This document shows, in pieces, positions 1 to 64,000 of a DNA stretch of 64,000 nucleotides. Under the pieces are notes generated by a model. The model was given only the letters and a program-made list of their open reading frames with translations. It was not told where the DNA came from and made no database searches. Origin of the DNA: Bacillus sp. P14.5 (GTDB taxonomy: Bacteria > Bacillota > Bacilli > Bacillales > Bacillaceae_B); contig NZ_NIJF01000066.1 in assembly GCF_003316765.1 (NCBI RefSeq), positions 161,523-225,522 on the forward strand. Reading direction: 5' to 3'. Numbering within the stretch: position 1 is the first letter of the stretch; each line of letters begins with the position of its first letter. A program made the position numbers and the translations under genes.

Positions 1-678
1 GTGGATACATGAGATGGAGGTTTGAGGCAGAGATATGTATCCAGAAGGGTGAGGTGGGTACATGAGATGGAGGTTTGAGGCAGAGATGTGTATCCAGAGG
101 TGTGAAGTGGATACATGAGATGGAGGTTTGAGGCAGAGATATGTATCCAGAAGGGCGAGATGGGTACATGAGATGAAGGTTGGAGGCAGAGATATGTATC
201 CAGAATGGTGAGGTGGATACATGAGTAGGAGGTTTGAGGCAGAGATGTGTATCCAGAAGGGCGAGATGGGTACATGAGATGAAGGTTGGAGGCAGAGATA
301 TGTATCCACAAGGGTGAGGTGGGTACATGAGTAGGAGGTTTGAGGCGGAGATGTGGATCCATAAGGGTGAGGTGGATACATGAGTTGGAGGTTTGAGGCA
401 GAGATATGTATCCAGAAGGGCGAGGTGGATACATGAGTTGAAGGTTTGAGGCAGAGATGTGTATCCAGAAGGGCGAGGTGGATACATGAGTTGAAGGTTT
501 GAGGTGGAGATGTGTATCCATAAGTGTGGAGTGGATACATGAGTTGGAGGTTTGAGGCAGAGATGTGTATCCAGAAGGGTGAGGTGGATACATGAGATGG
601 AGATTTGAGGCAGAGATATGTATCCAGAAGTGTAAGGAGGACACACGAGCAAGAGGATTGGAGGAGAGGTGTATGACC
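1..678. repeat. 53-bp tandem palindrome array (array A)
   Basis: Twelve full 53-bp units start at 1, 54, 107 and so on to 584, followed by a degenerate thirteenth at 637. The array probably continues left of the window. Each unit holds inverted arms GGATACAT and ATGTATCC separated by 24 nt of purine-rich sequence. Units differ by a few substitutions, some of them shared between non-adjacent units. No convincing gene lies in it; the short frame at 592-783 is repeat sequence. Same geometry as the array at 11445. Confidence 0.95.
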
Positions 679-797
679 AGTCCTAACAACCTATTGAGAA
701 TGATACCTTTGGAAGGTTTCATATACTTCAGCGACTTTAACACGTTAATGCGTGAAAAGGGAAAGTCCCTTTTCGCACGGTAACGCGCTAAAATATA

Positions 798-836
798 AAA
801 AAGCCGGATCCGACATTACTGCGGATCCGGCTTTTT
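798..836 (-). terminator. Rho-independent terminator, pbp (possibly bidirectional)
   Basis: Perfect stem with arm GCCGGATCCG and its complement, 9-nt loop, A-run on the left and T-run on the right, so it can work on both strands. It sits just beyond the stop of the penicillin-binding protein gene. Confidence 0.85.
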
Positions 837-844
837 GTTATTCT

Positions 845-3784
845 TTATCCTTGGCTGCTGTCTTCGTTTCCTCCTGATTCAGCTCCTGAATCAGAATCGC
901 TGCCTCCACCCTCAGAGTCTGAGCCTCCGCCCTCTTGGCCTGAATCACCATCCGTATTGCCAGTGTCTGGGTTAGGCTCCTCAGGTTTTTCCGGTTTTGG
1001 CTTTTCATCTTTTGGAGGTTTTGGTTCTTCTTTTTCTTTCCCGATTCTTACTGTATTTGATTTGCCTGATTGTTTTCCGGCAACATCTACTGCAACGACG
1101 TAATACTCTCCATTGCCGACAGATGAGACTAGATCGGAATCAGATTTAACACTTGCTACTTTTTGTCCGCTGACGGTAAAGACTCTATAGCCGACAACGT
1201 CGCTGCTTGCTGAAGCTGTCCAGGTTATTTTGTTTCCGGAAGCAGTGGCGTTAACTGTTCCAGGAGCGGCTCCGTCATCTTCTATCTTGTTTTCTGCTAC
1301 GAGAATGTTCTTGTATTTTTCATCATCCGCTGGAATCAATTGCCGCGGATCTGCGTTGATACCATTCAGGATGCTTTCTACAAAGTCAGGATTCAAGATG
1401 ACACCTGGTTGTGAAAACTCTTCCGGAGTGGAATCGAGTGCCAGATACTTCTTGCCGTTAGCCATCACGTAGCGGCTTTTCAGTAGGCTGTCATCTGTCT
1501 TGCTCGGTGCAAACTGAGCATTGAACAGGTCGCTCTTCACAAGCCCGGCCTGGCTGCATGCATCGGATGGAAGAAGCCCGGAGATGCCGCAGAAGGATCT
1601 GGTTATGACGCCTTCCGGTGCTTGGAATGAACCTTCAGGGTCAATCAAATCAGGTGCTAGGTCTCGTACGTCATTCAACAGGTAAGACCATAATCGTATG
1701 TTTCTCAAACCATAGTGTCCATAAGTTTCCATGGCTCTGAACATTGATTGCGGATCATCATAACCCAGCCATGTTCCGAACGTGATGTTTGGGTTGGATG
1801 CAATGAACCAGTGATCTTTGTAGTCCTGTGTCGTTCCTGATTTCCCTGCCCAGTCGGATGAGAAGTTAAGGAAGGTTTTAGCATAACGTCCCGTTCCGGC
1901 GTAGTGGTCAAAGGTATCACGCATCATATCGATGGTCATGTAAGCTGTTTCAGGACTGAAAACATCAACTGATTCAACTTCATGTTGATAAATGGTGTTT
2001 CCATCCTTATCCAGAATTTTATCAATCATATACGCATCGACGAATTTTCCGCCATTAGCAAAAGTTGTATAGGCATTAGTATTTTCTTCAAGGGTAACTC
2101 CGCGTTCCATGCCGCCAAGTGAAAGGGAGTAGTTCTCTTTCTCTCTGCTGGTAATGGTGGAGAAACCCATTTTTTCCAGGAATTGTATCGGCTGCTTATC
2201 GAATATTTTTGTATACAAACGAGCAGCCGGTATATTCAAGGATTCTGCCAATGCATATCTGGCAGGAATTAACCCATTATAATCAAAGGAATAGTTCTGC
2301 GGATTCCAAGGAACCCCGTTTCCAGCCATGATAGTCATATCAACATCTGGTACAGGTGAACCCGGTCCAATTTCGCCGAATTCCAAAGCCGGCGCGTATA
2401 CAAGCAGCGGCTTCATGGTTGAACCATTCTGACGGATGGTTTTGGTAGCATGGTTCGACTGCTCGAGATCAAAGTCCCTTCCGCCGACAAAACTGATGAT
2501 TCTTCCTGTTTTGTTTTCAATCATGATGCCGCCGACCTGAACGGGATTCGGAACTTCAATTTCTTCCCCTGTTTCAGGATCGATCTTCGTCCTTGTAAGT
2601 TCTTGTCCGTACATTTCATAAGCATCTTTCGTTTTTTGCATGCTGTCATAAATTTCTTTATCGATTGTAGAGTGGATCTGGTACCCACGCTGCCTCATTT
2701 CACGGTCGGCAAGGGTCATGTATTTTTCATAAATCTCATCATTATTATCCAGATCATCCTGTGAATAGCCATCCTGCTCAGCTAAAGTGACTGAGATGAT
2801 ATCCTTTGCGCGGCTTTCAAGCTCGGCGGTCAGCCATGGATAATCGTCATTAACAGAAGGCAAAGGACCGATGAAGTCTTTGGCAATGTCGTGGCTGGAG
2901 GCTGTATCATATTCTTCCTCCGTAATATACCCTTCTTCAAACATCCGGTACAGCACCGTCTGCATCCTTGCAATTCCAGGTTCCAGGTTTTCTTTGACTT
3001 CTCCGCCATTAGTGAAAGGAGTATAGGAGAAGGGTGCTTGCGGAAGGCCCGCAATGAATGCCGCCTGAGGAAGCGACAAGTCTTTAGGTTCAACTCCGAA
3101 AATCCCTTTTGCGGCAGATTTAACGCCGGCAATATTTCTGCCTGATGAGTTCCGCCCCAATGTTGCCACATTTAAATAGGCTTCAAGGATTTCCTCTTTT
3201 TCAAAGAATCGCTCCAGCCTCATCGCTAAAAGGATTTCTTTTGCTTTACGGTCAAAAGAAACTTCATTTGTAAGGATTTGATTCTTGATCAGCTGCTGTG
3301 TAAGGGTGCTTCCACCAGTTTGAGAAGCGGAATTAGTGAACTCCTGCACGATTGCCCGGAGGATTGCTTTCGGGACCACCCCGTTATGCTCTTGGAAGTA
3401 TTCGTCCTCTGTTGCGATCAATGCGTTGACCAGATGATCCGAAACTTCATCTATGCTGACTTCTTCCCGTTCCAAGTCGGTCCTCATTTTTCCAAGATAC
3501 ACATCATTGGCAAAGTAGAGCTGGGAAGTTTCCTCGTAGTTATAGATATCTTTTTTCATGTTGTCGTATGGGCGGATTGGTTCTTCTTTTACCAAAGAGG
3601 CAAAATAACCAGCACCGACACCGCCTGCGAATGCTGTACCAAGAACGGCGAAAATAATAAAAATCAATAATAAATTCCAAAGAACACCATATGTAATTCT
3701 GGCGCGTTTTAAAAATCTATTGTTAGTAAAAAACTTGATGACAGGTTGAGATCGCTGCAGTAAAGATTGAAATTTTTCCTTCAT
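845..3784 (-). CDS. Class A penicillin-binding protein (PBP1A-type)
   Basis: Bifunctional peptidoglycan synthase of about 979 residues, anchored in the membrane by a segment near residues 30-60. The glycosyltransferase-51 domain follows, with the EDEYFQEHNG catalytic motif near 125 and GGSTLTQQLIKN near 160. The transpeptidase domain has the active serine in GSTMKP, then SLN and KSGT. After it comes a fibronectin-III-like segment and an acidic, Gly/Ser/Pro/Glu-rich tail from about residue 890. The start is the ATG at 3784, 7 nt after AGGAGGAG; the longer reading frame upstream has no ribosome site. It is transcribed divergently from tyrS. The exact paralogue cannot be named from sequence alone. 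Confidence 0.92.
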   Translation of the reverse strand: MKEKFQSLLQRSQPVIKFFTNNRFLKRARITYGVLWNLLLIFIIFAVLGTAFAGGVGAGYFASLVKEEPIRPYDNMKKDIYNYEETSQLYFANDVYLGKMRTDLEREEVSIDEVSDHLVNALIATEDEYFQEHNGVVPKAILRAIVQEFTNSASQTGGSTLTQQLIKNQILTNEVSFDRKAKEILLAMRLERFFEKEEILEAYLNVATLGRNSSGRNIAGVKSAAKGIFGVEPKDLSLPQAAFIAGLPQAPFSYTPFTNGGEVKENLEPGIARMQTVLYRMFEEGYITEEEYDTASSHDIAKDFIGPLPSVNDDYPWLTAELESRAKDIISVTLAEQDGYSQDDLDNNDEIYEKYMTLADREMRQRGYQIHSTIDKEIYDSMQKTKDAYEMYGQELTRTKIDPETGEEIEVPNPVQVGGIMIENKTGRIISFVGGRDFDLEQSNHATKTIRQNGSTMKPLLVYAPALEFGEIGPGSPVPDVDMTIMAGNGVPWNPQNYSFDYNGLIPARYALAESLNIPAARLYTKIFDKQPIQFLEKMGFSTITSREKENYSLSLGGMERGVTLEENTNAYTTFANGGKFVDAYMIDKILDKDGNTIYQHEVESVDVFSPETAYMTIDMMRDTFDHYAGTGRYAKTFLNFSSDWAGKSGTTQDYKDHWFIASNPNITFGTWLGYDDPQSMFRAMETYGHYGLRNIRLWSYLLNDVRDLAPDLIDPEGSFQAPEGVITRSFCGISGLLPSDACSQAGLVKSDLFNAQFAPSKTDDSLLKSRYVMANGKKYLALDSTPEEFSQPGVILNPDFVESILNGINADPRQLIPADDEKYKNILVAENKIEDDGAAPGTVNATASGNKITWTASASSDVVGYRVFTVSGQKVASVKSDSDLVSSVGNGEYYVVAVDVAGKQSGKSNTVRIGKEKEEPKPPKDEKPKPEKPEEPNPDTGNTDGDSGQEGGGSDSEGGGSDSDSGAESGGNEDSSQG

Positions 3785-3993
3785 ATATTCACTCCTCCTA
3801 AAATCAACTATATTATAGCATATTTCGACCATGTAAAGACCTTAATCAGGAATTTATAGGGAGGCAGCCGCCAAGCCGTGAAAAATCAATGTAGAAATAA
3901 ACGTGGTATATTTTCCCTTTTTAATTTAATTGGTGGATTTTTCCGTATTGATAAATAAGCTGGCTGTTTTGGAGATGAAGTTCAGTAGGGAAA

Positions 3994-4022
3994 TTGACAA
4001 AGAGGATGTGATTATGATAAAA
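3994..4022 (+). promoter_or_regulatory. SigA-type promoter of tyrS
   Basis: TTGACA at 3994 and ATAAAA at 4017 are 17 bp apart, just upstream of the T-box leader. Position and spacing fit a vegetative promoter. Confidence 0.55.
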
Positions 4023-4029
4023 ATGGGGT

Positions 4030-4290
4030 ATCTGAAAAAATTATAATGAAATCGCTTAGACAGGAACAAGTAGTCCCGTTATCCCTATCCCAGAGAGTCA
4101 GTGGCAGGTGGAAACTGACATATATGACGTGATGAATTACCTCCTCGAGCTTTTGCTGTGAAAGACAAAAAAGTCGATTAGCGGCAAACGGGAAAACCGT
4201 TATTCTGTAGAGTGAAGGATACTTGTGTCCTTAAGTTGGGTGGTACCGCGTGATAAACGTCCCTGCATTGGCAGAGGCGTTTTTTTTGTG
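4030..4290 (+). promoter_or_regulatory. T-box leader (tyrosine) with terminator
   Basis: The leader contains the conserved T-box sequence GGGTGGTACCGCG at about 4238-4250, followed by a terminator hairpin and U-run (about 4255-4290). Upstream, a Stem-I-like region shows an AG-bulge-like element near 4092 and a probable specifier TAC (Tyr) at 4138-4140. Uncharged tRNA-Tyr is expected to stabilise the antiterminator and allow tyrS transcription. The specifier is inferred from position and from the downstream gene. Confidence 0.93.
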
Positions 4291-4308
4291 GAGAAAATAT
4301 CTCCCTAA

Positions 4309-5607
<1,299 letters not shown>

Positions 5608-5621
5608 TGAAAACCTACGAT

Positions 5622-5663
5622 AAAAGGAGGGCCAAATCGTTTTGATTTTGGCGCTCCTTTTTT
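5622..5663 (+). terminator. Terminator of tyrS
   Basis: Stem AAAAGGAG...GCCAAATC pairs with GATTTTGGC...CTCCTTTT and is followed by a T-run. Confidence 0.8.
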
Positions 5664-5668
5664 CATTT

Positions 5669-5843
5669 GACTCTTTTCGTAAACTTTGTTGCTATTACGA
5701 TTGATTTTGGAATCGATCGCCAGAATTAAGCGGAAATAACTTAGAAAAGAGCTGCTTTGCCTGTTTAGAGAGAAAAAACTCCGATTCCAGGGGGGATCCG
5801 GTAAGTGGAATTTTCATGAAGCAACAATTTATGAGAAAACAAC
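5669..5843 (-). mobile_element. MITE-like element, copy 1
   Basis: Begins with GACTCTTTTCGTAAACTTTG and ends with a degenerate inverted copy (GCAACAATTTATGAGAAAAC). It matches the elements at 14971, 49142 and 54124 in opposite orientation and shares their internal AGCAGCTCTTTTCT segment. No open reading frame is present. The rest of the 5664-5986 gap holds nothing recognisable. Confidence 0.7.
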
Positions 5844-5986
5844 TTTACATTTTATCAGTGTTGATTCATCCTAAATAATGATCGCTCCATAATATTAAGA
5901 AAAATTAATATTTTCTTTGAAGGAGTTTATTTGCTATACAGAGAAATGTAATGTGAATAAAAAATATGATTGAGGCGGGTGGGTAC

Positions 5987-6397
5987 ATGGGTTATCAGGC
6001 TGATAAGATATTTGTGAATTTAGCGGTAAAAGATCTCCACAAGACCAAGGAATTTTTCACTAAAGTAGGCTTTGAATTCAATCTTCAGTTTACTAACGAA
6101 TTTGCAGCATGCATGGTTATTAATGAAAATATATTTGCCATGTTGTTAGTGGAAGACCATTTTAAGTCTTTTACTAAAAAAGAAATCACGGACTCGAAAA
6201 AAAGTACTGAAGCAATCTTGGCACTATCAGTTGAAAGCAAAGAAAAAGTCATTGAAATTGTAAACAAAGCGTTAGAAGCAGGAGCAAGTCCTTCGAAGGA
6301 TCCGCAAGATCATGGTTTCATGTATGGTTGGGGGTTTGAAGATATTGACGGTCATTTGTGGGAGCTGTTTTCCATGGATGAAAGTGCAATGGAGTAA
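5987..6397 (+). CDS. VOC (glyoxalase/bleomycin-resistance fold) protein
   Basis: Protein of about 136 residues with the beta-alpha-beta-beta-beta fold pattern of the vicinal oxygen chelate superfamily. It opens with an IFVNLAVKDLHKTKEFF segment and ends with a GHLWELF metal-ligand-type motif near residue 128. Substrate cannot be read from sequence; members include glyoxalases, dioxygenases and antibiotic-binding proteins. The ATG at 5966 has no ribosome site, while the one at 5987 follows a G-rich stretch, so 5987 is preferred with moderate certainty. It is flanked by terminators and so is probably monocistronic. Confidence 0.8.
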   Translation: MGYQADKIFVNLAVKDLHKTKEFFTKVGFEFNLQFTNEFAACMVINENIFAMLLVEDHFKSFTKKEITDSKKSTEAILALSVESKEKVIEIVNKALEAGASPSKDPQDHGFMYGWGFEDIDGHLWELFSMDESAME

Positions 6398-6416
6398 AGT
6401 TTCCGCATATATATTT

Positions 6417-6450
6417 AAAAATCGTCAGCATAAACTGCTGACGATTTTCT
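6417..6450 (+). terminator. Terminator of the VOC gene
   Basis: Perfect stem ATCGTCAGCA / TGCTGACGAT with a 5-nt loop and flanking A and T runs. Confidence 0.85.
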
Positions 6451-6653
6451 TGACTTTATTCATAGATATAAGAACAAAGCTGAAAATAAATTATTCCCTA
6501 TTTCAAAAGACTTTACTAATGTATTCAAAACAGCTATCAGCCATTTTTTTTCAGCAACGAAACAATTTTCGATTACAAGAATGCTCTGTTAAACAGGATC
6601 AGCACAAGAAGATCTATTTCATTAATGTATAGAGAGTGAGTTGGATTGGATTA

Positions 6654-6687
6654 AAATAAAAAACCTTTCCCATAAAAGGGAAAGGTT
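6654..6687 (-). terminator. Terminator of rpsD
   Basis: Stem AACCTTTCCC / GGGAAAGGTT with a 6-nt loop; the A-run on the plus strand is a T-run for the minus-strand transcript. Confidence 0.85.
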
Positions 6688-6696
6688 CCTGGAAGA

Positions 6697-7299
6697 TTAA
6701 CGAGAGTAGAACTCAACGATAAGAGCTTCGTTAATTTCAGCTGGAAGTTCAGAACGCTCTGGTAAGCGAGTGAAAGATCCTTCAAGCTTGTCAGCATCGA
6801 AAGTCAAGAAGTCAGGAACAAAGCTGTTCACTTCAAGAGCTTCTTTAACGATGTTAAGGTTGCGGGATTTTTCGCGAACACCGATTGTTTGGCCAGCAGA
6901 CAGACGGTATGATGGGATATCTACGCGAGATCCATCAACAGTAACGTGTCCGTGGTTAACAAGTTGGCGTGCTTGACGGCGAGTACGAGCCAAACCAAGA
7001 CGATAAACAACGTTATCAAGGCGGGATTCAAGAAGTGCCATGAAGTTTTCACCGTGTTTACCTTGCATTTTACCTGCTCTGTCGAATAGGTTACGGAATT
7101 GACGCTCAGTCACTCCATACATATGACGAAGCTTTTGCTTCTCTTGTAATTGTAAACCATACTCAGAGATTTTTTTGCGTTGGTTAGGACCATGTTGTCC
7201 AGGAGCGTAAGGACGCTTTTCTAATTCTTTACCTGTACCGCTTAGAGAGATTCCAAGGCGGCGGGATAATTTCCAGCTAGGGCCAGTATAACGAGCCAT
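6697..7299 (-). CDS. rpsD: 30S ribosomal protein S4
   Basis: Primary 16S rRNA-binding ribosomal protein of 200 residues, the usual size. It starts [19 protein letters not shown] and has a central S4 RNA-binding domain ([20 protein letters not shown]) and the conserved end ALIVEFYSR. The start at 7299 has AAGGAGGAG upstream; a longer in-frame extension is leader sequence. The gene is monocistronic and divergent from dgcP. In Bacillus, S4 is known to repress its own synthesis through the leader RNA. Confidence 0.98.
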
Positions 7300-7483
7300 T
7301 GAAGACTCCTCCTTCGTGTTTTTATTTTGTTGTAAAATAAAAACCGTGTGTGAATTGACAATCATGCGTATTATGTTTTCATGTACCTTCGCTCCAGCAG
7401 CAGAGAGTTACAAGATACACCTCATTCACGAGGAACAAAATACAGCATAAAGGACATCACAAAGGCTGCATTTATTTTACACA
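7300..7483 (-). promoter_or_regulatory. Long rpsD leader, probable S4 autoregulatory RNA
   Basis: About 180 nt separate the predicted transcription start from rpsD, with no open reading frame. Bacillus rpsD leaders are known to bind S4 for translational repression. The location and length agree, but I did not verify the pseudoknot fold. Confidence 0.45.
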
Positions 7484-7489
7484 AAGAAT

Positions 7490-7518
7490 ATTATATGATT
7501 TTAAACCGGTGAAGTCAA
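7490..7518 (-). promoter_or_regulatory. SigA-type promoter of rpsD
   Basis: On the minus strand TTGACT and a perfect TATAAT are 17 bp apart (plus-strand 7518-7513 and 7495-7490). Confidence 0.75.
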
Positions 7519-7801
7519 GGGTGAATTCTTATTTAGAATCGTTCCTCTATTATTTACCCATACTATTTGTCGGTTTTGGGTTACACCTGTTCAACGCAGT
7601 AGTAAACCTGAAGCAGGAAACGGCTTCTGTTTTTACTTATCAATTAAAGTACAGCCTTAGTAAGAACCCTTGTAAGGCCGGCCTTTAAAAAGGTGGAGAA
7701 TTAGCCCCTGTGAAAAGTAGTTAATTTAGAATATTACATAGGAATCATCTGAATCTTTGTGATATAATTTTATTTGATAGAATCAGAGGTGTAATGGTGT
7801 A

Positions 7802-7854
7802 TTTCATCATTATCGGTGCCTCCAATTCCCTTGGATATACCGATAATGATGAAA
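7802..7854. repeat. 16-bp perfect inverted repeat upstream of dgcP
   Basis: TTTCATCATTATCGGT at 7802-7817 is repeated inverted at 7839-7854, with a 21-nt spacer. There is no T-run, so it is not a standard terminator. It lies about 95 bp before the dgcP start. The rest of 7519-7949 shows only a weak hairpin near 7602-7639. Confidence 0.7.
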
Positions 7855-7949
7855 GTCCTAAAACGGTTATTACATAGCGGTAAGTTTATTGATAAGCTGG
7901 CGGGCCAAAGGAATAAATAACAGTAAAGCTAGGATATGAGGGACATACT

Positions 7950-9857
7950 ATGGATAAGAAAGATTGTGTGGACACACAGGTGATCGGGATGGACAGGAAG
8001 GACGACCGTTTCCTGGATAACTACAAAGCCCAATTGTTTGACTTAGTGAATGAAGAGTTCAATGAAGAAGACGGCAACACCGGTCAATGCCTTTACAGCT
8101 GGATGAAAATGGTGCACGATATCCTGCATGCTGAAACGGTCCTTTTCTACCAGCGGATGGAGTGCAGCTATCAGCTTACCGAGTGGATATCATTGGAAAA
8201 CCATCCTTCTTCAGTTTTTCCTGATATTTTAGACGGTATTTTCAAGGACGACAAAGAGGTTTTCGCAAAAGGTACAGACAGGCAAACTGATTTCCTCTCA
8301 TATGACTATGCCTTTCGCATAAAGGATCATCAGCATGGCTCGTTTGGCGTTCTGCTGGTGTCAGGAATCCGGTCCAACGAGGTTCTGAGCCTGTCCAGGA
8401 ATGCTTTGGAGAAGTTTACAGCCTCCAGCAGTGCTTTCCTGAAGAAAATGAATTTGTATCTTCAAATTATAGAAGATGAGCATCGTTACCGTGAACTTTT
8501 CAAGGTGAATGAAGCTTTCCATTCTTCAATGGATATTAATATTTTGCTTGGCCAGATCATCAGTACACTGACCAGGGTGTTCCCGGATTACCACTTTCAT
8601 TTATTGCTTTCAAATGATAATGATAAAAACCATGGAAATCTGCCTATTAAGGATTTTGACTACGATAGTGCCAACACAGCAGCCATGGAGGCTTTTGTTA
8701 ATGGAACCATCGAAATAGAACAACATTATTCAGAGCAAAAGCTTACCCTGTATGCTCCGTTAAAAGGAAAGCAGGGTGTATATGGTGTTCTGGAAGTCAT
8801 AACCGGTCTCCCATTCAAGTTTCCTGAAAATCAAAGGGAATTCGTCCGTCTCCTGGCCTATACAGCTGGAAACGCGCTTGAAAATGCCAAGCTTTATCAG
8901 CAGTCCAGAAGGTTGATTTCTGATCTGCAGCTGATCAATGAGACTTCACACAGATTAAATTCAAATTTACGGATGGCGGAGACTCTTGCATTCTTAAAAA
9001 AACAGATTAAGCGTTCTTTTCAAGCTTCCTCTATCGGCTTTGTCTTTATTGATAAAATGGGGGAATCCAAGGTTCTTACAGAAAGCTCCTCCTATTTTAA
9101 AAGTATTGAAGGGGCGACATGCATCAACTATGTTAAACGTAAAATCTATACGGATAAAGAAGCGATATTCATTGGCGATCTCAGCGGCAAGTTCGGCAAG
9201 GACCTGTCTTATCTTTCTCTCATGGCTGTTCCAATGGTCCAGAACAATTCAATAATTGGTTTCTGTATTGTACTTCATGAGGAACCTTATTCTTTTTCAT
9301 TTGATATGTACAAGCTCCTGCAGTCATTTATCCATCATTCCACACTGGCATTGACCAACTCCATGCTCCGTGAAAAGCTGGAAGAACTGGTCGTGACGGA
9401 TCACTTGACGCAGCTTTATTCAAGAAATTATTTGGATGATGAAATGGCCAAGGCGATGAAGAGAGATGAACAAGGCGCACTCCTGCTTTTGGATATTGAT
9501 AACTTCAAGAAAATCAACGATACATATGGACATCAGATCGGAGATGAAGTCCTCATCCAGGTTGCCAAGGTCCTTATAGATGAATCAAACGGAACAGGCT
9601 TTGCGGCAAGGTGGGGAGGAGAGGAACTTGCTGTTTACCTTCCTGATATGGATTTGAAATCGGGTGTCTCGATGGGAGCAAGGCTTGTGGAGCAGATCCC
9701 GAAAGCAACCAATCCTTTTGTCACTGTATCCTGCGGTGTCTCCTCTTGGAAGAAGGGGCAGGAGGATCATGTGAAGGACTTAGTCAAAAGAGCGGACGCC
9801 TCCATGTACTACGCAAAAAATAATGGAAAAAACCAGGTTGCCAACATTTTATACTAG
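7950..9857 (+). CDS. dgcP: GAF-GGDEF diguanylate cyclase
   Basis: Synthesises cyclic di-GMP from two GTP. The 635-residue protein has an N-terminal sensor-like region, GAF-like domains at roughly 175-320 and 335-480, and a C-terminal GGDEF domain from about 485. The active-site motif is GGEEL near residue 553, with DIDNFKKINDTYGH upstream, so catalysis is expected. No membrane segments are visible, so the enzyme is probably cytosolic. Its position next to rpsD matches ytrP/dgcP of B. subtilis. The start at 7950 has only a weak ribosome site (GAGGG). Confidence 0.9.
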   Translation: MDKKDCVDTQVIGMDRKDDRFLDNYKAQLFDLVNEEFNEEDGNTGQCLYSWMKMVHDILHAETVLFYQRMECSYQLTEWISLENHPSSVFPDILDGIFKDDKEVFAKGTDRQTDFLSYDYAFRIKDHQHGSFGVLLVSGIRSNEVLSLSRNALEKFTASSSAFLKKMNLYLQIIEDEHRYRELFKVNEAFHSSMDINILLGQIISTLTRVFPDYHFHLLLSNDNDKNHGNLPIKDFDYDSANTAAMEAFVNGTIEIEQHYSEQKLTLYAPLKGKQGVYGVLEVITGLPFKFPENQREFVRLLAYTAGNALENAKLYQQSRRLISDLQLINETSHRLNSNLRMAETLAFLKKQIKRSFQASSIGFVFIDKMGESKVLTESSSYFKSIEGATCINYVKRKIYTDKEAIFIGDLSGKFGKDLSYLSLMAVPMVQNNSIIGFCIVLHEEPYSFSFDMYKLLQSFIHHSTLALTNSMLREKLEELVVTDHLTQLYSRNYLDDEMAKAMKRDEQGALLLLDIDNFKKINDTYGHQIGDEVLIQVAKVLIDESNGTGFAARWGGEELAVYLPDMDLKSGVSMGARLVEQIPKATNPFVTVSCGVSSWKKGQEDHVKDLVKRADASMYYAKNNGKNQVANILY

Positions 9858-9862
9858 TCAAA

Positions 9863-9901
9863 GAAGACCTTGAAACAGTTGTGTTTCGAGGTCTTTTCTT
9901 A
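9863..9901 (+). terminator. Terminator of dgcP
   Basis: Stem AAGACCTTGAAACA with its near-perfect complement, 4-nt loop and T-rich tail. Confidence 0.85.
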
Positions 9902-9994
9902 TTGAATTTTTAAAATGGAAGCACAAAACAGATTTATTGTAAACGCTTTCTTTTTCCAAAGAAATGTCATATGCTATTAATGGATTCTTAAGAG

Positions 9995-10090
9995 ATGAGT
10001 AGGCCGGACGGTTTAACTGCCGCCGGAGAGACCCTGTCAGAAGGGGATAGAGAAGGAACACAATGTAAGGGAACGGACCATAGATCAGGA
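9995..10090 (+). promoter_or_regulatory. Structured leader of methionine gamma-lyase gene (unassigned)
   Basis: The leader is GC-richer than its surroundings and contains a hairpin CCGGaCGG / CCGCCGG (10004-10026) and a short CCC/GGG hairpin (about 10034-10046). It does not match the S-box (SAM-I) consensus or any riboswitch I could recall. A reading frame runs through it in phase with the gene but has no start signal. Confidence 0.35.
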
Positions 10091-10099
10091 GGAGAAAAA

Positions 10100-11287
10100 A
10101 TGAAAAAGAATTACGATAGATTTGAAACAAAAGTGATCCATGAAGGGTACAACTCTGTGGAATACCATGATAGTTTGGCGCCGCCACTCTATCAAACTTC
10201 TACTTTTACATTTAAGGATGCCCAGCAGGGTGAAAGAAGGTTTGCGGGCGAAGAAGGTGGATATATTTATTCCCGTCTTGGAAATCCTACCGTTTCCATC
10301 CTTGAAGAGCGGATGGCTGCACTGGAAAATGGGGAAGCGGCCCTTGCGTTCGGTTCTGGAATGGCAGCAGTATCGGCTGTTTTATTATCAATGACAAAAG
10401 CAAATGATCATATCCTCTGCTCACAGGGAGTTTATGGCTGTACATTCGGGCTTTTGAACCTGATGGAAGAAAAATATAATATTACGCATGATTTCTCTGC
10501 GATGGAGAATGCTGAAGAGATCAGAAATAGTATTAAGCCTGAAACGGTCTGCATCTACGTTGAAACACCGATCAATCCTACAATGAAATTGATTGACCTT
10601 GAAATGGTCGCAGGTATCGCAAAGGAAAAAGGGATTCCAGTCATAGTGGATAATACGTTTTCTTCACCCTATCTGCAAAAGCCCCTTGATCTGGGGTGTG
10701 ACATCATCATTCACAGTGCCACAAAATACATTTGCGGTCATGGCGACGTAATAGCTGGAATCGTGGCGGGGAAAAAGGACTCCATGGAGCACATCCGGAT
10801 GACTACCCAAAAAGATATCGGCGGAGTGATTTCCCCATTTGATGCCTGGCTGTTACTTAGGGGATTGAAAACCCTGCCGGTTAGGATGGACCGTCATTGT
10901 GAAAATGCTGAAAAGATTGCAGCTTTCTTAAAAGAACAGCCACAAGTGGATAAGCTGTATTACCCGGGCGACCCTGATAACCCCAATTATGAAACGATGA
11001 AAAAACAAATGACTCAGCCGGGCGGATTAATTGCTTTCACCCTTAAAGGAACGAAAGAAACTGCACAGAAATTCATGAATGAGCTAAGCCTGATCAAAAT
11101 TGCGGTGAGTTTGGGGGATGCCGAAACGCTGATTCAGCACCCTGCCACCATGACACATGCGGTAGTACCAGAAGAGTCCAGAGTAAAGATGGGCATAACG
11201 GATACTCTTTTGAGGGTATCAGTAGGCCTTGAAGCTTGGGAAGATATACGAGATGACTTAAAACAAGCATTGAATAAAGTAAAATAG
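10100..11287 (+). CDS. Methionine gamma-lyase / Cys-Met metabolism PLP enzyme
   Basis: Pyridoxal-phosphate enzyme of about 395 residues in the Cys/Met metabolism family. It is closest in feel to methionine gamma-lyase, which splits methionine into methanethiol, ammonia and 2-oxobutyrate. It shows YIYSRLGNPT, the cofactor lysine in SATKYICGHGD near residue 209, and GDAETLIQHPATMTH near the C terminus. Cystathionine gamma-synthase or lyase remains possible because the family is hard to split by eye. The start at 10100 has AGGAGG upstream. It sits between dgcP and ytsP, where B. subtilis has no such gene as far as I recall, so it is probably a lineage-specific insertion. Confidence 0.85.
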   Translation: MKKNYDRFETKVIHEGYNSVEYHDSLAPPLYQTSTFTFKDAQQGERRFAGEEGGYIYSRLGNPTVSILEERMAALENGEAALAFGSGMAAVSAVLLSMTKANDHILCSQGVYGCTFGLLNLMEEKYNITHDFSAMENAEEIRNSIKPETVCIYVETPINPTMKLIDLEMVAGIAKEKGIPVIVDNTFSSPYLQKPLDLGCDIIIHSATKYICGHGDVIAGIVAGKKDSMEHIRMTTQKDIGGVISPFDAWLLLRGLKTLPVRMDRHCENAEKIAAFLKEQPQVDKLYYPGDPDNPNYETMKKQMTQPGGLIAFTLKGTKETAQKFMNELSLIKIAVSLGDAETLIQHPATMTHAVVPEESRVKMGITDTLLRVSVGLEAWEDIRDDLKQALNKVK

Positions 11288-11293
11288 AGTTTT

Positions 11294-11324
11294 TGAACCG
11301 GTGCCTCTTGGGTTCCGGTTTTTA
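11294..11324 (+). terminator. Terminator after methionine gamma-lyase
   Basis: GAACCGG / TTCCGGTTTTT hairpin with an 11-nt loop and T-run. Confidence 0.7.
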
Positions 11325-11444
11325 GTGTTCTTGTCCCTGTCTTGGTGTGCCCTTGGGAGTTCCTGCTGACACGCAACCTGGTATGGGGAGTGCAAGGTGC
11401 ATTAGAAGTGAAGATCTTCCTTATGATGCAGGTCGGCGCGGCCG

Positions 11445-11712
11445 GCGAGGTACATGTAAAATGAAATTTTCAAAGATGGTGTCCCCCGCGCGGCTGGCGA
11501 GGTACATGAAAAGAGGTAATTCACAAAGATGATGTACCTCGCACAGCGAGCGAGGTACATGAAAAGAGGTAATTCACAGAGATTATGTACCTCGCACGGC
11601 GAGCGAGGTACATGAAAAGAGGCAATTCACAAAGATGATGAACCTCGAACGGCGAGCGAGGTACATGAAAAATAGGATTTCTCAAGATGATATCCCCCAC
11701 GCGGCCGGCCGG
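11445..11712. repeat. 53-bp tandem palindrome array (array B)
   Basis: Five units begin at 11445, 11497, 11550, 11603 and 11656 (steps 52, 53, 53, 53). The central units hold CGAGGTACAT and ATGTACCTCG arms around a 24-nt spacer. The outer units have degenerate right arms (TCCCCCGCGCGG type). The rest of the 11325-11920 gap shows no gene. Confidence 0.9.
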
Positions 11713-11920
11713 CACGACGAAACGTTGAAACAAACAAATCACCTGCCATCATGATATATATCCTTCCGCTTCCAATGTCGAAAATCCGTCACCTATCATT
11801 CAATCAAGTACACCTGAAATTACCTTCCCGGAACAATAACCCCCCCTGCATATCAAAAGGCATTTTCTAAGTATTTTTGGGTAAGTAATCTGTATCAGAT
11901 ATTTAGGAGGTAACGCTTAA

Positions 11921-13459
11921 ATGAATGAGCAGATGATACCAAAGGAGTCAAACTCGTACTGGCGGAAAGCAGCCGAGGAGAGGGGACTTCCTTTTGATAG
12001 ACTTGAGAATGAAAACCTTCAGGTGGACGTGACAATTGTTGGAGCCGGGATTACCGGGATTATCTCAGCCTTCTTATTAGCGCAAGAGGGCAAGAAGGTA
12101 GCACTTATTGAAAGCGGCAAAGTGATAAATGGGACTACAGGATATACAACGGCCAAAATCTCCACTCAACATGGATTGATGTATGATGACTTGATTAAGC
12201 ATCATGGCGAAGAAAAAGCTGCCCTGTATTATCAGGCGAATGATGAAGCGATGAAGTTTTTACAAAGCTTGACCGAAGAGCTTGGGATTTCTTGTGAATA
12301 TACAACTCAGCCTTCATATGTATATGCTCAAACAGATAAAGGTTCAGAGCAAATTGAAAAAGAAGCAAAAGCTTATGAGAAGTTGAATATTCCTGGAGAA
12401 ATGACGACAGAAACAGAGCTTCCATTCAAAGTGAAGAACGCTCTCAAATTAAATGGTCAAGCACAATTTCATCCCGTGAAATTTTTACTTCCGTTGTTGA
12501 GTGAAATCAAGGCAAAGGGAGGCTTGATTTTTGAACATACAAGAGTGACAAAAGTCAGCGGGGACAGCCCTGTAGAAGTCCTGACAGAGGACGATGGGAA
12601 AATTACATCTGAAAAAGTAATTGTAAGTACCCATTTTCCAATCAATGATTTTAAAGGACTTTACTTTTCAAGGCTCGATATAGAACGATCCTATACCCTT
12701 GCAGCCAAAACAGACAGCAGAATTCCCGATGGGATGTATCTCAGTGCCGATCAGCCGAAACGGTCTCTGAGGTATACTACGGATTCCAATGGCGATAGAA
12801 TGATTCTGTTTGGCGGAGACAGCCACAAAACCGGGCAGGGAGGAGACACAATCGAGCATTATGAAAATCTTAGGGATTTTGCAGTAAAGCACTTTGCGGC
12901 AAAAGAATTTCCGTATCGATGGTCAGCACAAGATTTGACCACCTTGGACAAAGTTCCTTATATCGGCCCTGTCACATTACACGAGAGAAACACACTTGTG
13001 GCGACTGGTTATGCTAAATGGGGCATGACCAATGGAACGGCGGCAGCATTGCTGCTCACAGACTTGGTACTTGAAAGAGAGAACCGCTTCGAAGAACTGT
13101 TTTCTCCGTCACGATTTAACGCAAATCCGGTTGTTAAAAATTTCATCAAAGAAAATGCTGATGTCGCTAAAGAATTTGTAAAAGGCAAGCTTGATAAGCA
13201 TGACCGAAGACTTGAAGAATTGGAAAACGGAGAAGGCGGTGTGGTCACTCTCGACGGAAAGAGAGCCGGCGCATACCGTAATGACCAAGGAGAAGTTACA
13301 GTGGTTGATACGACCTGTACACATATGGGCTGTGAACTGGGATGGAATAATGCTGAAAAATCATGGGACTGCCCGTGTCATGGCAGTCGATTCTCTGCTT
13401 GCGGAGATGTGATAGAAGGACCGGCAGTCAAGCCTTTGAAAAAAATATATGATTCATGA
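11921..13459 (+). CDS. yhfW: FAD-dependent oxidoreductase with C-terminal Rieske domain
   Basis: Two-part redox protein of 512 residues. The N-terminal FAD-binding DAO-type domain has the dinucleotide motif IVGAGITGIISAFLLAQEG near 38-56 and a GYAKWGMTNGTAAA FAD-contact motif near 365. The C-terminal Rieske [2Fe-2S] domain has CTHMGC near 465 and CPCHGS near 485, which supply the two Cys-His ligand pairs. It resembles B. subtilis YhfW; the substrate is unknown to me. The start at 11921 is preceded by AGGAGGT. Its own terminator follows, so it is probably monocistronic. Confidence 0.88.
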   Translation: MNEQMIPKESNSYWRKAAEERGLPFDRLENENLQVDVTIVGAGITGIISAFLLAQEGKKVALIESGKVINGTTGYTTAKISTQHGLMYDDLIKHHGEEKAALYYQANDEAMKFLQSLTEELGISCEYTTQPSYVYAQTDKGSEQIEKEAKAYEKLNIPGEMTTETELPFKVKNALKLNGQAQFHPVKFLLPLLSEIKAKGGLIFEHTRVTKVSGDSPVEVLTEDDGKITSEKVIVSTHFPINDFKGLYFSRLDIERSYTLAAKTDSRIPDGMYLSADQPKRSLRYTTDSNGDRMILFGGDSHKTGQGGDTIEHYENLRDFAVKHFAAKEFPYRWSAQDLTTLDKVPYIGPVTLHERNTLVATGYAKWGMTNGTAAALLLTDLVLERENRFEELFSPSRFNANPVVKNFIKENADVAKEFVKGKLDKHDRRLEELENGEGGVVTLDGKRAGAYRNDQGEVTVVDTTCTHMGCELGWNNAEKSWDCPCHGSRFSACGDVIEGPAVKPLKKIYDS

Positions 13460-13461
13460 GA

Positions 13462-13499
13462 AAAACACCCGAAGCACTAAAGTGCACTTCGGGTGTTTT
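13462..13499. terminator. Bidirectional terminator between the Rieske gene and the cupin
   Basis: AAAACACCCGAAG / CTTCGGGTGTTTT stem with runs of A and T on the two sides; serves two convergent genes. Confidence 0.85.
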
Positions 13500-13502
13500 G
13501 CG

Positions 13503-14013
13503 TTACTCTGCATTTTCCCATAATGATAGCAGCGGTCCTTTTTCCCCGTGAACTGGATCCAGAGAAGGAAGGTCAACTTCCTTAATTTCAATTAACAGCT
13601 GGGTCCTCTCATTGTTTTCAGCTGTTTTCAGGTTATGGTCTTTGCCGTTTGGATAAGCCCCGGCAACCTGGAAGTCCTCAGTGGAATTCAATCTCTTATG
13701 CCCGGTACCAGCCGGCAGCACAATCACATCACCTGGCTTGACTTGCATCGTCTTACCGCTTTCCCCGCCGATAATCAACTCTGCGGAGCCGCTGACGACC
13801 CCAAGAACCTCATGGGTATTGCTATGAAAATGGTGGTAATCAAAGACGCCTCCCTGCCAGCTGTTTCTCCAGTTGTGGTCGTTAAACGTGCGTTCTGCCT
13901 TTTCAGGATCATCCTTAAAAACACCCTTATAGAATAAGACTGGTAAATCAGGGTTGTTTTGGAATCGATCCACTTTCTTCAAAATATAAAGTTTCTACGT
14001 CCTTGCTCTGCAT
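13503..14013 (-). pseudogene. yjlB: YjlB-like cupin protein, single-base frameshift
   Basis: Cupin-fold protein of about 169 residues once the frame is repaired. The metal-binding cupin motifs are visible as HHFHSNTHEVLGV and GDVIVLPAGTGHK. A strong ribosome site (AAGGAGGATCAGT) precedes an ATG at 14013 that opens MQSKDVETLYFEESGSIPKQ and then hits a stop. The rest of the protein continues in another frame (NNPDLPVLFYKG). Removing one A from the four-base run at 13957-13960 restores SIPNNPDLP, which resembles my memory of YjlB. The downstream frame alone would start at a TTG with no ribosome site. Either a real mutation or a sequencing error. Confidence 0.8.
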
Positions 14014-14107
14014 ACTGATCCTCCTTTAAAAAGTCTTATACTATTGATTTTCCCCTCGTAAAGGCGAGAGTAAACTTTGGAGAGACTTTATAAATAACGG
14101 GAAGACC

Positions 14108-14255
14108 GGATGCATGGGATCAGGAAATTCGGCACTAGTCAGAAGAAGCATCAGGCAGCATGGAATTAGGAAATCCAGCAATCGATGCAGTCAGAAGAGA
14201 CAGCAGATAGAATGGAATCATCTAAAATAAAATTCTGATGCAATCAGAAAAGACC
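14108..14255. repeat. Degenerate ~46-52-bp repeat (array C)
   Basis: GCATGGGATCAGGAAATTC at 14112 recurs with changes at 14158 and, more weakly, at 14210. AGTCAGAAGA also repeats. Looks like a decayed array. The gap 14014-14302 otherwise holds nothing recognisable. Confidence 0.5.
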
Positions 14256-14302
14256 ACAGACTTCTGCGGCTGCCCCAAAAACATCAAAACGCAAGGAATA
14301 AT

Positions 14303-14329
14303 AAAAAGCCGGAATATAAAATCCCGGCT
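14303..14329 (-). terminator. Terminator of ytsP
   Basis: AGCCGG / CCGGCT stem with a T-run in minus-strand orientation. Confidence 0.75.
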
Positions 14330-14337
14330 CCAGCTCA

Positions 14338-14817
14338 TTAAATATATTGAACCAATGCTGAAACAAACGCTTCAAGCTTTATTTTATCTGTTTCATCGAA
14401 CCTGCCTTTTTCAGGGCTGTCAATGTCCAGGACACCGATCAACTCACCATCTTTGATGATGGGCACGACAATTTCAGATTGAGAGGCTGCATCACATGCG
14501 ATGTGTCCAGGGAAGGCATGGACATCCTCGACCAGGTATGTTTCCCGGTCTTTGGCTGCTGAGCCGCAAACGCCCCGGCCGACCGCAATCCGGACACAAG
14601 CTGGAAGTCCCTGGAATGGTCCAAGTACAAGTTCACCGTCTTCCATAAGATAAAAGCCGACCCAGTTTATGCGGTCCAGAAATTGATTGAGCAGGGCAGA
14701 TGCGTTGCTCAGGTTGGCGATCTTGTTGCTTTCTCCTTCTAAAAGGGCATGCAATTGCTTGATGACCAGGTCGTAATTTTCTTCGCGCGTACCTTGGTAC
14801 ATAGAAGTTTGAAACAT
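14338..14817 (-). CDS. ytsP: Free methionine-(R)-sulfoxide reductase, GAF type
   Basis: GAF-domain protein of 159 residues of the fRMsr family, which reduces free methionine-R-sulfoxide using cysteine thiols. The family's three conserved cysteines are present in PACVRI, GRGVCGSA and HIACDAAS. DIDSPEKGRFDETD near the C terminus is also typical. The start at 14817 follows AGGGAG. In B. subtilis ytsP lies next to ytrP and yttP; here three accessory genes separate it from dgcP. It is transcribed alone with its own terminator. Its role fits methionine repair beside the methionine lyase, but a functional link is only an inference. Confidence 0.88.
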   Translation of the reverse strand: MFQTSMYQGTREENYDLVIKQLHALLEGESNKIANLSNASALLNQFLDRINWVGFYLMEDGELVLGPFQGLPACVRIAVGRGVCGSAAKDRETYLVEDVHAFPGHIACDAASQSEIVVPIIKDGELIGVLDIDSPEKGRFDETDKIKLEAFVSALVQYI

Positions 14818-14970
14818 AGAACTCCCTCATTTCTACAGGTTTTGATCTAAAAAGCTTAAATTCCACGAATTCCTACAACTTGGGCAGGAAAGTGTCGAGA
14901 AATACATAAAGGAATATCAGTTGCGGTCCCGAATGCTTTAGTTAAGAAAGGGATTCGCTTTTATTACAAA

Positions 14971-15131
14971 GGCTGTTTTCTTATGAATTGCTGCTTTCGG
15001 AAAAATCCCCGGATACTAAGGTTCCTCCCTAATCGGAGTAATCAGCTCTTTTCTTTCTTACCAGTATATTTCATGTGAATTATAGCGTTATCCTTTCACA
15101 TTGATAAGCAACAAAGCTTACGAAAAGAGCC
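14971..15131 (+). mobile_element. MITE-like element, copy 2
   Basis: 161 bp bounded by GGCTGTTTTCTTATGAATTG and an inverted end CAACAAAGCTTACGAAAAGA followed by GCC. Interior shares CAGCTCTTTTCTTTCTTACC with copy 3 at 54124. No reading frame; flanks ATTACAAA and ATAAAATG do not match each other. Confidence 0.75.
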
Positions 15132-15224
15132 ATAAAATGCCGCCAGTCTGAGACAGTCCTGATGAACCATTTTTAGCATAATTCCAAAGGTGATTCAACT
15201 AATAAATTCGAAGGTAGTGAGAAA

Positions 15225-15872
15225 ATGGGAAAACCCGCTGCGCAAGGAATGACAAAAGAAAAGATTCTCTTATCTGCGGTTTCACTATTTAATACTAAAG
15301 GATATAGCGGCACGTCTGTGAGGGATATTGCCAATAAAGCATCGGTCAATGCTGCCAATATCTCCTACCATTTTCATGGCAAGCAGGGATTGCTTGAATC
15401 CTGTTTCACCCGTTTTTTCGAATCATATTTAGAATGCCTTGAGATGGAAGCCGATAAATTGGACTTCACCCCTGCGGATGAATGCTTGAAGAGAGCCGTT
15501 TTCAATATTCTTCAGTTTCAAAGTGAAAACCATCTCCTCTCCCGTTTTGTATGGAGGGAGATCTCTATTGATTCCCAGGTTGTCCGCGAAATTATTTCTT
15601 CCTATTTAATGAAAGAGAGGTACTTGTTGAAACGGTTCTTTGAGATGGGACAGGACCAAAACCGGTTCACTTCGATGCCCGTAAGCATTTTTATCATACA
15701 ACTGAAGTCGATGATGTCTATGCCATTCCTTAACAGCCAGTATCTAAGGGAAGTGTGGCATGTCTTTCCTCAGGAACAATACTTTGTGGACCGCTATTTC
15801 ACTTCATTGGAGCAGTGGATCGATCAATGCCTTTTGGCAAGGCACGCTGCACCGAAGGCAACATTATTATAG
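15225..15872 (+). CDS. yttP: TetR-family transcriptional regulator YttP
   Basis: Regulator of 215 residues. The N-terminal TetR helix-turn-helix is clear (ILLSAVSLFNTKGYSGTSVR, then IANKASVNAANISYHFHGKQ), and the C-terminal ligand domain is of the kind with unknown effector. Placed next to hisJ, ytsP and ezrA as in B. subtilis yttP. The start at 15225 has a modest ribosome site (AAGGTAGTGAG). Its stop overlaps the end of the convergent hisJ by 6 bp (15867-15872), so the two mRNAs must overlap and no intergenic terminator exists between them. Confidence 0.85.
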   Translation: MGKPAAQGMTKEKILLSAVSLFNTKGYSGTSVRDIANKASVNAANISYHFHGKQGLLESCFTRFFESYLECLEMEADKLDFTPADECLKRAVFNILQFQSENHLLSRFVWREISIDSQVVREIISSYLMKERYLLKRFFEMGQDQNRFTSMPVSIFIIQLKSMMSMPFLNSQYLREVWHVFPQEQYFVDRYFTSLEQWIDQCLLARHAAPKATLL

Positions 15873-16658
15873 AATCATCAGGTCCCTTCCTTGATTCAGG
15901 TCTTTCGCTTGATGTGCATCTGAACCGTAAACAAGAGGGATTCCCATTTTGCGGGCTTGGCGGGCAATCTCCGGCGGCGGATAAGAGACACCGCAGCCCT
16001 TTTTGAAAAATCCTGCACCGTTATAGTCCAGTTCCATTCCCCGGTTGGCGACTTCCTCCAGGATCTCGTCTATTTTGTTTTGAAACGATCCCGCTGGAGG
16101 GAAATCTTTTTTGAATTTGTCCGCCAGGGTAATGTGGCCGATCCGGTTAGGCTTATAATCCCCAAGGTCCGCTGTGATGGATTTCCGTACGGTTGTATAA
16201 TAGGCTCGGTGTATGCTGTCCACAGAGCCGTAAACCTTGATCATTCTTCCGAAATTCTCCTTACTGAAATCCAGGCAGTCATAGGATCCTTCTTTTAGCA
16301 GTAAATGGACAGAAAGCAGGCTGTCATCAAGAAGCGGGCCGACTGTATCGAGGAACTGTTTGGTTTCTGTCTCGTATCCTTCTATATAATCAATTTCCAA
16401 TCCTGTTTTTATAATCAGTTTACCCTCGAATTCCTTCTTTAGTTCTTTCAGATCACGTAAGTACTCCTGCAGGTGTTCCTTCTTCATTCCGCTGTCCTTA
16501 TCAGGCACCGGATCCTCGAATCCTTCGGGAAGAGGTGCATGCTCCGTAAAGGTTATCTCTTCATACCCGAGGTCAATGGCCCGGTTAATATAATCGAAAA
16601 AAGTATCCTTCGTCCCATGCGGGCAATAAGGGCTGTGGATATGTCCGTCAATTTTCAT
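15867..16658 (-). CDS. hisJ: Histidinol-phosphatase, PHP family
   Basis: PHP-domain phosphatase that converts histidinol phosphate to histidinol in histidine synthesis. About 263 residues, usual length. Metal-binding motifs are DGHIHSPYCPHG at the N terminus, FTEHAPLP near residue 39, HxH-like residues in the middle and YGSDAHQ near 245. Two starts are possible, 16670 and 16658; GAGGG lies 5 nt before the ATG at 16658, giving MKIDGHIHSP, so that is preferred. It is divergent from ezrA and apart from any his operon. Confidence 0.88.
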   Translation of the reverse strand: MKIDGHIHSPYCPHGTKDTFFDYINRAIDLGYEEITFTEHAPLPEGFEDPVPDKDSGMKKEHLQEYLRDLKELKKEFEGKLIIKTGLEIDYIEGYETETKQFLDTVGPLLDDSLLSVHLLLKEGSYDCLDFSKENFGRMIKVYGSVDSIHRAYYTTVRKSITADLGDYKPNRIGHITLADKFKKDFPPAGSFQNKIDEILEEVANRGMELDYNGAGFFKKGCGVSYPPPEIARQARKMGIPLVYGSDAHQAKDLNQGRDLMIL

Positions 16659-16883
16659 CAAATCCCTCATTTCCTTTTACTGTCATCTCCATATATAATA
16701 GTAAAATACCAATAATTTCGCTATATAGGTAGACTTTTATAATAAAACTTCTATCAGAAGAGGAAAAATTGCAAATAAATCGTCAAAAAATGTCGTTATC
16801 ATGGTATCATAATAAAAGCTATGGTGTGAGATTTTACAATTTTTACATAGATCTGATTAAGTTAAAGAAGCAGGGGGCTTACG

Positions 16884-18581
16884 ATGGAATTTATCATCGG
16901 AGGAATTATACTATTCATTATCCTATTTATCATCGGTTTTTTTATAAGAAGAAAATACTACCATCTCGTCGACCGGCTTGAATCCTGGAAGGTCGACATC
17001 ATGAACAGGCCCATCCTGGATGAACTGTCCAAGGTCAAACAGCTTAACATGACTGGGCAGACGGAAGAACTTTTTGAAAAATGGCGTAAAGGCTGGGATG
17101 ACATTGTCACAGCAGATCTTCCTGAAGTGGAAGAGCGCCTGTTCGAAGCCGAAGAGTATATTGATAAGTTTCGCTTTGGATCCGCCAAAGAGGTTCTGGC
17201 AAGGATAGAAGATATCCTGAACCAGACAGAAGATAAGATGGAAAGGATTCATTCGGAAGTGGAAGAACTTGTCGGCAGTGAAGAGAAGAACCGGCTTGAG
17301 ATTGAAGAACTGCGGGAGGATTTCCGCAAAAGCAAGAAAACGCTGCTTGCCCACCGCCATACTTATGGCAAAGCGGCATACGGGCTTGAAGCTAAGCTGG
17401 ATGAAATGTCTGAGAGAATCGAGAACTTCAATAAGCTTACTGAAGAAGGGAATTATCTGGAAGCAAGAGAGCTGGTTCTGGGACTGACAGCTGATATCGA
17501 GGACATCATCGTTAAGATGGAGGCCATACCTGATTTGCTCACAGCCTGCCAGAATTCACTTCCAACTCAGCTGAACGAGGTTGAAGCAGGATATAAAGAG
17601 ATGGAAGCCCAAGGGTATGTATTGAAGCATCTCGGCATCAATACCGAAATCTCAAAACTGAGGGAAGAGCTGGCTGCCAGCCTGGATTCGCTTGAGAAAC
17701 TGCAAACTGAAAAGGCAGCAGAAGAAGTGAACGGGATGAAAGTAACTGTCGAGCAATTGTATGACATGCTTGAAAAAGAAGTCCTGGCCAAGCACTTTGT
17801 CCTGCAAAATGAAGAACAGTCTTCCGAATTGCTGGAAACCATCAAAGCGGTCAACAAAGAAATCAAGCTGGAAACTGAATTCGTCCAGCAGGGCTACCAC
17901 TTGAAAGACGAAGATTTGCAGATTCCGGTCGGGCTTGATAAGAAAATCAATACCCTGTTTAAACGTTTTCAGCAGCTGCGGGAAAAAGTAGAGGAAAACG
18001 ATTCCGCTTATTCCTATTTAAGTGAAGAACTGCAGGATATCAATCAGCAGCTGGAACTGATTAAAAGTGAGCAGGCGGCTTTCTCTGAGCAGCTTCAGGC
18101 TCTTCGAAAAGAAGAAATTGAAGCTAAGGAAAAGGTTGCCATGCTTAAGAAGAAAATCGGTGAAGCGAGCCGGATGATCTCCAAAAGTAATATACCTGGA
18201 CTTCCTACCGACTATAATGCCCTTTTGGAAGAAGCGCACAAGAATATTATAGAGGTTGTCCGTGCGCTGGAAGAAAAACCGCTAAATATGCCGGTGGTAC
18301 AGAAGTATTTAGAAAAAGCTGTGGATACGGTCGACCACTTCTATAAGAAGACGTCAGACCTGATTGAAACGGTCATGCTTGCCGAAAGAGTTATACAGTA
18401 TGGAAATCGGTACCGCAGCAGATATGGCGATGTATCACATAAGCTTCAAAAAGCAGAATCTGCATTTAGAAGCTTTGACTACAGGGAAGCCCTTGAACAA
18501 GCGGCAACAGCCATAGAAGAAGTGGAACCAGGTGCTATCAAAAGAATTGAAGGCATTGTAAACGAAGAACTGAATGAATAA
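16884..18581 (+). CDS. ezrA: Septation ring formation regulator EzrA
   Basis: Membrane-anchored regulator of FtsZ assembly at the division site. The 565 residues match the family length. One N-terminal transmembrane segment (about 4-22, FIIGGIILFIILFIIGFFI) is followed by long charged coiled-coil/spectrin-like repeats to the end. The start at 16884 has AGGGGG upstream. A terminator follows directly. Gene neighbours hisJ and braB agree with the B. subtilis arrangement. Confidence 0.95.
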   Translation: MEFIIGGIILFIILFIIGFFIRRKYYHLVDRLESWKVDIMNRPILDELSKVKQLNMTGQTEELFEKWRKGWDDIVTADLPEVEERLFEAEEYIDKFRFGSAKEVLARIEDILNQTEDKMERIHSEVEELVGSEEKNRLEIEELREDFRKSKKTLLAHRHTYGKAAYGLEAKLDEMSERIENFNKLTEEGNYLEARELVLGLTADIEDIIVKMEAIPDLLTACQNSLPTQLNEVEAGYKEMEAQGYVLKHLGINTEISKLREELAASLDSLEKLQTEKAAEEVNGMKVTVEQLYDMLEKEVLAKHFVLQNEEQSSELLETIKAVNKEIKLETEFVQQGYHLKDEDLQIPVGLDKKINTLFKRFQQLREKVEENDSAYSYLSEELQDINQQLELIKSEQAAFSEQLQALRKEEIEAKEKVAMLKKKIGEASRMISKSNIPGLPTDYNALLEEAHKNIIEVVRALEEKPLNMPVVQKYLEKAVDTVDHFYKKTSDLIETVMLAERVIQYGNRYRSRYGDVSHKLQKAESAFRSFDYREALEQAATAIEEVEPGAIKRIEGIVNEELNE

Positions 18582-18585
18582 AGAA

Positions 18586-18622
18586 AATCCCGGTACTGGC
18601 GGCAGCCAGCCCGGGATTTTTT
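18586..18622 (+). terminator. Terminator of ezrA
   Basis: AATCCCGG / CCGGGATT stem with an internal GGC/GCC pair and a seven-base T-run. Confidence 0.85.
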
Positions 18623-18677
18623 TAGTTCGAGAATTAGTTAGTGTTTCTGAATCCAGCCCCTCGGGGTCAAATAACCC

Positions 18678-18715
18678 CTGGAGAATAAAAGGAAAAACCG
18701 CCTTTTTTTCTCCAG
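18678..18715. repeat. 15-bp near-perfect hairpin downstream of braB and ezrA
   Basis: CTGGAGAATAAAAGG pairs with CCTTTTTTTCTCCAG with one mismatch and an 8-nt loop. It lies in the 18623-18831 convergent gap and may help end the braB transcript, though it lacks a clean T-run. Confidence 0.45.
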
Positions 18716-18831
18716 AGAACATTTGCCTGTCGGGGCTGAAAGGGGCGCTTGCGCTTTTTTTGCAATCCAGCTCCAAGGCCCCAACGGCTAGCAGATTTCG
18801 GTCTCTCTCCTTGCGATAAGTCATCATCAAC

Positions 18832-20244
18832 TCACTTTGTTCGTTGTGATTCCTTTATCTCATACGAGAGCCCTACAATCTGTACGCCGCTAAGCGGGAC
18901 CTTTCCGCTTTTTTTATATAATTTTCTTTTTTCTCCGATTCCTGTAGAAATCAGGAAACCGAGGATGCTGCCTATTACCGCCGGAAGCAGCCAGCCGACT
19001 CCTTCATTGAATAAAGGCAGAAAGCTTAAAGTGTTGTTTAGAGCAGGAAATTCAAATCCTGCGGTTTTTAAGCCGTCGATGAAACTGATAAGGAAAGTGG
19101 ATATCAATGCACCGATATACACCCCGGAAAAACCGTTGAACCAGTTATGCATGAATGAAAGGATTATCAGCACAATGGCCAATGGATAAATGACAATCAG
19201 CACCGGCAGGGAAACGGAAATCAGCTGTGTCAATCCAATATTTGCGATGATCATACTGAAAATACTGATGATAATGACCAGTATACGGTATGAAAAGGGC
19301 ATTAGTTTTGAAAAGTATTGAGCACATGCGGACACCAGGCCGATAGAAGTAGTCAGGCATGCGAAGGTAATTGCCAGTCCCAGAATGATGGTTCCTATCT
19401 GGCCGAACAGGTAATTTGCGGAACCGGACAAGATGGCTCCACCATTTTCCTTCAATCCGATAGCTTCTGTACTCGTTGCTCCGATATAGCCAAGTGACAC
19501 ATATACGAGTGCCAGGCCAGCAGCTGCAATGATTCCTGCATATATACAAGCCTTAGTAATAAGAGCCTTGGACTCAAATCCTTTTTCTCTGATAGAGTTG
19601 ATAACAACAATTCCAAAAACAAGTGCCGCGATTGTATCCATTGTAAGGTAGCCTTCAAGAAAGCCCTTGAAAAACGGACCATCCATATAGGCGCCGGAAG
19701 GACTTTGAAGGTCGCCCATTGGTGTCAGGATACTCTTTATCACCAATATCGTGAGGATGACAAGTAAGGCAGGGGTCAAAACTTTTCCAATCCTGTCAAC
19801 AAGCTTGGCCGGATTCATGGCCAGCCAAATCGTTAGTCCGAAAAAGATAATCGTATAGATGAATAGTGATAAACCATATTTATTCACACCTTCTGGAAGG
19901 AAGGGTGTGACACCAATTTCATAAGCGACCGTCCCAGTCCGGGGAATCCCAAAAAACGGGCCGATTGCCAGATACATGATGACAGTAAAGATTACTCCAT
20001 ATACAGGATTAACTCTGTTTGCCAGTGTCTGCAGATCTCCACCCGTTTTGGCAATCGCAATGATTCCCAGCAGTGGAAGCCCAACACCGGTTATCAAAAA
20101 ACCGAAAATTCCAATCCAGATGTTTTCTCCAGCCTGCTGCCCCAAAAACGGAGGGAATATCATATTGCCAGCTCCGAGGAACAGAGCAAACAACATCAGG
20201 CCTACAGTAAATATCAATTTGAATGACAGCGCTTTCTCTTTCAT
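18832..20244 (-). CDS. braB: Branched-chain amino acid:cation symporter (LIVCS family)
   Basis: Integral membrane transporter of 470 residues with about twelve hydrophobic segments, family BrnQ/BraB, taking up leucine, isoleucine and valine with a cation. The N-terminal LFALFLGAGNMIFPPFLG signature is diagnostic. The start at 20244 follows AGGGGGT. In B. subtilis braB also neighbours ezrA. No T-box is visible in the roughly 280 bp upstream, which show only an AT-rich stretch. Confidence 0.92.
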   Translation of the reverse strand: MKEKALSFKLIFTVGLMLFALFLGAGNMIFPPFLGQQAGENIWIGIFGFLITGVGLPLLGIIAIAKTGGDLQTLANRVNPVYGVIFTVIMYLAIGPFFGIPRTGTVAYEIGVTPFLPEGVNKYGLSLFIYTIIFFGLTIWLAMNPAKLVDRIGKVLTPALLVILTILVIKSILTPMGDLQSPSGAYMDGPFFKGFLEGYLTMDTIAALVFGIVVINSIREKGFESKALITKACIYAGIIAAAGLALVYVSLGYIGATSTEAIGLKENGGAILSGSANYLFGQIGTIILGLAITFACLTTSIGLVSACAQYFSKLMPFSYRILVIIISIFSMIIANIGLTQLISVSLPVLIVIYPLAIVLIILSFMHNWFNGFSGVYIGALISTFLISFIDGLKTAGFEFPALNNTLSFLPLFNEGVGWLLPAVIGSILGFLISTGIGEKRKLYKKSGKVPLSGVQIVGLSYEIKESQRTK

Positions 20245-20573
20245 ATTTTATACCCCCTAAACTTCAAGGTGAATCAAGCTGTTATATAGTATCACAGAAG
20301 CGGCGAAAATTGTCGAAATAATTAAAAGTTAAAAAATTCAGTATAATAAAATAATTTTTTAAAAAATCTCTGTTCTTATTTTACCCAAAATAAAGCAACT
20401 TACTTTACAAGTCAAGAAAGGATAAGCGACTCGCAAGAACTGGAAGAATCCCTCAGCTTTATTTGGAAAAGGGCATCCATACTGAATAAACTGCTACACG
20501 GTATGTCCTGCCCCGGCATATAGTAATGAGAGTGATATTAGTAAGTTACCATAAAGAAAGGGGACATCAATCA

Positions 20574-21260
20574 TTGGTTTCCGTCATTACTTGCACAATA
20601 AGAGAAGAGTATATGGAAAATGTTTTTGAGAATTTCAGTAGACAGCATTCGGAAACGAAAGAACTGATTGTCATTTTAAATAAAGACAGCATGAATATTA
20701 ACAATTGGCTTGAAAAGGCTGAATCCTACCGTAATGTTTCTATTTATCAATTACCCCAGAACACGACGCTGGGCGAATGTTTGAATTTTGGAATTAAGCT
20801 GGCAAAGCATCCATACATTGCTAAGTTTGATGATGACGACTATTACTCACCTTACTATTTAAGTCAGCAAATAGAAGCTTTGGAGAAAACGGATGCTGCT
20901 ATTGTTGGAAAAAGTACTTCTTTTATTTATTTTGAAGGGAGCGAATCATTAAATCTGTTTTACCCTGGATTTGAGGATAGGTATGTAACTTTCATTCGGG
21001 GAGCCACACTGACATTTAGAAAAGAACTTTGGGAAGAGTGTCACTTCACTAACGTAAATACCGGAGAAGATTCCGGATTTCTAAGTTACTGCCTAAAAAA
21101 AGGGTATAAAATTTATGCTACTAACAGATATAACTTCGTGAACAACCGGCGGGCGGATGCCAATTCTCACAGCATAACCTCCATTCATAACTACGTTAAT
21201 CATTCAACGGTGATTTGTAAGACAGATGATTATAGGCCGCTGGTAACGAAAAGCTCATAA
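20574..21260 (+). CDS. Family 2 glycosyltransferase
   Basis: GT-A fold transferase of about 229 residues: VSVITCTIREEYMENV at the start, then TLGECLNFGIKLAKHPYIAKFDDDDYY with the metal/nucleotide-sugar DXD-type motif near residue 85, and GATLTFRKELWEE and GEDSGFLSYC further on. Target unknown; cell-wall, spore-coat or exopolysaccharide sugar transfer are possible. An upstream ATG at 20526 lacks a ribosome site; TTG at 20574 follows AAAGGGG at 10 nt and begins exactly at the domain, so it is preferred. The sequence is more AT-rich than neighbours, suggesting acquisition. It has its own terminator. Confidence 0.82.
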   Translation: MVSVITCTIREEYMENVFENFSRQHSETKELIVILNKDSMNINNWLEKAESYRNVSIYQLPQNTTLGECLNFGIKLAKHPYIAKFDDDDYYSPYYLSQQIEALEKTDAAIVGKSTSFIYFEGSESLNLFYPGFEDRYVTFIRGATLTFRKELWEECHFTNVNTGEDSGFLSYCLKKGYKIYATNRYNFVNNRRADANSHSITSIHNYVNHSTVICKTDDYRPLVTKSS

Positions 21261-21337
21261 TTGGATGGACCGGAGCCGGTATGTAAAGTTTGCGGCACGC
21301 GAACATCATGGATGAGTCTGGGTGGAATTCAAGGGGA

Positions 21338-21368
21338 GACAAAATCATTAATGTTTTGTCTTCTTTTT
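21338..21368 (+). terminator. Terminator of the glycosyltransferase gene
   Basis: GACAAAA / TTTTGTC stem, 9-nt loop, T-rich tail. The following 21369-21620 is AT-rich with no gene seen. Confidence 0.7.
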
Positions 21369-21620
21369 ATTGTCCAGATTTTAACCCCCTGTTGATAATC
21401 TTTCTTGATTACCAGGTTTTTTGGTGAATGAAGGATTTATTTACAAGAAAAGAGCATTTAAAAACAGCAAATGAAGCCTGGTATCCACCTTTAAGAAGGA
21501 AACCGGCAGCAAATTCAATGAAATGAAATTTTTTTAAAATGAAATTTGTGATAATATTATCATTTGTAAACAATAGATTCACGGTTATTATAAATTGAAA
21601 CATCAGAAGGTGTATATTCG

Positions 21621-22772
21621 ATGATTTATTTGGACAACAGTGCAACGACAAAACCATATAAAGAGGCAGTTCATGCCTTCACAAAAGTGAACGAAGATTA
21701 TTTTGCCAATCCATCCTCGATTCATGCGCTCGGTGGAAGAGTGGAGTCCCTGATTTCCAAATCAAGAAAACAGGTCGCCGGCCTGCTGGGCATTAAAGAA
21801 ACAGAAGTATTTTTCACTTCAGGGGGAACAGAATCAAACAATCTTGCCTTGAAGGGGACAGCCCTTCAGTATCGAAATCGAGGCAGGCATATCGTCACCT
21901 CGGTCATCGAACATCCCTCCATCCTGGAAACCTGTGGACAACTTGAGAAACTTGGTTTCGATATTACCTATCTGCCAGTGGATTCGAATGGCAGGGTGAG
22001 AGTGAAGGATGTAGTGGATGCTATAAAAGACGATACAATTTTAGTTTCCATTATGCATGTTAACAACGAAGTGGGAAGTATTCAGCCTGTCGAGGAGATC
22101 GGCAAGGCCCTTCAACGTTTTCCAAAAGCCATCTTTCATGTCGATCACATACAGGGAATAGGAAAAGTTCCGCTTTCCTTATATGAATCAGGAGTAGACC
22201 TATGCTCCATTTCCGGCCATAAAATTCATGGATTGAAAGGGACAGGGATGCTATATATCAAGGAAGGTTTGGAAATTTCACCACTTCTTTCAGGCGGTGA
22301 ACAGGAAAGAAAGATCAGGAGCGGAACAGAAAATACTGGCGGCATCGTTTCCTTTGCCAAGGCACTAAGGCTGCATTTGGAAAGGAGCGGCAAAGAGCTC
22401 TCCAAAATGAAGAAGCTGAATTCTTATCTCCGGAATCGTCTAAAAGATATAGAGGGAATCACCATTCATTCACCTGAAGCAGAAGCAGCCCCTCACATTG
22501 TGAACTTTTCTGTTCGTGATATACGAGGAGAAATCCTTGTTCATGCACTGGAAGAGTTTGATATTTATGTATCAACGACAAGTGCCTGTTCTTCCAAAAA
22601 AAATGTGCCTTCAAGGACATTGCTCGGAATGGGTGTGGATGAGAACCTGCTGGATACTTCAATAAGAGTCAGTTTTTCGTTTGAAAATACAATAGAAGAA
22701 GTCGATCGATTGTGCAACGCAATTAACAAAGTGAAGAAAAATCTTGAGGAAACAACGAGGAGAAGAAGATGA
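21621..22772 (+). CDS. nifZ: Cysteine desulfurase (NifS/IscS family)
   Basis: PLP enzyme of 383 residues that removes sulfur from cysteine and passes it on as persulfide. Cofactor lysine in ISGHKIHGLKG near residue 200; active-site cysteine in TTSACSS near 322; TESNNLALKG near 72 binds PLP phosphate. The gene overlaps thiI by 4 bp (ATGA), the arrangement of nifZ-thiI in B. subtilis, where this enzyme supplies sulfur for 4-thiouridine. The start at 21621 follows AAGGTG. The end is unusually basic (TTRRRR). Confidence 0.93.
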   Translation: MIYLDNSATTKPYKEAVHAFTKVNEDYFANPSSIHALGGRVESLISKSRKQVAGLLGIKETEVFFTSGGTESNNLALKGTALQYRNRGRHIVTSVIEHPSILETCGQLEKLGFDITYLPVDSNGRVRVKDVVDAIKDDTILVSIMHVNNEVGSIQPVEEIGKALQRFPKAIFHVDHIQGIGKVPLSLYESGVDLCSISGHKIHGLKGTGMLYIKEGLEISPLLSGGEQERKIRSGTENTGGIVSFAKALRLHLERSGKELSKMKKLNSYLRNRLKDIEGITIHSPEAEAAPHIVNFSVRDIRGEILVHALEEFDIYVSTTSACSSKKNVPSRTLLGMGVDENLLDTSIRVSFSFENTIEEVDRLCNAINKVKKNLEETTRRRR

Positions 22773-23980
22773 TATACGATCAAATATTAGTCCGCTACGG
22801 AGAAATATCGACAAAAGGGCGGAATCGCAAAGCGTTTACTAAGAAACTCAGAGAAAATATCCTTATGACATTGAAGGAACTTCCGAATATCAAAATCAGT
22901 GCCACCCGGGACAGGCTTCATATTTACCTGAATGGTGAAAGTGGAGAGGTAGCACTGGAAAGATTGGCCAATGTTTTTGGCATTCAATCCTACAGCCCGG
23001 TGGTCAAAACCGATAGGGATATGGAAGAAATTAATGATGCGGCTCTTAACCTTATTCAAAAATCTTTTTCAGAAGGACAGACATTCAAAGTGTCGGCGAG
23101 AAGAGCTGATAAAACATTTGAACTGGATACCAATGAAATCAATTATGCAGTAGGTTCCCATGTCCTTAAAAATACGGAGGGGTTGACGGTCAATGTCAAG
23201 AATCCGGATATTAAGCTGAATGTGGAAATCCGCAAAGAGGGAGCCTACCTCTCCAGCGAAATTTATCCGGGAGCAGCAGGAATGCCGGCTGGTGCCAGTG
23301 GAAAAGCCATGCTGATGCTATCAGGAGGGCTGGATAGTCCTGTTGCCGGATATTTGACAATGAAACGCGGTGTCGAAATTGAGGCTGTCCACTTCCACAG
23401 CCCGCCTTTTACAAGTGAAAGAGCTAAGCAGAAAGTCATCGACCTTGCAAAATCACTATCCGCTTTCAGCGGGAGCATCAAACTGCATGTGGTGCCATTT
23501 ACTGAAATACAGCAGACAGTTCATAATCAGGTTCCAGAAAATTATACGATGACATCAACAAGAAGGATGATGCTCAGAATCACAGAGAAGCTGAGAGAAC
23601 AACATGAGGGCCTCGGAATAGTGACTGGTGAAAGTCTGGGGCAAGTGGCGAGCCAGACCCTCGAAAGCATGCTTGCAATCAATGAAGTAACAAGCACGCC
23701 TGTCCTCAGGCCGTTGATCGCTATGGACAAGTTGGATATCATCAATATTGCTAAGGAAATCGGTACTCATGATATTTCCATACTTCCATATGAAGACTGT
23801 TGTACGGTCTTTACGCCTCCAGCGCCAAAAACCAAGCCGAAAAGGGAAAAGATCCAGTACTACGAAAGCTTTGTTGATTTTGAAACCTTGATTGATAAAG
23901 CTGTGGAGGAAACCGAAACGCTTATCATAGAGGGCGGAGAACTGCAGACAGATCAAGATGAATTTAACGAACTGTTGTAA
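22769..23980 (+). CDS. thiI: tRNA 4-thiouridine synthase ThiI
   Basis: Adenylates U8 of tRNA and inserts sulfur to make 4-thiouridine. The 403 residues contain an N-terminal ferredoxin-like part and THUMP domain (to about 165), then the PP-loop ATPase motif LSGGLDSPV near 184. No C-terminal rhodanese domain is present, as in other Bacillus ThiI, so sulfur must come directly from the NifZ desulfurase encoded just upstream with a 4-bp overlap. GAGGAG precedes the start. Confidence 0.95.
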   Translation: MIYDQILVRYGEISTKGRNRKAFTKKLRENILMTLKELPNIKISATRDRLHIYLNGESGEVALERLANVFGIQSYSPVVKTDRDMEEINDAALNLIQKSFSEGQTFKVSARRADKTFELDTNEINYAVGSHVLKNTEGLTVNVKNPDIKLNVEIRKEGAYLSSEIYPGAAGMPAGASGKAMLMLSGGLDSPVAGYLTMKRGVEIEAVHFHSPPFTSERAKQKVIDLAKSLSAFSGSIKLHVVPFTEIQQTVHNQVPENYTMTSTRRMMLRITEKLREQHEGLGIVTGESLGQVASQTLESMLAINEVTSTPVLRPLIAMDKLDIINIAKEIGTHDISILPYEDCCTVFTPPAPKTKPKREKIQYYESFVDFETLIDKAVEETETLIIEGGELQTDQDEFNELL

Positions 23981-24012
23981 AAATATTAGGAAGAATTACC
24001 AATTATAATTCC

Positions 24013-24042
24013 GAATGAAGCCATGTATTTTCGCACATTCTA
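24013..24042 (+). promoter_or_regulatory. SigG-type forespore promoter of the SASP gene
   Basis: GAATG at 24013-24017 and CATTCTA at 24036-24042 are separated by 18 bp, matching the SigG pattern (GHATR, 18, CATWHTA). The start codon lies 24 bp beyond the -10 element. Confidence 0.75.
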
Positions 24043-24065
24043 TACTCACAAGGAGGTGAAAACAC

Positions 24066-24272
24066 ATGGCAAACAACAACAGTTCAAACCAACTAGTAGC
24101 TCCAGGAGCTCAACAAGCAATCGACCAAATGAAGTATGAAATCGCTTCTGAATTTGGTGTACAACTTGGTGCAGACACTACTGCACGCGCTAACGGTTCT
24201 GTCGGTGGTGAAATCACTAAACGTTTAGTTCAAATGGCTGAACAACAAATCGGCGGCGGTTACCAAAAATAA
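24066..24272 (+). CDS. sspA: Alpha/beta-type small acid-soluble spore protein
   Basis: DNA-binding protein of 68 residues that coats and protects spore DNA. It has the family core with the germination-protease site EIASEFGV near residues 26-33, and the second conserved block [24 protein letters not shown] lies 8 nt before the ATG. The upstream SigG-type promoter implies forespore expression. The symbol follows the position next to thiI (as sspA in B. subtilis); other alpha/beta paralogues are nearly identical. Confidence 0.95.
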
Positions 24273-24293
24273 TTAATTAAATAATATGGCTAC

Positions 24294-24322
24294 AAGGAGC
24301 GGGTTTTCCCCGCTCCTTTTTT
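24294..24322 (+). terminator. Terminator of the SASP gene
   Basis: GGAGCGGG / CCCGCTCC stem with a T-run. Confidence 0.85.
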
Positions 24323-24371
24323 GATTTGTCTTTTTTTATATTACTTAGAGACACAAGGGGGGGCAAAAAAG

Positions 24372-24452
24372 TGGTGCAGGTGTCCTTCGGGAGAGTCATG
24401 AGGGACACTTGGAGGATCATAAAGAGGTGCAGGTGTCACAAAAAGCTGTATA
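24372..24452. repeat. Two-unit 53-bp palindromic repeat (array D)
   Basis: GGTGCAGGTGTC occurs at 24373 and 24426, exactly 53 bp apart. The first unit has GTGTCC ... GGACAC arms around a 17-nt spacer. It lies between the SASP terminator and ytcI. Confidence 0.65.
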
Positions 24453-24549
24453 AACATCAAAAAAAGTTCTAAAGTCCCCTTGGTAAATAATTTTAAATAT
24501 TATAAAAATTTAGTATAATAAAGTGGAATAACATCAAAGGGGGAGAATC

Positions 24550-26133
24550 ATGAGAAGAGAAGATTTGCTTTCACCTGAAAAATACAATTTAATCAGTGAA
24601 GTGGAAAAGTTCGCAGATGAGCCGGGTAAGAAGGCGATCCTGTGGAAAAGCGAGCAAGGGGAAGAGAAGGAAATTACATATGAAAACCTGATGAAAAATG
24701 CGAATAAAATTGGAAACGCCTTCATGGAGCATGGATTGGAAAAAGGGGATGTTGTCCTTGTCATGATTCCAAGGCTGATAGAAGCCTATGAAACATATGT
24801 TGCCGCACTGAAAGCAGGACTGGTCGTCATACCAAGTTCAGAAATGCTGCGTTCCAAAGACCTCAAATACCGGATTGAGCATGGAGATGTTAAAGCGATT
24901 GTTTCCTATGGGCCGTTTACAAATCAATTCGATGAAGTGGAAGAAAGCGAAGGAGTGAAGAAGTTTGTCATCGGAGCAGAAAAAGAGGGATGGCTTTCTT
25001 TAGACCAATTAAAGACAGAAGCCTCGGATGAACTCGAACTTGCCGATACAAACCGTGATGACATGGCATTCCTATCTTATACTTCCGGAACAACAGGGAA
25101 TCCAAAGGGAGTCGTCCATACACATGGATGGGCTTTTGCACATTTACGCACAGCGGCGAAAAAATGGCTGAGTATTGAAGAGGGAGACACCGTATGGGCT
25201 ACGGCTGGACCCGGCTGGCAAAAATGGATCTGGAGCCCGTTCCTGTCGGTTCTGGGTTCCGGAGCGACCGGGCTGGTGTATCAAGGTAAATTTGATCCTG
25301 GAACCTACCTGCAAATGCTGGAGGACCATGAAGTCAATGTTCTGTGCTGTACACCGACAGAGTATCGCCTGATGGCTAAAGTCGACAATCTGGGGCAGTA
25401 CAATCTTGAACACCTCCACAGTGCCGTTTCGGCTGGGGAACCTTTGAACAGGGAAGTCATTGATGCTTTTCAAAAACATTTCAGCGTGGAAGTCAGGGAT
25501 GGATACGGCCAGACTGAAAACACGCTGCTTGTCGGCATCATGAAAGGAATGGAACTGAAGCCTGGTTCAATGGGAAAACCCACCCCCGGAAACTCTGTTG
25601 AAATCATTGACGAAGAGGGCAACCCATGCGCTCCTGGAGAAGTTGGAGACATTGCCGTGCATACGGACACACCTGCATTATTCAAAAATTACTATAAAGA
25701 CCCTGAAAGAACAGCGATGCAATTCCGCGGAGATTACTATATTACAGGAGATAAAGCCAAGAAGGATGAGGAAGGCTACTTCTGGTTCGAAGGCAGGGGA
25801 GATGATATCATCATCAGTTCAGGATACACGATTGGACCGTTTGAAGTGGAAGATGCACTCGTTAAGCATCCATCCGTGAAAGAGTGCGCAGTCGTTGCCA
25901 GTCCTGATGAAGTAAGAGGGAACATCGTCAAAGCCTTTGTAGTGTTGAGGGACGGAGTAAACCCGGAGGATCCCGATTTAGTGAAAAATCTTCAAGAACA
26001 CGTGAAGGAATTGACAGCACCTTACAAATATCCAAGAAAGATTGAATTTTTGGAAGAACTTCCTAAAACGACTTCAGGAAAAATCAGAAGGATCGAGTTA
26101 AGACAGAACGAAAATAAAGCGTTGAAGAGCTAA
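24550..26133 (+). CDS. ytcI: Acyl-CoA synthetase (AMP-forming)
   Basis: Adenylate-forming enzyme of 527 residues that activates a carboxylic acid to its CoA thioester. The ATP-binding P-loop SYTSGTTGNPKGV lies near 176-188, GWQKWIWSPF near 222, DGYGQTEN near 317, and the C-terminal hinge and catalytic lysine are in KTTSGKIRR near 512. The relatives are medium- or branched-chain acyl-CoA synthetases such as B. subtilis YtcI. The ribosome site GGGGGAG precedes the start at 24550. The amidohydrolase ytcJ follows after a structured 200-bp gap. Confidence 0.88.
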   Translation: MRREDLLSPEKYNLISEVEKFADEPGKKAILWKSEQGEEKEITYENLMKNANKIGNAFMEHGLEKGDVVLVMIPRLIEAYETYVAALKAGLVVIPSSEMLRSKDLKYRIEHGDVKAIVSYGPFTNQFDEVEESEGVKKFVIGAEKEGWLSLDQLKTEASDELELADTNRDDMAFLSYTSGTTGNPKGVVHTHGWAFAHLRTAAKKWLSIEEGDTVWATAGPGWQKWIWSPFLSVLGSGATGLVYQGKFDPGTYLQMLEDHEVNVLCCTPTEYRLMAKVDNLGQYNLEHLHSAVSAGEPLNREVIDAFQKHFSVEVRDGYGQTENTLLVGIMKGMELKPGSMGKPTPGNSVEIIDEEGNPCAPGEVGDIAVHTDTPALFKNYYKDPERTAMQFRGDYYITGDKAKKDEEGYFWFEGRGDDIIISSGYTIGPFEVEDALVKHPSVKECAVVASPDEVRGNIVKAFVVLRDGVNPEDPDLVKNLQEHVKELTAPYKYPRKIEFLEELPKTTSGKIRRIELRQNENKALKS

Positions 26134-26224
26134 GGGATTTGGCTTTTCTATAAAGGCTGATATTTCAGAAAACGAAATCCTTTAAAGTAGTAAAGTCTTA
26201 TAGTAAAATGAAATAGACAGAAAA

Positions 26225-26303
26225 GACGGGAGTGGCTCCCGGTCTCGATAGAGAAGCGCAATCTGAAACATCCTCTATCAGGACGGTGAGCCAGTCCTTT
26301 TTT
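26225..26303 (+). promoter_or_regulatory. Structured leader with terminator before ytcJ (candidate attenuator)
   Basis: Three consecutive elements: a hairpin around GGGAGTGGCTCCC (26228-26240), a stem GATAGAG/CTCTATC (26247-26253 with 26273-26279), and a terminator AGGACGG tgag CCAGTCCTTTTTT (26280-26303). The 5' segment GGAGTGGCTC can also pair with GAGCCAGTCC of the terminator with one mismatch, which would be an alternative fold. No known riboswitch consensus was recognised. It may equally be just the ytcI terminator. Confidence 0.45.
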
Positions 26304-26335
26304 GTATAGAAAATGTCAGGACAAGGAGTTTTAGT

Positions 26336-27934
26336 ATGGGAACATTATGGTTTAACGGTACATTTTATACAATGACAGATGAAGGCGCTTCAGTTGAAGC
26401 TGTTTTTACAAAGAATGGATATATCACGGGAACGGGTTCGGTTCAGGAACTGGAAACCAGATTTAAAGATTTCATTACGGACAGAGTCGACCTCCAAGGA
26501 AACACGGTTTACCCCGGATTTGTCGACAGCCACATGCACCTTATCGGCCATGGCGAAACATTGATTCGATTAGACCTTTCCAAAATGAATACGAAGGAAC
26601 AGGTACTGCTGGCTGTCAAAGAAAAGGCGGCGAGTACACCCGAAGGAAGCTGGGTGATCGGAGAGGGCTTTAATGAAAACCTTTGGGAAGACAGTGAAGT
26701 TGTAACAAGACAGGAAATTGATGAAGTCGTGCCTGATCAGCCCGTTCTTCTGAAACGCATATGCCGACACGCCATGGTGGCCAATTCCAAGGCATTGGAA
26801 ATGGCGGGCATCGACCTTGCGACGGAAAACCCTCCTGGAGGGGTGATTGAAAAGAATGCTGATGGCGAGTTAAATGGTGTTTTAAAAGACACGGCCCAGG
26901 ATCTGCTGGTGGATGCCATGCCTTCCCCAACGGGAGAGTACCTTGAAGCAGCAATGACAAAGGCAATCGAAAACTGCTGGAAGCTGGGACTTGTCGGGGG
27001 GCATACCGAGGATTTAAGCTATTATGGAAACTTTGAAAAAACCTATCAGACCTTTATGAATGTCATTGAGAAGGCTGGCAGAAAGTTCAGGTCCCATCTG
27101 CTTGTCCACCAAGCTGTCATCGACGATTGGAAGGAAGCAGGAAGTACATTTATGGGAGGAACATCACTTGTTGAGTTCGGGGCGATGAAAATCTTTGCTG
27201 ACGGAGCTCTTGGCGGGAGGACAGCTTTGCTGAGCCACCCTTATAAAGATGATCCATCCACCAATGGGGTCGCCATTCATACCCAGGAAAGACTGACAGA
27301 GCTTGTTAAAAAAGCAAGAGAGCTTCAGCTTCCGATCGCTGTGCATACAATAGGTGATCAAGCCTTTGAAAATGTGCTGGATGTGGTGGAAGCTTATCCT
27401 ACATTTAATGGAAGAAGAGATCGTTTTATTCATGCACAGCTTCTGCGCAGAGAATTGATTGACAGAATCAAGAAACTTCCACTTATCCTTGATATCCAGC
27501 CAAGGTTTGTTGCTTCCGATTTCCCTTGGGTGATTGACCGTATCGGCGAGGAAAACATGGAATACAACTACGCATGGAAGACGCTTCTGGATGAGGGGAT
27601 TCCATGCGCAGGAGGATCGGATGCACCAATTGAACCTGTCAATCCACTGCTGGGCATGCATGCTGCAGTAACGAGAACCAATCCTTTAGATCCGCAGAAA
27701 ACGGTCTATATGGAAGACCAGCGACTATCGATGTATGAAGCCGTTTCTCTCTTCACAAAAGGAAGTGCCTATGCATGTCACCATGAACATGACCACGGCA
27801 TGATCAAAGAGGGATACAGAGCGGACTTTACCGTTCTTCCAAAAGATTTATTTAAAATAGATGCCGATGAACTTCTGGGTATGGAAGTAGAAATGACAAT
27901 CGTGGACGAAACGATTGTTTACAAAAAAGCATAA
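26336..27934 (+). CDS. ytcJ: Amidohydrolase family protein YtcJ
   Basis: Metal-dependent hydrolase of 532 residues (amidohydrolase-3 group). The metal-binding DSHMHLIGHGE lies near residue 63, further ligands in VHTIGDQAF near 337 and IHAQLLRRE near 365, and the catalytic aspartate in GGSDAPIEPVNP near 432. Substrate not known. The start at 26336 follows AAGGAG. It is the last gene before a repeat array and has its own terminator. Confidence 0.88.
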   Translation: MGTLWFNGTFYTMTDEGASVEAVFTKNGYITGTGSVQELETRFKDFITDRVDLQGNTVYPGFVDSHMHLIGHGETLIRLDLSKMNTKEQVLLAVKEKAASTPEGSWVIGEGFNENLWEDSEVVTRQEIDEVVPDQPVLLKRICRHAMVANSKALEMAGIDLATENPPGGVIEKNADGELNGVLKDTAQDLLVDAMPSPTGEYLEAAMTKAIENCWKLGLVGGHTEDLSYYGNFEKTYQTFMNVIEKAGRKFRSHLLVHQAVIDDWKEAGSTFMGGTSLVEFGAMKIFADGALGGRTALLSHPYKDDPSTNGVAIHTQERLTELVKKARELQLPIAVHTIGDQAFENVLDVVEAYPTFNGRRDRFIHAQLLRRELIDRIKKLPLILDIQPRFVASDFPWVIDRIGEENMEYNYAWKTLLDEGIPCAGGSDAPIEPVNPLLGMHAAVTRTNPLDPQKTVYMEDQRLSMYEAVSLFTKGSAYACHHEHDHGMIKEGYRADFTVLPKDLFKIDADELLGMEVEMTIVDETIVYKKA

Positions 27935-27946
27935 GCAATTTAGGAA

Positions 27947-27976
27947 GGTGCCCGGTGTTCAGGGCATCTTTTTTTG
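27947..27976 (+). terminator. Terminator of ytcJ
   Basis: GGTGCCC / GGGCATC hairpin followed by seven or more T. Confidence 0.8.
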
Positions 27977-28009
27977 ATTTTGGGTTGGATGGTCAGGCTG
28001 TGAGGTGCA

Positions 28010-28512
28010 AAATAGCGGATAGCGGTCTTGTATTGAGGAATGCGGGCCAATGAGAAGACGAATAAAAAAGATAACTCCCCGCATAGGAGGAATACGGGCC
28101 AACCCGAAGGTGAAAAAAGAAGATAACGGCCTGCAAAGATGGAATACGGGCCAACGAGAAGGAGATAAGAGGAATATAACGGCCCGCAAAGGTGGAATAC
28201 GGGCCAACCAGAAGGAGGAAAAGAGAAGATAACGGCCCGCAAAGGTGGGATACGGGCCAATGAGAAGACAAAAAAGAAGATAACGGCCCGCAAAGGTGGA
28301 ATACGGGCCAATGAGAAGGCGAGAAAAAGAAGATAGCGGCCCGCAAAAGCGAAATACGGGCCAACCAAAAGGCGGAAAAGAGAAGATAGCGGCCCGCAAA
28401 GATGGAATACGGGCCAATGAGAAGGCGAGAAAAAGAAGATAACGGCCCTCAAAAGCGAAATGCGGGCCAATGAGAAGGCAAAAAAAGAAGATAACGGCCC
28501 GCAAAATCTAAA
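28010..28512. repeat. ~53-bp tandem palindrome array (array E)
   Basis: Nine units marked by GGGCC at 28044, 28096, 28148, 28201, 28254, 28305, 28358, 28411 and 28464 (steps 51-53). Each carries CGGGCC and GGCCCG arms separated by a purine-rich spacer of about 24-28 nt. All three minus-strand frames stay open with near-identical repeats; that is a by-product of the repeat and not evidence of a gene. Confidence 0.93.
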
Positions 28513-28627
28513 ACACAGTCCAAGTCATTGATCCCAGAGTTAAAAATTCAGATTGCCCTTTAGAGGTAACCGAGATATAATGATATTATTTCGAAAACGG
28601 AAATATATTTAGAAGGAGGTGGCCGGC

Positions 28628-29545
28628 ATTCGTACCGAAGAACAATCCGGGATAATTTATACCGCATTTTCTTATTTTCTCTGGGGCATATTGCCGATTT
28701 ACTGGAAGTGGCTGGATCATGTACCGGCAGATGAAATTTTGGCGAACAGGATATTCTGGTCATTCTGGTTTATGATTGTCTTTTTGCTTGTCATAAAAAA
28801 ATTCCCGGAATTCTGGAAAATGATTAAGGGAATGATGCGAACTAAAAAGAAGCTGGCTGCTTTGGCCATAGCATCGCTTCTTATCAGTTTAAACTGGTTT
28901 ATCTATATATGGGCTGTCAATACTGATCAGATGGTTGAAGCGAGCTTAGGATATTATATCAATCCTCTCGTCAGTGTATTGCTGGGAGTTTTCATCTTAA
29001 GAGAAAAAATGACGAAAGCACAGGTGATTTCCTTTATACTGGCTGCGGCGGGAGTCCTTGTGTTGACCGCGTCGTATGGAAGATTTCCGTGGATAGCGGT
29101 TGGACTGGCCGTTTCCTTTGGTTTGTACGGACTTGCTAAAAAGTTGATCAAGGTGGATTCAGATATTGGATTGACGCTTGAAACCATGACGACCGCGCCT
29201 TTTGCTCTCATTTATCTTATCTATTTGTCTTCGCAGGGGAATATTTCATTGTTCCAGTTGTCCGCAGGCACAGACTTGTTATTGATAGCCGGCGGTGCTG
29301 TTACGGCTGTACCTTTGCTTTATTTTGCAAAAGGAGCCCAGAGAATTCCGCTTTATATGGTCGGGTTCCTGCAGTATATTGCGCCTACGATAACATTGAT
29401 TCTGGGTGTCTTCCTTTACGGTGAACCTTTCACGCAAACACACCTGGTGGCATTCGCGTTCATTTGGTCGGCATTAACCATTTTCTCGGTGTCCAGAATG
29501 AAAAGAGTTAAACGAAGAACAAAGGCACAGGAGAAATGCGCATAA
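28628..29545 (+). CDS. rarD: RarD/EamA-type permease
   Basis: Integral membrane protein of about 305 residues with ten hydrophobic segments; the RarD branch of the drug/metabolite transporter superfamily, opening with GIIYTAFSYFLWGILPIYWK. Substrate unknown. The reading frame can be extended to GTG at 28619, but that codon is inside the ribosome site AGAAGGAGGTG. ATT at 28628 stands 7 nt after that site and gives (M)RTEEQSGIIYTAF, matching where homologues begin. ATT starts are very rare, so either an unusual start or an ATG misread. A weak GC-rich hairpin follows the stop. Confidence 0.85.
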   Translation: MRTEEQSGIIYTAFSYFLWGILPIYWKWLDHVPADEILANRIFWSFWFMIVFLLVIKKFPEFWKMIKGMMRTKKKLAALAIASLLISLNWFIYIWAVNTDQMVEASLGYYINPLVSVLLGVFILREKMTKAQVISFILAAAGVLVLTASYGRFPWIAVGLAVSFGLYGLAKKLIKVDSDIGLTLETMTTAPFALIYLIYLSSQGNISLFQLSAGTDLLLIAGGAVTAVPLLYFAKGAQRIPLYMVGFLQYIAPTITLILGVFLYGEPFTQTHLVAFAFIWSALTIFSVSRMKRVKRRTKAQEKCA

Positions 29546-29714
29546 GAGTTTGTGAGCCGGTACCTGAATTGGGTGCCGGTATTCTTAAAAATTGAAGGTG
29601 CTTATATATTTTGAGGCAGGATACTGAGAAACAATATGTCCTTGCTTTTTTTAGCATAGGGTTCCATTAGCCTGCTGGTTTCTCCTTATAGAAAAAGCAG
29701 ACTTTAAAATCATG

Positions 29715-29744
29715 AAAAGGCTGAGACACCGTACGTCTCAGCCT
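29715..29744 (-). terminator. Terminator of the ABC-transporter operon
   Basis: AGGCTGAGAC / GTCTCAGCCT stem with a T-run in minus-strand orientation. The gap 29546-29714 shows nothing else clear. Confidence 0.85.
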
Positions 29745-29766
29745 CCTATAGTGCGATGTTAATCAA

Positions 29767-30996
29767 CTACGATCGAACCCACTTCACAATCTCACCAACA
29801 GAAGCATTCTTACCATACAGCAGAATTCCCACTTCAAAAATCTTTCCTGCAAGCTTCATCACGAGCCAGACGGAAAGGGTCAGTATTGCCATCGCAATGC
29901 CGATTTCCACCCATGGCCATTCTTCGAGTAAAGATAATCTCATGATCAGAACGGCAGGGGATGTAAATGGAATATAGCTGCCGACCTGGGCTGCGAATCC
30001 ATTGGGATCGGATAGGACTGGCCCGAACAGTATAACCGGAGAAAACGGGAGCATCATAATCAGCCCTTGGAAATTACTTGTTGAGCTGATATCTTCTACC
30101 GTTGCGCCAAGTCCGACAAACAGGGCGGCGAATAGCAGGTAGCCAATCAGTGCAATAACGATCAGCAGTGCAAGCTCCGGTACAAACAGGTATTCCATGA
30201 TCGGCAGGTCATTGAATCTCCAAATTACAAAAGGCAGTGCAATGAGGAGCCATACGCCGACCTGAAGCATGCCGAGCCAGAAGTAACCGATAATTTTTCC
30301 CTGCATCAGGTCACTTGGTGTGAGAGAGGACAGCACAATTTCAGAAACCTTTTCCTTCTTTTCTTGTGAAGCACTCTGGAAAATCATCATGCCGGTCATG
30401 ACAATAGAGAATAAAATCAGTCCGGCGAATGCACCTGGAATGATACGGGCCAGATCAGTTATGCCTGAATCAGCTGATTCCTGTTCTGAACCTGAAAGGT
30501 CTTCCTTGTTGAACTGAACGCCATTTGTTACGGCAGCCATCTGCTCTTCTGATAATCCAGCATTTTGGAGATTCAGCTGCTGCAATGGTGCTGCCAGAAG
30601 CTGGACTTCACTTGCAAATGAGTCGGGAGTTTCCTCCGTTGTGTAATAGGTGATCTGTCCATCACTAAGGGCAGCTTCATCAAGGGCAAGATACACGGCA
30701 CTTTCATCCTCCTCCAACCCGCTTTTCCATTCATCAGGGGAGGTGGTAACAACGCTGGTCTCCCAATTCAGATCAGCACTGCTGAGAAAAGGTTCAATTC
30801 GTTCTGCCCATATACCTGACGGGTCTGATACAGAGACATGGACAGGTTCTTCGTCACTATCTGACCCCGTTAGAAGCGCTGGCAGGGTAGCAAATAGAAT
30901 GAAAAGCACCGGCGTCAACACAAGTGAAATGACGAACGATTTATTTTTGGCATTCCGCTTGAATTCCCAGCGGGCGACTTTTAAGCTGTTACGCAT
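29767..30996 (-). CDS. ABC-2 type transporter permease (NatB/YhaP-like)
   Basis: Membrane protein of 409 residues. One N-terminal transmembrane helix (about 22-44) precedes a large extracytoplasmic region (about 50-185), then five or six helices to the C terminus, the layout of Na+-efflux-type ABC-2 permeases. The start overlaps the end of the ATPase gene by 8 bp, so translation is coupled and the two form one transporter. Last gene of the five-gene operon. Substrate unknown; lipid, antibiotic or ion export are all possible in this family. Confidence 0.85.
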   Translation of the reverse strand: MRNSLKVARWEFKRNAKNKSFVISLVLTPVLFILFATLPALLTGSDSDEEPVHVSVSDPSGIWAERIEPFLSSADLNWETSVVTTSPDEWKSGLEEDESAVYLALDEAALSDGQITYYTTEETPDSFASEVQLLAAPLQQLNLQNAGLSEEQMAAVTNGVQFNKEDLSGSEQESADSGITDLARIIPGAFAGLILFSIVMTGMMIFQSASQEKKEKVSEIVLSSLTPSDLMQGKIIGYFWLGMLQVGVWLLIALPFVIWRFNDLPIMEYLFVPELALLIVIALIGYLLFAALFVGLGATVEDISSTSNFQGLIMMLPFSPVILFGPVLSDPNGFAAQVGSYIPFTSPAVLIMRLSLLEEWPWVEIGIAMAILTLSVWLVMKLAGKIFEVGILLYGKNASVGEIVKWVRS

Positions 30997-31924
30997 ATTT
31001 TACTTCCTCCTCTAATGCGAGTGTTCTGTCTGAAGCAACATCAATAAAGATTTCATGAAGGGAAATCCGGTCCAGCCTGAATTCATCAATGTGAATATCT
31101 GACGGCAGCTTGCGGATCCACTCTGCCGGCTGCAGATTCTGATCCAGAAAAAGAACTGAAACGTTGTCCTGCTGTTCTACCCGTGTAACGGAGGGGATTG
31201 CCTGCAGCTTTTTCTCATCATTCTTGCCGTGTATCGTACATTTAAAGCTTGCGTACTGCCTTTTTACTTCATCCATTGTACCGCTGATGACTTCTCTGCC
31301 TTTATGAATCATAATCAGCCGGTCAGCCATTTCCTCTACCAGGTTCATCTGATGGGCGGAGAGAAGAATCGCGGTTCCGTTTTTGGCAAGCTCCCTGATC
31401 TCTTCCTTGAACACTTCCTGACTGACCGGATCAAGGCCTGAAAACGGTTCATCTAGAATGAGCAGCTCCGGTTCATGTATGATGGAGGCGATAAACTGAA
31501 CCTTCTGTCCCATCCCCTTCGACAGCTCTTCAATAGAAACCTTGTCTTTTCCCTCTAAGCCAAATTTCTTCAGGTAAAATAAGGCACGTTCCTTTGCTTT
31601 TTTCAGCGGATAGTCCTTGAGCTCTGCGAAGTACAAAAGAATATCCATGATCTTAACGTTTTTATACAGACCTCGTTCCTCCGGCAGGTAGCCGATTTTG
31701 TGCTTTGGGATCCTGCCTTCCTTTTCTCCATGAAATTTAATAATTCCTTGATCGGGATAGAGAATTCCCATAATACTTCTGATGGTCGTTGATTTTCCTG
31801 CACCGTTTGGACCGAGAAGGGCAGTGATCTCACCCTTTTTCACATTAAACGAAACGTCGTGAAGTACCTGTTGATCCTTAAAGGACTTTTGAAGACTTTG
31901 TACTGTCAGCGCTATATCAGACAT
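30989..31924 (-). CDS. ABC transporter ATP-binding protein (partner of the NatB-like permease)
   Basis: ATPase of 311 residues. Walker A GPNGAGKST near 38, signature LSKGMGQ near 136 (variant of LSGGQ), Walker B LLILDEPFSGLD near 154 and the switch histidine in LLSAHQM. The C-terminal ~80 residues form the extra domain seen in drug/sodium exporters. It overlaps the downstream permease by 8 bp and the upstream ATPase by 8 bp. Confidence 0.88.
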   Translation of the reverse strand: MSDIALTVQSLQKSFKDQQVLHDVSFNVKKGEITALLGPNGAGKSTTIRSIMGILYPDQGIIKFHGEKEGRIPKHKIGYLPEERGLYKNVKIMDILLYFAELKDYPLKKAKERALFYLKKFGLEGKDKVSIEELSKGMGQKVQFIASIIHEPELLILDEPFSGLDPVSQEVFKEEIRELAKNGTAILLSAHQMNLVEEMADRLIMIHKGREVISGTMDEVKRQYASFKCTIHGKNDEKKLQAIPSVTRVEQQDNVSVLFLDQNLQPAEWIRKLPSDIHIDEFRLDRISLHEIFIDVASDRTLALEEEVKYA

Positions 31925-32789
31925 CGAACATTTCTCCTTCTATTAAGATTTCCTGGATAATATCCTCAAGCTCGGGTATTTGTTCATCCACAATCACCAT
32001 GTTGTTTTGAGAAAGATAAGTCATGGTGGACTGGGGTTGATTTGATAGAATGACTTTCTTATAGGTACGCTTGATTTCACCTGGGACCCGGCTCACTGGC
32101 GGCTCTTCCTTTAACCAGAACAGCCGGTAAGTGGAGGCGAGCGAATCCTTTTCAAGCAGCTTTGATACACGTCCTCTGTTAATAAAGACGAGGTAGTCAG
32201 CCAATTTTTTAATATCATCTGCCTGATGGGAAGCAATCAGGATCGTTTTATCACCATTTTCCATAAGCTCGAGTATGAATTGAATAAAATAGTTTCTCGA
32301 TGGAATATCCATTGCAGCTGTCGGTTCATCAAGAATCAGAATCGGAGTGTTCTTGCCAAGATTGAGTGCAAGGCTTAACTTCGTCTTCACACCCGGTGAA
32401 AGCTTCTGAACTTTCTTATTTAACGGGATATTGAGATGTTCGGAAAACCTTCTAAACAGCGCTTCGTCCCAGGATTCATAGATTTCTGCCATCAGTCTGC
32501 GGAGCTGTTCACCAGTAAATGGATCGCAGCCAATCAACGTCTGGGCATGATAAGCAATATAGCGCTTCCAGCCGTCATCTTCGCCGCTGACAGGCTGACC
32601 GAGCACTTGAATTTCTCCGTGGTCCTGTTTAACAAGGTTCATCATCATTTTGAATAAAGTGCTCTTGCCGGCTCCGTTTGTCCCGACAAACGCTGTAATG
32701 GTCCCCTCTTCAATTGTAAGTTCCGGTATGTTCAAGTGAAATTCGTCAATGGATTTTTCGATATTTCGGATTGTTAATGGAAAACTCAT
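31917..32789 (-). CDS. ABC transporter ATP-binding protein (YtrB-like)
   Basis: ATPase of 290 residues with Walker A GTNGAGKST near 38, signature LSPGVKTK near 130, Walker B ILILDEPTAAMD near 152 and switch histidine in IASHQAD. It follows the GntR regulator with a 4-bp overlap, as in YtrA-type operons, so it probably pairs with the membrane protein encoded upstream (33188-33913). The signature lacks the usual LSGGQ glycine pair, a variation common in YtrB-like ATPases. Confidence 0.85.
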   Translation of the reverse strand: MSFPLTIRNIEKSIDEFHLNIPELTIEEGTITAFVGTNGAGKSTLFKMMMNLVKQDHGEIQVLGQPVSGEDDGWKRYIAYHAQTLIGCDPFTGEQLRRLMAEIYESWDEALFRRFSEHLNIPLNKKVQKLSPGVKTKLSLALNLGKNTPILILDEPTAAMDIPSRNYFIQFILELMENGDKTILIASHQADDIKKLADYLVFINRGRVSKLLEKDSLASTYRLFWLKEEPPVSRVPGEIKRTYKKVILSNQPQSTMTYLSQNNMVIVDEQIPELEDIIQEILIEGEMFDV

Positions 32790-33175
32790 CGGTTATCCTC
32801 CTTTTGGAGCAGGGTTTCTACCATGCGGATAATTTCTTCATTTGTCAGTTCATGCTGTTTAGCAGTGGTGATCGCTTTTAGAATTGCGTCTTCAACTGCC
32901 TGGCTGGCCATTGATGTTTTCATATCAGGATCCACCTCGGCCACAAATGTTCCCTTTCCCTGAGAGGTTTGTATGAATCCGCTGTACTCAAGGTTTTGAT
33001 AAGCTCTTCTGATCGTGATGGAACTGATCTCCAACTCCTTCGCCATCAGCCGGATTGAGGGGAGGGGATCTCCTGTTGTTAATTGTCCGCTGGCAATCAG
33101 AGCTTTGATTTGGTTCTCGATCTGATGATAGATCGGTTCACGCGAGGACTTTGAAAGCCGTATTGGAAGATTCAT
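32786..33175 (-). CDS. ytrA: GntR-family repressor, YtrA subfamily
   Basis: Short regulator of 129 residues. The winged helix is N-terminal (IYHQIENQIKALIASGQLTT, DPLPSIRLMAKELEISSITIRRAY) and only a small C-terminal dimer domain follows, the hallmark of the YtrA subgroup, which controls ABC-transporter operons and responds to cell-wall-active antibiotics in B. subtilis. It is the second gene of the operon, not the first. A matching operator stands upstream of the operon at 33939-33970. The start overlaps a ribosome site GGAGGG at 8 nt. Confidence 0.88.
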   Translation of the reverse strand: MNLPIRLSKSSREPIYHQIENQIKALIASGQLTTGDPLPSIRLMAKELEISSITIRRAYQNLEYSGFIQTSQGKGTFVAEVDPDMKTSMASQAVEDAILKAITTAKQHELTNEEIIRMVETLLQKEDNR

Positions 33176-33187
33176 ATCAGCCCTCCT

Positions 33188-33913
33188 TTATTGTAAATAA
33201 TCAATTTTTTGGATTTGCTTCAGAGCATGGCGGATCCAGTACCACGTCACAAAGAACGCTGTAAGAATAGAGACAATTATTGAAAGAATGGGATAGTCAT
33301 TTGCCAGGTAGATCGTCCATTTAAAAAAGCCCGTATCCAGCCATACCTGAAAAATTAGGTACATCGCTGCGAAAAATAGGATTATGCTTGCGAATGACCA
33401 GACAATTGTAAACCGTTTAATCTGATCACCAGGTTCACTGGCTGGAAAAATTCCGCCTAAGGAAAAACTGATACAGATCCAGATGACAATCAGTGAAATT
33501 AACTGAAGCGGATCAATCACATCCTGCAGTTCAGGAGAAAAAACATACGTTGCTGCCAGGGCTATTAAAATGCCTGCAAAAATAGCAAAGTAAGGTAAGA
33601 TAAAGCGGCTTATAACAAGAACATTGCGCTTGATTGGCAGCTGGTTGAGCATCGCTACAAAAGGAGAGGCATACAATTCGTCATCCATCTTTTGATATTG
33701 AAAGCCTTTTGGTTTGGTCGAAAAGGAGATCGACATAAGGAAAATAATTAAAAAGACATCAAAGATAAAGATGTTTTCTTCCAGGTAAGTCGGAATCGTC
33801 AGTTGAAAGAAAAATGTGTAAATCCCCGCAATCAAAAATAGATTAAGATAGTGCTTTTTCGAAACAATCATCTCAAGCCTCGCCAGCCAGAATGCTTTAC
33901 GTATCGTATCCAT
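33188..33913 (-). CDS. Membrane protein, probable ABC permease of the YtrA operon
   Basis: Hydrophobic protein of about 242 residues with six predicted transmembrane segments and no recognisable catalytic motif. It starts MDTIRKAFWLARLEM at 33913, where AAAGGAA precedes the ATG; the longer frame upstream runs into the operator. First gene of the operon and 12 bp before the GntR gene. It is most likely the membrane partner of the YtrB-like ATPase. Sequence diverges too far for me to name the family. Confidence 0.75.
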   Translation of the reverse strand: MDTIRKAFWLARLEMIVSKKHYLNLFLIAGIYTFFFQLTIPTYLEENIFIFDVFLIIFLMSISFSTKPKGFQYQKMDDELYASPFVAMLNQLPIKRNVLVISRFILPYFAIFAGILIALAATYVFSPELQDVIDPLQLISLIVIWICISFSLGGIFPASEPGDQIKRFTIVWSFASIILFFAAMYLIFQVWLDTGFFKWTIYLANDYPILSIIVSILTAFFVTWYWIRHALKQIQKIDYLQ

Positions 33914-33938
33914 ATTAAAAAATTCCTTTCCATGTATT

Positions 33939-33970
33939 AGTGTGTAACTGTGTATGTCTATATACACACT
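33939..33970 (-). promoter_or_regulatory. YtrA-type operator upstream of the ABC operon
   Basis: AGTGTGTA at 33939-33946 and TACACACT at 33963-33970 form a perfect 8-bp inverted repeat, 16 bp apart. YtrA of B. subtilis is reported to bind an AGTGTA/TACACT inverted repeat, so this is the probable self-regulatory site. Confidence 0.75.
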
Positions 33971-34396
33971 ATAAAATAAGTGGAGGAATTTTGCAACTGG
34001 TAAAAAAGAAAGGGTTTATATTTTTAAAACTCAATATGATGAATCTCGTCAATAGGGCTTGAAGAAATTTATTATTTTGTCAGGAAACTAGTTGGATAGC
34101 AGATGGAATGGAAGAAAATGCAGAAACAAGCCTGGTAATCATGGCAATTGTTCTTATCTCACCATCATCGTCAGTAATTTGTATAGCCGTGAAGCAGTAC
34201 CGACCATAGCTTTGCTGAGTGAGCGGGGGAAGGATTATTAGGGCATCTAGTAAACGGGAGAAACAAACGAAGAGTTAAAGGGAATTTATAAAGATGGCTG
34301 TCGTTGAACACTGCAGGGCTTAGAAAAAATCATCAAAAAAGAGGCTGGGACAAAAGTAGAAAACTAATTGATGCAAGTAGAAATCATCGAAAATAA

Positions 34397-34438
34397 AACC
34401 GCATGAGATCAAGGTTATATACTTGATCTCATGCGGTT
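34397..34438 (+). terminator. 17-bp perfect hairpin inside the 34.3-kb element
   Basis: AACCGCATGAGATCAAG pairs perfectly with 34422-34438 around an 8-nt loop, followed by CATTTTTGTT. A very strong terminator-like hairpin not next to any gene's stop. Confidence 0.65.
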
Positions 34439-34515
34439 CATTTTTGTTATTAGGCTCTTACCTTAAAGATGTTATTTTTTAGATTAGGTTATCCGCCAGT
34501 TCCTGATCGTAGGCG

Positions 34516-34633
34516 GATTGGAGCGGAAGGTGTGCGACCTCCTGCGGGACTAGCGGGACAGATGAGACCCCGCAGGCATAGCCGAGGAGGCTCAGCGCCC
34601 GCCCCGCGGAGTCGTGCACCTGGAGCGGAAATC
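34516..34633. repeat. GC-rich 118-bp module, copy A
   Basis: Starts GATTGGAGCGGAAGGTGTGC and ends TGGAGCGGAAATC. Nearly identical to 45606-45723 and 49386-49503. Internal pairing: AGGTGTGCGAC with GTCGTGCACCT, and CCTGCGGG with CCCGCAGG. Much higher GC than its surroundings. Confidence 0.9.
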
Positions 34634-34732
34634 CTTTCTTTATACTCAGACACATTCTTTTGAAAAGAGCTTTTTATAAGGTTTTGTCCCAGCCTCTTTA
34701 TGTGATAACTTATTAAATCCCGCTGTTCCTTT

Positions 34733-35533
34733 TTATAAAAACGTTCTCTTCACTTTTTCCCAGAAGGAGTTGTCTTTCAGTTTGACGGTTTTGATCTTTT
34801 CCTCGCTCAAGGTGATTTCGACTTGTTTGACGTGCTGGATACCGAGTGCTTCGTTATCCATTCCCATTGAAGGGTAGTCATTGCCGTCTTGTACAATTTC
34901 AAGTTTCAGCTTGCGGTTTCCGCTGAGGATGAAGGAAGAGCCCAGTGTGCGGTAGCGGTTATTGTTCAATGACGCCATTTCGCTTACCTGAAGGCAGGGA
35001 AGCATCGGATCGACGACCGCTCCGTTCACTGATTTGTTATATGCAGTGCTTCCTGTTGGAGTGGCGATGACCATTCCATCGCCGCGGAACGTTTCAAAGT
35101 GCAGGTCATCGATATGTACTTCGATTACGAAGGTCTTGATGATGCCTGATCTGATACTGAATTCATTCAGGCATTTAAAAGTGGCTTCATCATCGACAGA
35201 TACATCGATTGTCGGGTAACGACGGACCTCGATCTGTTCCTCTGTCATAGCCTGTATCATTTTTTCCTTATCATCAATATGAAAGTCGCAGTACATACTT
35301 AAGTTCCCTGTTGTTGAGATGCCCGCATATAAACAATCCTGTCGGAAGCCTGTGCTGCGAACGGCTTGAAGGAATGCTCCATCCCCGCCGACACTGACAA
35401 CGATGTTTGCATCAGCCGAAGATTTTACAATATTGAATCCGTGCTGTTGGGCAAGCAGAGATAATTCTTCTACTTTTTGAATTGTTTCTGCGTCTTTTAG
35501 CGTATAAAAATAAAGGTTGCGTCTTTCCTGCAT
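34733..35533 (-). CDS. nadK2: NAD kinase (second paralogue)
   Basis: Phosphorylates NAD to NADP. The 266 residues show the NAD-kinase motif SVGGDGAFLQA near residue 50, the second site FRGDGMVIATPTGSTAYNKS near 150 and a C-terminal beta-rich region. GAGGAGG precedes the start at 35533. Position next to sppA/yteJ matches B. subtilis ytdI (ppnKB). It is monocistronic on the minus strand. Confidence 0.93.
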   Translation of the reverse strand: MQERRNLYFYTLKDAETIQKVEELSLLAQQHGFNIVKSSADANIVVSVGGDGAFLQAVRSTGFRQDCLYAGISTTGNLSMYCDFHIDDKEKMIQAMTEEQIEVRRYPTIDVSVDDEATFKCLNEFSIRSGIIKTFVIEVHIDDLHFETFRGDGMVIATPTGSTAYNKSVNGAVVDPMLPCLQVSEMASLNNNRYRTLGSSFILSGNRKLKLEIVQDGNDYPSMGMDNEALGIQHVKQVEITLSEEKIKTVKLKDNSFWEKVKRTFL

Positions 35534-35743
35534 GTTATTGCCTCCTCCAGATTAGTCCTCCAATTCAGGACGGAATTTTTCCATTCACGATAGATTTTGC
35601 TAGAATAGTGATTATATGCAATGTGCTGCTCTCATGATGAAGTTCTATGTGGCGGATGCTTATGATTATTTTATCATGATAGTGAAACTTTATGATAGCG
35701 ATGTACGTATGCAATCATGAAGAGAAAAAAGGAGGAAGTACAT

Positions 35744-36754
35744 ATGAGTGGAAAACGTTGGACGGCTTTAGCCATTGCTGCCGGGTTGTTTTTATTTTCG
35801 GTTGTAGTCAACTTTGCGAGTTCTGCAGCGTCAAATGACTTTAGCGCAGCTTTTGAAGAAATGTTTGCTGGCACAGAAAATCCTTTTACAGAGGAAATTA
35901 TAGAGGACGGCAGCAGCAATAAGAGAATTGCCGTATTAGAGGTTGATGGTGTTATTCAGGATGTCAATACGGCAACTTCGATTTTTGAAAGCCCTGGATA
36001 TAATCATGAGGTTTTCATGGAGCAGTTAAAAACAGTTCAGGAGGACGACAGCATCAAAGCGGTTATCCTTAAAGTGAATTCTCCGGGCGGTGGCGTAGTG
36101 GAAAGTGCGCAGATCCATGAAAAGCTTCTCGAGATACAGGATGAGTCAGAAAAGCCGATCTATGTTTCCATGGGATCAATGGCTGCTTCTGGCGGTTACT
36201 ATATTGCCGCTCCTGCTGAGAAAATTTTCGCCAGCAGGGAAACACTTACCGGATCATTGGGGGTCATCATGCAAAGCGTCAATTACTCTGAGCTGGCAGA
36301 AAAATATGGAGTTGATTTCGTGACAATCAAAAGCGGGCCTCACAAGGATATCATGAGCCCGACGAGAGAAATGACGGAAGAAGAGCGGGAAATCCTGCAG
36401 TCCATGGTCAACAATTCATATGAAGGGTTTGTCGATGTCATCGCTGAAGGACGCGGGATGTCTGAAGAGCAAGTAAGGGACCTTGCGGACGGCCGTGTAT
36501 ATGACGGCATCCAGGCAAAAGAAAACAATTTGATTGATGGATTTGGGTATGTGGAAGATGTTATCGGGCAGATGAAGAAGGATCTGGAGCTTGAAAATGC
36601 CCAGGTCATCGAGTATACGAGTGATGGCGGATTTGGTTCATTATTAAATATGGGTGCCAAAAGGCTTGCCGGCGGAGATATCGAAGCGGCGGCATTAATG
36701 AAAATCCTTTCTCAGCCTAATTCACCTCGCCTGATGTATCTCTATGCGGAATAA
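35744..36754 (+). CDS. sppA: Signal peptide peptidase SppA
   Basis: Membrane-bound serine protease of about 336 residues that degrades signal-peptide remnants. One N-terminal transmembrane segment (about 7-27) is followed by the ClpP-like SppA domain. The nucleophile serine lies in GSMAASGGYY near 147 and the catalytic lysine in SGPHKD near 199, agreeing with the Ser147/Lys199 pair I recall for B. subtilis SppA. The start at 35744 follows AAAGGAGGAAG; an upstream in-frame ATG at 35717 lacks a ribosome site. yteJ follows 20 bp later. Confidence 0.95.
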   Translation: MSGKRWTALAIAAGLFLFSVVVNFASSAASNDFSAAFEEMFAGTENPFTEEIIEDGSSNKRIAVLEVDGVIQDVNTATSIFESPGYNHEVFMEQLKTVQEDDSIKAVILKVNSPGGGVVESAQIHEKLLEIQDESEKPIYVSMGSMAASGGYYIAAPAEKIFASRETLTGSLGVIMQSVNYSELAEKYGVDFVTIKSGPHKDIMSPTREMTEEEREILQSMVNNSYEGFVDVIAEGRGMSEEQVRDLADGRVYDGIQAKENNLIDGFGYVEDVIGQMKKDLELENAQVIEYTSDGGFGSLLNMGAKRLAGGDIEAAALMKILSQPNSPRLMYLYAE

Positions 36755-36774
36755 CTTAAGAGGAGGTGCCGTCC

Positions 36775-37287
36775 ATGAGTGAATTTGAAAATCAGAATGA
36801 ATTTACAACCGTAGTGAATGAAAAGAAAGATACACGCCTGGGAGTCGTTGAACTAGGTGGTTTCTGGATGAGATTCTGGGCTTATATTCTGGATTTAATC
36901 GTGATTTCAAGTATTGGCAGACTGATTGTCTATCCCATATTCCGGGCAATGGACTTGTCCCTGATGAAGGACGATATGTTCGCACCGATATCAATCTTAA
37001 GTGCGATCATTTTCTACGGATACTTTGTGTTAATGACCAAATATTTTGGACAGACGCTTGGAAAGATGGCTTTTGGATTGAAGGTTATTGAATTGGATGG
37101 GAAACCTCTGCAATGGAGTACGATTCTCTTCAGGGAATTGATAGGCAGATTCATCTCTGCAAGTTTCTTTGTCTTATATATCGTTGTCGCCTTTACGAAC
37201 AAGAAGCAGGGAATTCACGATTTATTTGCGGATACTACCGTGATACGGGAAAAACGAGCCGCGTTGTATAAACCGGTAAGCGCATAA
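36775..37287 (+). CDS. yteJ: RDD-family membrane protein YteJ
   Basis: Protein of about 170 residues with an RDD domain: ELGGFWMRFWAYILDLIVIS provides the Arg-Asp signature, followed by three or four hydrophobic segments and GQTLGKMAFGLKVIE. It is probably an operon partner of sppA, 20 bp upstream, as in B. subtilis, where YteJ (SppI) is reported to inhibit SppA. AGGAGGTG precedes the start at 36775. A strong terminator ends the unit. Confidence 0.9.
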   Translation: MSEFENQNEFTTVVNEKKDTRLGVVELGGFWMRFWAYILDLIVISSIGRLIVYPIFRAMDLSLMKDDMFAPISILSAIIFYGYFVLMTKYFGQTLGKMAFGLKVIELDGKPLQWSTILFRELIGRFISASFFVLYIVVAFTNKKQGIHDLFADTTVIREKRAALYKPVSA

Positions 37288-37352
37288 AGATTGGGTTTAC
37301 TTCTGCAGTCTTAAAGAGAGTGCGGGATAGTCATTGGAAACCTGGGAAAAGG

Positions 37353-37385
37353 AAGAAGCAGCCGCTGTGTCGGCTGCTTCTTTTT
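37353..37385 (+). terminator. Terminator of sppA-yteJ
   Basis: GAAGCAGCCG / CGGCTGCTTC perfect stem with a T-run. Confidence 0.9.
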
Positions 37386-37394
37386 CGCATATAT

Positions 37395-37473
37395 GGCTGC
37401 TTTTGTAAAAGATGAATTATAGCGATAACTTACGAAATTTTATTAAATAGCAACAAAGTCTATGAAAGGTGCC
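37395..37473 (+). mobile_element. Deleted MITE-like copy
   Basis: About 79 bp: left end GGCTGCTTTTGTAAAAGATG, then a right-end part TATTAAATAGCAACAAAGTC as in the 54124 copy. The interior is missing. Confidence 0.55.
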
Positions 37474-37480
37474 TTTATGG

Positions 37481-37918
37481 TTAAAGTTCTTCTATAATGG
37501 CTTTAATTTTCGCAAGATCTTTCTTGTTTTCTTTTTTCATCATAGGAGCCATAAAAGGAGCAAAAAACTTTGAAAAACCGGAAGGCTCCCCTTTATTTTG
37601 AAGCCTCATCATAGTCTGCTTTTCATCTATCGCTCTCCAGCTATAGGTCGTTTCCATTGGAAAGGGACCTAGTGCCGTCCTCATGACCAGCTTTTTTTCC
37701 GGAATGAACTCTACTATTTCATAAGTGTAAGAAAGCTTGCGTCCCAGAAATTCAGCCTTGAAGGCAATTTGAGAACCGAGTTGAAGGGGTTTCGATGTCA
37801 CCCATTCAGCGCTTGCTATGTTGCTGTACCACTTTGGTGCGTTATCAGGATTAGATGCGTAGGCTGCTACTTGGGATACAGGTGCCTCAATCAGTGTCTC
37901 TGTCACTACATTTACCAT
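37481..37918 (-). CDS. SRPBCC-family protein
   Basis: Protein of 145 residues with the START/Bet v1-like fold of the polyketide cyclase/dehydrase group: [27 protein letters not shown] at the start, alternating beta strands, and a long C-terminal helix. Ligand unknown. It lies 38 bp after an ArsR-type regulator fused to the same fold, so both are probably co-transcribed and controlled by that regulator. Confidence 0.8.
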
Positions 37919-37956
37919 GTCCGTTCCTCCGTCATACTCGATTTATAAAGAGATTA

Positions 37957-38742
37957 TCAATCTTTTTCTATATAGTTTTTCAGCAGCGTACCCAGCAGGT
38001 ATTCCCACCCTTTTCTGTGGCTGTCTTCCCAATCATCCTCAATCAGTCCGGATGCTGTATGGGAAAGCTGCAGTCTTGTTGTACCATCTTCTTCTATTAA
38101 ACGATAAGTATAGGCACTGTTGACAGCTCCCTGCATCCCGAGGTGCCCTTGGATTCTGATTTCTGCAGGAGCATTTACATAATATACATTTCCCCAGACC
38201 GCTCCTCCTTTACCTTCCCACTTTTCAAGAAACTGCCCGCCCGGGACTGGATCCAGGGAAAGTGTTGAAGATTTTCCTTCAGGTGCTATACGGAATTCCC
38301 ACCAGCTTTCTACTTTTTCCGTTAAAGCTTTAAAGACTTGATCGCGAGGGGCATTAATGAGTGTTTCTTGCTCAATTTGAAAAACTTTATTTTGTCCGGC
38401 AGGTTTCATAGTCTTGTCTCCTCCTGTATCTTCTGCGGCTGCTTTTAAATTTAGAAGTGAAGATGCAGCCGGTTCCATATATTTTCCTACCCAGCGATTA
38501 TGCATTTCCTGAAGGGGAACAGCATTCAGGAAGTTCACTCGGTATTTGCCCTTTTTCCTTGATAGAATCAAATTTCCTTCCTCTAATGCTGTCAAATGCT
38601 TCATAATGGCATACCGGGACACTGCAGGGAACTGATCATTAAGTTCGCCAGTAGTCGAGGGGGATTCTTTGAGGATATCAAGAATTCGTCTTCTTATTGG
38701 ATGGGACAGCGCTTTAAATAATGGAGATAAATGGTCTTCCAT
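37957..38742 (-). CDS. ArsR-type regulator fused to an SRPBCC (AHSA1-like) domain
   Basis: Two-domain protein of 261 residues. Residues about 1-95 form a winged helix of ArsR type (LFKALSHPIRRRILDILKES, then SRYAIMKHLTALEEGNLI), without the metal-binding cysteine pair of metal sensors. Residues about 125-261 form an SRPBCC/AHSA1 domain (LINAPRDQVFKALTEKVESWWEF). Such fusions suggest a hydrophobic ligand sensed directly by the regulator. A double palindrome sits directly upstream. Start at 38742 follows GAGAGGA. The second gene downstream repeats the SRPBCC fold. Confidence 0.85.
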   Translation of the reverse strand: MEDHLSPLFKALSHPIRRRILDILKESPSTTGELNDQFPAVSRYAIMKHLTALEEGNLILSRKKGKYRVNFLNAVPLQEMHNRWVGKYMEPAASSLLNLKAAAEDTGGDKTMKPAGQNKVFQIEQETLINAPRDQVFKALTEKVESWWEFRIAPEGKSSTLSLDPVPGGQFLEKWEGKGGAVWGNVYYVNAPAEIRIQGHLGMQGAVNSAYTYRLIEEDGTTRLQLSHTASGLIEDDWEDSHRKGWEYLLGTLLKNYIEKD

Positions 38743-38766
38743 AAAAAGATCCTCTCTAAGTAATAA

Positions 38767-38796
38767 TTAACATGTGACTAAATGGTAACATGTTAA
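38767..38796. promoter_or_regulatory. Palindromic operator upstream of the ArsR-SRPBCC gene
   Basis: TTAACATGT (38767-38775) and ACATGTTAA (38788-38796) form a perfect 9-bp inverted repeat with a 12-bp spacer. Each half also contains the palindrome ACATGT. Probable site of autoregulation. Confidence 0.6.
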
Positions 38797-38898
38797 AATT
38801 TAAAAAGCAATCAGCTATTTCACGCAATCCAGCATGGGTGGAAGGTTTATTTTGGCAGGAATTAGCAAATACTTTCTAATTGAAAGGTTGTGAAAAAA

Positions 38899-39606
38899 GT
38901 GAATGGATGGATGGTTACACTCATAGTGGTCCTGGGTCTTATATTATTTTTATTCTTCATCATCCTGATTACCAAGCTGACAATTACAATTTCACTTTAT
39001 CATGGCAATGATAATGACAATATATCCATAAGATTCAGGGCCTGGTTTGGTTTGATTAAATATAAAATCGAAGTCCCGATGATCAAGCTCGATGAAGACG
39101 GACCGAATATTGTATTTGAAGAGAAGACAGAGAAAGGCAAAGAAGGACAAGGGAAAGAAAAAGATAAGGTAAAAAAGGAAACTCCTGAGGAGATGCTCGC
39201 TTCATTCAAGGATTTTCGGGAACTGCTTCAGCATGTGGCAGGGCTTCATCGAATTGTCAGAAGTTTTATGAGCAGGATCAAAATTTATGATATTAAGTGG
39301 CAGACTGTTTTTGGTACAGGAGATGCGGCATCAACCGGAACAATGACAGGGTTGATGTGGGGGGCGAAAGGGAGCGTTATTGGTGTTATCAGCGGCTATA
39401 TGAAGCTGCAATCAATGCCGCAGATTGCCGTCTTTCCTTCGTTTCAAAAAGCAATCATTCAAACGGAATTTTCATGTATCATAACTTTTCGGATCGGGCA
39501 TGCTATATTAGCAGGAATCAAATTGATCAAGTTCTGGAGAGGCGGAAAGCCGAAATTCCAGACCAAACCGCTATCCGTAGTATCAGAGAAAAATCAATCA
39601 GTCTAG
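38899..39606 (+). CDS. ytfI: DUF2953 membrane protein YtfI
   Basis: Protein of about 235 residues, one N-terminal transmembrane segment (about 5-27), then a charged lysine/glutamate region and a DUF2953-type C-terminal half (KWQTVFGTGDAASTGTMTGL). Function unknown. Two GTG starts fit: 38890 is only 2 nt after GAAAGG, 38899 is 11 nt after it and is preferred. It lies upstream of ytfJ, as in B. subtilis. Confidence 0.8.
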   Translation: MNGWMVTLIVVLGLILFLFFIILITKLTITISLYHGNDNDNISIRFRAWFGLIKYKIEVPMIKLDEDGPNIVFEEKTEKGKEGQGKEKDKVKKETPEEMLASFKDFRELLQHVAGLHRIVRSFMSRIKIYDIKWQTVFGTGDAASTGTMTGLMWGAKGSVIGVISGYMKLQSMPQIAVFPSFQKAIIQTEFSCIITFRIGHAILAGIKLIKFWRGGKPKFQTKPLSVVSEKNQSV

Positions 39607-39627
39607 CAAGACAAACGCTTTACTGCA

Positions 39628-39675
39628 CTGCTGCACTAAAAGGGACTGTCCCTTGTGCTGCTTTAAAGCGGTAAA
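39628..39675. repeat. Long imperfect hairpin between ytfI and ytfJ
   Basis: AAGGGACtGTCCCTT forms a tight stem, extended outward by GCAC/GTGC and CTTTAC/GTAAAG pairs. No T-run follows, so it is not a simple terminator. Confidence 0.5.
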
Positions 39676-39707
39676 GTGTCTGTACATAACATTTAGGAGG
39701 TAATCTT

Positions 39708-40196
39708 ATGTCTGATCATCCAATCGAAGGACTTATGACTACAGCAATGGAAAATCTTAAAGAAATGATTGACGTCAATACGATTATCGGAGATCCAGTT
39801 GAAACACCGGATGGAAGTGTAATCCTGACAGTTTCAAAGGTAGGTTTCGGTTTTGCCGCAGGCGGAAGCGAATTTATCCTCAACGGCAAGGGAGATAAAG
39901 AAGGTCAAGATGGCAGGCAAGGCAAGAAGGAGCAGCCTTTCGGCGGAGGTAGCGGCGGCGGGGTTTCCATCACGCCGATTGCGTTTTTGATCGTTGGCTC
40001 CAAAGGAATTAAAATGCTCCACCTAGACGAAAATACTCATTTACTTGAGAAAATCCTGGATTTAGCACCTGGTGTTATGGAGAAAATCCAAGGGATGATG
40101 AAGAAAAACCAACAGGACAACGGTCAGGGACAACAGCAGAACCAAAACCAAAACCAAAATCATAATAATGGGCAGAATCAATCGTTTGATTTCTAA
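39708..40196 (+). CDS. ytfJ: GerW-family sporulation protein YtfJ
   Basis: Protein of 162 residues: N-terminal HPIEGLMTTAMENLKEMID and conserved core VGFGFAAGGSEF, then a glycine-rich loop (FGGGSGGGVSITPIAFLIV) and an Asn/Gln-rich tail (QNQNQNQNHNNGQNQ). YtfJ/GerW is known as a sporulation protein needed for normal spore germination. AGGAGGT precedes the start at 39708. The low-complexity tail is unusual in length but consistent with the family. Confidence 0.9.
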   Translation: MSDHPIEGLMTTAMENLKEMIDVNTIIGDPVETPDGSVILTVSKVGFGFAAGGSEFILNGKGDKEGQDGRQGKKEQPFGGGSGGGVSITPIAFLIVGSKGIKMLHLDENTHLLEKILDLAPGVMEKIQGMMKKNQQDNGQGQQQNQNQNQNHNNGQNQSFDF

Positions 40197-40212
40197 TTGA
40201 ATGGAATAAATA

Positions 40213-40257
40213 GGACTGATCAGGTTCCCGCCGGGAATACAATCTGATCAGTCTTCG
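40213..40257 (+). terminator. Terminator of ytfJ
   Basis: GACTGATCAG / CTGATCAGTC stem with an inner CCCG/CGGG pair. Confidence 0.75.
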
Positions 40258-40396
40258 TTATTCATGGGCCGGGGGTTCTGGAGAGTTTATAGCGAAGTAT
40301 AGAAAATCTCCCATTATGAAGAGATAAGCAGATGTCCCTAAAACGTCTTACCATTCAAGCAGGCGGTTTACCTGTGAAGAACATGAATAATCAACA

Positions 40397-40592
40397 ATAA
40401 GCGGAATTTCTCCGGTTAAGCTCCGAAATTACATGGGATATGGGGTATATAAGCGGAATTTTTCCGCTTAAGCACAGCTGAATAGACCAATTTTCACATC
40501 TTTTTAGCAAATAAGCGTAATTTCTCCGCTTAATTAAGCTGTTTCTGATGATTTTTTTTAAAAAAGTGGAATTTCTTCCCTTATTTCTTAAA
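40397..40592. repeat. Four-unit palindrome array, spacing 52-62-51 (array F)
   Basis: AAGCGGA...TCCGCTT-type palindromes with an AATTTC centre begin at 40399, 40451, 40513 and 40564. TTAAGCTGTTT lies between units three and four. The layout repeats at 51173 with different arm bases. Remaining parts of the 40258-40802 gap show no gene. Confidence 0.8.
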
Positions 40593-40802
40593 TTTTTTTC
40601 ATCTGGAATAAATTGCGTTGAAACCAATCGGTGGGCCTTTTTTGCAGAGGCCGGTAAGAGAGGCTTCAAGGCGTAGAGCAAACCGCCAATTCTCATTGGT
40701 GGGTTTGATTCTATAACAGATGCTCGAACAATTAGGGTTCTCCAAAGCAGGCTGCCAATCTGCGAACCGCAGTGTAAAAGGACAAAAATACAATCATATT
40801 AG

Positions 40803-40832
40803 TTGATTTCCTTTGAAACCGTTCGGTACGAT
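40803..40832 (+). promoter_or_regulatory. Promoter of tpx with an internal palindrome
   Basis: TTGATT and TACGAT are 18 bp apart. The spacer and -10 contain ACCGTTCGGT, a palindrome of the sort bound by TetR-type repressors. Confidence 0.45.
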
Positions 40833-40868
40833 AAAGAAGATTCATACTTAAAGAGGAGGTATTTCAAT

Positions 40869-41369
40869 ATGGCTTCTATCACATTTAAAAATAATCCTGT
40901 TACACTTTCAGGAATTGAAGTAAAACCTGGAGATTCCGCTCCGGATTTTACAGTTTTAGCTAACGATCTATCAGAAGTATCTCTTAACGACACAAAAGGC
41001 AAGGTCCGGTTAATCAGTGTGGTGCCTTCCATTGATACGGGAGTTTGTGATGCGCAGACACGCAAATTCAACGAGGAAGCCGGAAATCTTGAGAATGTAG
41101 AAGTATTAACTCTATCCGTTGATTTGCCATTTGCCCAGAGACGCTGGTGCGGTGCAAACGGAATTGAAAACGTTCAAACATTATCGGATCACCGGAATTT
41201 GTCCTTCGGTGAAGCATACGGCGTTCATATTAAAGAAATGCGCCTTCTTGCCCGTGCGGTATTTGTAGTCGACAGCAATGATAAAGTGACCTACGCTGAA
41301 TATGTCAGTGAGGCAACCAATCATCCGGATTATGATGCAGCAATCGAAGCGGTTAAAAACGCTCAGTAA
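40869..41369 (+). CDS. tpx: Thiol peroxidase, atypical 2-Cys peroxiredoxin
   Basis: Reduces peroxides with electrons from thioredoxin; 166 residues, usual length. The peroxidatic cysteine is in [10 protein letters not shown] near residue 60 and the resolving cysteine in QRRWCGANG near 94, matching the Tpx pattern. The start at 40869 follows AGAGGAGG; a longer in-frame extension lacks a ribosome site. Followed by ytxK and ackA, as in B. subtilis. Confidence 0.96.
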
Positions 41370-41393
41370 ATTAAATGAGTTGTTATTAAGACT

Positions 41394-41426
41394 GGCCCTG
41401 GAGCAATCCTTCAGGGCTGTTTTTTG
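41394..41426 (+). terminator. Terminator of tpx
   Basis: GGCCCTG / CAGGGCT stem followed by a T-run. Confidence 0.8.
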
Positions 41427-41443
41427 TTGGTGAAATAAAATGT

Positions 41444-41507
41444 TGAGCCAGGCTTAGAAGGCGGAAATCGAGTCAGGCTCAAAAAGCAGAAAATGAGCCA
41501 GGCTCAC
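41444..41507. repeat. 25-bp palindrome array (array G)
   Basis: Three TGAGCCAGGCTCA-type palindromes begin at 41444, 41469 and 41494, exactly 25 bp apart, the first two slightly degenerate. The same palindrome and period recur at 52302. Confidence 0.85.
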
Positions 41508-41645
41508 CGAAATCATCATCCTTATCAGGCTGGTTATCGGGATGTAATTGGCCATTCCCCTCTGGACAGCAAGTAACCTTCTTTGACACTTGTGCAGACA
41601 AAGGTAAAATAGAGAAAGAATCAATAGTAAAGGAGACAGAGACAT

Positions 41646-42632
41646 ATGACGGTTTCTCCAATAGAGAATTTATTTAATACACTAGACGAAACAGCGTTAA
41701 TCCTGCAAGAGGAATTATCCTGTACATACCTGGAAGCCATTGCAGAAAGCGGGGAAAATCTTTTTCATGGAGATATCCTGCAAGATGAGCTGACCGAATT
41801 GACGAAGAAAAGGCTTCAAAAGAAATACAGCGATGCCGGTCTTGAAAGCATGGAAAAAGAGCAGATACGCAAAGCACTTCAGCTTGCGATTCTAAAAGGC
41901 ATGAAGGAAAGTTCACAGCCTAACCACCAAATGACTCCAGACGCAATTGGTATGTTCCTCAGCTACTTAACGGGAAAATTCACTAAAGGCAGCAGGGAAT
42001 TGCGCCTTCTTGATCCCGCAATTGGGACAGGCAACCTGCTGACAACCGTTCTGAACGGTCTTTCAGATAAGAAAGTGGCTTCTGTCGGAGTAGACGTCGA
42101 TGACCTTTTGGTGAAGCTGGCCTACATTGGAGCGAATCTTCAGAAGCATCCACTGGAACTGTTTAACCAGGATTCACTGGAGCCGCTTTTCATTGACCCT
42201 GTCGACCTAGTCATCTGTGATCTGCCAGTCGGCTACTATCCTAACGACTTAAGGGCTGCCGACTATGAATTGAGAAGTGATAAAGGACATTCTTACTCTC
42301 ATCACCTTTTCATCGAGCAGAGTGTGAAGCATACGAAGCCAGGGGGCTACTTGTTCTTCCTTGTTCCGAATCACTTATTCGAGTCTGAGGAAGCAAAAAA
42401 ACTGCACGGCTATTTTAAAGAACAAGTTTACATTCAAGGCTTGCTGCAATTACCGATGTCTCTTTTCAAAAATGAAAGTTCAGCAAAAAGCATTCTAATT
42501 CTTCAAAAGAAGAAAGCAGATGTGAAACCGCCTAAAGAAGTCCTTATGGCGAATATGCCGTCTCTTTCCAATCCCAAAGCGATGGAAAATATGCTGGCGA
42601 AGATGGATCAATGGTTTAAGGAAAATAAATAA
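41646..42632 (+). CDS. ytxK: N6-adenine-type class I methyltransferase YtxK
   Basis: SAM-dependent methyltransferase-like protein of 328 residues. The SAM motif LLDPAIGTGNLLTTVL lies near 120 and a catalytic DLPVGYYP, in the place of an (N/D)PPY motif, near 195. It resembles the catalytic subunit of type I DNA methylases, but no restriction or specificity genes adjoin it. As in B. subtilis it precedes ackA. AAAGGAG precedes the start at 41646. Biological target unknown. Confidence 0.87.
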   Translation: MTVSPIENLFNTLDETALILQEELSCTYLEAIAESGENLFHGDILQDELTELTKKRLQKKYSDAGLESMEKEQIRKALQLAILKGMKESSQPNHQMTPDAIGMFLSYLTGKFTKGSRELRLLDPAIGTGNLLTTVLNGLSDKKVASVGVDVDDLLVKLAYIGANLQKHPLELFNQDSLEPLFIDPVDLVICDLPVGYYPNDLRAADYELRSDKGHSYSHHLFIEQSVKHTKPGGYLFFLVPNHLFESEEAKKLHGYFKEQVYIQGLLQLPMSLFKNESSAKSILILQKKKADVKPPKEVLMANMPSLSNPKAMENMLAKMDQWFKENK

Positions 42633-42648
42633 GGGAAAGCAAAAACTA

Positions 42649-42686
42649 GGTAAAGTCGCAATCGTTATTGGACTTTGCCTTTTTTC
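42649..42686 (+). terminator. Terminator of ytxK
   Basis: GGTAAAGTC / GACTTTGCC stem and T-run. Confidence 0.8.
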
Positions 42687-42782
42687 TGTGAATATGTACT
42701 CTTGCTCCTGCAATAAAATTGCACAGTCTTAAATGGACTAATCTGCTAAACGTATTATTTTCTGAAAATATTTATTTTATCA

Positions 42783-42796
42783 TGAAAACGATTACC
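42783..42796 (+). promoter_or_regulatory. Candidate CcpA (cre) site upstream of ackA
   Basis: TGAAAACGATTACC matches the catabolite-responsive element pattern (TGWAANCGNTNNCW) closely. It lies about 136 bp before ackA. CcpA activates ackA from an upstream cre site in B. subtilis. Confidence 0.65.
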
Positions 42797-42931
42797 TGCG
42801 AACCTTACCCTTGAAAAGGCAAACAAGCAGTGATTAAATGAAAAATTGAGAGATATAAAGTCATGAAATGAACAAACTATGATAGAACGCACCAACACAA
42901 GATAGAACAGACAAAAGGAGCGGAAAATAAA

Positions 42932-44119
42932 ATGGCAAAAATGATTGCAATCAATGCTGGCAGCTCTTCTTTAAAGTTCCAGCTTTTCGAAATGCCTCAA
43001 GAAGATGTTATTACAAAAGGTCTGATTGAACGAATCGGATTGAACGACTCTGTATTCAGCATTTCTGTGAACGGAGAAAAACAGGAAGAAGTTACGGATA
43101 TCCCTAATCACGAAGTAGCCGTTAAGATGCTCCTTGATAAATTGACGTCTGCAGGTATCATTGAATCCCTTGATGAAATCGAAGGAATTGGACACCGTGT
43201 CGTCCACGGGGGAGAAGTATTCAACGATTCAGTTCTTATTACTGACGAAGTAATCGAAAAAATTGAGGAGCTTTCTGAACTTGCACCACTTCATAACCCA
43301 GCGAATATCACTGGAATCAAGTCTTTCCAAAGTGTGCTGCCGAACATCCCTGCAGTAGCCGTATTCGACACAGCTTTCCATCAGACAATGCCGGAAAGTT
43401 CATTCCTATACAGCCTGCCATATGACTATTATGAAGACTATGGCATCCGTAAATACGGCTTCCACGGAACTTCCCATAAATATGTTTCTGAGCGTGCGGC
43501 AGAAATGCTTGGCCGTCCAAAAGAGCAGCTGAGACTGATCTCCTGCCACTTAGGGAACGGTGCAAGTATCGCTGCAATCGAAGGCGGAAAATCAATCGAT
43601 ACTTCCATGGGCTTCACACCGCTTGCAGGAGTTGCGATGGGAACCAGATCAGGTAACATTGACCCTGCCCTTATTCCGTTCATCATGGAGAAGACTGGCA
43701 AGACAGCGGATGAGGTATTAGATGTCCTCAATAAAAAATCAGGTATGCTTGGGGTTTCCGGTCTTTCCAGTGACCTGCGTGACATTGAAGGCCAGGCGGC
43801 AGAAGGAAACGAACGTGCAGAGTTGGCATTGGAAGTCTTCGCAAACCGCATCCATAAATACATCGGTTCTTACGCTTCCCGCATGTATGGTGTTGATGCC
43901 ATCATCTTCACTGCCGGCATTGGGGAAAACAGTCAGATCGTTCGTGAAAAAGTCCTAAAAGGCCTTGAATTCATGGGCATCTACTGGGATCCGGCAAGAA
44001 ACAAAGTAAGAGGAGAAGAAACATTCATCAACTATCCTCATTCTCCTGTAAAAGTCATGATTATCCCAACAAATGAGGAAGTCATGATTGCCCGTGATAT
44101 TCAGCGTTTGACTGTTTGA
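42932..44119 (+). CDS. ackA: Acetate kinase
   Basis: Makes ATP and acetate from acetyl phosphate in overflow metabolism. The 395 residues include [16 protein letters not shown] at the N terminus, the signature TAFHQTMP near 148, GHRVVHGG near 88 and FTAGIGENS near 327. AAAGGAG precedes the start. Upstream cre site suggests glucose-dependent activation by CcpA. A long terminator follows. Confidence 0.97.
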
Positions 44120-44146
44120 TTATCTAAAAAATTATTATAACTTGTT

Positions 44147-44196
44147 AAAAAGCCTGCTTTTCTATACTGCTTAGTATAGAATAAGCAGGCTTTTTT
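44147..44196 (+). terminator. Terminator of ackA
   Basis: AAAAAGCCTGCTT / AAGCAGGCTTTTTT stem, extended by CTATACT/AGTATAG. Confidence 0.9.
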
Positions 44197-44336
44197 ATAT
44201 AAAGTCGTGGGGATGAATGCACATACATTTCAAGTGTGAAATCTAAAAATTCTGAATTATAAAGACAACTAAAGAGCTGTTTGATATAATTAGTAGGAAA
44301 TTATTTCAAATGAAATCTAAAAAGGGAGTGTACTTT

Positions 44337-45436
44337 GTGGAAGAATTTAAGCAGCAAATTAAAAACTTAGCTGGTCGTATAGAGAGAATCAAAGGAAATA
44401 TACAAACAGAAGAAGCTACGAAAACGTCTTTAGTTATGCCTTTAATTCAATCTTTAGGATATGATATTTTCAATCCCGAAGAACTAGTTCCCGAGTTTGT
44501 TGCAGATGTAGGAATTAAAAAGGGAGAAAAAATTGATTATGCGATTATGCAAAACAATGAACCAGTAATCCTAATTGAAGCAAAGAGTGTTAATGAAATG
44601 TTAACCAAACATGACTCTCAATTGTTTAGGTATTTTGGTACTACCAAAGCAAAGTTCGCTATCCTCACAAATGGAATAGAATATAAATTTTTCACTGATC
44701 TAGAAGAGCAGAACAAAATGGATTCGAAGCCATTTTTCACAATTGATATGCTTAATTTAAAAGATGTTGATATAATTGAACTTGCTAAATTTCGGAAGAC
44801 TGATTTTGATGTGGTAAATGTCCTTACAACTGCCTCTGAATTAAAGTACACAGGAGAAATCAAGCAGTATTTAAGTCAACAATGGGAAGGTCCTTCAGAA
44901 GACTTCATCAAAGTTATCCTTAATGATATTTACCAAGGTGTCAAAACGAAAAGAGTTATTGATAATTTTAGAGAATTAGTAAAAAAATCTCTAAATCAGT
45001 ATGTTAATGATAAGGTCAATGAAAAGTTACAAAAAGCTTTGAATACTTCAAGTGAAAGTAATACTCCTAATATAACTGCTGCTATAGAAGTAGAAAAAGA
45101 AAAGAAAATAACTTGCCAGTCAAATCCCCTCAAGATGAAATCCACACTACAGAAGAAGAAATTGAAGGATACGTACTAGTGAAATTGATCCTAAAAGAAG
45201 AATTTGATCCATCCAGGGTGTTTTATAGGGATAACAAGAGTTACTTTAATGTTTTATTAGATGATAACATTAGAAGATGGATTTGCAGGTTAGGGTTTAA
45301 TGGATCCAATAAGTACATCTTATTCAACGATGAAAGTCGAACAAACCTTAAAATTGAATCAGTAAATGACATTACTCTGTATAAAGAGAAGATTCTAGCT
45401 GTAGCAAGACAGTTTGACTCTGTTGTTAGCAGCTGA
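44337..45436 (+). pseudogene. Orphan type I restriction HsdR N-terminal-domain protein, frameshifted
   Basis: AT-rich gene coding for a protein of about 366 residues if one base is restored. The N-terminal part has the HSDR_N nuclease-like fold: EEATKTSLVMPLIQSLGYD, then DYAIMQNNEPVILIEAKS, with the D...ExK-like catalytic pattern near residues 70-85. The frame ends after EKEKKITCQS, while the conserved C-terminal part (EIHTTEEEIEGYVLVKLIL ... RDNKSYFNVLLDD) continues from 45113 in another frame. Adding one A to the GAAAATAAC run near 45101-45110 rejoins them. GTG at 44337 follows GGGAG. No methylase or specificity subunit is near. Either mutation or sequencing error. Confidence 0.78.
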
Positions 45437-45570
45437 AGGACAAACAAAAATTTAAGTGCACAAAACAGATAGTAGTAAATATTCCAGTTACCAGAGTGAT
45501 GGAGAGATTCTCACTCTTTCTTTATGCCTTCTTTCAATACAAATTGAAATAGACAATTTTTAGACTAAGG

Positions 45571-45745
45571 CTCTTTTCTAAGAGATTGTTTTTTTTCGCA
45601 GTGTTGATTGGAGTGGAAGGTGTCCGACCTCCTGCGGGACTAGCGGGACAGGTGAGACCCCGCAAGCGAAGCTGAGGAGGCTCACCGCCCGCCCCGCGGA
45701 GTCGTGCACCTGGAACGGAAATCAACAACTCTTTAATTAAACAAC
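45571..45745. mobile_element. MITE-like element carrying GC-rich module B
   Basis: Left end GGCTCTTTTCTAAGAGATTG resembles the terminal repeat of the 54124 copy; the right end is poorly preserved. Contains the GC-rich module at 45606-45723. The rest of 45437-45863 shows only a partial hairpin near 45500. Confidence 0.5.
45606..45723. repeat. GC-rich 118-bp module, copy B
   Basis: Starts GATTGGAGTGGAAGGTGTCC; ends TGGAACGGAAATC. Same length and layout as copies A and C, with GGTGAG/CTCACC segments able to pair across the hairpin. Confidence 0.9.
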
Positions 45746-45863
45746 ATTGAAAGTACAGATTGATTAATTAAGCTTTACAGAAATACTTTGTTATTGTATA
45801 AGTAGTAACCCAGCCAATATGGTATATTAAAGAAAATCATGTCTTCATAAGGAGTTGAGATCG

Positions 45864-46703
45864 ATGGAGTTGTCCCAAAGAGATGAAAGAGTGCTGGAAG
45901 AGATTCGGCAGTGGCAGGATTCCCTTTATGATTATGAGGCGAATGATCTTGAGAATACATATGTAAAGTGGCTTGATGGTGCGTTTTCCGCACTTCCGGT
46001 CGATGTGCAGGAGCAATTTTTCCAAAAGCTTGATGGATGGCTGTTTCATTTACATTCTTTGCTGCAGGGCTCTCAGCTTCAGAATGATGCCCGGGAACGT
46101 ATATTGAAAACCGCTCGTGCTTTTCACCATGAGGTTGAGATAATCGAAGACCTTCACTTATTAACGATTGATCAGCTTCATTATATAGCCATGCAGCATT
46201 CCGGCCGCCATCAGTTCTATTCTTTTGTACAAGGTGGACTGACTGGTACTGGCGGAGCGGCAGCACTTGGTGCGGATTTGCCGGCGATGGCCGTCATCAA
46301 TTTACGTTCCATTCAGCTGATTGCCATTTCGTATGGTTTCGATGTTCAAACACCTTTTGAAATGATGACATCTTTGAAGGTTTTCCATGCAGCTACTCTC
46401 CCGGCTAGATTGAGGGCAGCAGCCTGGGAAGAATTAATGGAGGACCTCGAAAGAAAAGAAAATGACTATTTTTATAATGGCACTGAAAAACTTACGGATT
46501 ACACCTGGATGGAAGGTCCTTTGAAGCATATGCTCAAAGGGACAGTCATTACGATGTTTAGGAAAAAACGCCTGTCAGGAATACCGCTGATCAGCATGGC
46601 GGTCGGCGCTGGAGTCAATTATCAATTCACAAGAAAAATGAATGATTTTGCAGAGAAGTATTATCAATATCGTTACTTATCCAGAAAGCGCAGTGATGGA
46701 TAA
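45864..46703 (+). CDS. EcsC-family protein
   Basis: Protein of about 279 residues with the EcsC domain: VQGGLTGTGGAAALGADLPAMAVINLRSIQLIA in the middle and GIPLISMAVGAGVNYQFTRKM near the C terminus. EcsC domains are found beside ABC transporters and in lipid-associated proteins; the function here is unknown. AAGGAG lies 9 nt before the ATG at 45864. Its terminator is shared with the convergent universal stress gene. Confidence 0.85.
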   Translation: MELSQRDERVLEEIRQWQDSLYDYEANDLENTYVKWLDGAFSALPVDVQEQFFQKLDGWLFHLHSLLQGSQLQNDARERILKTARAFHHEVEIIEDLHLLTIDQLHYIAMQHSGRHQFYSFVQGGLTGTGGAAALGADLPAMAVINLRSIQLIAISYGFDVQTPFEMMTSLKVFHAATLPARLRAAAWEELMEDLERKENDYFYNGTEKLTDYTWMEGPLKHMLKGTVITMFRKKRLSGIPLISMAVGAGVNYQFTRKMNDFAEKYYQYRYLSRKRSDG

Positions 46704-46708
46704 ATAAC

Positions 46709-46740
46709 AAAAAGACCAACCGCCAGCCGGTTGGTCTTTT
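46709..46740. terminator. Bidirectional terminator
   Basis: AAAGACCAACCG / CGGTTGGTCTTT stem between two convergent genes. Confidence 0.9.
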
Positions 46741-46742
46741 GC

Positions 46743-47189
46743 TTATTGATCGTCAGTTCTGACTACTAAAACATCACACTTAGCTGAGCGGGTGATATGC
46801 TCTGATACGCTTCCTATCAGGAACCTCTCCATTGCGCTCAGTCCTGTAGCTCCACAGACAATCAGATCTGCACTGACTTTTTCCGCTCCGTCTTTCGGAA
46901 TGATGACTTTCGGGGATCCATATTCAATCAGGGTATCAACATTGGTTACGCCTGCCTGATGCGCTTGCTCTTTATAAGATGTCATTAATTCTTTTGCGTA
47001 TTGGTCAGCGCGGTCACCTACTGACTGCTCATAGGATTCCACCGTTGCAAATGACCTCGCATCGATTACATGCAGGATCGAGAGTTTCGCATCATTACGT
47101 AATGCAATATCGATTGATTTTGTAAATGCCCATTCAGCTTCTTTAGACCCATCAACTGCTACAAGTATGTTTTTATACTTCAAAGTCAT
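46743..47189 (-). CDS. Universal stress protein UspA family
   Basis: Cytosolic nucleotide-binding stress protein of 148 residues. Begins YKNILVAVDGSKEAEWAFTK and has the ATP-binding loop GATGLSAMERFLIGSVSEHI (G-2X-G-9X-G-S pattern) near 118-137. GGAGGGA precedes the start. Relatives in B. subtilis are YxiE and NhaX. Single gene on the minus strand. Confidence 0.9.
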   Translation of the reverse strand: MTLKYKNILVAVDGSKEAEWAFTKSIDIALRNDAKLSILHVIDARSFATVESYEQSVGDRADQYAKELMTSYKEQAHQAGVTNVDTLIEYGSPKVIIPKDGAEKVSADLIVCGATGLSAMERFLIGSVSEHITRSAKCDVLVVRTDDQ

Positions 47190-47297
47190 GGCTCATCCCT
47201 CCTTAACTTAATTTTACTATATATTTCCTATAATATCTGTTACAAAATTTCAAAAGCTATTAGTAATTATCTTTCCGAAAAAGGAGGACATTAAACC

Positions 47298-47462
47298 ATG
47301 GATAAAAAGAACAGATTATCACAGCAGAGTTTTTATGATGAAAGAGCGGCAGAGCAAACCTCGGCTCAAATCATGGATTCTTATGAATCAGGCCTTCATG
47401 CTGGCGAAGCTGGGCCGCTAAGTTCAAGCAATCTTCAAGATCAAGATGAAGAGCAGATGTGA
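47298..47462 (+). CDS. Small conserved-type hypothetical protein (54 aa)
   Basis: Acidic, glutamine-rich protein MDKKNRLSQQSFYDERAAEQ onward to DQDEEQM, too short for usual gene finding. It is supported by AAGGAGG 11 nt before the ATG at 47298 and by a perfect terminator directly after the stop. No transmembrane segment or known motif. It is divergent from the universal stress protein gene. Function unknown. Confidence 0.75.
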   Translation: MDKKNRLSQQSFYDERAAEQTSAQIMDSYESGLHAGEAGPLSSSNLQDQDEEQM

Positions 47463-47469
47463 CGAGAAA

Positions 47470-47506
47470 ATGCTGTCCTGAAAATCATTCAGGACAGCAT
47501 TTTATT
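47470..47506 (+). terminator. Terminator of the 54-aa gene
   Basis: ATGCTGTCCTGAA / TTCAGGACAGCAT perfect stem with T-rich tail. Confidence 0.88.
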
Positions 47507-47512
47507 GCATTC

Positions 47513-47651
47513 CTAGTTCTCTGAATGAATCTCAGAAAGGACCTCTGCCAGGATATCTGCCGTTCTATACTCTTCTTCAAGAGTGTTTTCTGCGCCGCCA
47601 ATATTAATGGATAATGAGCGATTTAAACAGATCCTGGTTGCAGGTTGATTG
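47513..47651 (-). pseudogene. spoIIP: SpoIIP C-terminal remnant
   Basis: On the minus strand the last ~37 codons read LSINIGGAENTLEEEYRTAD then ILAEVLSEIHSEN and stop. This matches the end of the SpoIIP amidase family (GG-(V/A)-(D/E)-NTLEE-YR-(T/S)-AD). Just upstream, in a different frame, CNQDLFKS matches the preceding YNQDL motif, so a frameshift separates them. Nothing further upstream fits, because the NCS1 gene terminator begins there. A decayed copy of a spore engulfment gene, or of a second spoIIP paralogue. Confidence 0.6.
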
Positions 47652-47656
47652 CTGAA

Positions 47657-47690
47657 TAAAAAACCGCCAAGCTTAAAGAGCTTGACGGCT
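47657..47690 (-). terminator. Terminator overlapping the end of the NCS1 permease gene
   Basis: CCGCCAAGCT / AGCTTGACGG stem with a T-run in minus orientation. The last codons and the TAA stop (47673-47675) lie inside the hairpin. Confidence 0.8.
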
Positions 47691-49010
47691 TTGATCCTTC
47701 ACAATATGTTGCTTAGACCGATGCGATACGATACTGTAAATCGCAAATGTAAGCAAAAAACTGATAAACCCAGGCGACCATTTTTCTGGAATCAAGAAGT
47801 AAATCACCAGAGCAGCACCCAGCGTGTATATGGCCTTGTTATTGTATTGAAAGGCACCAGTAGCGATCCTTTCGAGATCTTCTTCCGCTATCCTTGCTTT
47901 CTTGATATACAAATAGTCAGCCGCGATAACAGCGGAGAGGGGAATGACGAACGCGCCGAGCAGGGAAATATAGTCTTGGGCATTATCGACCAGCGCCGGA
48001 AAACAGCTCAATATGATGCCTGCTGAACCGAAAGCAAGTGCGCTTTTTACTCTTCCAAGTGAAGGGATGGCATTAAGGAGGCTGTATCCTCCCGTATAAG
48101 CGTTACTGAGATTGATCGATATCATGGAGACCATCGCGCAGATCCCAATCAGGATGGTCAGGAGTGCCGACCCGGTCTGTTCTGTTGCAGCAACGAAAGG
48201 GTTGGAGTTTTGAAATAATGCCGCACTGAAGGTTCCCAGCAGGGCTGTCATGAAAAATCCGAATACATTGCCGGCAAACAGGCCCCAGAACCCTTGTTTT
48301 CCAGATTTGGCATAACGTGTAATATCAGAAGAAGCGCTCACTCCGGAAACATATTGGACAAAGGCCAGGCTGGCAAAGAACACAAACGGGCCAAAAGAGA
48401 ATCCTCCTCCTGAGACCAGGACTCCGCTTCCAATCCCATCAGCCGCAGATGTGATAAAGATGACGAGTATGGCTGCCTGCCCAATCAATAGGAAAGGCAT
48501 GAACATCTTGGTTGCCTTTTTAACAGCCTCAAATCCGATTAAAGCCAAGACCGTCATGATCAATGCGAGTGAGATGGCAATCGGAACCAGAGGAAGTTCG
48601 AATCCAGTCGCCTTTTTCACGAGTGACAACACGACCAATGTACCGCCGATTGTCTGGACACTGAACCAATATAGGGAAGTCAGGGACCGGACAGGGGATG
48701 CGACGAGCCTTGAAAGCCTCGTTCCGATCATTGACCTTATGACATACTGAGCGGGCAGGCCGTACCTTGCCCCTGGTAATGATAGAAGTGAGACAAATAA
48801 AAAGGCAATGCTCCCTCCAAGAAGCGTACTGATTATAGCCCATATCATGGACAACCCGCCTTCCATTACAGCTAAGGCAGGCACAAGGAAATTCCCTGCA
48901 TTAACTGAGAAAGCAAGCTGAATGATGAAATATTCAAACCAAGTAGTGGTTTTTAAATGCTGAGGTACAGATTCCAATCCTAATCTTTCGATCATCGGTT
49001 TTTTCATCAT
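47673..49010 (-). CDS. NCS1-family permease (cytosine/purine/allantoin type)
   Basis: Integral membrane transporter of 445 residues with about twelve hydrophobic segments. The N-terminal region TWFEYFIIQLAFSVNAGNFLVPAL and the central SGVSASSDITRYAKSGKQGF are typical of nucleobase:cation symporter-1 proteins. Ligand (cytosine, purine, hydroxymethylpyrimidine) cannot be read. AAGGAG precedes two consecutive ATG codons at 49010. The terminator hairpin contains its stop codon. No linked catabolic gene gives a clue. Confidence 0.87.
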   Translation of the reverse strand: MMKKPMIERLGLESVPQHLKTTTWFEYFIIQLAFSVNAGNFLVPALAVMEGGLSMIWAIISTLLGGSIAFLFVSLLSLPGARYGLPAQYVIRSMIGTRLSRLVASPVRSLTSLYWFSVQTIGGTLVVLSLVKKATGFELPLVPIAISLALIMTVLALIGFEAVKKATKMFMPFLLIGQAAILVIFITSAADGIGSGVLVSGGGFSFGPFVFFASLAFVQYVSGVSASSDITRYAKSGKQGFWGLFAGNVFGFFMTALLGTFSAALFQNSNPFVAATEQTGSALLTILIGICAMVSMISINLSNAYTGGYSLLNAIPSLGRVKSALAFGSAGIILSCFPALVDNAQDYISLLGAFVIPLSAVIAADYLYIKKARIAEEDLERIATGAFQYNNKAIYTLGAALVIYFLIPEKWSPGFISFLLTFAIYSIVSHRSKQHIVKDQSRQAL

Positions 49011-49141
49011 GAGGACTCCTTCTATCTTCGAAGTAATTCTATTCTATTGTAAAGGAAGTGGGGGAAAAGTGAAGACCTGAAGTTTAATAACCTAATATTT
49101 CATGAAGGAGCTGCAGTGGTAATAAGTTGTTTAATTTTAAA

Positions 49142-49543
49142 GGCTTTTTCGTATACTTTGTTGCTTCTTTTTATTAATTTCGTATAAATTTCGTAAGATA
49201 ACGCCATTATATTCTGGTAGCCAAAAGAAATGAGCGGCTAACCAGATAGAGAGAAAAATCTTAGTATCAGAAGGGAGATACTGCCGAAAGCAATTAAATG
49301 CGAATCCAGTCTATTTAAAAGGCCGTTTGCTAACTAATTGCTGATTTTGAATGCGCTTTTACCTTCATCCCCCTTTAAGTAGGAGGATTGAAGCGGAAGG
49401 CGTGCGACCTCCTGCGGGACTAGCGGGACAGGTGAGACCCCGCAGGCGAAGCCGAGGAGGCTCACCGCCCGCCCCGCGGAGTCGTCCGCCTGGAGCGGAA
49501 ATCCATTTCGTTTAAAAAAGCCACAATCTATAAGAAAACAGCC
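49142..49543. mobile_element. Composite MITE-like insertion with 8-bp flanking repeats
   Basis: Left end GGCTTTTTCGTATACTTTG and right end ATAAGAAAACAGCC match the family termini. A second internal left end (GGCCGTTTGCTAACTAATTG at 49321) and GC-module C suggest two members side by side. The whole is flanked by the direct repeat ATTTTAAA (49134-49141 and 49544-49551). No reading frame. Confidence 0.75.
49386..49503. repeat. GC-rich 118-bp module, copy C
   Basis: Same layout as copies A and B. The outer stem reads AGGCG...CGCCT where A and B read AGGTG...CACCT, a paired change that keeps the stem. Confidence 0.92.
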
Positions 49544-49654
49544 ATTTTAAAAGAAGAGGAATATCCTAAAGACAGTCAGCGGCATGTTATCTAAAGGTTT
49601 TTTCATCAACTAATTACCCGCATATAGATAGGGAAAATTCAGGCTTTTCTGTCT

Positions 49655-49674
49655 AAATGTAAATGCTTACATTT
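49655..49674. promoter_or_regulatory. 20-bp perfect palindrome upstream of ald
   Basis: AAATGTAA ATGC TTACATTT, about 90 bp before ald. Its core TGTAAATGCTTACA differs by one base from a cre-like pattern, so it may bind CcpA or another regulator such as AdeR. The remainder of the 49552-49762 gap shows an AT-rich probable promoter. Confidence 0.6.
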
Positions 49675-49762
49675 CCTATAAAATTGTTTAGCATTTTAAG
49701 AATGATAGTGTTATATTAGTTAAGAAGTTTTACAATGGATTTGAAATGAGGAGGTTTTTTTA

Positions 49763-50881
49763 ATGCGTATCGGAGTACCAATTGAAATAAAAAACAATGA
49801 AAACCGAGTGGCAATGACACCGGCAGGAGTGGTGAACCTTACCCAGTTCGGCCATGAAGTGTATATTGAATCCGGGGCGGGCCTCGGCTCTGGTTTTACT
49901 GATGAACAATATACAGCCGCTGGAGGTCACATTGTTGGAAGCGCATCTGAAGCATGGTCCATGGATATGGTCATGAAGGTAAAAGAACCGCTGCCAAGCG
50001 AATATCAGTATTTCCGTGAAGGATTAATCCTATTTACATATTTACACCTGGCTCCAGAGCCGGAGTTGACGAAAGCACTAATTGACAATAAAGTAGTCGG
50101 GATTGCTTACGAAACAGTTGAAGCAAACCGTACTCTTCCGCTATTGACGCCTATGAGCGAAGTTGCCGGAAGAATGGCTACGCAAATCGGAGCGCAGTTC
50201 CTTGAAAAAATCCATGGTGGAAAAGGAGTCCTTCTATCAGGAGTTCCTGGAGTAATGCGCAGCCGTGTAACAATCATCGGAGGCGGAGTTGCTGGAACAA
50301 ACGCTGCAAAGATGGCCGTCGGACTTGGAGCGCAAGTAACGATCCTGGATTTAAATCCAGAGCGCCTTCGCCAATTGGATGATATCTTCGGAAGCGACGT
50401 CCAGACTCTGATGTCCAATCCGTTGAATATCGAAAAAGCTGTAGCTGAGTCCGACCTTGTTATCGGAGCAGTCTTGATCCCTGGTGCAAAAGCGCCGAAG
50501 CTGGTTACAGAAGACATGATCAAATCCATGATGCCTGGTTCAGTTGTGGTGGATATTGCCATAGACCAGGGAGGAATCTTTGAAACAACGGACCGCATCA
50601 CGACTCATGATGACCCGACATACGTGAAGCACGGAGTTGTTCATTATGCGGTTGCGAACATGCCTGGTGCCGTTCCGCGTACATCTACAATCGCCTTGAC
50701 AAATGTTACGGTTCCTTACGCGATTCAGATTGCAAACAAAGGATACAAAGATGCATGCCTTGGAAATGAGCCATTGCTAAAAGGAATCAACACATTGAAC
50801 GGATATGTTACCTATAAAGCAGTAGCAGAAGCACATGACCTCGACTACTCTGATACAAAAACACTGCTTGATCAAATTTAA
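49763..50881 (+). CDS. ald: Alanine dehydrogenase
   Basis: NAD-dependent enzyme that interconverts L-alanine and pyruvate, used in alanine catabolism and sporulation. The 372 residues start [23 protein letters not shown]; the NAD-binding motif [22 protein letters not shown] lies near 170, and the catalytic histidine is in LFTYLHLAP near 96. AGGAGG precedes the start. No adeR regulator gene is adjacent. The perfect palindrome upstream suggests regulated expression. Confidence 0.96.
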
Positions 50882-50889
50882 TTAATGCG

Positions 50890-50924
50890 AAGGCTGTCCC
50901 GTGAAAATGGGACAGTCTTTTTTA
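50890..50924 (+). terminator. Terminator of ald
   Basis: GGCTGTCCC / GGGACAGTC stem followed by six T. Confidence 0.88.
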
Positions 50925-51172
50925 TCGATTTTTTTAAAAAAGATGGTTTCCTCTCTCCTCACATCCATGTGGCGGGAAGTGAGCCTTAGCAGCTTCATAA
51001 AAAGCTAAGAGGTGAGCGATTAGATGTTCTTTTACAAGTAATTGAAAGAGCGTCTTGAATAGTAAAACAAATACTTTTGAAAAATAAGAAAACCAGCTTT
51101 GAGCTAAGGAAGAACGGCCGAATTCTTCAGGCCAGCACGAGGGCGTACGTCTGAGGAATAAACCATGAGGAA

Positions 51173-51366
51173 AATAAGGGGAGAATTTCCCGTTAACTGC
51201 GGATCTGAGCTCATTTTGTTGGTGAATAAGGGGAGAATTTCCCCTTATTCAAGGTTTAAGTATCTATTTTTTAGTCTTTTAAATCAAATAAGGGGAAATT
51301 CTCCCTCTATTTAAGCTGTTTTTCAGTACCATCTATTAATTAAGGGAAGTTTTTCCCTCTATTTCT
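51173..51366. repeat. Four-unit palindrome array, spacing 52-62-52 (array H)
   Basis: AATAAGGGG...CCCCTTATT-type palindromes with an AATTTC-like centre begin at 51173, 51225, 51287 and 51339. TTAAGCTGTTTTTC lies between units three and four, like array F. The rest of 50925-51567 contains no gene that I can support. Confidence 0.82.
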
Positions 51367-51567
51367 AGAGAAATCATTTACTTTTAAAAGATGAAAATAC
51401 AGGGTAGAAAAAGAATGGAGCGTGGAAAAAGGATATGAGCTGTCAATCAAGAACTAAGTATTGTAGAAGCTATGCTTATTGGGAAATTGGATAAACAGAA
51501 GTTTGATGGTTTTATCGGGGAAAACCCATTCGCAGCGCAGTAAACTATTTCACAGGAGGGCTAAAGA

Positions 51568-52248
51568 ATGAAAGTTTCTTATCATGGACATTCGGTTGTC
51601 AAAGTAGTCACAGAAAATCATACGATACTAATTGACCCATTTATCAGCGGAAATGAACTCACTGACCTTAAAGTGGACAATGAAAATCCGGATGTAATTT
51701 TGCTTACTCATGGCCATAATGACCATGTCGGTGACACAATCGACTTGGCGAAGAAAAATGACGCACTTGTAGTGGCTCCTTTTGAATTGGCTACATACTT
51801 AGGCTGGCAGGGAGTGAACACCCACCCGCTGCATATCGGGGGAGGGTATGACTTTGAATTTGGAAGAGTGAAGCTGACACAGGCATTTCACGGCTCTTCC
51901 TATGAAACAGAAGACAAACAGATTATCTACACTGGAATGCCGGCTGGAATCCTGCTTACGGCAGAAGGGAAAACAATCTACCATGCTGGAGATACGGCAC
52001 TTTTCTCCGATATGAAGCTGATAGGGATGCGAAATACCATTGATCTTGCCTTCCTTCCAATCGGAGACAACTTTACGATGGGACCTGATGATGCCGTTCT
52101 GGCAGCGGAATTTATAAACGCTAAAATAGTTGTGCCGATTCATTACAACACATTCCCGCCAATCAAACAGGATCCTGAAAAATTTGTTTCCATGTTGAAA
52201 GGACAAGAAGGAAAAGTAATGAATGCTGGGGATGTAATTGAACTTTAA
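51568..52248 (+). CDS. ytkL: Metallo-beta-lactamase-fold hydrolase YtkL
   Basis: UPF0173-type hydrolase of 226 residues. The metal motif [12 protein letters not shown] (HxHxDH) lies near 51-62, [10 protein letters not shown] near 137 provides further ligands and [10 protein letters not shown] near 190 the last histidine. Substrate unknown. CAGGAGGG precedes the start at 51568. In B. subtilis ytkL also neighbours ald. Confidence 0.9.
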
Positions 52249-52254
52249 TTATCG

Positions 52255-52296
52255 AGAACACTGATCCGAGGTTGGGTCAGTGTTCTTTTGTTTTGG
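52255..52296 (+). terminator. Terminator of ytkL
   Basis: GAACACTGA / TCAGTGTTC stem with T-rich tail. Confidence 0.85.
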
Positions 52297-52301
52297 GGAA
52301 T

Positions 52302-52392
52302 TGAGCCTGGCTCAAAAGGGAGGGTCTGAGCCTGGCTCAAAAGGGGGGATCTGAGCCAGGCTCAAAAGAGGGAAACTGAGCCAGGATCAAAG
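52302..52392. repeat. 25-bp palindrome array (array I)
   Basis: TGAGCC(T/A)GGCTCA starts at 52302, 52327, 52352 and 52377, exactly 25 bp apart; the last is slightly altered. The spacers are purine-rich. Confidence 0.92.
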
Positions 52393-52467
52393 TATTCCAT
52401 CACAAAGAATAATGAGAAGGGATTGTCCCGCATACATATTAAACAAGCTAGTAAAAGGAGGAAGTAT

Positions 52468-52713
52468 ATGAAAAAGCAGCGTTATTTGATTTGTTTATTG
52501 CTGGCCGGGATGATGCTCTACTATGCCGTTCCACGACTGAATGTATTTGCAGAAGGGTTGTCAGGCTGGTTTGCCATCAGCTGGCTTGCTTTTGCAGCCA
52601 TTGTTATAGCAGGTAATTTATCAGGGATGCTCTTTGCTCCGCGCAAACTGAAAGTGAAAGGGAAACAGGTGAAAAGGAAGAAAGAAGTCAGAAAGATTCG
52701 TTCTTTTGGCTGA
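52468..52713 (+). CDS. Small membrane protein of unknown function
   Basis: Basic protein of 81 residues with two hydrophobic segments (about 8-22 and 31-52) and a lysine/arginine-rich tail (KLKVKGKQVKRKKEVRKIRS), predicted cytoplasmic. AAAGGAGGAAG precedes the ATG at 52468; a longer upstream frame is spurious. Lies 83 bp before ytoI and could share a transcript. I do not recognise the family. Confidence 0.75.
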   Translation: MKKQRYLICLLLAGMMLYYAVPRLNVFAEGLSGWFAISWLAFAAIVIAGNLSGMLFAPRKLKVKGKQVKRKKEVRKIRSFG

Positions 52714-52796
52714 GAATTCAGGAGAAAATTGAAACACCAGGCTTTTCACTTTATAATTAAGATACTATTTCAGGCAGTATAAGAAGGGTGAAAAGC

Positions 52797-54116
52797 TTGG
52801 CAACCAAACATGAGCAAATAATTGAGTATATCGATACACTCCCCATTGGAGAAAAAATATCCGTCAGGCAGATCGCCAAGGCTTTAAATGTCAGTGAAGG
52901 CACGGCATACAGAGCGATCAAGGATGCTGAGACAAAAGGGTATGTAAGCACGATTGAAAGAGTCGGGACCATCCGGATTGAAAGAAAGAAAAAAGAGAAC
53001 ATCGAAAAGCTGACTTTTGCAGAAGTGGTCAACATTATTGATGGACAAGTTCTTGGCGGGAGAACAGGGCTGCATAAAATGCTCAATAAGTTTGTTATTG
53101 GCGCAATGAAACTCGAGGCCATGATGCGTTACACAGAGGCCGGGAACCTGCTGATTGTCGGCAACCGGACAAAAGCTCATGAGCTCGCCTTGAAAGCAGG
53201 CGCAGCTGTGTTGATTACCGGTGGATTTGATACTGAAGAAAGTGTCAAACGCCTTGCCGATGAGCTTGAATTGCCTGTCATATCGACGAGTTATGATACT
53301 TTTACCGTTGCCGCAATGATCAACCGTGCGATCTATGACCAGCTGATTAAGAAAGATATCGTATTGGTGGAAGATATTTTGACCGCAGAAGATCAGACGG
53401 CCTTTTTACAAGTTGGTGATACTTTGGAAGATTGGTATGAAAAAAATCAATCGACCTTCCACAGCCGCTTTCCTGTCATTGACCGGAACAGGAAGGTGCA
53501 GGGGATGGCGACTTCCAAGGACGTGATGGGTCAGGAAAAGAGTGCAGCTATTGAAAAGGTAATGACAAGAAAGCCGATTACTGTCAGAGCAAATACCAGT
53601 GTGGCCTCTGCAGCCCATATGATGATCTGGGAAGGCATTGAAGTCCTTCCGGTGGTTGATGACCAAAACAGGCTTCAAGGAATAATCAGCCGCCAGGATG
53701 TTCTAAAGGCGATGCAAATGATCCAGCGCCAGCCGCAGGTCGGGGAAACGATCGATGACAATATTACGAGCAATATGACAACTTCAGATACCAAAGACTC
53801 TGCTGAGGCAAGCTACCAATTTCCAGTCACTCCGCAAATGACCAACGGGCTCGGAACCATTTCCTATGGTGTATTTACAACTCTGGTGACAGAAGCGGCC
53901 AACAGGGCGTTGAAATACTACAAAAAAGGAGATCTGGTGGTTGAAAATATGACAGTTTATTTCATCAGATCCATTCAAATGGAGAGCGTGATCGACATCC
54001 GGCCGAAAGTATTGGATGTAGGGCGCAAGTTTGGGAAGGTGGATGTAGAAGTCTATCATGAAACGGTGTTAGTGGGAAAAGCCATGATGATCTGCCAGCT
54101 CATCGACAAACATTAA
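52797..54116 (+). CDS. ytoI: DRTGG-CBS-hotdog protein YtoI
   Basis: Putative regulator of about 439 residues: an N-terminal helix-turn-helix (ISVRQIAKALNVSEGTAYRA), a DRTGG domain (about 75-185), a CBS-domain pair (about 195-310) and a C-terminal hotdog-fold (PaaI thioesterase-like) domain (about 335-438). CBS domains usually bind adenosine nucleotides. A GTG at 52788 lies within the ribosome site; TTG at 52797, 7 nt after AAGGGTG, gives MATKHEQI, matching my memory of YtoI. Function unknown. Confidence 0.88.
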   Translation: MATKHEQIIEYIDTLPIGEKISVRQIAKALNVSEGTAYRAIKDAETKGYVSTIERVGTIRIERKKKENIEKLTFAEVVNIIDGQVLGGRTGLHKMLNKFVIGAMKLEAMMRYTEAGNLLIVGNRTKAHELALKAGAAVLITGGFDTEESVKRLADELELPVISTSYDTFTVAAMINRAIYDQLIKKDIVLVEDILTAEDQTAFLQVGDTLEDWYEKNQSTFHSRFPVIDRNRKVQGMATSKDVMGQEKSAAIEKVMTRKPITVRANTSVASAAHMMIWEGIEVLPVVDDQNRLQGIISRQDVLKAMQMIQRQPQVGETIDDNITSNMTTSDTKDSAEASYQFPVTPQMTNGLGTISYGVFTTLVTEAANRALKYYKKGDLVVENMTVYFIRSIQMESVIDIRPKVLDVGRKFGKVDVEVYHETVLVGKAMMICQLIDKH

Positions 54117-54123
54117 TTACAAA

Positions 54124-54314
54124 GGCTGTTTTCGTATAGACTGTTGCTTTCGGAAAAACCCCAAGAGCTGGATTTTTCCCCTGAATACTAATGTTTATCT
54201 CTCTTAACAGGGCGAGCAGCTCTTTTCTTTCTTGCTTACCAGGATATATAGGTGAATTCTGGTGATGTTTTTCGAAATTCATATTAAATAGCAACAAAGT
54301 TTACGAAAAGAGCC
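54124..54314 (+). mobile_element. MITE-like element, copy 3, with 8-bp flanking repeats
   Basis: 191 bp. Ends GGCTGTTTTCGTATAGACTG and CAAAGTTTACGAAAAGAGCC are inverted repeats matching at about 19 of 24 positions. Flanked by the direct repeat ATTACAAA (54116-54123, overlapping the ytoI stop region, and 54315-54322). No reading frame. Confidence 0.82.
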
Positions 54315-54383
54315 ATTACAAAAGCGCAAGCGCCCTGAACAGGCCCGCCAGGCAAATCTTATTTTGCCCAAAACCTAAACAAT

Positions 54384-54418
54384 AAAAAACCTGCATTCAA
54401 AAATGAATGCAGGTTTTA
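54384..54418 (-). terminator. Terminator of ytpI
   Basis: AAAACCTGCATT / AATGCAGGTTTT stem; T-run in minus orientation. Confidence 0.85.
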
Positions 54419-54425
54419 TAAGCCG

Positions 54426-54731
54426 TTACTGGTTATCGAGTTCCTGTGCTTCTTTTATAGCCTGAGGCAGGAAATGCTTGTACACTTTCCAGCCCATCCA
54501 GGCACTTCCCAGTCCGATTATGATGAAAAGGGCAGAAATGATGTAAGTGAAAGTGGTCTGGAACAGAAACAGCTGATTGATTCCGAAAAAGGCGACAAAA
54601 AGTCCCAGAGCGATACTGGATTTACCTGAAAGCCATTTTTTCTCGATGAATCGTCTGCTTCTCACGGACTTCACTTTATAATAGAAATAAAAAGAAAATG
54701 AAAGAATGATTAAAAATACAAAAACGGGCAT
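54426..54731 (-). CDS. ytpI: YtpI-family membrane protein
   Basis: Protein of 101 residues with three hydrophobic segments (about 2-18, 40-60 and 63-83) and a charged C terminus. It matches YtpI by size, composition and location between ytoI and nrnA. Function unknown. The ribosome site is weak (GGAGGATATAAG at 6 nt). Confidence 0.82.
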   Translation of the reverse strand: MPVFVFLIILSFSFYFYYKVKSVRSRRFIEKKWLSGKSSIALGLFVAFFGINQLFLFQTTFTYIISALFIIIGLGSAWMGWKVYKHFLPQAIKEAQELDNQ

Positions 54732-54843
54732 ATCTTATATCCTCCAAAATATCGTTGGTTGAATTTTTGAATCTCCGTTTACTATTCTAACGGTATTTCT
54801 GCTGGATTCCAAATGAACTTTTTATGTCTAAAAGGAGTTTACC

Positions 54844-55782
54844 ATGAAAGATCAAATTATCGAGATGATTAAAGAATATCAAACCATCATCGTGCACCGC
54901 CATGTCAGGCCGGATCCGGATGCATACGGGTCTCAGGGAGGGCTGGTGGAAATCCTGAGAGCCTCCTTCCCGGATAAGAATATTTATGCTGTTGGAAAAG
55001 AAGAACCGACACTGCATTACCTTAGAAGGCTGGACATAATTGAGGATAGTGTTTTTAAAGATGCTTTGATCATTGTCTGTGATACAGCCAACTCAGCGAG
55101 GATCTGTGATGACCGTTACAAGCTGGGTGATAAGCTCATCAAGATCGATCATCATCCTAACGAAGATCCTTATGGTGATTTATTATGGGTGGATACAGAG
55201 GCAAGCTCGGTCAGCGAAATGATCTATATGTTCTATCAGCATGGAAAAGATAAAGGACTCCAAATGACTGATGAAGCGGCCCGGCTGCTCTATGGGGGAA
55301 TCGTCGGGGATACCGGAAGATTTCTATATCCAAGCACGACTCAGCGCACATTTGATGTAGCGGGAGAGCTCATCCGTTATGATTTCGACCGCAATGAGCT
55401 CTATAATAAAATGTATGAAGCTGATCCACAGGTGATTAAATTAGAAGGATATGTTCTCCAAAATTATGAGATGCTCGAGAATAACGTCGGGTGCATGACG
55501 ATCACAAAGGAAATCCTTCAGCAATTCAAACTAGTTCCAGCTGAAGCGTCCCTTCTTGTAAGCTCACTCGGGAATGTAAGAGGAATCAAGGCCTGGGTCT
55601 TCTTTATAGAAGAGGCAGACCAGATCCGGGTTCGCTTCAGGTCAAAAGGTCCGGTGATCAATACTGTCGCCAAAAAGTATAATGGAGGCGGACATCCCCT
55701 GGCAGCAGGAGCTTCCATTTATGACTGGGCACAAAAGGATGAAGTTCTGGAAGACTTGATGCAGGTTTGTGCAGAGAATTGA
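54844..55782 (+). CDS. nrnA: Bifunctional oligoribonuclease / pAp phosphatase NrnA
   Basis: DHH/DHHA1 phosphoesterase of 312 residues that degrades nano-RNAs and dephosphorylates 3',5'-pAp. DHH-type motifs: HRHVRPDPDAYGSQGGL near 18, VCDTAN near 79, KIDHHPNED near 99; DHHA1 motif GGGHPLAAGAS near 280. AAAGGAG precedes the start at 54844. Synteny matches B. subtilis ytqI. Terminator lies right after the stop. Confidence 0.94.
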   Translation: MKDQIIEMIKEYQTIIVHRHVRPDPDAYGSQGGLVEILRASFPDKNIYAVGKEEPTLHYLRRLDIIEDSVFKDALIIVCDTANSARICDDRYKLGDKLIKIDHHPNEDPYGDLLWVDTEASSVSEMIYMFYQHGKDKGLQMTDEAARLLYGGIVGDTGRFLYPSTTQRTFDVAGELIRYDFDRNELYNKMYEADPQVIKLEGYVLQNYEMLENNVGCMTITKEILQQFKLVPAEASLLVSSLGNVRGIKAWVFFIEEADQIRVRFRSKGPVINTVAKKYNGGGHPLAAGASIYDWAQKDEVLEDLMQVCAEN

Positions 55783-55797
55783 TAAATGAAAATCAGA

Positions 55798-55832
55798 AGA
55801 GGGGATTCGCCTGGCGATGACCCTCTGTTTTA
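55798..55832 (+). terminator. Terminator of nrnA
   Basis: AGAGGG / CCCTCT outer stem with inner CGCC/GGCG, T-rich tail. The 98-codon frame that covers it is not a gene. Confidence 0.75.
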
Positions 55833-56159
55833 TTTAGCCGGGGTTTCTGGACATCTAAACTATATATTCGGGAGAGATATAGTAAAAGAGTTTATGCAGA
55901 CCTGTGAAGTGATAAATGAAGAGAATGAATACTTCAAGAAGGCTTCTGGAGAATTGCGACTGCACAAAAAAAGAGAAGCAGCCAGCTTTTCTAAAGTCTG
56001 TATTCTAAAAGATTGCTGTTTTTTTGCTATTTTCCCCTCCTCCGCATTTTATATAGTAGGAATGCCGCTTGGAAGCTGTTGAGTTTCCTTCTGCCCAGCC
56101 TGTATAAAAAGTGGAAGCCTAGGTAAATCCCCTGTCAGGCAGATAAACACCCTATTATA

Positions 56160-56512
56160 ATCCGGAAAACGTCTTATAGTATAGTGATTAGCGAGTAAAC
56201 ACCCTAGTATAATCAGAAAAACGTCTTATAGTATGGTGATTAGCGAGTAAACACCCTAGTATAATCAGAAAAACGTCTTATAGTATGGTGATTAGCGAGT
56301 AAACACCCTAGTATAATCAGAAAAACGTCTTATAGTATGGTGATTAGCGAGTAAACACCCTATTATAATCAGGAAAACGTCTTATAGTATAGTGATTAGC
56401 GAGTAAACACCCTAGTATAATCAGAAAAACGTCTTATAGTATAGTGAATAGCCCGAAAACACCCCATTTTAATCAGGAAAACGTCTTATAGTATGATGAA
56501 TAGCGGATAAAC
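56160..56512. repeat. 52-bp tandem array (array J)
   Basis: Seven units aligned on GTCTTATAGT at 56171, 56223, 56275, 56327, 56379, 56431 and 56483, exactly 52 bp apart. Each carries an imperfect inverted pair, CACCCTAGTATAA with TTATAGTATGGTG (11 of 13), 13 nt apart. It fills the convergent gap between nrnA and ytrI. Confidence 0.93.
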
Positions 56513-56594
56513 GCCCTATTCATACAAAACAATATTAAACAGCATCCCAAAAAGCTTATAAGGTTGCCACGCAAAGCGTTTATTAACTTCAATA

Positions 56595-56623
56595 GAAAAA
56601 AGACCCGCCACCAAGCGGGTCTT
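56595..56623 (-). terminator. Terminator of ytrHI
   Basis: AAGACCCGC / GCGGGTCTT stem and T-run in minus orientation. Confidence 0.85.
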
Positions 56624-56633
56624 AACTGCTTTA

Positions 56634-57140
56634 CTACCCGTCATACTCCAGTTCCAGGAAAATCTGGATAACGGTATAAAAATAGATTTCCTTTATTTTT
56701 ACTTTGTACCTCTTATCATTGATCCGCAGAGTTTTGTTTTCGATTGTTTTTTTGACGAGGTCCTTGTTTTTGTAAACAGAATCCAGGTCTTTTGCAAGCA
56801 GGGGGCTGAGATCTGATTTGATTTCCTCTTCTGCTTCAAAAATGCTGAGTGAATCATTGATTTTGAATTCTTTTGCGTTGACAATTTCCAGTTTGATGTC
56901 CTGGATGGTCAGCAGTTTGCTGTTTTCTTTATTCAGTTCTTTGAAGTCCTCCTGCCAATGGGAGATGTCCACTTCTAAATCCTCTATTGTTTTTTGCTGC
57001 GTTTCTATAAGGAACGTCTGCTCCTCCTGCAGGACACCGAACATGAACAAGAAAATGCTCCAGCTGATGACCCCGCCGATCAGAGCGCCTGCAAAGAATC
57101 TCTGCCAAGAAGGCTGCCTGTAATACGGAGGAATTCTCAT
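56634..57140 (-). CDS. ytrI: Sporulation membrane protein YtrI
   Basis: Protein of about 168 residues: one transmembrane segment (about 15-37, FFAGALIGGVISWSIFLFMFG), a coiled-coil stretch (about 38-75) and a C-terminal domain outside the membrane. It is known with YtrH as a mother-cell protein needed for efficient sporulation. The ATG at 57140 overlaps the ytrH stop by 4 bp; an upstream in-frame start is inside ytrH and unlikely. Confidence 0.88.
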   Translation of the reverse strand: MRIPPYYRQPSWQRFFAGALIGGVISWSIFLFMFGVLQEEQTFLIETQQKTIEDLEVDISHWQEDFKELNKENSKLLTIQDIKLEIVNAKEFKINDSLSIFEAEEEIKSDLSPLLAKDLDSVYKNKDLVKKTIENKTLRINDKRYKVKIKEIYFYTVIQIFLELEYDG

Positions 57141-57472
57141 GAGGAAATATGCTCCTGTGTAAGCCAAAAAATGAATAGTGCTGCTGTCTGGGCCCCTCCC
57201 ATTGCAGAAAGGATCAAAAGGAACTGTTTAAAAACCTCTTTGGTTTCACCGTTCAGGAATCCTTTTTCAAAACTGTACAGAGTATCAAAGGTTCCGCCGA
57301 TGGCCGCGATGATGGCCCATATCCTCAGTATTCTGGACAGCCGTGAAATTTCCGTAAGGAGCGGCTGGCCTGTCATGAATGCCGCAAGTCCTCCCAGCAG
57401 GCATCCCCCAAGAAGAACCCCCAATGCAATGAAATAACTTTTGAAAAGCTCCGGGAAGAAAGCTTCAGCCAT
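57137..57472 (-). CDS. ytrH: Sporulation protein YtrH
   Basis: Small membrane protein of about 111 residues with three hydrophobic segments (LFKSYFIALGVLLGGCLLGG first). Partner of YtrI in spore formation. The ATG at 57472, 9 nt after GGAG, is preferred to the TTG at 57481. A possible SigE promoter is just upstream. It overlaps ytrI by 4 bp. Confidence 0.88.
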   Translation of the reverse strand: MAEAFFPELFKSYFIALGVLLGGCLLGGLAAFMTGQPLLTEISRLSRILRIWAIIAAIGGTFDTLYSFEKGFLNGETKEVFKQFLLILSAMGGAQTAALFIFWLTQEHISS

Positions 57473-57515
57473 TCTTATCAACTCCGAAAATAGTAATTTT
57501 TTTCATCAGGCGAGA

Positions 57516-57546
57516 ATCGTATAAAAGTCCTCCCTCTATATATATG
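57516..57546 (-). promoter_or_regulatory. Possible SigE-type promoter of ytrHI
   Basis: Minus strand reads ATATATA, about 13-16 bp, then TATACGAT, a weak match to the SigE pattern. Supported mainly by the known mother-cell role of ytrHI. Confidence 0.3.
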
Positions 57547-57662
57547 GGACGGGCCGCTGACATATGAAGAATAAGAGACATGAAAAAAGCGAACATATTT
57601 TCTTTTTCCTTATAGTTTCTTATAATGAAAGGAGGAGTATGTGAAAAGGAGTGTGAGTGCTC

Positions 57663-60600
57663 ATGTCGTTTGTCCACTTGCAGGTGTCAAGCGCGTTCAG
57701 TTTATTGTCGAGCACAGCATCGGTCAAATCGCTTGTACAAAAAGCTGTACAGCAGCAGTATCGTGCTATCGCCATCACAGATCGAAACGTGATGTATGGG
57801 GTCATTCCGTTTTATCAGGAGTGCCGGAAGAACTGCATAAAGCCGATCATTGGGATGACTGTAGATGTGATGAGTGAAAGTGAGGATAGAAGCTTTCCGC
57901 TTGTGCTGCTTGCTAAAAATAATGCGGGATATGGAAACCTCTTAAAGATTTCCAGCGTGATTGGAACGAAATCCCCTGAAGGAATTCCCTACAAATGGCT
58001 GAAAGGGTACGGTAATGGCCTGATTGGGATCACCCCTGGAATCAAAGGAGAAATAGAACAGGGATTGCTTGCGGGATCTCATGAAAATGCAGAGGCCGCC
58101 TGCGTCAGGATGCAGAAAGTGTTTGGAAAGGATTCTTTTTATTTTTCGCTTCAAAATCATGGACTTCAAGATGAACGGATAATAGAGGAAGGCTTTCAGA
58201 AATTAAGTCAAAAGCACGGAGTCAAACAGATTGTGACCAATGATGTCCAGTTTGTTGAAAAAGAGGATGCGTTCGCTCAGGAATGCCTGCTGGCAATCAG
58301 GGACGGAGTCAAATTAGCGGATGATGAGCGTGAAACTCTTCCAAATGATCAGTACTATTTCAAGAGCAAGGATGAAATGCTTGAGTTGTTTGGCAGGCAT
58401 GTGGATGCCTTGGAAAATACAATGAATGCAGCGAATGAATGCAATGTGGAGATCGCTTTCAATCAAAATCTGCTGCCCAAGTATCCTTTGCCGCCTGGTG
58501 AATCAGCTGACCAATACTTAGAGAAAGTGTGTTTGCAGGGGCTTAAGGAGCGGGGGCTCGAGAACACTGGTATATATATGGATAGACTGAAATATGAGTT
58601 ATCAGTCATCCTCAAAATGAATTTCAGTGATTATTTCCTGATTGTATGGGACTTCATGAAGTTTGCCCGCGAGCAACATATTTTAACAGGACCGGGGAGG
58701 GGATCTGCAGCGGGTTCCCTCGTTGCCTATATCCTCAAGATCACCGATGTAGATCCGATTGTTCATGGCTTGTTGTTTGAAAGGTTCCTTAACCCGGAAA
58801 GAATCTCAATGCCTGATATCGATATTGATTTTCCCGATTATAGGCGGGAAGAAGTCATTGAATATGTGCATCAAAAATACGGAGATCTGCATGTTGCCCA
58901 GATCATCACTTTCGGGACCCTTGCGGCAAAAGCGGCCCTGAGAGATACAGCAAGGGTGTTCGGCTTTAATTCCAAGGAACTGGAGCAGCTGTCTAAGTTT
59001 GTTCCCTCCCGGCATGGCTTGTCCTTAAAGTCTGCGTACGATGAGTCGGCGGAGTTTAGAGACTTCATCAATGAGTCACAGCACAAGCAGAGGCTTTTCC
59101 AGACAGCCCTTAAGCTGGAGGGGCTTCCACGCCATGCTTCTACCCATGCGGCAGGGGTCATCATCAGTGAAAGGCCGCTTGTAGATTTGATTCCCATCCA
59201 GGCGGGTCAAGGAGACGTCCATCTGACTCAATATCCAATGGAGGTATTGGAAGAAATCGGGCTTTTAAAAATGGATTTTCTCGGCCTGAGGAACTTAACG
59301 ATTCTGGACAGGATCGTTTCATCCATACGAAAGGGTACGGGAAAGAAATTCTCGCTGGATGCTCTTCCGCAGAATGATGAAAAAACATTCCAGCTTCTGA
59401 GCCAAGGAAGAACGGATGGGGTATTTCAGCTGGAATCGGATGGCATGAAAAATGTATTGGTGAAGTTGAGACCCACTTCTTTCGAGGATATCGTGGCGGT
59501 CAATGCTTTGTTCAGGCCAGGCCCAATGGAAAACATTCCATTGTTCATATCCAGGAAACATGGAGAGGAAAGCATAGACTATCCCCATTCCGATCTAAAG
59601 GAAATCCTCGGAATCACATACGGAGTCATCGTCTATCAGGAGCAAATTATGCAAATTGCTTCCAAAATGGCCGGTTTCTCTTTAGGGGAAGCCGATTTGC
59701 TGCGCAGGGCGGTCAGCAAGAAGAAACGGGATGTCCTGGACAGTGAACGAAAGCATTTCATCGACGGGGCATTAAAGAAAGGATATACGTTTGAAACGGC
59801 AGAGAAAATATATGATTTGATTGTAAGGTTCGCCAACTACGGCTTTAACCGTTCACACGCGGTTGCCTACAGTATGATCGCCTACCAGCTTGCCTACTTG
59901 AAAGCGAACTACCCTTCGTACTTTCTTGCCGCTCTGCTCACATCGGTGATCGGGAATGATGCCAAGGTTGCACAATATATCCGTGAGGCGAAACAGAATG
60001 ATATTGATATCCTTCCGCCTTCAATCAATCTCAGTCAATTTCCTTTCAAAGTCGAAAAAAGGGGCATTCGCTACAGTCTGGGAGCGATCAGGGGTGTAGG
60101 GGCGGCAGCGCTGAAGGAAATCTATAAAGAGCGGCAGGGAAAGCCTTTTGCTGATTTGTTTGATCTCTGCTTAAGGGTATCTGTGAAAGCTGTCAATCGA
60201 AAGACGCTTGAAGCTCTTGTATTTTCTGGAGCACTGGATGACTTTGGTGAAGACCGGGCTACTCTGCTGGCAAGTCTAGATGTAGCTATTGAGCATTCTG
60301 AATTGGTCCGCCCGCGTGATCAGGAATATGACTTGTTCGAGGAGGAGGAGGCTTTTTTCCTGAAGCCCAAGTACACAGTAGTCGAGGATATGCCTCTTGA
60401 GAAGAAGCTGGAATACGAAAAACAGGTGCTCGGATTGTACTTGTCAGACCACCCAGTTTCACCCTTTGAAAAGTTATTCAAAGACATCTCTGCCATTGAC
60501 CTTTTCGACCTTGAAGCGGGAAACAAAAATATCAGGGCAGGAGTCTATATCACTTCATTGAAGACGATCCGGACCAAAAAAGGCGAGGTAATGGCGTTCA

Positions 60601-61016
60601 TTACCGCAAGTGATTCCAGCGGTGAAATGGAAGGCGTTGTTTTCCCCAATGCGTATAAGCAGTATTCTGCTTTGATTAAAGAAGGAAATATCCTCATGCT
60701 CGAGGGCTCTGTTGAAGAGCGGAATGATAAGATCCAGCTGCTGGTCAATAAAGCCTTCTCTATAGAAGAGGTAAAGTCACTATCCGATGAAATCAACAGG
60801 AGACTCTATCTGAAGGTGGATCATTCTGCTGGGGAAGCCATAGAAGCAGTGAAGAGAATTTTGAAGAAGTATAAGGGCAAGGTACCTGTCATCATCCATT
60901 TCGATGGAGAAAACAGAACGGTTCAGCTTCCGAATAACCAGTGGGTGAATCCATCGGCCGAATGCTTGCGTGAATTAAAGGAAGCTCTGGGAGAGAAAAA
61001 TACAGTCCTGAAGTGA
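57663..61016 (+). CDS. dnaE: DNA polymerase III alpha subunit DnaE
   Basis: Replicative polymerase of about 1117 residues that extends RNA primers for the lagging strand in Bacillus. N-terminal PHP domain (about 1-200, ITDRNVMYG), the polymerase core with GRGSAAGSLVAYIL near 345 and the catalytic PDIDIDF near 383, HASTHAAGVII near 486, then helix-hairpin-helix and OB-fold parts. No 3'-5' exonuclease domain, so it is DnaE, not PolC. The start MSFVHLQVSS at 57663 matches homologues; GTG at 57657 is also possible since it is 5 nt after AAGGAG. Confidence 0.95.
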   Translation: MSFVHLQVSSAFSLLSSTASVKSLVQKAVQQQYRAIAITDRNVMYGVIPFYQECRKNCIKPIIGMTVDVMSESEDRSFPLVLLAKNNAGYGNLLKISSVIGTKSPEGIPYKWLKGYGNGLIGITPGIKGEIEQGLLAGSHENAEAACVRMQKVFGKDSFYFSLQNHGLQDERIIEEGFQKLSQKHGVKQIVTNDVQFVEKEDAFAQECLLAIRDGVKLADDERETLPNDQYYFKSKDEMLELFGRHVDALENTMNAANECNVEIAFNQNLLPKYPLPPGESADQYLEKVCLQGLKERGLENTGIYMDRLKYELSVILKMNFSDYFLIVWDFMKFAREQHILTGPGRGSAAGSLVAYILKITDVDPIVHGLLFERFLNPERISMPDIDIDFPDYRREEVIEYVHQKYGDLHVAQIITFGTLAAKAALRDTARVFGFNSKELEQLSKFVPSRHGLSLKSAYDESAEFRDFINESQHKQRLFQTALKLEGLPRHASTHAAGVIISERPLVDLIPIQAGQGDVHLTQYPMEVLEEIGLLKMDFLGLRNLTILDRIVSSIRKGTGKKFSLDALPQNDEKTFQLLSQGRTDGVFQLESDGMKNVLVKLRPTSFEDIVAVNALFRPGPMENIPLFISRKHGEESIDYPHSDLKEILGITYGVIVYQEQIMQIASKMAGFSLGEADLLRRAVSKKKRDVLDSERKHFIDGALKKGYTFETAEKIYDLIVRFANYGFNRSHAVAYSMIAYQLAYLKANYPSYFLAALLTSVIGNDAKVAQYIREAKQNDIDILPPSINLSQFPFKVEKRGIRYSLGAIRGVGAAALKEIYKERQGKPFADLFDLCLRVSVKAVNRKTLEALVFSGALDDFGEDRATLLASLDVAIEHSELVRPRDQEYDLFEEEEAFFLKPKYTVVEDMPLEKKLEYEKQVLGLYLSDHPVSPFEKLFKDISAIDLFDLEAGNKNIRAGVYITSLKTIRTKKGEVMAFITASDSSGEMEGVVFPNAYKQYSALIKEGNILMLEGSVEERNDKIQLLVNKAFSIEEVKSLSDEINRRLYLKVDHSAGEAIEAVKRILKKYKGKVPVIIHFDGENRTVQLPNNQWVNPSAECLRELKEALGEKNTVLK

Positions 61017-61137
61017 CTCTGCTTCCTTATTTGCGGGGAATTTTGTTCGGAGAGCAACACCCCTGGCGCACAGCTTAAACACAGCATGGCAGGAATAGAA
61101 GATTATATGATGAAGCTTCAGGGCTTAGTTGAAATAC

Positions 61138-61167
61138 AAAACACCGCCATGTATTGGTGGTGTTTTG
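61138..61167 (+). terminator. Terminator of dnaE
   Basis: AAAACACCGCC / GGTGGTGTTTT stem; 120 nt beyond the dnaE stop. Nothing else recognisable lies in the 61017-61366 gap. Confidence 0.75.
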
Positions 61168-61366
61168 CTGGTTTACCCGTCTTATTTCTTTTAAAGGGAA
61201 TGGGTACAAATAGCAAAAAATCGTTTCCTGCAAGACCATCGGAACCCCGCACCTGTAGTTGATATCAACTTTTATGTTTACGATAACAAAATTTGATTTG
61301 AAGAAGTAATTTAATAGTATTTCCTTTACTTCATTAAGCATTTATTATATTGTTTAAAGGGAAATA

Positions 61367-61381
61367 GGTGGTCTGACCACC
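61367..61381. promoter_or_regulatory. GntR/FadR-type operator upstream of malic enzyme
   Basis: Perfect palindrome GGTGGTCTGACCACC. Its centre TGGTCTGACCA fits the FadR-subfamily pattern TNGTNNNACNA. It is 66 bp before the malic enzyme start and its linked regulator lies downstream. Confidence 0.6.
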
Positions 61382-61447
61382 CTAGAATAAAATGATTTCA
61401 TTACAATACATTACCTATAAAAGCAGATACTTAAGGAGTGAACAAGC

Positions 61448-62686
61448 TTGTCATTACGTGAAGAAGCGTTGCACATGCACAGAATTAACCAAGGGAAACT
61501 GGAAACGACAGCAAAAGTAGAGGTCAAAAATGCAAAAGATTTAAGCTTGGCTTACTCCCCGGGTGTAGCGGAACCTTGTAAAGTGATTTACGACAAACCT
61601 GAAACGGTTTATGAATATACAATGAAAGGCAACATGGTAGCGGTTGTATCCGATGGTACTGCTGTCCTTGGACTAGGGAATATCGGTCCATCTGCGGCAC
61701 TTCCTGTGATGGAGGGAAAAGCTGTTCTGTTCAAGAGTTTTGCAGGAGTGGATGCTTTCCCAATCTGTCTTGATACCAATGATGTGGACAAGATTGTCGA
61801 AACCGTTAAATTGATGGAGCCGACATTCGGCGGTGTGAATTTGGAGGATATAGCCGCACCGAATTGCTTTGTGATAGAAGAACGATTAAAAAAAGAAACC
61901 AATATTCCAATTTTCCACGACGACCAGCATGGAACGGCTATCGTAACAGCTGCGGGTCTTGTGAATGCTTTGAAAATTGTTGGCAAAAAAATGTCTGAGA
62001 TCAAGGTAGTTGCCAATGGAGCGGGCGCAGCCGGAATTGCTATCATAAAGCTTCTTCATAACTACGGTGTCCGCGATATCGTCATGTGCGATACAAGGGG
62101 AGCCATTTATGAAGGTCGTCCTAATGGCATGAATGATATTAAGGATGAAGTAGCCAAGTTTACGAACCGCAATCGTATCGAAGGCAGCTTGGAGGATGTT
62201 ATCAAGGATGCAGACGTATTCATTGGCGTTTCGGTAGCCGGAGCCCTTAACGAAGACATGGTGCGTTCCATGAATGATGATCCAGTTATTTTCGCCATGG
62301 CCAATCCCGTACCGGAAATCATGCCTGAGGATGCAAAATCTGCGGGAGCAAAGGTAGTGGGGACGGGCAGATCCGATTTTCCTAACCAGGTAAATAATGT
62401 CCTTGCTTTCCCGGGGATTTTCAGGGGTGCGCTGGATGTACGCGCCACTCACATCAATGAGAAAATGAAACAGGCTGCAGTGGAAGCCATTGCAGGGCTT
62501 GTAGCCGAAAAAGATCTGAATGAGGACTATGTCATCCCTGCCCCATTTGATGCCCGTGTCGCACCAGCCGTAGCGGCAGCCGTGGCCCAGGCTGCGATGG
62601 AAACAGGTGTCGCAAGGCAAAAAGTCGACCCTGAAGAAGTACGCAGAAAAACTGAACAACTGGCAGTCATCGGAAAGGGTGAATGA
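61448..62686 (+). CDS. ytsJ: NADP-dependent malic enzyme
   Basis: Converts malate to pyruvate and CO2. The 412 residues have the N-terminal malic domain (LAYSPGVAEPCKVIYDKP, then the catalytic region IPIFHDDQHGTAIV near 153) and an NAD(P)-binding domain (VVANGAGAAGIAIIKLL near 186). TTG start at 61448, 9 nt after AAGGAG. It overlaps the following GntR gene by 4 bp (ATGA) and lies upstream of accD, so malate-derived pyruvate, NADPH and fatty-acid synthesis may be co-regulated. Confidence 0.94.
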   Translation: MSLREEALHMHRINQGKLETTAKVEVKNAKDLSLAYSPGVAEPCKVIYDKPETVYEYTMKGNMVAVVSDGTAVLGLGNIGPSAALPVMEGKAVLFKSFAGVDAFPICLDTNDVDKIVETVKLMEPTFGGVNLEDIAAPNCFVIEERLKKETNIPIFHDDQHGTAIVTAAGLVNALKIVGKKMSEIKVVANGAGAAGIAIIKLLHNYGVRDIVMCDTRGAIYEGRPNGMNDIKDEVAKFTNRNRIEGSLEDVIKDADVFIGVSVAGALNEDMVRSMNDDPVIFAMANPVPEIMPEDAKSAGAKVVGTGRSDFPNQVNNVLAFPGIFRGALDVRATHINEKMKQAAVEAIAGLVAEKDLNEDYVIPAPFDARVAPAVAAAVAQAAMETGVARQKVDPEEVRRKTEQLAVIGKGE

Positions 62687-63324
62687 TCCAAGGGATGGAT
62701 TCACCAAAACCAAACTCAAAGGTATTCATTGAAATTGTCAATAGAATCAGGGAGATGATTTCCGTTGACGGCTTACAGCCGGGAGATAAGATCCCTTCCG
62801 AAAGAGAGTTGTCAGAACGCCTGAAAGCAGGGCGTTCTTCTATTCGAGAAGCTTTAAGGGCCCTGGAGCTGCTTGGTCTGATTGAAACCAGGCGGGGTGA
62901 AGGGACTTTTTTGAAAGACTTCCGCAATCATCATTTAGTGGAGCTGCTCGGGACTTTTATCCTGAAGGACGGCCAGGCAAAAGGGGATGTCCTGCTGACT
63001 AAAGAGTGGCTTGAAAAAGAGAGCCTTAGAACCATTTTGGATTCTGGCATAAGCCTGGAAGGTCTGCAAAATTCCCTGGCATCCCGTGAGCATCAAACTG
63101 TAGACAGTTTTCTCAGGGAGGTCATCCTTCAATCAGGAAATCTTTTGGCGGGAAAGATCTGGTATATACTCTCCCAATATGGAGCGATGGTAGAGAGCGC
63201 GGTACCGATGGATGATGAGAAACAGAAAGTATGTGAGGGACTAATAGATTCCCTTCGTGCAAAGCGGGAAAATGAGATGTGGGAGTATTACCACACTCTG
63301 AAAACCACGAACCGAAGGCAATAA
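62683..63324 (+). CDS. GntR/FadR-subfamily regulator
   Basis: Regulator of 213 residues. The winged helix is typical (LQPGDKIPSERELSERLKAG, then RSSIREALRALELLGLIETRRG). The C-terminal helical effector domain looks shorter and less conserved than full FCD domains. Its ATG at 62683 overlaps the malic enzyme stop, so translation is coupled. Placed between malic enzyme and accD, it probably controls this unit through the palindrome at 61367. The ligand is unknown. Confidence 0.85.
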   Translation: MIQGMDSPKPNSKVFIEIVNRIREMISVDGLQPGDKIPSERELSERLKAGRSSIREALRALELLGLIETRRGEGTFLKDFRNHHLVELLGTFILKDGQAKGDVLLTKEWLEKESLRTILDSGISLEGLQNSLASREHQTVDSFLREVILQSGNLLAGKIWYILSQYGAMVESAVPMDDEKQKVCEGLIDSLRAKRENEMWEYYHTLKTTNRRQ

Positions 63325-63547
63325 TATATAAACAAGTTAGATTTACAAGGCAGAAAATTGTCGAGAAAATGCCGACATGTTCCTACATCTTTTTTGGCTG
63401 GATTGATGTAGAGTGTATGAAAGCAAGTCCGATTTAACACAGGCAGGCAAGGCGTTTGAAGGGCAGTTGACCAACTGCCGTCAAAATCAGCCGCATACGA
63501 CCCTATTGCCTGAAGCATAAGAGATTATACGCCCTTTAGGGCAGGAC

Positions 63548-63561
63548 TCATACTAGTATGA
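63548..63561. promoter_or_regulatory. 14-bp palindrome at the accD ribosome site
   Basis: TCATACTAGTATGA ends 2 nt before AAGGAGG. It could be an operator or an RNA hairpin that affects accD translation. The gap 63325-63547 also contains a CTACATC/GATGTAG hairpin and no gene. Confidence 0.4.
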
Positions 63562-63578
63562 ATAAGGAGGTTTCCCTT

Positions 63579-64000
63579 TTGCTTAAAGATCTTTTCGTAA
63601 AGACAAAAAAGAAAAAGTATGCAACCATTCCCTCTGATGCGGCTAAACAGGATGTACCGGAAGGAATTATGACGAAGTGTCCAAATTGTAAAAAGATCAT
63701 GTATACAAAAGAACTGAAAAAAAATATGAATGTCTGCCTGCATTGTGAGTATCATCACCGCATGAATGCATTTGAAAGAATTGACTGCTTCATAGATGAG
63801 GGAAGTTTTGAAGAGCTGGATGCAAACCTTATTTCGGAAAATCCTCTGAATTTTCCTGATTACATAGAAAAATTGGAGAAAGACCGTCAGAAGACCAATA
63901 TCAACGAGGCTGTTGTGACAGGTGCCGGAAAAATTGACGGCTGCGAAGCAATAGTCGCGATTATGGATGCTCGTTTTAGAATGGGAAGCATGGGCTCTGT
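63579..64000 (+). CDS. accD: Acetyl-CoA carboxylase carboxyltransferase beta subunit (5' part)
   Basis: First ~140 residues; the gene runs off the window. The enzyme makes malonyl-CoA for fatty-acid synthesis. It begins [19 protein letters not shown]; the zinc-ribbon cysteines are visible as KCPNCKKIM and [12 protein letters not shown], and [10 protein letters not shown] marks the start of the carboxyltransferase core. TTG start at 63579, 8 nt after AAGGAGG. Likely followed by accA. Confidence 0.95.

Follow-up and report, generated by a model that had tools for sequence, protein, structure and literature searches.

Bacterial tandem repeats usually show a wide variety of unit lengths. The MIRU-VNTR minisatellites of mycobacteria are intergenic tandem units of roughly the same size as those described below, from which, going by the general description of the former, our arrays are set apart by their many families and their polarity. 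KOPS and SRS are polar chromosome sequences, short single motifs whose orientation follows replication; our arrays share this orientation but have no octamer in common. The nearest named kind is that of the REP/BIME elements, which, in the parts of the reports available to us, are extragenic, occur in many copies and have palindromic units that stand in alternating order and form tandem clusters (PMC3733652; PMC2817692). Many copies, tandem clusters and alternating order recur in our arrays, in which inverted arms are significant in 45 of 64 and none of the 64 lies inside a called gene. The RAYT link failed where it was tested, no array standing at the Y1 transposase loci that were checked; our arrays further differ in that one period of 52/53 bp extends over many sequence families and that stem pairing is not kept unit by unit. 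Borg tandem repeats, as far as the consulted part of their description goes, are perfect copies of varied length, about half of them in genes; they resemble our arrays in that many different tandem repeats occur per genome, turn over rapidly and are partly intergenic (PMC9879509), whereas our units are diverged, have one length and lie outside every called gene. Eukaryotic satellites of nucleosomal length, to the extent that the consulted part of the source covers them, likewise combine a preferred unit length with changing sequence (PMC8122249); the present case differs in being a bacterium with dispersed short arrays, a 52.5-bp period and no known packing particle.

We could not match the combination of varied sequence, near-constant length of 52 or 53 bp and replication-following direction to any named repeat family. 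Among the matches listed from the open-access literature, which lacks most subscription journals, no title or abstract beginning describes such arrays in Bacillaceae, a weak negative. What is new here is the polarity of the arrays relative to replication. One genome appears to hold an estimated 170 to 190 arrays (scaled from 17 in 480 kb without the window and 21 in 544 kb with it) that share one length over many sequences and favor one direction with respect to replication. This raises two testable questions in bacteria that are not known as pathogens: whether bacterial DNA is read in helical phase by a protein across hundreds of base pairs, and how short noncoding elements spread with replication polarity and no evident transposase.

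The window, i.e., the whole stretch of DNA that was analyzed (64 kb; G000:C27:161523-225522), belongs to a Rossellomorea draft genome of 4.87 Mb in 121 contigs (6.4% contamination by the tool's figure). An earlier note had reported tandem arrays of inverted arms with a conserved period in this window, an observation that is confirmed and proves wider than first stated. The arrays and sites are as follows.

1..649 (+), array A: TRF period 53, 12.2 copies, 87% match; arms TGGATACAT/ATGTATCCA, inner spacing 24, outer 11.
11445..11712 (+), array B: TRF call at 11445-11671, period 53, 4.3 copies; arms GCGAGGTACAT/ATGTACCTCGC, inner 24, outer 7.
24372..24440 (+), site D: about 1.3 units of the CAGGTGTCC family, 53-bp spacing.
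28037..28505 (+), array E: TRF period 53, 8.9 copies; arms CGGGCC/GGCCCG, inner 28, outer 13; higher-order period of 157 bp.
56144..56518 (+), array J: TRF period 52, 7.2 copies; arms TAAACACCCTAGTATAA/TTATAGTATGGTGATTA with mismatches, inner 13, outer 5.

Array A continues to the left beyond the window edge (L046:19451-19916), so that the window contains only its right part. At site D, CAGGTGTC repeats at exactly 53 bp (window 24377-24437, corresponding to G000:C27:185899-185959); TRF makes no call there at a score of 50, the site consisting of one unit and the start of a second. The repeat length of 51 to 53 bp that the earlier note gave for A, B, and E is borne out by a TRF period of 53 for all three, its inner spacer of 24 nt in A and B and 24 to 28 nt in E agrees with the measured 24, 24, and 28, and the period of about 52 to 53 bp ascribed to D and J holds at 52 bp for J and at 53-bp spacing over about 1.3 units for D. 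In array B, the first and last units have a common divergent right arm (TCCCCC) and the inner units have the matching arm, as if a newer variant had replaced them. Genes near sites B, D, and E encode, by NCBIfam, methionine gamma-lyase, EzrA, BrnQ, cysteine desulfurase, ThiI, MbcS, and RarD, and 2 of the 10 proteins near these sites are without an NCBIfam match.

The unit length is narrowly distributed. In 25 stretches of the same genome that were picked without regard to arrays (544 kb, 11% of the genome, window included), 21 of 24 tandem arrays with units longer than 25 bp have a TRF period of 52 or 53 bp. All 41 TRF arrays in this unbiased sample are distributed over 52 bp (13 arrays), 53 bp (8), 51 bp (1), 25 bp (4), 60 bp (1), 101 bp (1), and 9 to 22 bp (13), with none at 26 to 50 or 54 to 59 bp; if the window is left out, 18 arrays of 51 to 53 bp remain (51 bp, 1; 52 bp, 12; 53 bp, 5). 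Sixteen further stretches picked for matches to family A, the family of array A (L031, L035-L044, and L046-L050; 320 kb), contain 41 TRF arrays, 23 of 53 bp, 6 of 52 bp, and 12 others that include one each at 36, 48, and 189 bp; these stretches stay outside the unbiased count and enter the counts of spacing, families, arm conservation, compensation, folding, position, and Rossellomorea polarity. Unit spacings in 70 arrays of 45 to 60 bp (n = 589; from G000, two Rossellomorea vietnamensis genomes, and Bacillus sp. SG-1, with one array each of G034 and G017 counted twice, and with none found in 15 kb of B. salacetis) are 53 bp in 390 cases, 52 bp in 162, 51 bp in 17, 54 bp in 9, and elsewhere in 11, i.e., 51 to 54 bp in 578 of 589; eight spacings at 48 and 60 bp come from two arrays whose unit lengths are divisible by 3. 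Higher-order periods of 106, 157, 159, and 317 bp were also seen.

This length is shared by many sequences. Clustering of cyclic unit consensuses on both strands gives about 12 families at the stricter threshold and 11 at the looser one, the number depending on the threshold, and every consensus is 52 to 54 bp long; four clusters (48 bp, 60 bp, a weak one of 51 bp, and a 50-bp REP dimer) were set aside from this count. Family A has 67 BLAST pieces in its own genome at no fewer than about 35 places, several of them at contig ends (by hand count among the best 40 of 45 candidates), and 43 distinct family-A arrays lie in the loci analyzed. Arm positions differ among the families, with inner/outer distances of 24/11 for TGGATACAT, 24/7 for GCGAGGTACAT, 13/19 for TAATGGTACG, 19/19 for GACACTT, 19/22 for GGTGTC, 23/9 for TAGAGACCCG, and 28/13 for CGGGCC; the inner spacers range from 3 to 38, and the period stays constant. 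The inverted element (measured by hand from GG to CC of the arm cores) varies in length between about 21 and 40 bp, whereas the sum remains at 52 to 53 bp, which makes the period the constrained quantity. Of the earlier proposal that geometry is kept while sequence changes, the period stands, across about 12 families, more than one genus and even at one locus, and the 24-nt spacer, with inner distances of 3 to 38, is not supported. What is constant is the period, not the spacer.

Comparison of orthologous sites in close relatives (R. vietnamensis CH34_1T [G033] and CH40_1T [G034] and Bacillus sp. SG-1 [G017]; unit counts partly by eye) shows that arrays at a given place appear, vanish, expand, and take on other sequences with no change of period. 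The site of array A is occupied in G000, G033 (19.3 units), and G034 (7.2 units), and that of array J is occupied in the same three genomes. Array E has about 9 units in G000 and G034, 2 to 3 in G033, and none in SG-1 or G026, and site D has 1.3 units in G000, 19.9 in G033, 16.5 in G034, and none in SG-1, B. salacetis, or G026. The site of array B is occupied by about 5 units in G000, by 9.9 or more in G034, and by a remnant in G033; in SG-1 it contains 2.8 units of a 52-bp sequence unrelated to B, and in B. salacetis what we read as two degenerate units about 53 bp apart. Conversely, 13.4 units of 53 bp follow an acyl-CoA ligase gene in SG-1, a place without units in G000, G033, G034, and B. 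salacetis.

Family A has DNA matches in 4 of the 36 genus genomes (G000, G033, G034, and a single weak match in G017); a search at the level of the taxonomic family covered the same 36 genomes. No array of 50 to 55 bp was found in 360 kb of six complete sister genomes, nor was any such array found in 78 kb of G026 and G035 or in 200 kb of four other genomes of the order. Such arrays do, however, recur outside Rossellomorea, in Mangrovibacillus cuniculi and lineage G099. A search of 159 genomes of the order with the site D array matched, besides G000, M. cuniculi (G053) and G110, the latter with a 51-bp array without significant arms. The small contig of G053 has a 100% match to NZ_CP049743.1, which identifies this genome as M. 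cuniculi. In 195 kb of M. cuniculi (ten stretches, two of which, L206 and L208, were chosen for matches), we counted ten arrays of 52/53 bp, with significant arms in 3 of the 10, as well as arrays of 42, 41, and 76 bp. The 42-bp array (L200:2605-2892; four helical turns) has the arms ATGGCGAC/GTCGCCAT. Pairs of CAGGTGTC at a distance of 30 to 60 bp occur in 23 of 397 genomes of the order: G099 has eight, all at 53 bp; G000 has six (three at 53 bp, then 51, 52, and 57 bp); and M. cuniculi has 33, of which the 10 among the matches listed are all at 53 bp. The pair is repeated at another spacing in G294 (36 bp) and G325 (42 bp), both divisible by 3, and most of the remaining matching genomes have one pair; the pattern read backwards also matches in a few genomes, with 21 matches in G115.

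A rival account of these data would be common descent with ordinary slippage, in which a single ancestral 53-bp minisatellite diversified and the period was simply inherited. An ungapped alignment joins two Mangrovibacillus families (score of 21 versus −13 in shuffles, SD of 4), one with complementary runs of TATACC and the other of GTCC; CAGGTGTCC arrays spaced at 53 bp are found in three lineages; and the higher-order periods are typical of slippage. On this alignment, arms do match between families; with it and the CAGGTGTCC arrays of three lineages, the earlier claim that arms are unrelated is not supported. However, drift by slippage should give other lengths, and the unbiased sample has no array of 26 to 50 or 54 to 59 bp; arm cores, by hand measurement, lie at distances that differ by up to about 19 bp between families at constant period; and dispersal with a fixed polarity is left unexplained. 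We consider common descent with slippage quite improbable. At two loci (L206:17246-17724 and L228:1311-2434), two families of 52/53 bp adjoin or nearly adjoin each other within a single site, as if one array had taken over from the other.

Inverted arms exceeding those of shuffled units (P ≤ 0.05; 100 shuffles) are present in 45 of 64 arrays, and in 13 of 21 in the unbiased sample; they are common but not universal, 19 of the 64 arrays being without significant arms. The search proposed in the earlier note, run on 544 kb for unit length and on 64 arrays for arms, found inverted arms in excess (45/64) together with unit lengths that are not broadly spread (21/24 at 52/53 bp). Whole-unit mirror symmetry was rejected as a statistic (mean z of 1.5; P ≤ 0.01 in 7 of 51 arrays), and contiguous arms were used instead because it was too weak. 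Identity to the consensus is 94.8% in arms and 88.1% outside, and arms are the more conserved part in 49 of 51 arrays (the consensus itself served to choose the arms; their mean rank among rotations is 0.16). No base-pair compensation is detectable, either between the arms of one unit (z = −0.58 in 51 arrays, one counted twice, 21 of them informative) or with the arm of the neighboring unit (z = −0.55), with single arrays ranging from −2.1 to +2.0. Watson-Crick cells number 4,330, versus 4,333 expected by shuffling, and a power test (best re-pairing, 4,280; expected, 4,222; observed, 4,219) indicates that there was room for compensation to show. Arm conservation without compensation at the unit level is evidence against pairing as RNA or as a cruciform, and it fits half-sites read in duplex DNA better than it fits pairing. 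Mismatches of the G·T and A·C types in arms follow no clear strand rule, and arm-to-arm distances, compared by hand with a 10.5-bp phase, follow no rule either, i.e., the spacing of the arms is without helical phase.

Transcribed RNA hairpins, as 3′ untranslated regions or noncoding RNA selected for folding, might be invoked for the fact that the arrays fold better than dinucleotide shuffles. The mean z is −3.2 on one strand and −3.1 on the other (65 arrays, one counted twice), so that folding shows no strand preference, and pairing shows no compensation. At B, D, and E, the array comes after a hairpin and T run that by eye resemble a terminator, and a crude scan places such a hairpin at 31 of 68 gene ends that face an array. 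Rfam has no match at the window arrays; its only match in the window is a T-box leader at 4048-4267 (RF00230, 139 bits). Compensation, strand symmetry and position all disfavor RNA hairpins, which we regard as extremely improbable. The constraint on hairpin structure that had been suggested is likewise not upheld, since unit-level compensation is lacking and both strands fold equally well, and the covariation check proposed with it, now run, gave no compensation (z of −0.6; 21 of 51 arrays informative).

Called genes contain none of the 64 arrays (our own longest-ORF calls, with ORFs consisting mostly of array masked). This, with unit lengths of 52 and 53 not divisible by 3, speaks against a coding repeat, and CRISPR does not fit because the whole unit repeats, spacers included, with no unique spacers. 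The neighbors of the arrays are in tandem in 32 cases, convergent in 18, and divergent in 8, with 6 arrays at edges, compared with 167, 40, and 53 array-free gaps, respectively, so that convergent gaps are enriched (18 of 58 arrays versus 40 of 260 background gaps). By these crude gene calls, divergent genes enclose 8 of the 58 arrays for which both flanks were called, so that a general rule of arrays downstream of gene ends is not supported.

The arrays are polar, with a tendency to be oriented along the leading strand. By GC skew, 55 of 65 arrays in Rossellomorea and relatives have their purine-rich strand as the leading one; orthologous arrays are counted separately in the counts of this paragraph and hence are not independent. 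The leading strand was taken here from GC skew over stretches of up to 20 kb (64 kb for the window); coding balance points the same way as skew in 37 of 40 cases. The purine-rich strand is also the coding strand at 28 of 32 tandem sites, versus 141 of 206 array-free gaps; because the latter lean the same way, part of the purine bias is background. Family-A arrays each keep a single orientation throughout, with 17 minority matches among 949 motif matches. Their motif agrees with the leading strand in 22 of 27 cases when this strand is taken from GC skew and in 19 of 27 when it is taken from coding balance; where the two indicators strongly agree, the figure is 13 of 17. It agrees with the coding strand of tandem neighbors in 11 of 14 (P = 0.057).

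Polarity can be followed along the chromosome of M. cuniculi, where the GGTATACC family has 44 BLAST pieces at 27 loci found (merged by eye, from the best 40 of 43 candidates). All 31 plus-strand pieces lie at 14 to 694 kb or 3,057 to 3,087 kb, and all 13 minus-strand pieces lie at 1,751 to 2,687 kb. Given that dnaA is at 2,714 kb and that GC skew changes sign between 1.0 and 1.3 Mb, the leading strand fits 44 of 44 pieces and 27 of 27 loci found; three loci at 3.08 Mb rest on the position of dnaA because skew is near zero there (−0.011), coding balance being weakly positive. The terminus-side third (C1:700000-1750000) holds 0 of the 27 loci found among the best 40 of 43 candidates, a gap that was noticed post hoc. 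Polarity and dispersal together suggest fork-coupled insertion or selection for direction.

Selection for direction would be expected if the arrays served the chromosome as polar, phased binding platforms for a nucleoid, segregation or topology factor, in the manner of FtsK/SpoIIIE orienting sequences or gyrase-binding BIMEs. The polarity, the conserved arms, the enrichment in convergent gaps, the empty stretch at 0.70 to 1.75 Mb in M. cuniculi (noticed post hoc), and the occurrence of GAGAAG on the purine-rich strand (72 versus 30.6 expected) speak for such a role. It could not be an essential one, because family A was not found in 32 of 36 genus genomes and sites are lost or replaced between relatives. 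Furthermore, no k-mer beyond purine runs is common to most families, and GAGAAGGG, which we take to be the SpoIIIE octamer, occurs 7 times versus 2.8 expected in 74 arrays. The SpoIIIE octamer was rejected as a general motif: the polarity agrees with an orienting sequence of the SpoIIIE/FtsK type, but no k-mer of 6 to 8 bases is present in most of the 22 groups. A chromosomal role is possible, if on the doubtful side.

No mobilizer or binding protein was found. For 666 ORFs near the arrays, the largest clusters, which were the ones listed, include no convincing recurrent neighbor gene; they have at most 5 members at 4 array sites, and the two largest look like ABC transporter and dehydrogenase paralogs. 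REP/BIME arrays moved by a RAYT (TnpA-REP) transposase would share with ours an extragenic position, frequent palindromes, clustering, and alternating half-sites, and the same genomes do hold RAYT-linked palindrome arrays of another length. Matches to Y1 transposases occur in all 36 genus genomes, yet arrays of 52/53 bp flank none of the 11 Y1 loci examined, i.e., 0 of 10 in G000, G033, G034, and G017 (3 of 4, 3 of 4, 3 of 3, and 1 of 1 matches examined, respectively; one IS200-like) and 0 of 1 in M. cuniculi. Lineage G099 has arrays, yet by our reading of score and length its 7 Y1 matches are IS200-like or fragments. A RAYT origin of the 52/53 arrays thus seems very improbable; the link is absent at the flanks checked, whereas arrays with 25-bp units do adjoin RAYT. 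The latter (window 41445-41506 and 52302-52391; palindrome TGAGCC(A/T)GGCTCA) look like RAYT-linked REP arrays because the same palindrome arrays are sited directly downstream of a 192-amino-acid RAYT in G033 and G034 and of a shorter homologous frame in SG-1; their linker strand is leading in 4 of 5 arrays. In M. cuniculi, an 85-bp tandem repeat (L255:1920-2488) adjoins the only Y1 transposase match.

The DNA helix has 10.5 bp per turn, and 52 to 53 bp correspond to five turns. We propose that the arrays are a DNA-level satellite that disperses and grows in tandem, is phased at five helical turns and is spread or kept in step with replication, a reading to which we assign a probability of roughly 0.45. 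Each unit would offer half-sites to a putative DNA-binding protein, and at five turns per unit all units would lie on one face of the helix. Copies may spread with the replication fork, for instance by way of an intermediate that is single-stranded or belongs to the lagging strand, and this would set the polarity; recombination and slippage would then homogenize and lengthen each array. As matched half-sites, the arms could change jointly at an unaltered period. Against this reading stand the 19 of 64 arrays and the 7 of 10 Mangrovibacillus arrays of 52/53 bp that lack significant arms, the arm spacing with no helical phase, the background share of the purine bias, the lower agreement of family A with coding balance, and the outcome of the search for a partner, which found no mobilizer or binding protein and no convincing recurrent neighbor gene. 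The simplest reading of 52.5 bp is helical phase. The Rossellomorea sample lacks arrays of 42 and 63 bp, which calls for a ruler and not phase alone; the single 42-bp array of M. cuniculi is a hint of phase and no more. A farther-reaching form would make the arrays a packing or segregation code and a mobile element at once, built on a sequence-independent five-turn ruler, with paired arm specificities switched together, leading-strand orientation, and avoidance of the terminus; this we consider unlikely.

A separate interspersed element lies at about 18640-18915 of the window. Two modules of about 128 and 150 bp make up this composite, which has strong hairpins and many matches in G033, G034, and G017. 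Tandem copies of 125/126 bp that resemble its first module occur in G033, and a 101-bp array of G000 (L065) resembles its second module.
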